From positions 1 through 27,445 of the IMG/VR virus record IMGVR_UViG_3300011261_000213: a stretch of 27,445 nt of DNA; one strand, written 5' to 3'. The notes beneath the pieces are model-generated. The model was not told where the DNA came from, made no database searches, and saw only the letters and a program-made list of their open reading frames with translations. The position numbers were made by a program, and so were the translations under genes. Every line of letters begins with the position of its first letter. Positions within the stretch are counted from its first letter, which is position 1. Below, in pieces: positions 1-27,445 of this stretch. The stretch is from a virus.

Positions 1-1238
1 TTATAGACATTGAAGGAAATAACTCAACACTAACTATCACGAACCCAATTGATGTAGACGCTACTTTTACAGATAACGGCGTGTGTGAAGTGAGGAATTT
101 TATTTCTAGCTCTTTTAATATTGATTTAGATTTCATCACAAACTCAATAAATGGCGCAGTTGCTATCTTTAAAGATATCGAGCAGTCAGCAGCTAACACT
201 TATAGCGCTTCGGGAACTGGGTTTGATAATAAACTTGTCTTGAGTAATTGCACAACTAAAACAGGTGTTTGTGATGTTTCTTTAGACGATTGTAGCTTTG
301 AGGACTTGAACTCAAGTTTAGGCTCTTTGACTGCTAACATGACTAGCGGCACTAGTTCTGTCTTGATGAGCGGTAGCACTCTTGCTACTGATTACTTTAT
401 CATTGCATTTGATACTGTGATAACTACACGGTTGTTGGGGTGTTATGTTGGTGGTGATGCTCTTTGGCAAACAAACGTAGGCTCAACTACAGACTTTAAC
501 GTATCGGGAACTGAAATTATAGGTTCGGTCATCGGTAATGGTCCGCATTTATTAAAATTTGATTCACTAAATTCGGCTGCACTTTTAAGTAGCGGCGCCA
601 CGGTAGCTGCAAGAAATATAGTTTTAACAGAAAACGGCACAGTGATTCTTCAAGGCGGCAATACTGCGATTGGAGGTCCCACATCTCGCTTAGGTAACCT
701 ATGGGCCGATAAACTTAACGGCATATCACCGATGGGTGGTGTCTTCTTGCAAACATTGCCTGGCCCACTTATAACAGCGACAACCGTTGAAACTACCCTC
801 ATGGGTACTGGCGTTGGTTCTTTATTTGCTCCAGCAAATACGCTACAAATTTCGGCGTTTATCTTTGTAATTGCTGGTGGTTGCTCAATGAATAATGGCG
901 ACACATTGACCATTAGACTTAAAACAAACGGTACTATTGATTTGGGCACTATCGTTGTGACTTTAGATCCTGCCGTAAATCAATTTTATGAAATAGAATT
1001 AGACATATCGTTAACTGCGCTTGGCGGTCCAGGAGTTGGTGAAATCATTACTAATTTTGACTTTACTTATAATAAAAATATAGGAAACGAATTTGTAGGG
1101 CAAAGAGAAGTTTTTATAAATAATACTACTGTTGACAGCACAGTAGATAACACCTTTTCGGTAACCGCGCAATTCTCTTCTGCTAGTGCAAGCAACAGCC
1201 TTATAAGTAATTTAGCATCAATGACGAGAACATACTAG
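1..1238 (+). CDS. Tail fibre/tailspike protein, C-terminal part (5' end outside window)
   Basis: The frame is open from the first base (full codons from position 3) and ends with TAG at 1238, so the start lies off the window. GTG at 81 is only an internal codon. About 412 residues are visible. They are rich in Gly, Ser, Thr and Asn with short alternating beta-strand patterns, as in phage receptor-binding beta-helices. The last 150 residues or so form a Gly-poor beta domain (near GDTLTIRLKTNGTIDLG) ending in SMTRTY, a kind of terminal domain often seen on phage fibres. No catalytic motif is recognised. If the window is circular, this is the continuation of the fibre starting at 25327, because the phases match. 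Otherwise it is a separate fibre gene. Confidence 0.7.
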   Translation, partial: IDIEGNNSTLTITNPIDVDATFTDNGVCEVRNFISSSFNIDLDFITNSINGAVAIFKDIEQSAANTYSASGTGFDNKLVLSNCTTKTGVCDVSLDDCSFEDLNSSLGSLTANMTSGTSSVLMSGSTLATDYFIIAFDTVITTRLLGCYVGGDALWQTNVGSTTDFNVSGTEIIGSVIGNGPHLLKFDSLNSAALLSSGATVAARNIVLTENGTVILQGGNTAIGGPTSRLGNLWADKLNGISPMGGVFLQTLPGPLITATTVETTLMGTGVGSLFAPANTLQISAFIFVIAGGCSMNNGDTLTIRLKTNGTIDLGTIVVTLDPAVNQFYEIELDISLTALGGPGVGEIITNFDFTYNKNIGNEFVGQREVFINNTTVDSTVDNTFSVTAQFSSASASNSLISNLASMTRTY

Positions 1239-1330
1239 TTGTATGAAAATTTTTAATTAAGGTATAAAATACCATTTAAAAATACATATCGATATGATAC
1301 AATTAGTTTTTAAATTAATTTGGAGTTATT

Positions 1331-1522
1331 ATGAATAAATTCGTTATTGCTGAAGATGTTTTATCTGCAGTCGCAAGTATCATTATTAATGCAATTCATC
1401 CTGGGCATTCGCACAAAAATGTATCTGTTGTGCTCGATGCGCTTAAAGTGCTAGAAAAACTGTCAGCTGGCACTATTGTATCATCAGAAAAAGATAGGGA
1501 AGCCTCTCAGAAAAATGTCTGA
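1331..1522 (+). CDS. Hypothetical 63-aa protein
   Basis: ATG at 1331 follows a good ribosome binding site, GGAG at 1322-1325 with 5-nt spacing. The product is mostly helical (AEDVLSAVASIIINAI, then NVSVVLDALKVLEKL) with a charged tail and no clear membrane segment. It is the first gene after the tail fibre and overlaps the next gene by 8 bp, so the two are probably co-translated. Weak promoter-like elements lie upstream (TTGTAT at 1239, TATAAA at 1263). Family not recognised. The position after the fibre is where many phages keep lysis or regulatory genes, but nothing in the sequence proves that. Confidence 0.6.
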   Translation: MNKFVIAEDVLSAVASIIINAIHPGHSHKNVSVVLDALKVLEKLSAGTIVSSEKDREASQKNV

Positions 1523-1817
1523 TTCAATCGCTAACTTTTTATCTGAACATTTTCAGTTGATAGTTTTCCTGGGCGGTTTTGTATACGCCCAGGGGCGCTC
1601 TACTTCGCGTCACAATTATTTTGAAACGTCGACTAATGAAAAATTTCATAGTATAAAAAATAGCATAAATTCAGAAATAAATCATAACAAAGAATATGTT
1701 GACCTCAAAACAAACCACATGAATGATCAGATTGAGGCCATAAAAAAATCAATTGACAATATGACAACGCTAATGAATACTCTATGCAAAAGAATTGACA
1801 AAATTATAGATAAATAA
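1515..1817 (+). CDS. Small membrane-anchored coiled-coil protein (holin/spanin-like layout)
   Basis: I chose ATG at 1515, which overlaps the upstream stop by 8 bp and gives 100 aa. An earlier in-frame ATG at 1476 would lie deep inside the previous gene. Residues about 13-27 (FQLIVFLGGFVYAQG) are hydrophobic and could form a short membrane segment. Residues 40-100 are a charged helix with regular hydrophobic spacing (DLKTNHMNDQIEAIKKSID), as in a coiled coil. A short N-terminal membrane anchor plus coiled coil is common among phage lysis accessory proteins, so a role in lysis is possible but unproven. The gene ends one base before the convergent minus-strand operon. Confidence 0.6.
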   Translation: MSDSIANFLSEHFQLIVFLGGFVYAQGRSTSRHNYFETSTNEKFHSIKNSINSEINHNKEYVDLKTNHMNDQIEAIKKSIDNMTTLMNTLCKRIDKIIDK

Positions 1818-2033
1818 CTAAAGCCACTTTTCGATTAAATTATTAATTAACATTTTTTTATGTGACCTGTCGCCATAATTCTCAGTCATTTTCATAAAAG
1901 ACTCACCAAGCGCTGCAGAAATGCAGTCTTTTGAATATTCCGGTAGTTTTCTACCTACAAAATTCATTATTTCATCGAAAGCACCACTTACTTGGTCAGA
2001 AAAAATATCAAACTCAGTGATGGATGTTTTCAT
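1818..2033 (-). CDS. Hypothetical 71-aa early protein, last gene of the leftward operon
   Basis: The TAG stop (minus strand) abuts the stop of the convergent plus-strand gene with no spacer. I prefer the ATG at 2033, preceded by GAGG with 6-nt spacing. The ATG at 2045 has no ribosome binding site and would add only four residues. It overlaps the upstream gene by 20 bp. The protein is predicted helical (SDQVSGAFDEIMNFVGRKL) with a basic C-terminus (RSHKKMLINNLIEKWL). No family recognised. It is the distal gene of the operon carrying ERF and CsrA. Confidence 0.6.
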   Translation of the reverse strand: MKTSITEFDIFSDQVSGAFDEIMNFVGRKLPEYSKDCISAALGESFMKMTENYGDRSHKKMLINNLIEKWL

Positions 2034-2226
2034 TTTCAGCCTCATTCATTTTATCACATTGCTCTTTTAAGAACTCTAAATGACTATTAAATACCGCTAA
2101 ATGCACACCAAGGCTATACCTACCTTTTACGTATTCACTACTTAGAAACCTGGTTAGTGCTTCGTAAAGTGTTTTACAATCGCTATTAAATAGCTCAAGT
2201 TCTTCTTTATTGTATTCATTCCTCAT
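2014..2226 (-). CDS. Small helical protein, paralogue of the 2594-2812 product
   Basis: A 70-aa protein whose ATG overlaps the csrA stop by 4 bp (ATGA), so it is translationally coupled to csrA. It shares a pattern with the 72-aa protein encoded two genes upstream: Cys, then Tyr-x-x-Leu, FLxS, a K/R followed by YSL, then Leu, VF, HLxF and a DK. About a third of roughly 52 aligned positions are identical by eye. The two copies flank the 54-aa ORF and csrA, suggesting an old duplication. The function is unknown. It is acidic at both ends and has no membrane segment. Confidence 0.65.
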   Translation of the reverse strand: MRNEYNKEELELFNSDCKTLYEALTRFLSSEYVKGRYSLGVHLAVFNSHLEFLKEQCDKMNEAENENIHH

Positions 2227-2438
2227 TTTATATTTCCTCTTGTTTCATTATGTGGAAGTCCCATCTTTATTTTATCATCAATCTCTTTACGATTTATTTT
2301 AAAATACGCAGGGGCTTCAAATCCCACCTGAGTTTGATTACCTTTTACGCCTAAAAATTTAACAATAATAGGTGATTCATTTTCATCTCTGATGATAACC
2401 TCTTCGCCAACCTTCCTAGTCAATACTAAAAATCCCAT
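2223..2438 (-). CDS. csrA: CsrA-family RNA-binding post-transcriptional regulator, phage-encoded
   Basis: The 71-aa product matches CsrA across its fold. Beta1 is LVLTRKVGEEVII (residues 4-16), the centre is FLGVKGNQTQVGFEAP (28-43), and FKINRKEID (46-54) carries Arg50, which corresponds to the RNA-contacting Arg44 of E. coli CsrA. Leu6-Thr7-Arg8, the other half of the RNA-binding surface, is also kept. Compared with host CsrA (about 61 aa) there are about four extra residues in the beta2 hairpin (DENESP) and a longer C-terminal tail. CsrA homodimers bind GGA-containing hairpins in mRNA leaders and usually block translation. The gene sits in the early leftward operon, one base after the 54-aa ORF. 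Its own leader has closely spaced GGA motifs (GGAGAGGA), so autoregulation is conceivable. Confidence 0.93.
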   Translation of the reverse strand: MGFLVLTRKVGEEVIIRDENESPIIVKFLGVKGNQTQVGFEAPAYFKINRKEIDDKIKMGLPHNETRGNIK

Positions 2439-2439
2439 T

Positions 2440-2604
2440 CTATTCCTCTCCTTTTAAAAAATCAGGTATAGCAAAAGCACCTTTTGCCAGATAAGCTTCA
2501 CGTTCTTTTTCCATTACTTTATTCAATTCTTTATGCCTTTCTATAGTATTTGTATTAATTAACATATCTTTAAATCTATTTATCTTTAAAGTATTAGTGT
2601 TCAT
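2440..2604 (-). CDS. Hypothetical 54-aa protein between the paralogue and csrA
   Basis: A short minus-strand frame starting at ATG 2604, 11 bp inside the end of the upstream gene. Its ribosome binding site GGAGGAG lies just upstream within that gene. The product starts MNTNTLKINRFKDMLINTN and continues with a highly charged helix (KELNKVMEKEREAYLAKG). It ends one base before the csrA start codon. The continuous operon packing, the strong ribosome binding site and the absence of other frames here support a real gene. Function unknown. Confidence 0.6.
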   Translation of the reverse strand: MNTNTLKINRFKDMLINTNTIERHKELNKVMEKEREAYLAKGAFAIPDFLKGEE

Positions 2605-2812
2605 CTAACTCCTCCTCTATTTCCGCAGCCACTTTATCAACAGTTAAATTTATAAAATCCAAATGATTTTTAAACACTATTAAGTTAGCAGCTAACGAAT
2701 ATTTATTGTATATATCATCACTTTTCAAGAAACCCATTAATTTAGAATAGAATTCTTGGCACTCTTTTCTCAGATTCTCCGAGTCTATCTGATTTATATT
2801 ATCATCGTTCAT
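2594..2812 (-). CDS. Small helical protein, paralogue of the 2014-2226 product
   Basis: A 72-aa protein. Its ATG shares its A with the ERF stop (TAATG), so translation is coupled to ERF. It contains ECQEFYSKLMGFLKS and KYSLAANLIVFKNHLDF, which align with CKTLYEALTRFLSS and RYSLGVHLAVFNSHLEF of the 70-aa protein beyond csrA. The C-terminus is very acidic (AAEIEEELDEH). It has no membrane segment and no domain I know. Its position directly after a recombinase suggests an early, DNA-metabolism or host-takeover role, but that is inference. Confidence 0.65.
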   Translation of the reverse strand: MNDDNINQIDSENLRKECQEFYSKLMGFLKSDDIYNKYSLAANLIVFKNHLDFINLTVDKVAAEIEEELDEH

Positions 2813-3549
2813 TATAGATCCTCGAACTTCATTTTCATAACATCCTTAAATGAAATGACTGCCGGATTCTTTACTTGCAATCCAAGACCTTTAAACCTAG
2901 CTTTTAAATCGTCTAATGAAGTGGCCCCTTTTAAAATATCCAGAGCTATTTTTTCAGGGTTATCTTGTCTTGCAGGTATGTCATTAAATTCTTTTGATGT
3001 CATTGTAGGCGCCTTAATAACTGCTTTAGCTGATGGTTTATGTTTATAGCTAGGCTTATCATATTTATTTTGGCTTGCAGACCCGTCTGTATCTTCCTCG
3101 CTAACCACTCCAAGTATAGACGTTAGAGCATACCTTTTAAGATACGTGATCACAGAACCCATCGCCTGTATTGGAGACATTCCCTTACCTTTATTTTCAT
3201 GGACATTTGATGATACTGTCGATGATAAAGACTCACCACTCTCATGTAAAAGGATTGTTGTAACTGATACCGACGCTCCATCACCTCCCAGTAATTGAGT
3301 ATAAGATAATCCGCTAAGGGTGAGGTGAGGAGTAATAAACTTAACCACACTAGCTAAATCTGTATACTTATACCCGTACCCTTGCTTACCTTTATCAATC
3401 GGTCCGCAAACAGATTGAAATTTACATAACGCTTTAGCAATATGTGCATTTTCTTTTTCAACCGTTGCATCCTTATATACAGTAACACTATCTAAAATAC
3501 TATCTAATTTAGGCTGCTCAATTAAATCTGGCATTTTTAAATCTTTCAT
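2812..3549 (-). CDS. erf: ERF-family single-strand annealing protein
   Basis: The 245-aa product has an ERF domain at about residues 30-155. It includes FQSVCGPIDKGKQGYGYKY, a central beta region, and the signature MGSVITYLKRYALTSILGV followed by EEDTDG at 130-156. ERF proteins (P22 Erf is the type member) form rings on single-stranded DNA, anneal complementary strands and promote recombination or circularisation of phage DNA. The C-terminal 80 residues are a basic linker plus a small helical domain. I chose ATG 3549, which overlaps the upstream stop (TAATG) behind GGGGAG. The GTG at 3558 would place the ribosome binding site too close. It lies in the leftward early operon. Confidence 0.92.
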   Translation of the reverse strand: MKDLKMPDLIEQPKLDSILDSVTVYKDATVEKENAHIAKALCKFQSVCGPIDKGKQGYGYKYTDLASVVKFITPHLTLSGLSYTQLLGGDGASVSVTTILLHESGESLSSTVSSNVHENKGKGMSPIQAMGSVITYLKRYALTSILGVVSEEDTDGSASQNKYDKPSYKHKPSAKAVIKAPTMTSKEFNDIPARQDNPEKIALDILKGATSLDDLKARFKGLGLQVKNPAVISFKDVMKMKFEDL

Positions 3550-3944
3550 TATCCACACTCCCCAAAAATAGCTGAAATTGCTTTAGATTCATAACTATCA
3601 TCATTAGCATTAAACTCGGTTTTTATCTCTGAAACCTGATCATCTATCATTTCTTGTATCTCTTCATTAATTGAAGAGATCAACCGATCCATAACCATAC
3701 TGCCAAATTCATTCTCTGTTAATTCTCCATTGACAACATTTTCAATTAAATAATTTAAAAACAAGTCACGTTCAAAAACAATCTCGTATGTATCAAATCG
3801 CGTGTCTTTAATAGCATAAGAAAGAAGTCTCATCTTATCCTTCTTGTTTAAATCTTTAAATTGAACTTCGTACCCGTGATGATGAATTAATTCTTCAATA
3901 CGAAAATCTAACTCATTTTTATGATAACAGTTGACTTCAAACAT
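3549..3944 (-). CDS. Hypothetical 131-aa acidic early protein upstream of erf
   Basis: The frame can be extended upstream, but only via a TTG inside the promoter. ATG 3944 has AAGGAG six bases upstream and is clearly the start. The protein begins MFEVNCYHKNELDFRIEEL and is dominated by charged helices, with an acidic stretch EEIQEMIDDQVSEIK in the second half. It is the first gene behind the promoter at 3979-4007 and is coupled to erf by a TAATG overlap. Genes just ahead of an annealing protein often encode recombination partners or host-nuclease inhibitors. No motif here decides between these. Confidence 0.65.
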   Translation of the reverse strand: MFEVNCYHKNELDFRIEELIHHHGYEVQFKDLNKKDKMRLLSYAIKDTRFDTYEIVFERDLFLNYLIENVVNGELTENEFGSMVMDRLISSINEEIQEMIDDQVSEIKTEFNANDDSYESKAISAIFGECG

Positions 3945-3978
3945 ATATTTCTCCTTAAGGTTAATTCCATGAGATTTC

Positions 3979-4007
3979 ATTTTATATCTAAAAAAGTCAA
4001 CTGTCAA
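3979..4007 (-). promoter_or_regulatory. Sigma70-type leftward early promoter
   Basis: Read on the minus strand: -35 TTGACA (4007-4002), a 17-bp spacer, and -10 TAAAAT (3984-3979). This is a perfect -35 with a good -10 at ideal spacing. It lies between the Cro-like gene and the 131-aa gene and would drive the erf-csrA operon. A second TTGACT overlaps inside the spacer. The Cro-like protein encoded next door is the obvious candidate regulator. Confidence 0.65.
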
Positions 4008-4015
4008 TAGTTATG

Positions 4016-4240
4016 TTAAATTATTTTAAGTAAATCTGGACGTAACTGTTCAAGCGTAAAGTCTGATATCCTACTTAACTTATAGGCTTGTAATAAAGGG
4101 ATTTGTACTACTCCTTTTTTCCATTTCCATAACTGTTGATACGAACAACTAAGTGCGTCACACAAGGAGTTATGGCTACCATGCTTAGTAATAATTTTAT
4201 TTATAATAGATATTGAGTTTTTAAATTGTTTTTCTGTCAT
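4016..4240 (-). CDS. Cro/YdaS-like helix-turn-helix repressor
   Basis: A 74-aa DNA-binding protein. Residues about 18-50 form the helix-turn-helix: NSLCDALSCSYQQLWKWKKG, where the second helix and the tryptophans match Cro/YdaS-type proteins. The ending FTLEQLRPDLLKI is the hallmark C-terminus of the YdaS/Cro-like family (a form of ...LRPDLY...). Such proteins bind operators between divergent early promoters and switch early transcription. The gene is divergent from the replication genes and sits just upstream of the leftward promoter at 3979-4007, the expected regulatory hub position. AGGA lies about 8 nt ahead of the ATG. No CI-type repressor is present, so this does not by itself show lysogeny. 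Confidence 0.8.
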   Translation of the reverse strand: MTEKQFKNSISIINKIITKHGSHNSLCDALSCSYQQLWKWKKGVVQIPLLQAYKLSRISDFTLEQLRPDLLKII

Positions 4241-4303
4241 TTGTTTAATCCTATATTAGGCAAAAGAATAAATTTTTCTCACATAAACACCAAGGGACAT
4301 GAT
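4241..4303. promoter_or_regulatory. Divergent control region between the Cro-like and O-like genes
   Basis: A 63-bp AT-rich spacer. It contains a perfect small palindrome, CCTA-TAT-TAGG (4250-4260), which is a plausible operator half-site pair for the adjacent HTH protein. A weak rightward promoter match is TTGTTT (4241-4246), 17 bp, AAGAAT. A minus-strand TAATAT (part of the palindrome) could serve as a -10 for the repressor gene. The ribosome binding site AAGGGA (4292-4297) serves the O-like gene. Confidence 0.4.
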
Positions 4304-5347
4304 ATGTTTTTTAACTTTAATAGTCAATTAGCTGATGAAGTTGGCGTACAAGGTGCAATCTTCATTGGGAAAATGCTGCAATTGGGTGAGGTTATTTTCT
4401 CACACTCGCTAGACAATCTATCCAATATATTTTCTTTCTGGTCAAAAAAACAGATTCGAAACATCCTCTCAAACCTGATTAAAGTATCAATTATTGAACA
4501 GGTTTATGATGGTTTAGGGAGCTACAAAAATATACAAACGTATAAAATAAATACTGAAAAACTACCTAGTGACCTCATCTTGAACGGACCAAAAGAGATA
4601 CAATCTATGCCCAAACAGGCACACGGTGACAATAATTTAAACATTACGGTGTGCTCAAAAGATACGATCTGTGCCCTTTTGGGCATACTGTCAAAATTTG
4701 ACCGTGCCCAAATGGGCACAGATGAACTAATATTCGAACAAATTGTGGTTACTTTGCTTTCAGTGCATATTTTGTACCCTTCGGTCATGAAGGTATATAG
4801 ATATACTAGAGATATTATATTAATATTAACTATGTTAATATTAATAAATATTAATAATAAACAAAAAGAAAAAAGAAAAGAAAAGAAAAAAGAAAAAGTT
4901 TTAAAAACCGCTAAGCCTGTGGATAACTCTATGTCAAAAATACCCGCATCACCTGAACTAATTTTTAACAGCAAAATGGTTCTTGCTGAGCTAAATAATC
5001 TTGTGTTTCCTGCGGTGAGGAGAAAGCCCTTTGTTGCCTCCTCCGATAACCTTGGCCCCATAATTGCACAACTGAAAAGCGGAGCCTCCATGGCAGATTG
5101 CTTGCATGTCGTGAAAAACAAATTCCAGCAGTGGCATACTAGTTCGCAGATGCAGGGTGCTTTGCAACCCAGCACACTGTTTGGGAAAAGATTCCCGAAC
5201 TATGTCGGAGAAAAACTACAGGAGAGTGCAAATGGAAAAAATACAAAACTTGATCAATCAACGGCCTCATCAAGAGCTGCCGAAAATTTATCAGGAATCT
5301 CGGACGCGATCGATCGAGCTCGTGAAAAATACGGAGACTGCAGCTAA
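4304..5347 (+). CDS. O-like phage replication initiator
   Basis: I chose ATG 4304 because AAGGGA lies six bases upstream. The longer frame starts at a TTG inside the divergent gene. The 347-aa product has an N-terminal winged-helix domain (about residues 5-95) with FSFWSKKQIRNILSNLIK and TYKINTEKL, typical of phage replication initiators. The C-terminal domain (about 215-305) runs from MVLAELNN through LQPSTLFGKRFPNYVGE and matches the conserved phage replication C-terminal (Phg_2220_C-type) pattern. Between them lies a low-complexity segment with hydrophobic and Lys/Glu-rich runs, encoded by the iterons and AT-rich DNA of the origin. As with lambda O, the protein would bind these iterons and recruit a helicase loader. 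The last 116 bp overlap the next gene. Confidence 0.82.
   Translation: MFFNFNSQLADEVGVQGAIFIGKMLQLGEVIFSHSLDNLSNIFSFWSKKQIRNILSNLIKVSIIEQVYDGLGSYKNIQTYKINTEKLPSDLILNGPKEIQSMPKQAHGDNNLNITVCSKDTICALLGILSKFDRAQMGTDELIFEQIVVTLLSVHILYPSVMKVYRYTRDIILILTMLILININNKQKEKRKEKKKEKVLKTAKPVDNSMSKIPASPELIFNSKMVLAELNNLVFPAVRRKPFVASSDNLGPIIAQLKSGASMADCLHVVKNKFQQWHTSSQMQGALQPSTLFGKRFPNYVGEKLQESANGKNTKLDQSTASSRAAENLSGISDAIDRAREKYGDCS
4606..4898 (+). other. Putative replication origin (iterons plus AT-rich unwinding element) inside the initiator gene
   Basis: There are three imperfect palindromic 18-mers. Site 1 is TATGCCCAAACAGGCACA (4606-4623). Site 2 is TGTGCCCTTTTGGGCATA (4670-4687), which matches the inverted site 1 at 16/18 positions. 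Site 3 is CGTGCCCAAATGGGCACA (4703-4720). The centres are 64 and 33 bp apart, close to whole helical turns. Downstream, 4792-4860 is almost pure A/T with a 10-bp palindrome, TTAATATTAA, twice (4820-4829, 4835-4844). This is followed by a purine-only strand to about 4898. Iterons, then an AT-rich stretch, then strand-asymmetric DNA within the O gene is the lambda ori layout. Confidence 0.75.
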
Positions 5348-5876
5348 CACTGAGATGACAGCAGAAGAGTACAAGTACTATTGCACTTGTGCCCCTAGAG
5401 TTGATCTCATGTTTACAGCTCTTTACCAAGCTGCCTGGACGGGTAAATACAAAAACGCTTCAGAAAAACAAACTCTACTATCCTGCTATGTACGCAAAAT
5501 AAAACAAATGGGCGGATTAGTTGAAGCAAGAAAGATAATGAAATTTTTGGATTCAGGTTTAAATACAAAGCACGTTAAATTTCCGCCTTCACCATCTGAG
5601 TTTTTAAACTTAAAGCGTGAAATTCCTAAAGAGCTACCCGCTAAACCATCTAAGCGAATTACAAAAAAAATAAAACCAACTCTCGTTGGTAGCATCTACA
5701 GCGGTATGACAATTCTAGCTGCCGGTGGTTGCATAAAAGAATCACATAAAGATATCGTTGACCTAATAGCTTATAACTTTGAACGCTACAAAAAGCACAG
5801 AAAAAAATACGGTGATCCAATCCCCGGCGCTAAAGGTTATAATTTTTATCAAGTAGATTTAACGGGAGGTAAGTAA
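5232..5876 (+). CDS. Putative lambda P-like helicase loader/replication protein
   Basis: ATG 5232 has GGAGAG five bases upstream and overlaps the O-like gene by 116 bp. Upstream starts in frame lack a ribosome binding site. The product is 214 aa. A central region around EYKYYCTCAPRVDLMFTALY is followed by a helical section and then KFPPSPSEFLNLKRE (about residues 120-135), resembling the F-x-P-S-P-x-x-F element of P-type loaders. The rest is basic (RITKKIKPTLVG) with no Walker motif, which argues for a P-type rather than a DnaC-type loader. Position directly after O fits. The assignment rests on context plus a short motif, so it is tentative. Confidence 0.5.
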   Translation: MEKIQNLINQRPHQELPKIYQESRTRSIELVKNTETAANTEMTAEEYKYYCTCAPRVDLMFTALYQAAWTGKYKNASEKQTLLSCYVRKIKQMGGLVEARKIMKFLDSGLNTKHVKFPPSPSEFLNLKREIPKELPAKPSKRITKKIKPTLVGSIYSGMTILAAGGCIKESHKDIVDLIAYNFERYKKHRKKYGDPIPGAKGYNFYQVDLTGGK

Positions 5877-6086
5877 ATGTACAAAGTTACTGATATCGCA
5901 CCAACATCGCAAGCAAAACTTTATCTTGTTGCTATTCACGAGCTATTGTCTCAAAATGTTCCAAAAGAGTTGAATAATTACCGTGAAGCAGCAAACGAGA
6001 TGATAAGTTCATCAATCCTCAACCTCAAGTCTCCTCGTAGCGGCCCTACGATCGACGAGATGGGGTTAAAACCTACCAAGCAATAG
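5877..6086 (+). CDS. Hypothetical 69-aa protein in the replication module
   Basis: The ATG follows the previous stop directly (TAAATG), with GGGAGG about 8 bases upstream. The product is helical (QAKLYLVAIHELLSQNVPKE) with a Pro/Gly-rich tail (SPRSGPTIDEMGLKP). No recognised domain. Tight packing behind the P-like gene indicates co-translation. Confidence 0.65.
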   Translation: MYKVTDIAPTSQAKLYLVAIHELLSQNVPKELNNYREAANEMISSSILNLKSPRSGPTIDEMGLKPTKQ

Positions 6087-6144
6087 GGTGACCCCACTAT
6101 TGAAAAGTTGAGACTTACAGAGCCGTTAAGGAGCCCTCACAGAC

Positions 6145-6456
6145 ATGAGTAAATATAATGCAGTTAAACAAAAAATAGATAACATTTTGTTCGATTCGCA
6201 ATTAGAAGCTTCTTATCACTGTCACCTGAAAATTCTTAAGAGAATTGGAGAGGTTGAGTATTGGCTCTGTCAAGTCCCATTTATTTTACCGGGTGGAAAG
6301 AAATACAAGTGTGATTTCTTGGTTTTTTATACAGATGGATCGCATGAATTCGTGGACATAAAGGGCATGGAAACTCAACTATTTAAACTTAAAAAATCTA
6401 TTGTTGAGAGCGTGTACCCAGTAGAAATTAAAATCGTAAAAAAAGGAGAGTTTTAA
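6145..6456 (+). CDS. DUF1064 family nuclease-like protein
   Basis: A 103-aa product of the DUF1064 phage family, which has a PD-(D/E)XK nuclease-like core. Visible candidate catalytic residues are Glu21 (SQLEASYH), Asp57 (KCDFLVFY) and Asp71-x-Lys73 (FVDIKG). It begins MSKYNAVKQKIDNILFDS, the usual family start in which Lys/Asn residues precede DS-x-x-E. The role is probably junction resolution or DNA trimming during replication and recombination, by analogy with other small phage resolvases. AAGGAG lies 11 bases upstream of ATG. The stop shares its last base with the start of the next small gene. Confidence 0.85.
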   Translation: MSKYNAVKQKIDNILFDSQLEASYHCHLKILKRIGEVEYWLCQVPFILPGGKKYKCDFLVFYTDGSHEFVDIKGMETQLFKLKKSIVESVYPVEIKIVKKGEF

Positions 6457-6572
6457 TGGTTGAAGATGATTTTGAATTAGAGGATTTTCTTAGTGATAGC
6501 AGTATATTTGAATTAATTGATGATGTCGGCAAGGGGGCCTTATTTTGGAAAATGGAAGGAGATATTTCATGA
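6456..6572 (+). CDS. Very small acidic protein (38 aa)
   Basis: The ATG shares its A with the TAA of the DUF1064 gene and has GGAGAG upstream. The stop overlaps the following ATG (ATGA). The product starts MVEDDFELEDFLSDSSIFEL and is strongly acidic, with a hydrophobic C-terminal part. Perfect double coupling and good ribosome binding sites on both sides support a real gene. Small acidic phage proteins can mimic DNA or bind host enzymes, but nothing here proves it. Confidence 0.5.
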   Translation: MVEDDFELEDFLSDSSIFELIDDVGKGALFWKMEGDIS

Positions 6573-7018
6573 TAAAGAAAAATTATAAGAATACCGATAA
6601 AGCTAATAAAAATTGGTTTAAAAGCGAATTTAATAAAACTAAAGATTTTATGGTTGATCAAGTCGCTGTGGAAAACGCAAAAGAATTACATGGAACTTGG
6701 TGTAAAGAAGTAAACTTACTACTGAAAAAAGGGATTAAAAGAAAAGATAATTCCCTTGAATTTTCAATCGGGGATTTAACTGAAGATGAATTTCTATTCG
6801 TTAAACCGTTTATTAAAACTGATAATTCATCTTGTGCCTGGCTTACGCATTATATTGACTCAGACTTTGCAAAACATTTAAGAAGCACAGCAGCACTAAA
6901 ATGGGATGAGTTAAGTGATTGGCAGCAACTTTTAAATGTTAAAATTGCAACCAAAAAACTTAAAGAGAAGAAATCAAAAAATAGTGATTATTATTCTAAT
7001 TTAATGGATGCTATGTAA
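6569..7018 (+). CDS. Hypothetical 149-aa protein ending the replication operon
   Basis: ATG 6569 has AAGGAG seven bases upstream and a 4-bp overlap with the preceding 38-aa gene. A TTG at 6545 would be an unlikely start. The protein is basic at both ends (MIKKNYKNTDKANKNWFKSE and KKLKEKKSKN) with a central acidic/aromatic part (LTEDEFLFVKPFI, CAWLTHYIDSDFAKHL). As the last gene before the convergent terminator it occupies the place where lambdoid phages carry a late regulator. No Q-type zinc motif is visible, and the function is unknown. Confidence 0.65.
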   Translation: MIKKNYKNTDKANKNWFKSEFNKTKDFMVDQVAVENAKELHGTWCKEVNLLLKKGIKRKDNSLEFSIGDLTEDEFLFVKPFIKTDNSSCAWLTHYIDSDFAKHLRSTAALKWDELSDWQQLLNVKIATKKLKEKKSKNSDYYSNLMDAM

Positions 7019-7041
7019 AAAAGGGAGCACACAGGCTCCCT
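7017..7041 (-). terminator. Intrinsic terminator for the minus-strand operon
   Basis: On the minus strand, AGGGAGC-CTGTGT-GCTCCCT forms a 7-bp GC-rich hairpin (7041-7022) followed by five T residues. It sits at the 3' end of the leftward genes 7862-7139 and begins right after the stop of the convergent plus-strand gene. On the plus strand the hairpin has no T run, so it should act mainly on leftward transcripts. Confidence 0.75.
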
Positions 7042-7045
7042 ACAA

Positions 7046-7095
7046 ATATTGGATGGTGCAATCAAAAACTCAACCTTTAAAATCCCATCCAATAT
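7046..7095. repeat. 11-bp perfect inverted repeat with 28-nt loop
   Basis: ATATTGGATGG (7046-7056) is exactly complementary to CCATCCAATAT (7085-7095). It lies between convergent operons next to the intrinsic terminator. It could be a second, longer-loop RNA hairpin, a protein-binding site or a recombination site. No T run follows on either strand. Confidence 0.6.
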
Positions 7096-7138
7096 CTATA
7101 TTTTACTTGATTTATTTTATCTTGTAAATATTTAAATC

Positions 7139-7333
7139 TTATTTATATATATCACCACTATTTTTATAAAAAATCTTTCTCAAAAAAGAAGGTTGGTGAT
7201 TTCTAGCATAAGCTAGCTTTTCTTCTAACGACTTGGTCGACTCATCAAAGAAAAAATTTACCTTAATCTTCCTTAATTCGCATTTCAATTTAGAGCGTTC
7301 TTCATTCTCCAGAATAATATTAAATGCTTCCAT
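7139..7333 (-). CDS. Hypothetical 64-aa protein
   Basis: The ATG at 7333 has AAGGAG upstream on the minus strand with typical spacing. The product starts MEAFNIILENEERSKLK. A central FFDESTKSLEEKLAYARNH is faintly like SAP/HeH-type two-helix motifs, but this is weak. The C-terminus is basic. Last gene of the four-gene leftward operon, just ahead of the terminator. Confidence 0.55.
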   Translation of the reverse strand: MEAFNIILENEERSKLKCELRKIKVNFFFDESTKSLEEKLAYARNHQPSFLRKIFYKNSGDIYK

Positions 7334-7357
7334 GGTTATATCTCCTTATATTTTTTA

Positions 7358-7492
7358 CTAAAACGGTTCGTGATCAATAGATGACACAGCTAACTCATAA
7401 ACTGAGCTATCATAACGGTTCTTTACTTCTTCAATAGATGTTTGAATATCCTCAATACACATTTTTATTTCTATCTCTAAATTAGTAGTCAC
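7358..7492 (-). CDS. Small 44-aa protein downstream of the antitoxin gene (GTG start)
   Basis: A GTG start at 7492 is preceded by GGAG on the minus strand and overlaps the end of the Phd/YefM-like gene by 11 bp. The product reads MTTNLEIEIKMCIEDIQTSI and ends in a short acidic tail (SSIDHEPF). It is in the usual position of a toxin partner but is far too short for Doc or RelE and has no toxin motif. Confidence 0.45.
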   Translation of the reverse strand: MTTNLEIEIKMCIEDIQTSIEEVKNRYDSSVYELAVSSIDHEPF

Positions 7493-7694
7493 AGTTATTC
7501 TCCTTTTTGAATTTACGCAATTCTTTAATATCACCCAATTTCTCCAGCATATCGCAGTATCTTACCGCAGATATAACGACAGCTAAAGGCTGCTCACGTC
7601 TCGTGATGACTGATATCTTGTCGCCATAAAATGCCTCGTTTACTAAAGTTGCGAAATTAGATCGCGCGTCTACTGTTGTATAAGTGTTTCTCAT
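7482..7694 (-). CDS. Phd/YefM-family antitoxin, without a recognisable toxin partner
   Basis: A 70-aa product with the classic N-terminal Phd/YefM fold: TTVDARSNFATLVNEAFYGD followed by ISVITRREQPLAVVISA. This is the DNA-binding/dimerising half, with the 'conflict with R.G.P.AVVIS' strand pattern. The C-terminus (CDMLEKLGDIKELRKFKKE) would be the toxin-neutralising helix. Family members repress their own promoter and block Doc- or RelE-type toxins. Here the downstream genes encode 44- and 64-aa proteins with no toxin signature. The protein may therefore neutralise a host toxin or act only as a repressor; operator-like palindromes lie at the operon promoter. Confidence 0.85.
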   Translation of the reverse strand: MRNTYTTVDARSNFATLVNEAFYGDKISVITRREQPLAVVISAVRYCDMLEKLGDIKELRKFKKENNCDY

Positions 7695-7712
7695 TTTAAA
7701 TCTCCTATTTTT

Positions 7713-7862
7713 TTATACTTCTCTATACCAGCCATGCTGATCACATTCAACCTGCACTAGCTCAGACTTGTCGCAGTCCCACCCGTCCAAGGTGTCTACC
7801 GACCCTGTTTTTGGATTCATATATAAATCTTCGGTACTTTGTAACGCTTCTTTATAGTTCAT
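7713..7862 (-). CDS. Hypothetical 49-aa protein, first gene of the leftward operon
   Basis: ATG 7862 has AGGA 8 bases upstream on the minus strand. The product contains DLYMNPKTGSVDTLDGWDCD, a pattern I associate with short phage proteins of unknown role (a NPKTGSVD..W motif), and ends CDQHGWYREV. It is expressed first from the strong promoter at 7906-7934. Function unknown. Confidence 0.6.
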   Translation of the reverse strand: MNYKEALQSTEDLYMNPKTGSVDTLDGWDCDKSELVQVECDQHGWYREV

Positions 7863-7882
7863 AATAATATCCTTTTTTTATG

Positions 7883-7915
7883 TAGTCACAATTGACTATG
7901 TACCTAGTGTACATA
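7883..7915. promoter_or_regulatory. Operator-like palindromes over the leftward promoter
   Basis: There are two adjacent inverted repeats. TATGTAC-CTAGT-GTACATA (7897-7915) covers the -10 of the leftward promoter, and TAGTCA-CAAT-TGACTA (7883-7898) lies just downstream of it. Placement over the -10 and early transcript suggests repression. The operon's own Phd/YefM-like protein, or the Cro-like protein, are candidates. Confidence 0.55.
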
Positions 7916-7934
7916 CAGTAATTAAACCTGTCAA
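7906..7934 (-). promoter_or_regulatory. Strong sigma70-type leftward promoter
   Basis: On the minus strand: TTGACA (7934-7929), 17 bp, TACACT (7911-7906). It drives the four-gene operon 7862-7139 that contains the antitoxin. The -10 lies within a perfect palindrome. Confidence 0.75.
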
Positions 7935-7978
7935 GGGCTTATTAGCTAAAACATACTTAGCTTTTATAAGGATAAAGC

Positions 7979-8007
7979 TTGACTTTTATAGATAACTTTA
8001 CTATATT
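7979..8007 (+). promoter_or_regulatory. Strong sigma70-type rightward (late) promoter
   Basis: TTGACT (7979-7984), 17 bp, TATATT (8002-8007). It is the only clear strong rightward promoter ahead of the long plus-strand run from 8098 to the window end, so it is the natural late promoter. It is back to back with the leftward promoter at 7906-7934, and the predicted start is near 8014. Confidence 0.72.
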
Positions 8008-8015
8008 TATATGAG

Positions 8016-8071
8016 CGCACGTAAATCGTAGGAAAATCGATGTGACAACTTTAATGGCCCTACGTTGTGCG
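8016..8071 (+). promoter_or_regulatory. Structured leader hairpin at the start of the late transcript
   Basis: CGCAC (8016-8020) pairs with GTGCG (8067-8071), and CGTAGG (8027-8032) pairs with CCTACG (8059-8064). This forms a two-segment stem that starts within a few bases of the predicted transcript start. A terminator is unlikely because no T run follows. A leader structure in this place could act in antitermination or mRNA protection. Confidence 0.5.
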
Positions 8072-8097
8072 TACTTTTAAATTGATGAGGTGTTTTT

Positions 8098-8307
8098 ATG
8101 TCAGTTTTACCAGCGTTGCTTTTTGTTTTGTTTTTGGCGCTTAAGTTAACAGGTATTATAGCGTGGTCATGGATTTGGATAACTGCCCCACTTTGGGGTT
8201 CATTGGTTGGAATTGTATTATTTATGATAGTTATTCCATTGTCGTTTGTTTTAGTGGCTGCGGTACCTGTGACTATTATGGCGATTGTAAGCTATTTTAA
8301 GAAATGA
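8098..8307 (+). CDS. Small multi-span membrane protein (Fragile-X-F-type phage annotation)
   Basis: A 69-aa, almost entirely hydrophobic protein with GAGG 7 bases upstream. Segments at about residues 4-22 and 29-63 (two or three spans) contain LKLTGIIAWSWIWITAPLWG, a motif shared by small phage and bacterial proteins annotated as transmembrane Fragile-X-F protein. It ends in a short basic tail (YFKK). First gene of the late transcript. A holin-like role is possible given the absence of other clear lysis genes, but it is unproven. Confidence 0.7.
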   Translation: MSVLPALLFVLFLALKLTGIIAWSWIWITAPLWGSLVGIVLFMIVIPLSFVLVAAVPVTIMAIVSYFKK

Positions 8308-8312
8308 GATTT

Positions 8313-8388
8313 TCCCCAGTAGCTCAGTTGGTAGAGAGAACGACTGTTAATCGTTACGTCGGTGGTTCGAGTCCATCCTGGGGAGCCA
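8313..8388 (+). tRNA. tRNA-Asn (GTT)
   Basis: A complete 76-nt cloverleaf. The acceptor stem TCCCCAG/CTGGGGA is perfect, the anticodon stem AACGA/TCGTT encloses loop CTGTTAA with anticodon GTT at 8346-8348, the T arm is GGTGG-TTCGAGT-CCATC, the discriminator is G, and the 3' CCA is encoded (8386-8388). One mismatch (G-A) occurs in the D stem. It lies five bases after a membrane-protein gene within the late operon and is cut from the same transcript. It may boost Asn codon reading, since the structural proteins are Asn-rich. Confidence 0.96.
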
Positions 8389-8469
8389 AATTTAACAGGT
8401 GCAAACGTGAGTATAAGTGATACAATACATCTGGACTGATCAGAATAAATGCAGAATTAAGGAGCTATT

Positions 8470-8919
8470 ATGATAGTTAAAATTAAAGAGAGAGTTGAAC
8501 CTTATTACAAGGTAGGCGATATCTTATTTGATGATATTAAAAGGGAAAGTTTAATTATAACCAGCTTAACCAGATCAGGAGAAAAAGGGAAAGGGGTAAA
8601 TTTTTATAACTTTCTTCAATTTGATGGTGATGAAGTTACATATTACCAACTAAAACCCTTAGATGATCTTCGCTATATAGTAAAACAGCCATCACCTTTA
8701 ACTTTATATTCTGATTATTATCCGATCTTTAAGGCTGAATGCGGTTGCAATTGTAGTGGCGATCTTATTTATATTAGCATCGGCAATTATGATTCTGTTC
8801 TTATTGTAGACTCTCCGCATAGCCAATATCCAGGCATACCTTACCTCGATAATTGGGATGCTATAGATGATTTAACAATTGTTTCGTTTAAAGGAACTGT
8901 AGAGTTAAGTAACGAATGA
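8470..8919 (+). CDS. Hypothetical 149-aa protein
   Basis: The ATG has AAGGAG upstream. The first 70 residues look like a small beta-rich module (YYKVGDILFDD... SLIITSLTRSGEKG). The second half holds a CGCNC cysteine cluster (about residue 94) and ends in acidic strands (IVSFKGTVELSNE). No signal peptide. Not recognised. It lies between the tRNA and the DUF5681 gene in the late operon. Confidence 0.65.
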   Translation: MIVKIKERVEPYYKVGDILFDDIKRESLIITSLTRSGEKGKGVNFYNFLQFDGDEVTYYQLKPLDDLRYIVKQPSPLTLYSDYYPIFKAECGCNCSGDLIYISIGNYDSVLIVDSPHSQYPGIPYLDNWDAIDDLTIVSFKGTVELSNE

Positions 8920-8928
8920 GGTTTTATA

Positions 8929-9390
8929 ATGAGTGATAAAAAAATAATTGAAGAGAAAAAACCACTTAAAAAGAACGCTCACCTTTTTAAAAAAGGAACG
9001 TCGGGCAACCCAGCTGGAAGAAAGCCTGGCGTAGAAGACAAACGCACTAAGTATCGTAAGCTTATGCAGAATCATGCTGATGAACTTGTTAAGAAGTGTT
9101 TGTCTGAGGCTTTGGCAGGTGATAAAGTGATGCTTAAAGTTTGCATTGATAAGCTTCTACCTAACGCCAAGAGTGAGCGTATAGTAAGTGGTGTTATAAA
9201 GAACCTAGATAAAGATGATATTAAGAGTCTCCAAGAGGCTAGTAAGTCTGTAGTTAACGCTGTGAGTAAAGATGATATTACACCCGATCAAGCAAAGAGC
9301 TGTATGGACGTGCTAGACAGTCATGCTAAAATGATAGATCGTACAGAGATTATAGAGCGTCTGGAGAGGATAGAGGGCAAATTGAAATGA
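8929..9390 (+). CDS. DUF5681-containing protein, possible small terminase subunit
   Basis: A 153-aa product. Residues about 20-34 read FKKGTSGNPAGRKPG, the diagnostic DUF5681 motif found in phage proteins that often sit near terminases. A Lys-rich N-terminus precedes it. The C-terminal half is helical (DDIKSLQEASKSVVNAV, then EIIERLERIEGKL), suitable for oligomerisation. A DNA-recognition role in packaging is plausible from context, although the large terminase is 3 kb further on. Overlaps the next gene by 4 bp. Confidence 0.65.
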   Translation: MSDKKIIEEKKPLKKNAHLFKKGTSGNPAGRKPGVEDKRTKYRKLMQNHADELVKKCLSEALAGDKVMLKVCIDKLLPNAKSERIVSGVIKNLDKDDIKSLQEASKSVVNAVSKDDITPDQAKSCMDVLDSHAKMIDRTEIIERLERIEGKLK

Positions 9391-9554
9391 AAGACAAATA
9401 TTATTGCTTAAGTTTAATTATCTTAAGTATAGCTATTATACTCTCAAGTATCGAGATAAACATACTTGAAAAGAAAGTTACAGATGCTCAGATTGATGCA
9501 AATAATAATACTATAACGCTATCTCATTGCGCGTTCCTTTGGAGAAAATTATGA
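9387..9554 (+). CDS. Small single-span membrane protein (55 aa)
   Basis: Starts in a 4-bp ATGA overlap with the DUF5681 gene. Residues 7-24 (CLSLIILSIAIILSSIEI) are a membrane segment, followed by a short charged helix (NILEKKVTDAQIDANN). The N-terminal anchor with periplasmic coiled coil resembles a very short Rz-like inner-membrane spanin or another lysis accessory. It has no Cys lipobox. The tight overlap with the next membrane protein suggests a pair. Confidence 0.55.
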   Translation: MKDKYYCLSLIILSIAIILSSIEINILEKKVTDAQIDANNNTITLSHCAFLWRKL

Positions 9555-9661
9555 TAGAATGGTTAAGGAATAAGGTAATTGATTTCACATGCTGGTCATG
9601 TGCAGTTGCCGTTGTAATTGTGATTTTAGGAATTTTGTATTTTATTATTAGGTTAGTTTAA
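9551..9661 (+). CDS. Tiny membrane protein (36 aa)
   Basis: ATG 9551 with GGAG upstream, overlapping the previous stop by 4 bp and the next start by 1 bp (TAATG). The C-terminal half is one hydrophobic span (AVAVVIVILGILYFIIRLV). Both neighbours are coupled to it, so it is probably translated. It could be a holin or antiholin-type peptide. Confidence 0.55.
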   Translation: MIEWLRNKVIDFTCWSCAVAVVIVILGILYFIIRLV

Positions 9662-9900
9662 TGACAATAACTAAAGAACAAGCTGCATTTCACTCTGAGG
9701 ATCTTGTTGTTCTTGCGGGGTTTCTTGAGAAAGATATTGATAGCTTTCCAAGTGGTAGTCTTTATCTGATAGAGGCTTTAATAGGTAATTTAACACAGTC
9801 TCTTTCAGATATTTGCGGCGATATAAAGTTAAAGTACTTTGAGTTAGATGACATTTTACATATTGTTTCTGAGGAGCTGCGTACAAGGGAAGGTAAATGA
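9661..9900 (+). CDS. Hypothetical 79-aa protein
   Basis: The start is coupled to the previous stop (TAATG). The product is acidic and helical (AAFHSEDLVVLAGFLEKDI, YLIEALIGNLTQSLSDIC) and ends RTREGK. No known domain. Part of the run of small coupled genes 8929-10091. Confidence 0.6.
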   Translation: MTITKEQAAFHSEDLVVLAGFLEKDIDSFPSGSLYLIEALIGNLTQSLSDICGDIKLKYFELDDILHIVSEELRTREGK

Positions 9901-10091
9901 TAGTAACTAAAAAATTCACAAACCAAATGCAAATGCTATCAGCTCAGGAAAAGCTCTTACTGCTAACTAAACTTGCTAAACAGTTGAGATGCAAGGTTAA
10001 AAACTGTAAGATTGACAATGATAAGAATACTTTCTCTTACGAGGTTGAGGGTAGGGAGTTGGATGTTGAGACTTTTAGGAATGGGTTATGA
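9897..10091 (+). CDS. Hypothetical 64-aa protein
   Basis: The start overlaps the previous stop by 4 bp (ATGA). The product is basic (MIVTKKFTNQMQMLSAQEKL, LRCKVKNCKIDN) and contains a pair of cysteines. It ends three bases before a highly structured non-coding element. Function unknown. Confidence 0.6.
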   Translation: MIVTKKFTNQMQMLSAQEKLLLLTKLAKQLRCKVKNCKIDNDKNTFSYEVEGRELDVETFRNGL

Positions 10092-10093
10092 AA

Positions 10094-10201
10094 GAGTGCT
10101 GTAAAACATAACATTTAGCATGTTATGTGTGGGGTTAAGGAGACGGGAGACCTGGCGCGTCCAGCGTCCCGTCAACGAGTATAACCCCACTTGCCGCACT
10201 T
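10094..10201 (+). ncRNA. Putative structured RNA with a three-way junction (no known family recognised)
   Basis: Four nested or adjacent stems cover a 108-nt gene-free stretch that is locally much richer in G+C than its surroundings. The outer stem is AGTGC/GCACT (10095-10099 / 10196-10200, plus one G-U pair). The first arm is ACATAACA/TGTTATGT with a 7-nt loop (10106-10128). The second arm is GTGGGGTTA/TAACCCCAC (10129-10137 / 10182-10190), 9 bp, directly abutting the first. Inside it are GACGGGA/TCCCGTC (10142-10148 / 10167-10173) and CTGG/CCAG (10152-10155 / 10161-10164). No T run follows, so it is not a simple terminator, and it is not a tRNA. It could instead be a DNA recognition site such as a packaging or recombination site. 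Confidence 0.6.
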
Positions 10202-10223
10202 CATATGATATTGATACTTTATA

Positions 10224-11174
10224 ATGGATGAAACTTATAATATGAGCTACGAATACCAACCATTTAATAACAATTTCACAGCAAACGGGTACACCTTAAT
10301 TCAAGGGGTAAGACAAAAAATAAACTCTTTTGATGTTTATATTGCTGGTACTTTTAGCAGAGATGGGAAACAGTTTGGAGCGTTATATACTGGACCGTTG
10401 TCAGGAAATGGGGATAATGGAGATTGGGAACTATTTGGTTATAAAGATAGAGATGAGGTAGTACATTTAGATACATCCTTCTATGGGCCAAATAATCTAG
10501 GAGATGGTGGAGTTGAGGTTGTAGGGTCTTATGTTAAAGAAGGTAGAACTGTTGGCTTATTAGTTAGTATAGTAGATGGCGTCAAGGTTTGGAAAACTTT
10601 AGACCCGACTAATGGAGACGCAAAAAGGACATTTGTCCACAGTATAATGGGGCATCTAGCGGTTGGAAATTACGACCTAGGCGCTCATATATACTCTTTT
10701 ATATATCATAAGAAAACCGATGAATTTATTCCGTTTCTTGTGGAAGGTTCTAGCGAAACCACACTATATGGTATCTGGTGTAATTCCGAGAATCGATATA
10801 CTGTTTGTGGTGGTTGTATAATTAATAAAAAAGTTATGGGGTTTGTTTCTGATATTGATGAAGTCGGAGATGCCCTAGACACTGTTACTATTGATGATGG
10901 TTGCTCTCATATTCAAGGTATAACACCAAATGGTTTAGGCGGTTACTATTTAGCTATTAATGAGATAAATGGTAAGTGTCGTATAGGTAATATGAATCGC
11001 GGAGATAATAGCTATTTAAGGTATGGTGGCTCTATAGAGCTAAACAGTTATCCATCACCAATAGCGTCGAAGATGAGCGCAAACACAATTATAGGCGATA
11101 GTGTTTTGGGTATCTATGAGGTTAATATAGGTAGTCGAACTGTTCCTATTTCCTATTTATGTGGGGCGCTATGA
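10224..11174 (+). CDS. Beta-propeller-like accessory protein (possible moron or cargo)
   Basis: A 316-aa protein with repeated short beta-sheet blocks. Recurrent elements include DVYIAGTFSRDGKQFGALYTG, IMGHLAVGNYDLGAHIYSF, LYGIWCNSENRYTVCGG and HIQGITPNGLGGYYLAINE. This 'x-YGIW-x-N-x-x-x-YT-x-GG' type is reminiscent of uncharacterised bacterial proteins with propeller-like repeats. It has no signal peptide and no membrane span. The start is uncertain: ATG 10224 and ATG 10242 both lack a strong ribosome binding site. It is not part of any standard capsid or tail gene set, and it sits between the structured RNA and the packaging genes. That suggests a moron, virion decoration or host-interaction protein. 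Confidence 0.65.
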   Translation: MDETYNMSYEYQPFNNNFTANGYTLIQGVRQKINSFDVYIAGTFSRDGKQFGALYTGPLSGNGDNGDWELFGYKDRDEVVHLDTSFYGPNNLGDGGVEVVGSYVKEGRTVGLLVSIVDGVKVWKTLDPTNGDAKRTFVHSIMGHLAVGNYDLGAHIYSFIYHKKTDEFIPFLVEGSSETTLYGIWCNSENRYTVCGGCIINKKVMGFVSDIDEVGDALDTVTIDDGCSHIQGITPNGLGGYYLAINEINGKCRIGNMNRGDNSYLRYGGSIELNSYPSPIASKMSANTIIGDSVLGIYEVNIGSRTVPISYLCGAL

Positions 11175-11356
11175 CATTATTTATAACTTTTATTGTAACA
11201 TTTGTTGGATTGGCGATTAATGAGATTGACAACTCCAATAAAGAACCACTAACACATAGAATATGTAATCACATTAGGAAACATAACAACCAATTTATAT
11301 ATTCTATTGATACAACAACCTCAGCAGTATCTACAAAAAATATATTTAATAAATAA
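11171..11356 (+). CDS. Small N-terminally membrane-anchored protein (61 aa)
   Basis: ATG 11171 forms an ATGA overlap with the preceding gene and has GGGG just upstream; an ATG four codons earlier is less likely. Residues 2-17 (TLFITFIVTFVGLAIN) form a hydrophobic span or uncleaved signal. The rest is polar (HRICNHIRKHNNQFIYSID). Function unknown. Confidence 0.5.
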   Translation: MTLFITFIVTFVGLAINEIDNSNKEPLTHRICNHIRKHNNQFIYSIDTTTSAVSTKNIFNK

Positions 11357-11367
11357 GGTCTAATAAT

Positions 11368-11571
11368 ATGTGTAGATTTTGCGTCGCATTCTGGTTAATG
11401 TTTATGGGAATATGCGCTTTGATATTTTTCGTATCAAATTCATATAAAGAGATCACTAAGGAGCAATCAACCCCTTTAACATTTCATGAATCACCTTCGT
11501 CAACTGCTGTGTCGGATGATCAAGTAAATATAATAACATTAGCAGAATTGGCCCCAGCACATAACGTTTAG
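11368..11571 (+). CDS. Small membrane protein (67 aa), competing with an antisense frame
   Basis: The N-terminal half is a hydrophobic segment (FWLMFMGICALIFFVSN) and the C-terminal half is Ser/Thr-rich and polar. AGG lies upstream at a long spacing. The last third overlaps a minus-strand frame (11456-11653) that also looks protein-like. At most one may be real. Gene direction of the operon favours this one. Confidence 0.42.
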   Translation: MCRFCVAFWLMFMGICALIFFVSNSYKEITKEQSTPLTFHESPSSTAVSDDQVNIITLAELAPAHNV

Positions 11572-11653
11572 TTAATACTTTAAAGAATATCTTTAACTCG
11601 TCTAAATCTTTATTATCATTTTTTATTCTTTTACCTTGACATTTCTTGCTCAT
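11456..11653 (-). CDS. Possible antisense small membrane protein (65 aa)
   Basis: This minus-strand frame has a basic polar N-terminus (SKKCQGKRIKNDNKDLDEL) and one hydrophobic segment (YVLGPILLMLLYLLDHP), a natural-looking small membrane-protein layout. GAGAG lies about 9 nt ahead of ATG. It fills the otherwise empty 11572-11653. No good promoter was found upstream, and it opposes the late operon, so it is uncertain. A comparable lone minus-strand membrane gene exists at 25096-25248. Confidence 0.38.
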   Translation of the reverse strand: MSKKCQGKRIKNDNKDLDELKIFFKVLTKRYVLGPILLMLLYLLDHPTQQLTKVIHEMLKGLIAP

Positions 11654-11670
11654 TTTAATATTCTCTCTAT

Positions 11671-12351
11671 ATGAGTTGCTATATTAGTCAGTATTTACAA
11701 TCAGAGTATGCGAAAGTTCATATTAGCGCAGGTATTATTGTCTCCTCTAATCAGCTATACCGTACTATTGGCATTATTAATGCAGTTGAGCAGGTTAAGC
11801 CTTTCGATAGGATCAATAGCTATACCGATGTGGTCTGCTTTGTCCTAGGCGAAGGTCCTCAACCCACTGTTTCAACTGCTTTGGCAGCAGTATATCCAGA
11901 TTGGTTCATATATTCATATGATAAACAACTACAAAAGACCTATTTGAAATCAAATATTGTCTCTACATATCCAAACTTTATGACTATTGATTGCTCACTT
12001 AAGAGCTGGCGATCGGGTGAAGATCACGGATTAACGTTTAATACAAAAGGTAATCAAGCCTTTAATGCCAAGAATGTTGTCATCGTGGCTTTTGATTATT
12101 TCAATGAAATACCTCTTATATTCAAAGGCATAGACCCTCTTAATATCAATATGTTTTCGCTTCAATCTAAAGCTAAAAAAATAAAGGATTTAGATGAGAT
12201 GATAACCAATAAATATACTGATAAAAACATAAAAACAAAAGAGAATGTATTAAAGTTTTGGAATTTTAAAAGATTGTATAAAATATCTGAATCAAACCAG
12301 AAAAGATGGGTATTCCATTTAAATAAGGGGGAATATGAGGAATCTGAGTAA
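11671..12351 (+). CDS. Hypothetical 226-aa protein with Rossmann-like strand pattern
   Basis: The region VVCFVLGEGPQPTVSTALAA followed by a strand ending WFIYSYD resembles a Rossmann first strand, glycine loop and an acidic residue at the end of strand 2, as in nucleotide- or SAM-binding proteins. Later hydrophobic strands (FMTIDCS, NVVIVAFDYF) fit such a fold. The C-terminal 70 residues are basic and helical. No methyltransferase catalytic motif is visible, so a role is not assigned. The start at ATG 11671 has a weak ribosome binding site. It overlaps the terminase start by 17 bp, so it is expressed with packaging genes. Confidence 0.6.
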   Translation: MSCYISQYLQSEYAKVHISAGIIVSSNQLYRTIGIINAVEQVKPFDRINSYTDVVCFVLGEGPQPTVSTALAAVYPDWFIYSYDKQLQKTYLKSNIVSTYPNFMTIDCSLKSWRSGEDHGLTFNTKGNQAFNAKNVVIVAFDYFNEIPLIFKGIDPLNINMFSLQSKAKKIKDLDEMITNKYTDKNIKTKENVLKFWNFKRLYKISESNQKRWVFHLNKGEYEESE

Positions 12352-13906
12352 ACGTATTTCTGTTGCAGAGGTTAAAGCTGAGGATTTTTATTGTAGCTCA
12401 TCTGTAGACCTACCAAATGCTGAGGATCTTTTAAATGATTTCCTACAGTTTACTCAGTATTTCTATCGCATTAGAACAGGAAGAGACTTTGTTATTTCAA
12501 CGCCGCCATCCAGGAAATCGCATCATAGAATCATAGCTGATAAATTCACAGATATATATGATAGCAAATGTAATAGATCACTAATCCATTGTCCTCCTCG
12601 TTACGGAAAAACAGAAATGATGATTCACTTCATTGCGTGGTCATTGGCAAAATACCCAGACTCTCAGTATATTTATATATCTTATGCATTACGATTAGCC
12701 GCCAAACAAACAGGTGTAATTAGACAGATAGTTGAGCTACCTCAATATAAAGCTATATTTGGGGTGGAAACTAGAAAGGATAGCCGAGCTAAAGATTCGT
12801 TTGAAACAACTGCTGGTGGCGCTGTTTTTGCATCTGGATCAGGTGGCACTATCACTGGGTATGGTGCTGGTATTGCAAATGAGTTGCGGTGGGGTGGTTG
12901 TATTGCGATAGATGATATTCATAAACCATCGGAAGTAACTAGCGATACAATTAGAGAGAGTGAGGTAGAGTGGTATATAGAAACTGCTCAATCAAGGGTT
13001 AATGGCCCTAGAACTCCTATAATTGGTATGGGGCAAATACTCCACGAATCTGATTTATTTAGTCAATTAGCACAGGGATTAAGTGGGGAAAAGTGGGACG
13101 TTTTAAAGATAAAGGCGCTTGATTCGGCTGGCAGTGCGTTAGACCCATCGAAGCATACTAAGGAAGACTTGGATAGGATGGCAAAGACAATGCCGTACGT
13201 CTTTGCTTCTCAATACCAACAGACTCCACAGCCTGCTGGTGGTGGTATATTTAAGCGTGATTGGTTTGCTATTCTTGAAGATGAGCCTGATATGCTCGCT
13301 ACTTTCATCACTTCCGACACTGCTGAGACCGACAAGAACTACAATGACGCTACGGTATTTAGCTTTTGGGGATTATACAAGATCAAGCAAGCTGGAATAG
13401 AGACAGATATTTATGGCCTGCATTGGCTTGATTGCTTAGAGACCTGGGTTGAGCCTAAAGATTTAAAATCTACGTTTATGTCATTTTACGCTGATTGTAT
13501 GCGATATGGAGTAAAGCCAAAGATTGCGGCAATAGAAAAGAAATCCACTGGTGTAACCTTAGTTTCCATTCTTAAGTCTATGCAAGGTCTTCAAATTCAT
13601 GAGATTGAGAGAAATGCAAACAGCGGAAACAAGACAAGCAGATTCTTAGAATGTCAGCCACTAATAGCTTCGGGTCAGTTATCATTTACAGCTGGCAGTC
13701 ACCATATGCATAAATGTTTAGATCATATGTCAAAGATCACAGCAAATGATACACATAGGCGAGATGACATTGCAGATACGTGTGCAGATGGGATAAAATT
13801 AGGACTTATTGATAAATTTATACTCAATGTTAGTATAGAAAAAGAAGAGTCACCGGCGATCCCTGGGTATCAATCCTTTCACAAAGCAGGCCAAATAAAA
13901 TGGTAG
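12335..13906 (+). CDS. terL: Terminase large subunit (packaging ATPase-nuclease)
   Basis: The 523-aa product has an N-terminal ATPase: Walker A CPPRYGKTE (residues 86-94) and Walker B CIAIDDIH (189-196), with a preceding RKDSRAKDSFETTAGG adenine/sensor region. The C-terminal RNase H-like nuclease shows SDTAETDKN (Asp328), AAIEKKSTG (Glu401) and RRDDIADTCADG (475-486) as the expected three acidic positions. It pumps DNA into the procapsid and cuts it. AGGGGG precedes ATG 12335. It overlaps the portal gene by 7 bp. The gp2-type arrangement beside a P22-type portal suggests headful packaging, but this cannot be proved from the sequence. Confidence 0.95.
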   Translation: MRNLSKRISVAEVKAEDFYCSSSVDLPNAEDLLNDFLQFTQYFYRIRTGRDFVISTPPSRKSHHRIIADKFTDIYDSKCNRSLIHCPPRYGKTEMMIHFIAWSLAKYPDSQYIYISYALRLAAKQTGVIRQIVELPQYKAIFGVETRKDSRAKDSFETTAGGAVFASGSGGTITGYGAGIANELRWGGCIAIDDIHKPSEVTSDTIRESEVEWYIETAQSRVNGPRTPIIGMGQILHESDLFSQLAQGLSGEKWDVLKIKALDSAGSALDPSKHTKEDLDRMAKTMPYVFASQYQQTPQPAGGGIFKRDWFAILEDEPDMLATFITSDTAETDKNYNDATVFSFWGLYKIKQAGIETDIYGLHWLDCLETWVEPKDLKSTFMSFYADCMRYGVKPKIAAIEKKSTGVTLVSILKSMQGLQIHEIERNANSGNKTSRFLECQPLIASGQLSFTAGSHHMHKCLDHMSKITANDTHRRDDIADTCADGIKLGLIDKFILNVSIEKEESPAIPGYQSFHKAGQIKW

Positions 13907-15990
13907 AAATAGCAGCAAGTCATTTAGAAAGATTTAGAAAGATTAAATCTAACGTTGAAGATTCCGAAACTTCATTTGAAGAGAATAAGAAAAGATTTGA
14001 AGCTGACCGTAAGTTTTTATTTCAATCTACTTTGACGGACAGGGATGAGCAGACTTTAGCTGATATGGGAAAGCCCTCGATTAAGATTAATATCTGTGAA
14101 GCATTTGTATCAAGATTGCGTGGAGAGTGGGCAAAGCAAGTGCCTATGCTAGAGGTTAAGGGAACTGGTAATACTAAATTAGTTCAGCAACAAGAGATTG
14201 TTGAGGGGTATTTACGATCTATTTTCTCTGGTAGTGATTATGAACTTTTATCTAATAAGATATACGGTGAGACTCTATCAGGTGGATACTCGGTATTAAA
14301 AGTAATCACTGAATATCGTCATGAAGATACCTTTGAGCAAGTAATTAGACTTAATAAGCCATCATCACCTACATTATGTGGTTTTGATCCCTTAGCACGT
14401 GAAGCAGGAAAGGGTGACGGCAAGTACTGCTATGAGCTTATACCTAAGAGCAAAGAAGAGTTTGAAGAAGAATACCCAGACATTAACGTAGAAGACATTA
14501 ATTATCAACGTAACAATCTTGGCTCTTTCAATTGGTCGTACTCTACTAGAAAGAATCAGAAGGTTTTATATATCTGTGACTATTATGAAAAAATAAAGAA
14601 AAAAGAAACGTTAGTTTTAGTATCTAATATTGAAGATCCTAATAAGCCGACTACAATGACTTTAAAAGAATTTAAAGCAATGAAGGATGGCTGGTTAGAT
14701 AGTGGAAGAATTGAGGATGAGCCTGTTGAGTTAAAGCGCAGACATGTACTTAAAACTAAGATTATCAATTATAAATTCATAGGTGATCAAATCATTGAGA
14801 AGCCAAATGAGACTGACTACAGCTATCTTCCTTTAGTCTTCTTTGATGGTAATAGTGCTATTCTGAATGGTAGCCAAATGACTAGGTCATACATATATAA
14901 TGCTAAAGGTCCTCAAAGACTAAAAAACTATGCTGCATCTAGTTTAGTCGATGCATTTGAGAACCTTAGACAATCAACCATAATGGTAGCTAGTGAGGCA
15001 TTACCGCATAAGAGCGAGTACCAGCAGGCTTGGACTAATCCTCAAAAAGCTAAAGGTGCGCTTGTATTTGATGCATTTGATAAAGAGAATAAACCACTAC
15101 CCCCTCCTCAATACTTTCAGCAGGGTGAGGTAAACCCGCTATTCTTGCAACTTTATAATAATGAAGATAGAACTATTCAAACGGTATTAGGTTCTTATGA
15201 CGCACAGCTCGGAATTCAAACTAAACAATTGAGTGGTGTTGCCATACAGGAGGGCGCAACTCAATCTAACGCCGCCGCTATGCCATTTGTAGATAACTAT
15301 TTAGCGTCACTATCTCAAATAGCAAAGATTATTATTGATCTAATTCCCAAGTATTATAAGACAGCTACTACAATCCCTATTATTAATAGAAAAGGGGAGC
15401 ATGAATTTATTACAATTAATGAAGGCAAGCCAGAAACTGACTTAGTCTATAATCAAAATGATTTGGAAGTTGTTGTTAAACCTGGCGTTAACTTTGAGAT
15501 TCAAAAGAATAGAGCTCTGCAAACCTTTATAGAATTAATGAAAGTTTCTGAGACTTTTAAAGCTATGGTTGAAACCGAAGCACTTCCTTTACTTTTAGAT
15601 AATCTAGATATTAAGGGTCAAGATAAGCTGAAACTTACAGCTGAAGATTTCATGAAGCAGATGAAGGAAGCGAAGGCTCAACAAGCTAAGATGAAGTCAT
15701 CGCAACCAAACCCTGAGTTAGTTTACGCTCAAGCAGAACAACAGAAAGCACAAGCTGAGCAAATGAAAGCTCAGAATCAGAAGCTCCAGATACAAATGCG
15801 TAATAATGTTGAGCAAGTTAAACTTCAGCAAGATAAGATGAAAATAGGGATTGAAGCTCTTAAAATTCAAGGTGATTTATTATCAAAGCAGCAGTCAGCT
15901 GAGAATGAACAACAGAGAACTGATGCAGAGATAGCAATTAAGCAGACGGAGCAAGTAATAAAGATTTCTAAAGAACTTATGACTAGTTGA
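13900..15990 (+). CDS. P22-type portal protein
   Basis: The 696-aa product is close to the 725-aa P22 portal in length and occupies the slot after the large terminase. Typical portal features include a region near NQYVEGYLRSIF-like sequence (residues about 100-110), the FDPLAREAGKGDGKYCYELIP block (about 165), the conserved PLVFFDGNSAIL and RLKNYAASSLVDAF helix (about 310-350), and QLSGVAIQEGATQSNAAAMP (about 445). The last 100 residues are a Gln/Lys coiled coil (QAEQQKAQAEQMKAQNQKLQ), like the barrel region of podovirus portals. It forms the dodecameric DNA channel at one capsid vertex. Confidence 0.92.
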   Translation: MVEIAASHLERFRKIKSNVEDSETSFEENKKRFEADRKFLFQSTLTDRDEQTLADMGKPSIKINICEAFVSRLRGEWAKQVPMLEVKGTGNTKLVQQQEIVEGYLRSIFSGSDYELLSNKIYGETLSGGYSVLKVITEYRHEDTFEQVIRLNKPSSPTLCGFDPLAREAGKGDGKYCYELIPKSKEEFEEEYPDINVEDINYQRNNLGSFNWSYSTRKNQKVLYICDYYEKIKKKETLVLVSNIEDPNKPTTMTLKEFKAMKDGWLDSGRIEDEPVELKRRHVLKTKIINYKFIGDQIIEKPNETDYSYLPLVFFDGNSAILNGSQMTRSYIYNAKGPQRLKNYAASSLVDAFENLRQSTIMVASEALPHKSEYQQAWTNPQKAKGALVFDAFDKENKPLPPPQYFQQGEVNPLFLQLYNNEDRTIQTVLGSYDAQLGIQTKQLSGVAIQEGATQSNAAAMPFVDNYLASLSQIAKIIIDLIPKYYKTATTIPIINRKGEHEFITINEGKPETDLVYNQNDLEVVVKPGVNFEIQKNRALQTFIELMKVSETFKAMVETEALPLLLDNLDIKGQDKLKLTAEDFMKQMKEAKAQQAKMKSSQPNPELVYAQAEQQKAQAEQMKAQNQKLQIQMRNNVEQVKLQQDKMKIGIEALKIQGDLLSKQQSAENEQQRTDAEIAIKQTEQVIKISKELMTS

Positions 15991-16020
15991 ATCATTGTTA
16001 AGAGTTAAGTTATATTTTAA

Positions 16021-16050
16021 TTGACTGTTCATTTAGGTGACAGTTATAAC
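16021..16050 (+). promoter_or_regulatory. Internal late promoter ahead of the capsid genes
   Basis: TTGACT (16021-16026), 18 bp, TATAAC (16045-16050), in the 132-bp gap after the portal gene. It would give extra transcription of the 61-aa gene, scaffold and coat, which are needed in large amounts. ACTGT...ACAGT forms a short inverted repeat across the spacer. Confidence 0.5.
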
Positions 16051-16122
16051 TAATAAATCTGCTTTACCAGCCATAAAAGCTGCACGTAGAGCTTAAGAAA
16101 AAACACAACCAAGGGGATTGTA

Positions 16123-16308
16123 ATGGCTAAAATGAAAAGTTACAGCAGTAGCAAAAGTAAGGGCGAAGGCGCAGGCATTAAACAAGGCTCACCTTCTAAA
16201 TGGGGTTGGCAAGGTAGCTACGTTCCTGCTTCATACAGCTATAAAGAACAACTTATGCAAATGGATAAGGCTTCTAGTGTTCTTGGTAAAGGTCAAAGCA
16301 AGAAATAG
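16123..16308 (+). CDS. Small basic 61-aa protein between portal and scaffold
   Basis: ATG with AAGGGG 7 bases upstream. The product is Ser/Lys/Gly-rich (MAKMKSYSSSKSKGEGAGIK... KGQSKK), contains WGWQGSYVPASYSYKEQL, and is strongly basic. It may bind DNA or capsid. No family recognised; it sits in the head module behind the internal promoter. Confidence 0.6.
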   Translation: MAKMKSYSSSKSKGEGAGIKQGSPSKWGWQGSYVPASYSYKEQLMQMDKASSVLGKGQSKK

Positions 16309-16538
16309 TATTATTAAATAATATTTGCATTTTGCGTTACTTCAATGTATTATTTAATTCATCCTCTGGCTTGTATTAGTTGATTGAAACAATTACACAA
16401 GATGAAGACCAGAGGATTATAAAGTTACCGATACTTATTTAATCGGGTTTGTTTACTGGGCTACAGGTAAATAGTCGTACTTGAACGTTACAAGGCATTA
16501 CCGTGACGGGGTAATAGTCAAAAGAGAAGAGGTTTGAA
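16309..16538 (+). promoter_or_regulatory. Structured intergenic leader of the scaffold/coat genes
   Basis: No gene is visible in these 230 bp, but there are three inverted repeats. ATTAAATAATA/TATTATTTAAT spans 16313-16323 / 16348-16358. ATCCTCTGG/CCAGAGGAT spans 16361-16369 / 16409-16417, enclosing CTTGT/ACAAG and an AGTTG/CAATT pair. ATTACC/GGTAAT at 16497-16502 / 16510-16515 ends about 8 bp ahead of the scaffold ribosome binding site (AGAGG). These could be mRNA stabilising or processing hairpins or translation controls. Confidence 0.5.
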
Positions 16539-17282
16539 ATGACTGAAGAAACTCAAGTGATCGCTCCTGAGAGCGTTAATGAGGAAAGTGTTGCGCAAGC
16601 ACCTGAGGCAACTCAAAGTGAAAAGTTATTAGCTCAATCCGATGTGAATCGCATTGTATCTGATAATAAGCGTAGCTCTTATGATAAAGGTTATCAAGCT
16701 GCTGTTTCTCAATTTGGACAGCAACAAGGCCAGCAATCGAATGTTGGGCAGCATAATGTCAATCAAGGCATGCAAGCTGCTCCCAATCAGGGGCAGTCAA
16801 ATGTTCTTGATAAAGAGTCGATTAGAAACCTTGTAGCGGACCAAGTTAAAACACTGGCTCAACAGCATCAACAGCAGGCATCTGATGCCTACCGTTTACA
16901 AGAAGCAAACCGTATTTATGGTGAGCTTCAAGATAAATTTGCTGATGCTAAGACTAGATATGAAGACTTCGATACTGTAGTAAGTGACGAGGTTCTCACT
17001 GAGATACCAGAAATAGCTATTGCAGCTAGCTCAGTATCAAATAGTGCGGACGTTCTTTATCACTTAGGTAGTAATTTAAGTAAAGTTGGCGCTCTTAAAA
17101 GTTTGCCCGCTTCGCTTCAAGCTGCCGAGATACGAAAGCTTTCAAAATCTATTGAAAATAACCAACTCTCATTGCAGAAAGATTTGCCACGCGAGCCTTT
17201 ACGTCAAGGGCAACCCTCTAATGTTCGACCTAGCGGTGGCAAAGTCTCGATTGCGGATTACAAACAGCAATTTACTGTATAG
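16539..17282 (+). CDS. Scaffolding protein
   Basis: A 247-aa acidic N-terminal, Gln-rich protein with no catalytic motif, placed between portal and coat like P22 scaffold. It contains a Q-rich linker (FGQQQGQQSNVGQHNVNQGM) and helical regions (SIRNLVADQVKTLAQQ, RIYGELQDKFADAKTRYEDF). The C-terminus has a basic/helical end (GGKVSIADYKQQFTV) suited to docking on the coat. It would guide procapsid assembly and exit or be removed before maturation. AGAGG lies upstream and a hairpin lies just before the ribosome binding site. Confidence 0.82.
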   Translation: MTEETQVIAPESVNEESVAQAPEATQSEKLLAQSDVNRIVSDNKRSSYDKGYQAAVSQFGQQQGQQSNVGQHNVNQGMQAAPNQGQSNVLDKESIRNLVADQVKTLAQQHQQQASDAYRLQEANRIYGELQDKFADAKTRYEDFDTVVSDEVLTEIPEIAIAASSVSNSADVLYHLGSNLSKVGALKSLPASLQAAEIRKLSKSIENNQLSLQKDLPREPLRQGQPSNVRPSGGKVSIADYKQQFTV

Positions 17283-17337
17283 TAGACGCACGATTAGCCA
17301 TTGTTAGCTTTTTAATCTTTTGATTAGAGGTATTCTA

Positions 17338-18702
17338 ATGGCTAGTAACTTACTTGTAGCGGTCCAAACGTATAATGACGCTGGGCTTGGTTTATTAAAT
17401 AACTTATCCCCTTTTATTTTTTATGCAAATAAAAAGTTTAAGGATTTCGACAAACAGTATCCAGCAAACTTAGGTGATACCATCACTTTTAGCTTGCCTA
17501 CTCGCTTTGTCGCCAGTGACTCTCTTGTTGCTACATTCCAACCAGTTGAGCAACGCTTACAGACTTTATCTGTAGATAAAGCTGCTAGTGTAGCTTACGA
17601 CTTTACAGCTCAACAATTGATCTTTAATGTTGATGAGCGTCTTAACGAATTCGTTCGTGAAGCAGTTAATGAAATTGGTACTAAGGTTGCATCTGATGTT
17701 GCCACAGTAGCATTAACTAACACCTATCGTTCGTTTGGTGATGGTCTAACTCCTTTAAATGATTATCAGCAATATGCTCAAGCATTAGCTAACTTTCGTA
17801 ACTTTGGTGCAGTTAAATCTGATACTCAAGCTTTCGTTAGTGATGTTGATATTCCCCCAGTTGTTGGTAGCGGTTTAAATGAATTTGCTCTTGATCGTAA
17901 TAATGCAAGTGCAAACTCATGGGAATTAGGGCGCTTTAGTGGTTCTAACTTCTATACTTCTAACTTACTTCCAGTTCATACTGCGGGTACTGTTGGTAAT
18001 CTTCAAGAAGAACTAACTCTAACTGCTATTGATGTTACTGGTACAATCCTAACCTTTGGTGGTGCATCTATTAATGAGCCAATTGCTCTGGCAGAGAATG
18101 ATATTCTTACATTCGACTTCCCAGGTGCAACTAATAGTACAGGTATTAGATTCTTGACTTTTACTGGTCACGTTCCTTGTGCTCAACTAGTTCAAGCAAG
18201 AGTTACTGCTGATGCTTCTTCTGATGGTGCTGGTGTGGTTATTGTTACTGTATTCCCTGCATTGATATCTGATATTACTAATGCAAATGCAAACGTTAGC
18301 CAAGACATTACACCTTTACTGGGTGTTTTGAATGCGCGTACTGCTCCTGATCATAGAGCTGGCTTCATTTGTTCTGGTAACCCACTATACTTAGGTATGC
18401 CTGTTCTTCCTGAAGAAATTCCATACCCAACAGCTAATAGTATGGATCCAGACAGTGGTGCTTCTATGCGCTCATACTACGGTTCACAATTTGGCGCCAA
18501 CACTCACGGTTTTGTTAATGACATTATCTGGGGTAAAACGCTTGTGGATGAGTATTCAATGCGTCTTGTATATCCTCTTAGCACAGCTATTACTCAATTA
18601 ACTGCCGCTTACGGTAATTACGATACAATTCGTGATTCTAAAGCTAAAGCAGCTAAAGAGATAATTGCTAAAGCTAGAGCCGCTGAAAAAAAAGCAGCTT
18701 AA
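17338..18702 (+). CDS. Major capsid (coat) protein, P22-type
   Basis: The 454-aa product starts at ATG 17338, behind AGAGG. The in-frame TTG at 17320 is an artefact of the longer reading frame. The N-terminal fold has NLGDTITFSLPTRFVA and FNVDERLNEFVREAVNEI (about residues 45-120), typical of HK97-fold phage coats. A central insertion (about 225-345, around GTILTFGGASINEPIALA) resembles the telokin-like I-domain of P22 coat, and the C-terminus carries Lys/Ala helices. About 410 copies would form a T=7 shell if P22-like (that number is inferred from the family). Confidence 0.9.
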   Translation: MASNLLVAVQTYNDAGLGLLNNLSPFIFYANKKFKDFDKQYPANLGDTITFSLPTRFVASDSLVATFQPVEQRLQTLSVDKAASVAYDFTAQQLIFNVDERLNEFVREAVNEIGTKVASDVATVALTNTYRSFGDGLTPLNDYQQYAQALANFRNFGAVKSDTQAFVSDVDIPPVVGSGLNEFALDRNNASANSWELGRFSGSNFYTSNLLPVHTAGTVGNLQEELTLTAIDVTGTILTFGGASINEPIALAENDILTFDFPGATNSTGIRFLTFTGHVPCAQLVQARVTADASSDGAGVVIVTVFPALISDITNANANVSQDITPLLGVLNARTAPDHRAGFICSGNPLYLGMPVLPEEIPYPTANSMDPDSGASMRSYYGSQFGANTHGFVNDIIWGKTLVDEYSMRLVYPLSTAITQLTAAYGNYDTIRDSKAKAAKEIIAKARAAEKKAA

Positions 18703-18716
18703 GGGATAGGTAAATC

Positions 18717-19415
18717 ATGAATGCAGCTCAGCTCATTTCTAACGCTTATTATCTAAGCGGGTTACGGTCTCGGTCTCTGGAAGATGTTACAGAGACTGAT
18801 ACTGCGGATGGGCTTGAGCTGCTTAATGATATTCTTGCGGAAACTTCGATTGACGCAACACTAATAAATTATTATACACATACAGAATTTAATGCGGTCC
18901 CGGATCAAGAAGAATATACAATCCCTGGACTTATAGAAATCGAGGCATTAACTTTTAATATTGATAATGTTCGTTACCATATGGTACGTGACTTCCGTAA
19001 AAGCTATTTCGGTGGTTCTCGCGTTGATGATATTACCTCTCTTCCTTTTCATTATTATGCTGAGCGCGCATTAGGTGGAATGAATCTTTATTTGTACTTC
19101 TTGCCTCAAGAAGATTATCTCATGAAGATAACAGGTAAGTTTGCTCTAACTGAAGTAACTGATCCATCCCAAGATTTATCTAACTTAGAAAGATTCTTTA
19201 TTAGTTTCTTAAAGTACGAGTTAGCTCATAGATTATGTAACTTTTTTGATTATGATTTTTCTCCCCAGAACATGGGAACTCTCGCCTCTTTAAGACGAGA
19301 TATTGCTGATTTAGCTGGTCTTGATCTTTCGATTGAAAAAAACACAATGTTTCCAGCCAAAGTGGTTGATCCCTACGGCCAAGCAAATCTTGGTAAGGGG
19401 TGGACAACCCCATGA
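18717..19415 (+). CDS. gp4-like head completion/connector protein
   Basis: A 232-aa product with N-terminal MNAAQLISNAYYLSGLRSRS followed by helix DTADGLELLNDILAETSID, the usual gp4-family opening. It includes SFLKYELAHRLCNFFDYDFS (about 160-180), the second helix pair. P22 gp4 is 166 aa, and longer forms with an inserted beta domain (here residues about 60-150) are common. It attaches below the portal and binds the tail fibre hub. The stop overlaps the next start by 4 bp. Confidence 0.8.
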   Translation: MNAAQLISNAYYLSGLRSRSLEDVTETDTADGLELLNDILAETSIDATLINYYTHTEFNAVPDQEEYTIPGLIEIEALTFNIDNVRYHMVRDFRKSYFGGSRVDDITSLPFHYYAERALGGMNLYLYFLPQEDYLMKITGKFALTEVTDPSQDLSNLERFFISFLKYELAHRLCNFFDYDFSPQNMGTLASLRRDIADLAGLDLSIEKNTMFPAKVVDPYGQANLGKGWTTP

Positions 19416-20830
19416 AACAGATGCAGGAAATCAAAAGGGGTCAGAAATTTACGACACCTATTGGAGTTGTGGGGGGCACTAAATTTGCTCGCTATCCTAA
19501 GATGTCCGTGGAAGCCACTTATAATATGATGGTGAGCGGCGTAGACATCGAATCTCCTAGTTTAGTGCCCTTCCCTGGTTACGAAGTAGCAATAGATCAT
19601 TTAGATGGAGAGGCTAGAGGCCTTTTTGTTTCTACAATTGATAATGCTATGTACGGTGTTTTTGGAAGAAATATTATAAGAATTACTCCACAGTTGACTA
19701 CAAGTGTGGTGGGAATTTTAGGCACACAAATTGGGGCAGTATTTATTTCAGAAAATCAAAATGGTGAGATTGGCATAGTCGATGGTCAATTACTATATGT
19801 TTACAATTATAATAATTTCACTCTAAATACCCCAGTGCTTGATTTTAGACCGCTTTATATAACCTATCAAGATACTTATTTGATACTTACCGGAGATGAT
19901 AGCAATTGGCACCTATCGGGGTCTAATGATGCTTTAACATGGGATCCTCTATTGAGAAACTCCATGCAGACTCAAGCTGATACAATTGTAGCTGCAGTTA
20001 GACTTGACCGTCAAATGTGGATTATCGGTGAAAAGGTTTCTGAGTTATGGTATGACCAAGGACGTGCTGATTTTCCTTATGCTCGTGATAATTCAATAGC
20101 GATTGATTACGGTTGTGTAAATAGAAGCACTATAGCTGAGGGATTTGGTCTGTTAGTTTGGTTATCAAAAAACGATAACTCATCAGCAAAAATAGTAGCT
20201 ACCGAGGGCGGCAAGCCAGAATCTATCTCGGTCGATGGTTTAGACTTTATTTTAAGCGGTTTAACTAATCCTGATAATGCTTTTGGATTTATTTTTGAAG
20301 AAGATGGGCATGTGTTTTATCAGCTCACTTTCCCTGATGATAATTTTAGTTTTGCGTATGACTTTAATACTAAAATGTTCTTCAATCTAACTGATAACTG
20401 CCTAAACTATCATATTGCAAAAGATGTTAAGTTATTCAAAAATAATCTATATTTTATTAGCAATATAGATAGCAATGTATACTTAACCAGTACTAATATT
20501 ACAACTTATGATGATCATACAATACCTAGGATTAGAATATGCCCATCTATGCGTGTTGCGAATGATGATCAGTTTATTGTTAATAATATAAAGTTACAAT
20601 TAGAGCAGGGTATTGATGATTTACCGACCAGAGTTGATTTATCTGTTTCTAGGGATGGCGGTTACAGTTTCAATAATGTTGAGACACGTAGTTTAAAAGC
20701 TAAAGGAAATAGAAAGAATCAACTTAGATATTGGCGCCTAGGTAGGTCAAATGATTTCACCCCTCAGTTTAGGTTTTGGTCCGATGATAGGTTTGTTATT
20801 ACTAACGGTACGGCGGAGGTACGACGATGA
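19412..20830 (+). CDS. gp10-like tail hub / packaged DNA stabilisation protein
   Basis: I chose ATG 19412, an ATGA overlap with the gp4-like gene, giving 472 aa. The longer frame starts at GTG 19400. The sequence has the P22 gp10 pattern: SVEATYNMMVSG near the N-terminus, GEARGLFVS, DTYLILTG, the block MWIIGEKVSELWYDQGRADF (about 205-225), DYGCVNRSTIAEGFG, and RLGRSNDFTPQFRFWSDDRF at the end. It is a beta-propeller-rich ring under gp4 to which the fibres attach. Confidence 0.92.
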   Translation: MKQMQEIKRGQKFTTPIGVVGGTKFARYPKMSVEATYNMMVSGVDIESPSLVPFPGYEVAIDHLDGEARGLFVSTIDNAMYGVFGRNIIRITPQLTTSVVGILGTQIGAVFISENQNGEIGIVDGQLLYVYNYNNFTLNTPVLDFRPLYITYQDTYLILTGDDSNWHLSGSNDALTWDPLLRNSMQTQADTIVAAVRLDRQMWIIGEKVSELWYDQGRADFPYARDNSIAIDYGCVNRSTIAEGFGLLVWLSKNDNSSAKIVATEGGKPESISVDGLDFILSGLTNPDNAFGFIFEEDGHVFYQLTFPDDNFSFAYDFNTKMFFNLTDNCLNYHIAKDVKLFKNNLYFISNIDSNVYLTSTNITTYDDHTIPRIRICPSMRVANDDQFIVNNIKLQLEQGIDDLPTRVDLSVSRDGGYSFNNVETRSLKAKGNRKNQLRYWRLGRSNDFTPQFRFWSDDRFVITNGTAEVRR

Positions 20831-21087
20831 GCGCGCCTAATTGGTCTACTATTCCAAGTGAAAAATTTAATACAGAGAGCAACACCTGGAATAAATTCTT
20901 CTCTAATAATAACACTGAAATGACACACTATTTAAGTGATTCTGGATATTTAGTACCAGATTTAACGGAAGATCAGATTAATAATTTAGATGCTAATAGC
21001 ACTAAGAACAGATTGATAGTAGATAGTACTAACAATGTTCTTAAAATAAATTTGAATGGAACGTTTAAAGAAATTGCAACAGTCTAA
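20827..21087 (+). CDS. Hypothetical 86-aa tail-associated protein
   Basis: Starts in a 4-bp overlap with gp10. The product is acidic and polar with Asn/Thr (FNTESNTWNKFFSNNNTEMT), and its C-terminal half is short beta-strands (NRLIVDSTNNVLKINLNG). It could be a small virion component. No family recognised. Confidence 0.6.
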   Translation: MSAPNWSTIPSEKFNTESNTWNKFFSNNNTEMTHYLSDSGYLVPDLTEDQINNLDANSTKNRLIVDSTNNVLKINLNGTFKEIATV

Positions 21088-21120
21088 TGTTCTACGTGAA
21101 ACTATTAAAGGGGAAGTAAG

Positions 21121-21690
21121 ATGGCTTGGTATGATGCTTTTATGAATGCAATGGGTATGGGTAATTTAGGTCAGCCGTCACAGCAAACCTTAGGTCAAGT
21201 TCCTGGAATGGTCGGTGGTTATCTTGATCCTTATTCACAAGAAGGTCAGGCACAGTTAGACCCGCTATCTCAGCAATATTCTCAGTTGATGCAAGATCCA
21301 ACTGCAATGATGAGCCAAATTGGACAAGGTTTCCAGGCATCTCCTGGATATCAATATAACGTTGATCAAGCAACACAGGGAGCTATGCAGGCTGGTGCAG
21401 CTAGTGGGCAAGCTGGTTCACCAGCGGTTCAACAGGCTTTAGCGGGTCAGATTAGCGGTTTAGCTTCTCAAGATTATGATACTTATATGAACCAAGCTTT
21501 AGGTCAGTACGATACAGGACTGCAAGGAGCTCAAGGTCTTGCTGGAATGGGGCTACAAGCGGGTTCAACAGCTGCTGGTTTAGATGCTCAAAATGCTCAG
21601 CAACAAGCTATGATGCAAATGATGTCTCAGATGCAGAATGCTCAGTCAGCAGGTGGATTATTGGGTGGTATTACTGGCGGTTTACTATAG
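21121..21690 (+). CDS. Gln/Gly/Ala-rich ejection-type protein 1 (gp7-like position)
   Basis: A 189-aa product with MAWYDAFMNAMGMG at the start and many GQ, QG and QAG repeats (MQAGAASGQAGSPAVQQALA). The C-terminus is glycine-rich (GGLLGGITGGLL), hydrophobic and possibly membrane-active. The position (after the tail hub and ahead of two other large proteins) and composition fit the first of the three injected DNA-transfer proteins of P22-like phages. Confidence 0.7.
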   Translation: MAWYDAFMNAMGMGNLGQPSQQTLGQVPGMVGGYLDPYSQEGQAQLDPLSQQYSQLMQDPTAMMSQIGQGFQASPGYQYNVDQATQGAMQAGAASGQAGSPAVQQALAGQISGLASQDYDTYMNQALGQYDTGLQGAQGLAGMGLQAGSTAAGLDAQNAQQQAMMQMMSQMQNAQSAGGLLGGITGGLL

Positions 21691-21699
21691 GGGTATATT

Positions 21700-23070
21700 A
21701 TGCGTGTAATACCAGGTAGCCCGATTATGCAAGGGGCGTTGCAAGGCTCACAGCTTAAGTCAAATACATTATCTAACCAAGCTATGCAAGATAAGTTAAA
21801 AACTTTGCCAGAAGCTTTAAAAGCACAGCTGATCGCTCAACAGCAACAAGCGCAACAAGCTCAATATCAGACTCAGTTTATGCCGGAGCAACTTCAAGCT
21901 GCTCTTGCGCTAAAGCAAGCTCAAACTCCATTAACTCAGTCTCAAACGTCTGCTAATCAAATGCGCACGAGCATGATGCCTCAACAGCAAGCTATAGCTA
22001 TTCAAAATGCGTTAAATAAACAGCGCGGAATAGGGCAAAGCATGCAAAGATTTGGCCCAGCAAATACAACAATAAGAATGATGAATAATCCAGTATTCAA
22101 AAGCTTATATCATTCAAATGATCAATTTGCTAATTCGGTTAACCGTATAGCGGGAGGAACAGCTGATACAGCAGACATGGCGACGGCTGATAAAGTCCTA
22201 TCATCTGCAGGATTACCAACATTTAGTCAATCTATGACTCAGCAGGGTGCTCAAGATCCAATGCAGCAAGGTCTAACTGATCAGTTTAGAAAGTTAATTG
22301 GTAGTCAAGGGGGTGGTCAAGCTCCTCAGATGGGTCAAGCCGGCCAAGCTCCGCAAATGGGCCAAGCTCCCTCTCAATCTGGTCTAACGCCTGAGCTAAT
22401 ACAACAGATTAGAGCCCAACAAAACCAAATGGCTAGCAAGCAATTAGGAATGACTCCTGAAAGCTTAAGACAAGCGCAAGATGTTGCACAATCTGATATT
22501 GAGAAGAAAACTACAATACCTAAGGTTCTACAAGCTCGCACAGCTGGTTTAGCTCTTAATAAAATGATTGATTCCGCAGATGAAAGAATAGCTGATGTGG
22601 CTTCATTTACTGGTGCAGCTGGTTCAGGTAAATTGGCTTTAAATAAATTATTAACCCCGGCAGGCTTAGAGTCAAAATCTTACGATAATTTAATAACATT
22701 CCAATCTCAAGATGTTCCAGCTATGGCTGCTAAAATGAAGCTATTAAGTCAGGATCCATCTACTGATAAAGCAATTGAGCAGAATCAAGCAATATTAGAA
22801 AACAAAAGCATGTTTTTTAATAATAATAAGCTTTACAACAAATCCTGGGAAAACTTTAAACGTATTGTTAATCAACTTGAACAATCAGACGTTCAGACAA
22901 CTGCTGGAGCTACTAAGCAACTTTCTGAAGCTGCATATAGTCAAGGAGCTCCATCTGAATCACAGCAACTAAATGTTCCTAACTTTAATAGTAAGTCTGA
23001 ATTCCAGCAATATTATCAGGGTTTAAATCCACAACAACAAGCTCAAGTTAGAGCTCAGTTAGGGGGATAG
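21700..23070 (+). CDS. Gln-rich ejection-type protein 2 (gp20-like position)
   Basis: A 456-aa product. The first 120 residues are Gln-rich helices (LKAQLIAQQQQAQQAQYQTQ). A Gln/Gly/Pro-rich segment follows at about 200-235, containing repeats of QAPQMGQA. Helical regions come after it. It ends one base before the next gene. It is consistent with a DNA-transfer protein injected with the genome. No enzymatic motif. Confidence 0.7.
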   Translation: MRVIPGSPIMQGALQGSQLKSNTLSNQAMQDKLKTLPEALKAQLIAQQQQAQQAQYQTQFMPEQLQAALALKQAQTPLTQSQTSANQMRTSMMPQQQAIAIQNALNKQRGIGQSMQRFGPANTTIRMMNNPVFKSLYHSNDQFANSVNRIAGGTADTADMATADKVLSSAGLPTFSQSMTQQGAQDPMQQGLTDQFRKLIGSQGGGQAPQMGQAGQAPQMGQAPSQSGLTPELIQQIRAQQNQMASKQLGMTPESLRQAQDVAQSDIEKKTTIPKVLQARTAGLALNKMIDSADERIADVASFTGAAGSGKLALNKLLTPAGLESKSYDNLITFQSQDVPAMAAKMKLLSQDPSTDKAIEQNQAILENKSMFFNNNKLYNKSWENFKRIVNQLEQSDVQTTAGATKQLSEAAYSQGAPSESQQLNVPNFNSKSEFQQYYQGLNPQQQAQVRAQLGG

Positions 23071-23071
23071 A

Positions 23072-25087
23072 ATGGCTTATAATCCGTCAATTAGTGATAT
23101 ATCAGAATTAGAGGGAGTCGAAGGGAAATCCAAGTCGACTTATACACCCTCTTTATCCGATATAACTGAAGCAAGCCAAGCTGGTAAGCAGCCCGGGTTT
23201 TTTAGTGGGTTAGTGCGTGGAGTTCCCATGGGTCTCGGAGAAAGCGCAAGAGGTGCAATAAACCTACAAAGACGCTTAACTGAGCCTGAGTTAAAAGCTG
23301 GAGGTATGCAACCTACCGTAACCACTCCATTTAGTGATCAACCTGTTGTTAATCCATTCTATCCCGGAGCTGCTTATAAACAAACTCCAGGTGTTATGAC
23401 ACGCGAAGAAGCCGGTATACCGGAAGCTCAAGGCGCAGGTGAAAAAATTGGTGAATTTGCTGGTGAAGTTGCTCCGTCATTTGCTTTACCTGAAATGAGA
23501 TTAACGCGAGCCCCTAGAGCTATAGAACGCGCTGTATCTGAATCGGGAAAGATTACAAAAGGAATTGCGCATACATTAGGTATAGCTGGCAAAAATGCAT
23601 TAGTTGGTGCCGGATTAGGTCCAATGTATAGCCCTGATCAATCAATTGGACAGTCAGCAGCTACAGGAGCAGTATTAGGTGGCGTAGGGGGGCCTGCTTT
23701 AAGGGGAGCTGCTGAGCTTCCTGGATTAGCGGGACGAGGGATTAATACATTGTTGCAAATGGGTGGGACACATACCCCAGAAGAGATTCAGCAAGCCGTT
23801 TCTCAAGCTCCTGGGGGGCAATTGCCGCTTGGGGAAGCTATTGGTAGCCCTTCGTTAAAGCAATTCCAATCAGCAATTCTTTCTAAAGTTCCTCTCAGCG
23901 GAATGGCAAAAAAATATACCAATTTAGCTAAAGCTTTAACTGAGCCAGTTCAGGGTGTGTTAGATAAATTTAAGGGTAATATAGAAACAAACACTCCAGA
24001 TGATATTGTTTCTCATTTAAAAGGTAAATTTAAAGATAAAAGAGATATAAGTAGAGATAATTATGAACAGCTTAATCAGTTGGCTGATTCTACTAATAGT
24101 AAATTTGATTATAGTAATTATAAAAATGAAGGGAAAAAAGCGTTAAACGCAATAAAAGAAGAAAAGAAAGCTGCTCCAGAATGGGATGCATTTGATAGCG
24201 ATTCTGGAAAGCAGATATTCAAAGTTCTTTCAAATATAGAAGAAAAACCTTCATTAGGTAAATTTAAAGATGCAGGTTTAACTGATAAAAGATTAAATGA
24301 TTTTTTGAGAGAAGCTAAATCAAATAATGATAATAATGCAATAAGAATTATTGCACCTCTTAAAACTGCTCTTGATAAGGATTACGAAAGCTCAGCTATT
24401 AAAAGTGAAAATCCTCAAGTTTATAGCGCATGGAAAGGTGCAAAAGAGTTTTTCAAGAATGAAGTTGTTCCTCTTCAAGATAAAGATATTTTGAAGTTTA
24501 TTAAAGATAAAGTGCCTGCCAGTCAAATAACTCAAAATTTTGTCAAAAAGGGGGCAAGTGAGAACCCTGAAAAATTATCAAAATTAACTCAACAGTTACC
24601 TGAGAATTTACGTCAGTCGTTAGCCCATCATTTTTTAACAAAAGGTAGAGAATTAAGCACACCTGAAGAAATTAATAAAGGTATGCGTGAATATGGAAAC
24701 TTAGGCCCTAGATCAAGAAATATACTATTTACTCCTGAAGAAAATAAAACAATTCAAGATTCTTTAGCAACCTCTAAAAGGTTAGGAGCACAAAAAAATC
24801 AATTATTTATTCCAAAAACTGGCGAGCAATCAGCCGTGGCTAAAGCTTTAGAACTAGCATTATCTGGTGGTGCTGGAGCAGCTGCATATATGGGTGCAAT
24901 TCCACTTGCACTAAAAACAGGTGGCCTGCTTGCAGCTCCAGCGGCTATAACAAAAACAATAATGAGCCCAGCAGTAAGAAATGTAGCACTTAAAGCGGCT
25001 AAACGTGCTGAGAAAGCAAAAAAACCAACAAGAAAGGCATCATCTAAGATGGTGCCATCAATATATGGAGCGCTCCTTAGTAGATAA
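23072..25087 (+). CDS. Large ejection-type protein 3 (gp16-like position)
   Basis: A 671-aa product. The N-terminus carries two copies of a short motif (YNPSISDISELEGVEG and YTPSLSDITEASQAG, residues 3-36). A Gly/Ala-rich, possibly membrane-active segment lies at about 170-215 (LGIAGKNALVGAGLGPMYSP), followed by a basic helical region. A hydrophobic Ala/Gly-rich stretch occurs near the C-terminus (SGGAGAAAYMGAIPLALKTG) and the tail is Lys-rich. This fits the largest injected protein of the P22 ejection set, which helps DNA across the envelope. No lytic motif was seen. Confidence 0.72.
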   Translation: MAYNPSISDISELEGVEGKSKSTYTPSLSDITEASQAGKQPGFFSGLVRGVPMGLGESARGAINLQRRLTEPELKAGGMQPTVTTPFSDQPVVNPFYPGAAYKQTPGVMTREEAGIPEAQGAGEKIGEFAGEVAPSFALPEMRLTRAPRAIERAVSESGKITKGIAHTLGIAGKNALVGAGLGPMYSPDQSIGQSAATGAVLGGVGGPALRGAAELPGLAGRGINTLLQMGGTHTPEEIQQAVSQAPGGQLPLGEAIGSPSLKQFQSAILSKVPLSGMAKKYTNLAKALTEPVQGVLDKFKGNIETNTPDDIVSHLKGKFKDKRDISRDNYEQLNQLADSTNSKFDYSNYKNEGKKALNAIKEEKKAAPEWDAFDSDSGKQIFKVLSNIEEKPSLGKFKDAGLTDKRLNDFLREAKSNNDNNAIRIIAPLKTALDKDYESSAIKSENPQVYSAWKGAKEFFKNEVVPLQDKDILKFIKDKVPASQITQNFVKKGASENPEKLSKLTQQLPENLRQSLAHHFLTKGRELSTPEEINKGMREYGNLGPRSRNILFTPEENKTIQDSLATSKRLGAQKNQLFIPKTGEQSAVAKALELALSGGAGAAAYMGAIPLALKTGGLLAAPAAITKTIMSPAVRNVALKAAKRAEKAKKPTRKASSKMVPSIYGALLSR

Positions 25088-25095
25088 AATATACA

Positions 25096-25248
25096 TTAAT
25101 CTATATCATCTTCTAAGGTTTTTGTCTTACGTGACTTAGATAATATATAAAGTAGGTGAAGAACAATCCAAACGTATATTAGTATATGTAGAGGTGTGAA
25201 AATTATAACACAACAAGCGAACAATAATAGACCAAGTATTACATACAT
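25096..25248 (-). CDS. Lone minus-strand membrane protein (50 aa)
   Basis: ATG 25248 has AAGGAG 8 bases upstream on the minus strand. The product has two adjacent hydrophobic segments (VILGLLLFACCVIIFTPL, then ILIYVWIVLHLLYIL), followed by a charged tail (SKSRKTKTLEDDID). It lies between the last ejection gene and the tail fibre, reading against the late operon, behind a TTGACA-containing promoter. P22-type phages carry minus-strand immunity or superinfection-exclusion genes at this place. That would fit but is not shown. An antisense holin is the alternative. Confidence 0.68.
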   Translation of the reverse strand: MYVILGLLLFACCVIIFTPLHILIYVWIVLHLLYILSKSRKTKTLEDDID

Positions 25249-25284
25249 TAAGTTAACTCCTTTTTTATTAAGTATTGGTTAAAA

Positions 25285-25313
25285 AGGTTAAAGCAAAAAT
25301 AACATATTGTCAA
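25285..25313 (-). promoter_or_regulatory. Promoter candidate for the lone minus-strand gene
   Basis: On the minus strand, TTGACA (25313-25308) is followed by 17 bp and TAACCT (25290-25285). The -35 is perfect and the -10 is weak. It lies 37 bp ahead of the minus-strand membrane gene, so the gene could be expressed independently of the phage late programme. Confidence 0.4.
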
Positions 25314-25326
25314 CAAGAGGTTTGAA

Positions 25327-27445
25327 ATGGCGATAGCCAACGATTGTCAATTTATATTAGCTCCAGCGCTACAGCAGCTCTTTAGAGATAAAGACACTGG
25401 CCTACCTTTGTCTGCGGGAACAGTTGAGTTTCTTGTTGATACCGCTAGGACAACTCAGAAACCAGTTTATCAGAAGACTGGAACGCCAGCTAATCCAATT
25501 TACATTGAGCTTCCTAACCCCGTTACTTTAAATATGGTTGGAGCTTTTAATCAGGCAATCTACTACCACCCTTATGATGATCAGGGTAATGTTGAGCTTT
25601 ATTTTATTGAAGTTAAAAACTCCTCTGGTGTGCTTCAATTTACTCGGGAAGGTTACCCCGATGTGTGTACTGATTCTGACGGAGATGAAAGCGTACCTGC
25701 TATAAACTATTGGGGTAACCCTCAATTTAGAATGAGAATTGATGTCCCTGAAGGAGGAACTACACCAGGTGAAGTAATTAATGCAGTTACACCTGTGGGC
25801 TATGAGGGCTATCAATTTACTTTACCTGATAACTTTACGTCTACTAATCTTGTAACATTTGAAACATTTACTCAGACAATAACTGATCCGGAGGCTCACC
25901 CTCCTGCTGCAATTATTATTGAGTGCACCAATCCCGTCCCGTCTGAGGGTTTTAAAGACCTCCGAAAGGAATTCTTTGACGTTAGTTTTTTAGCTGGCGA
26001 AGAAGTTACATTACAGTTTGAATCGTTAACAGATGGTGGCTCTATTAATGCAGATATCATTATAATTGATAATTATGGCCCAGGAGGCTCTTCCACTCAA
26101 GAAAGCGTAGTAGGGACTATAACAATATCTAGCTCATCATTTGCTAAACAAGCATTTACATTTACAATGCCCGATAATTCTGGACAAACAGTAACTGCCG
26201 ATGCATTTGATTCTTCTGTATTTTTTGCATTAAGATTCCCTACATCAGTTTTATTCTCTGTTAGATTCACTAATTTCTTATTACAAAAAGGTGCTTTTGA
26301 TGTTGTTGAGTTTCCAGACTATAGTTTAAGTCAAGATGTATCACAAGCATTAGCAGGCTCTTTACCTCCACCAAATCCTGACGGAAGTGATCAAGGAAAG
26401 ATAATAAGGCTTGGTACTACTCAAAGAGAAGCATCAAATGATAATTACCCCAGTTTAATTTATTCAGATGAAGATGCTAGTAATTTAGTTTATGGCGGAA
26501 ATTTCACCACAAATCCATGGCAACGATCTATAGATGATAGTAATAATGACCCATTTATTTTCACTATAGATGACTCTGTTGATAAGATATATACAGCGGA
26601 TAGATTTCAGTTTGTTTCGCCTGCTGCAGACCCAGGGCGAGAGTTTGATGGTCAAGTTGAACGAGTTAGTGATTTTCCAACTTTATCGCAATCTGGTGTA
26701 TTTTTGCAGTATAGTCTACAAGTTACTACATCTGTAACACCACAGACAACAGTTTTAGATAATCCATATTATTTAGAATACGTTATAGAGGGTTATGATT
26801 TTCAATCTATTGCGCAACAACCGTTTACTTTAAGTTTCTGGACTAAGCAATCTGTTGAAGGTATTTACTCAGTTTCGTTATCTAACAGTGCGCTAAATAC
26901 TGTTATAGTGCTGGAATATACAATAAATAATTCAGATGAATGGCAATATATTACTCTCCCAGTTCCATCTAGCATCGATGACGGAGGATGGGGCTATCAG
27001 TCGGGTAGAGGTCTAAATGTAAATTTTAATTTAACTCCTGTTACGACCCCAGCAACAACTATTGGTTCTTGGGTTAATCCAGCCTCTCCAGATGATTTTG
27101 TTAGTGCAAACCAAGTAAATGCGCTGGGCTCACTTGGTAATTTATCATTATTTAACTTGGTTAAGATAGAGGGTGGTAATTCAGCTACGCCTTTTATAGA
27201 AGATAAATTCCCAGCTTTAATGGAAAAATTACAAAGATATATGGAAAGATCAGCTAGGCCACAGATGATTGCAAATGAACAAAGCACAAATGGTCAGACT
27301 GAAACAATGCCTTTTACTCAGTCAACCACTATTTTTTCATGTGTTCAATATTTTCAAACAAAGAAGAGATCACGACCTTTTACTGGAAGTGCATCCCAAG
27401 GATTACCAATAGATAATAAATCAAATGTGTATAGGATTGATAATG
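25327..27445 (+). CDS. Tail fibre/tailspike protein, N-terminal part (runs off the right end)
   Basis: ATG 25327 follows AGAGG. The frame stays open for 706 codons to the last base, so the 3' end is outside. The N-terminal 115 residues (including LPLSAGTVEFLVDT and FNQAIYYHPYDDQGNVELYF) form a head-binding domain like those of P22-type and other podovirus fibres. Middle beta-rich regions follow. A carbohydrate-binding-module-like beta sandwich at about 490-560 (FTLSFWTKQSVEG) is followed by VKIEGGNSATPFIEDKF and LMEKLQRYMERSA, the frequent phage-fibre 'E.G..aTpF...L...qRY..rS' junction. It would dock on the tail hub and bind the host envelope. The open phase matches the frame at base 1. Confidence 0.85.
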   Translation, partial: MAIANDCQFILAPALQQLFRDKDTGLPLSAGTVEFLVDTARTTQKPVYQKTGTPANPIYIELPNPVTLNMVGAFNQAIYYHPYDDQGNVELYFIEVKNSSGVLQFTREGYPDVCTDSDGDESVPAINYWGNPQFRMRIDVPEGGTTPGEVINAVTPVGYEGYQFTLPDNFTSTNLVTFETFTQTITDPEAHPPAAIIIECTNPVPSEGFKDLRKEFFDVSFLAGEEVTLQFESLTDGGSINADIIIIDNYGPGGSSTQESVVGTITISSSSFAKQAFTFTMPDNSGQTVTADAFDSSVFFALRFPTSVLFSVRFTNFLLQKGAFDVVEFPDYSLSQDVSQALAGSLPPPNPDGSDQGKIIRLGTTQREASNDNYPSLIYSDEDASNLVYGGNFTTNPWQRSIDDSNNDPFIFTIDDSVDKIYTADRFQFVSPAADPGREFDGQVERVSDFPTLSQSGVFLQYSLQVTTSVTPQTTVLDNPYYLEYVIEGYDFQSIAQQPFTLSFWTKQSVEGIYSVSLSNSALNTVIVLEYTINNSDEWQYITLPVPSSIDDGGWGYQSGRGLNVNFNLTPVTTPATTIGSWVNPASPDDFVSANQVNALGSLGNLSLFNLVKIEGGNSATPFIEDKFPALMEKLQRYMERSARPQMIANEQSTNGQTETMPFTQSTTIFSCVQYFQTKKRSRPFTGSASQGLPIDNKSNVYRIDN

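Follow-up and report, generated by a model that had tools for sequence, protein, structure and literature searches.

Within operons, the ratios between transcripts can be set by intergenic stem-loops (PMC4423207). For cis-acting structured RNA in phages, the nearest precedent is the put RNA of HK022, which consists of two neighbouring stem-loops in ~70 nt and lies downstream of early promoters (PMC9378689). Another structured phage RNA, the packaging RNA (pRNA), has been described as confined to phi29 and its relatives among the Bacillus phages (PMC11476376). The element described here resembles the stem-loops of the cip-cel operon of Clostridium cellulolyticum, a system of selective RNA processing and stabilisation, in being a stable, lineage-variable structure in an operon gene gap. 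However, it is a branched three-way junction and lies in a presumed phage late region. With put RNA it shares two neighbouring stem-loops in a phage RNA that would act in cis, but it is closed off by a further stem and one of its arms is longer, and put RNA follows early promoters. Like the phi29 pRNA, which has ~120 nt in its processed form, it forms a three-way junction; in contrast, its phage belongs to a different group having both small and large terminase genes, and the element is missing from the nearest relative and has no Rfam match.

The element lies in a window of 27,445 nucleotides (the whole stretch of viral DNA that was analysed), in the gap between two orphan genes of the same strand. 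The features of the region are as follows.

8929-9390, + strand: DUF5681 protein, probable small terminase subunit
9391-11455, + strand: accessory cassette of ~2 kb holding the element, missing from the closest relative (L002)
9897-10091, + strand: orphan 64-aa ORF, ending 2 nt 5' of the element
10094-10201, + strand: structured element, three-way junction in the computed fold; the same fold is possible on the opposite strand
10094-10104, + strand: 5' side of the closing stem P1 (GAGUGC, a 1-nt mismatch, GUAA), pairing with 10191-10201
10106-10128, + strand: hairpin P2, 9 bp (10106-10114 with 10120-10128), loop UUAGC
10129-10190, + strand: long arm P3/P4/P5 of the computed fold
10191-10201, + strand: 3' side of P1 in the computed fold
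10224-11174, + strand: orphan 316-aa ORF, starting 22 nt 3' of the element, with no Shine-Dalgarno match
12335-13906, + strand: large terminase subunit (phrog_38)

A run of tiny genes precedes the element and, besides the large terminase gene, portal, head and connector (head-closure) genes lie downstream of it. Judging from this gene order, the region is probably a single late transcript of a tailed phage, with the + strand transcribed. A sequence-only reading had called the element an unrecognised structured RNA inside the late operon; the structure was borne out and no Rfam family matched it, while transcription and the late operon are deduced from the gene order. The same reading had called the stretch gene-free, which is right for plausible genes; a 57-aa ORF on the minus strand (10086-10259) does span the element, but it showed no coding evidence. 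Neither flanking ORF had relatives in Pfam, PHROGs, phage records or viral contigs, and for the 316-aa ORF, NCBIfam and 140 Legionella-order genomes likewise gave no relative. An AlphaFold model of the latter was unusable (pLDDT 35). A 7-codon mini-ORF from 10088 (ATGA overlap) was considered and is within chance expectation.

We confirmed that the element folds as a stable three-armed RNA shape. On the + strand, the minimum free energy (MFE) of 10085-10215 (131 bases) was -49.6 kcal/mol, compared with -31.0 +/- 3.5 kcal/mol for dinucleotide shuffles (n = 200), none of which folded as well (z = -5.31). The element thus passed one of the refuting checks set by the sequence-only reading, a folding energy no better than that of shuffled controls. 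For the trimmed stretch 10090-10206, the MFE structure (-47.8 kcal/mol, z = -5.33) was identical to the centroid and contained all five stems proposed from the letters alone. P1 comprises 6 + 4 bp (10094-10099/10196-10201 and 10101-10104/10191-10194), P3 has 9 bp (10129-10137/10182-10190), P4 has 7 bp (10142-10148/10167-10173) and P5 has 4 bp (10152-10155/10161-10164); the internal loop between P3 and P4 carries AGGA (10138-10141). The sequence-only reading gave the 9-, 7- and 4-bp stems correctly, and its "8-bp" helix is the 9-bp P3. As it had noticed, two arms (P2 and P3) adjoin at 10128/10129. When the element was folded within 300 nt of sequence, the checked pairs had probabilities of 0.74-1.0, apart from the outermost G-U pair (0.44). 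The higher G+C content noted earlier was also evident: the element (52%, with 63% in the P3-P5 arm) is a GC-rich island in AT-rich surroundings (37% for the window). The minus strand of 10085-10215 was nearly as stable (MFE -48.5 kcal/mol, z = -5.73), and folding it as DNA gave the same arms. With the two strands about equal in stability, nothing proves that the element functions as RNA.

The z-score of the element ranked fourth in a scan of 684 windows, level with some coding stretches; the fold alone is therefore not extraordinary. It came tenth among 439 gene gaps taken from the present stretch and ~100 related loci, and first among those of the present stretch; some of the higher-ranking gaps consist of simple repeats or of long, plain hairpins. 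The gene gaps of the related loci hold other hairpins, which are dissimilar to the element. A strong fold in L036 was set aside, being located within a coding gene. In L040, an 18-bp hairpin forms part of a large multi-branched fold (4746-4895) directly 5' of a gene for a tRNA and that for the large terminase; this fold showed no likeness to the element. Genes for tRNAs upstream of the large terminase gene were seen in several related phages (L036 3424-3496 and 4072-4144; L040 4886-4957; L050 2814-2903 and 4276-4348), and the present window has a tRNA-Asn gene at 8313-8388.

Searches for known families did not assign the element. Rfam returned no family, EAR-type families and the phi29-type pRNA model included, and loose thresholds gave matches at chance level. 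The only tRNA found by ARAGORN and Rfam was that at 8313, with no tRNA or tmRNA at the element, in agreement with the earlier reading. That the element is not an ordinary terminator was likewise upheld: no U run follows a GC-rich hairpin in it, and 7900-12500 contained nothing resembling a terminator. Comparison of the element DNA with phages and plasmids gave nothing credible. The stem pattern GTGGGGTTA...TAACCCCAC matched 19 viral stretches, which were judged to be chance matches with unrelated insides and flanks, and the other stem patterns had no matches in viral and genome collections. A covariance model built from the element itself scored the element at 147 bits but had no further match in 95 terminase-linked related loci, 31 full virus records, 140 genomes of the Legionella order or, with stricter filters, 369 genomes of the class to which this order belongs. 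Since a model built from a single sequence is weak, and the collections may lack records very close to that of the window, these results do not prove that relatives are absent. A weak blastn hit in L053 coincides with the beginning of a different ORF and does not form this fold, and weak matches in Legionella-order genomes spanned 19-41 nt and, with 143 genomes searched, were of marginal significance. An integron attC site was rejected by direct reading, as the core-site letters do not fit.

The closest relative found was L002, with identities of 68% in the large terminase, 68% in the portal and 58% in the DUF5681 protein; the last of these, used as a query, retrieved no closer relative. The DUF5681 gene of L002 is immediately followed by the counterpart of a minus-strand ORF of the window (11456-11653), and the ~2 kb that separate these two genes in the window, including the element, are missing. 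The element is thus part of a set of accessory genes and does not go with those for packaging. The minus-strand ORF itself, which lies between the DUF5681 and large terminase genes and is opposite in orientation to the genes around it, is retained in L002 (45% identity). Relatives of the terminase were found in genome records of Legionella maceachernii (L113) and a Legionella MAG (L109). MAGs of other groups were also among them, and a Legionella-like host is therefore only a lead.

From these results, and by analogy with operon stem-loops, we tentatively favour the reading that the element is a lineage-specific intercistronic RNA structure in a probable late polycistronic mRNA, where it may act in cis to mark a boundary for processing or stability. 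It is a stable structure between co-oriented genes, as expected of an intergenic element of this type. The strong fold between two same-strand genes, the lack of a U tract, the location in a cassette absent from the closest relative, and the precedent of operon stem-loops that set transcript ratios all argue for a cis-acting boundary. The dissimilar hairpins in gene gaps of related loci also agree with it, since such variety is expected of changeable local mRNA elements. The element would be carried with the accessory genes in the late transcript, and its P1-P5 fold would separate the run of tiny genes from the 316-aa orphan gene. There it may serve as a block to exonucleases and as an entry point for an endonuclease, so that transcript levels would differ between the flanking genes. 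Three points count against a cis-acting boundary. First, the element has no homologue and thus offers no evidence of selection on pairing. Second, a hairpin that served only stability would not need the complexity of a three-way junction. Third, the opposite strand folds about as stably, so that the functional form need not be RNA. If functional, the element would be a further case of a phage tuning gene output within a late transcript by a built-in RNA structure, in this case one that adjoins an orphan gene.

The main alternative is that the element is an insertion, GC-rich and palindromic (resembling a MITE or REP, or a remnant of one), that lies in the gene gap by chance and has no function of its own. 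A DNA palindrome would fold equally strongly from both strands, as the element does, and both its base composition and its place in a variable cassette suit an insertion. A TATGA direct repeat on both sides (10087-10091 and near 10204-10208), noticed by direct reading and possibly due to chance, points the same way. However, the multiple copies typical of REP- or MITE-like sequences were not seen: the element is single in the window, and searches of phages, plasmids, viral contigs and genomes gave no further copy. We regard such an insertion as unlikely.

A trans-acting small RNA of ~110 nt, processed from the late transcript, is quite unlikely. Its ends would be paired in a compact closed fold, but terminator-like sites 3' of the element, an Rfam match and conservation were all lacking, and promoter-like matches nearby were at chance level.

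It is slightly more doubtful that the element controls the translation or transcription of its neighbours, either through re-initiation, with the fold placing the stop of the 64-aa ORF close to where the 316-aa ORF starts, or as a put- or EAR-like antiterminator acting on RNA polymerase. Most other genes here have a Shine-Dalgarno match, and its lack before the 316-aa ORF leaves room for a role of the element in translation of this gene; P1 also draws the two ends of the gap close to each other. However, the 316-aa ORF is not alone in this, as at least one more ORF here has no such match. The paired stem-loops of put RNA favour an antiterminator, while its shorter length and early location, and the lack of any EAR-type match, do not. 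Equally doubtful is an undescribed class of phage structured RNA, a cassette-borne three-way junction of ~108 nt that would act in trans or, in cis, on the late transcript that carries it.

The phage encodes a CsrA homologue (2223-2438, - strand; Pfam PF02599, above the cut-off), for which the element could be a decoy, and one ANGGA motif does lie at the P3/P4 internal loop; this is very improbable, as CsrB/RsmZ-type RNAs carry several loop GGA motifs above chance, while the element has two against 2.4 expected, one of them inside stem P4. The packaging RNA or DNA packaging site proposed by the sequence-only reading, which would have mattered more, is barely credible: the element is 2.1 kb 5' of the large terminase gene, but L002 has the packaging genes without it and pRNA is described as specific to phi29 and its Bacillus relatives, and we therefore set the idea aside.

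Several other features of the window were observed. Besides the CsrA homologue, which has weak CsrA-like matches in the related loci L073 and L102, a possible Phd/YefM-type antitoxin is encoded at 7482-7694 (- strand), slightly under the Pfam cut-off. The strongest fold of the scan was at 4570-4790 (+ strand), inside a replication-type gene (4226-5347, Phg_2220_C). This stretch contains repeated palindromes such as GTGCCCAAATGGGCAC and looks like an iteron-type replication origin within a gene, as in lambda O.
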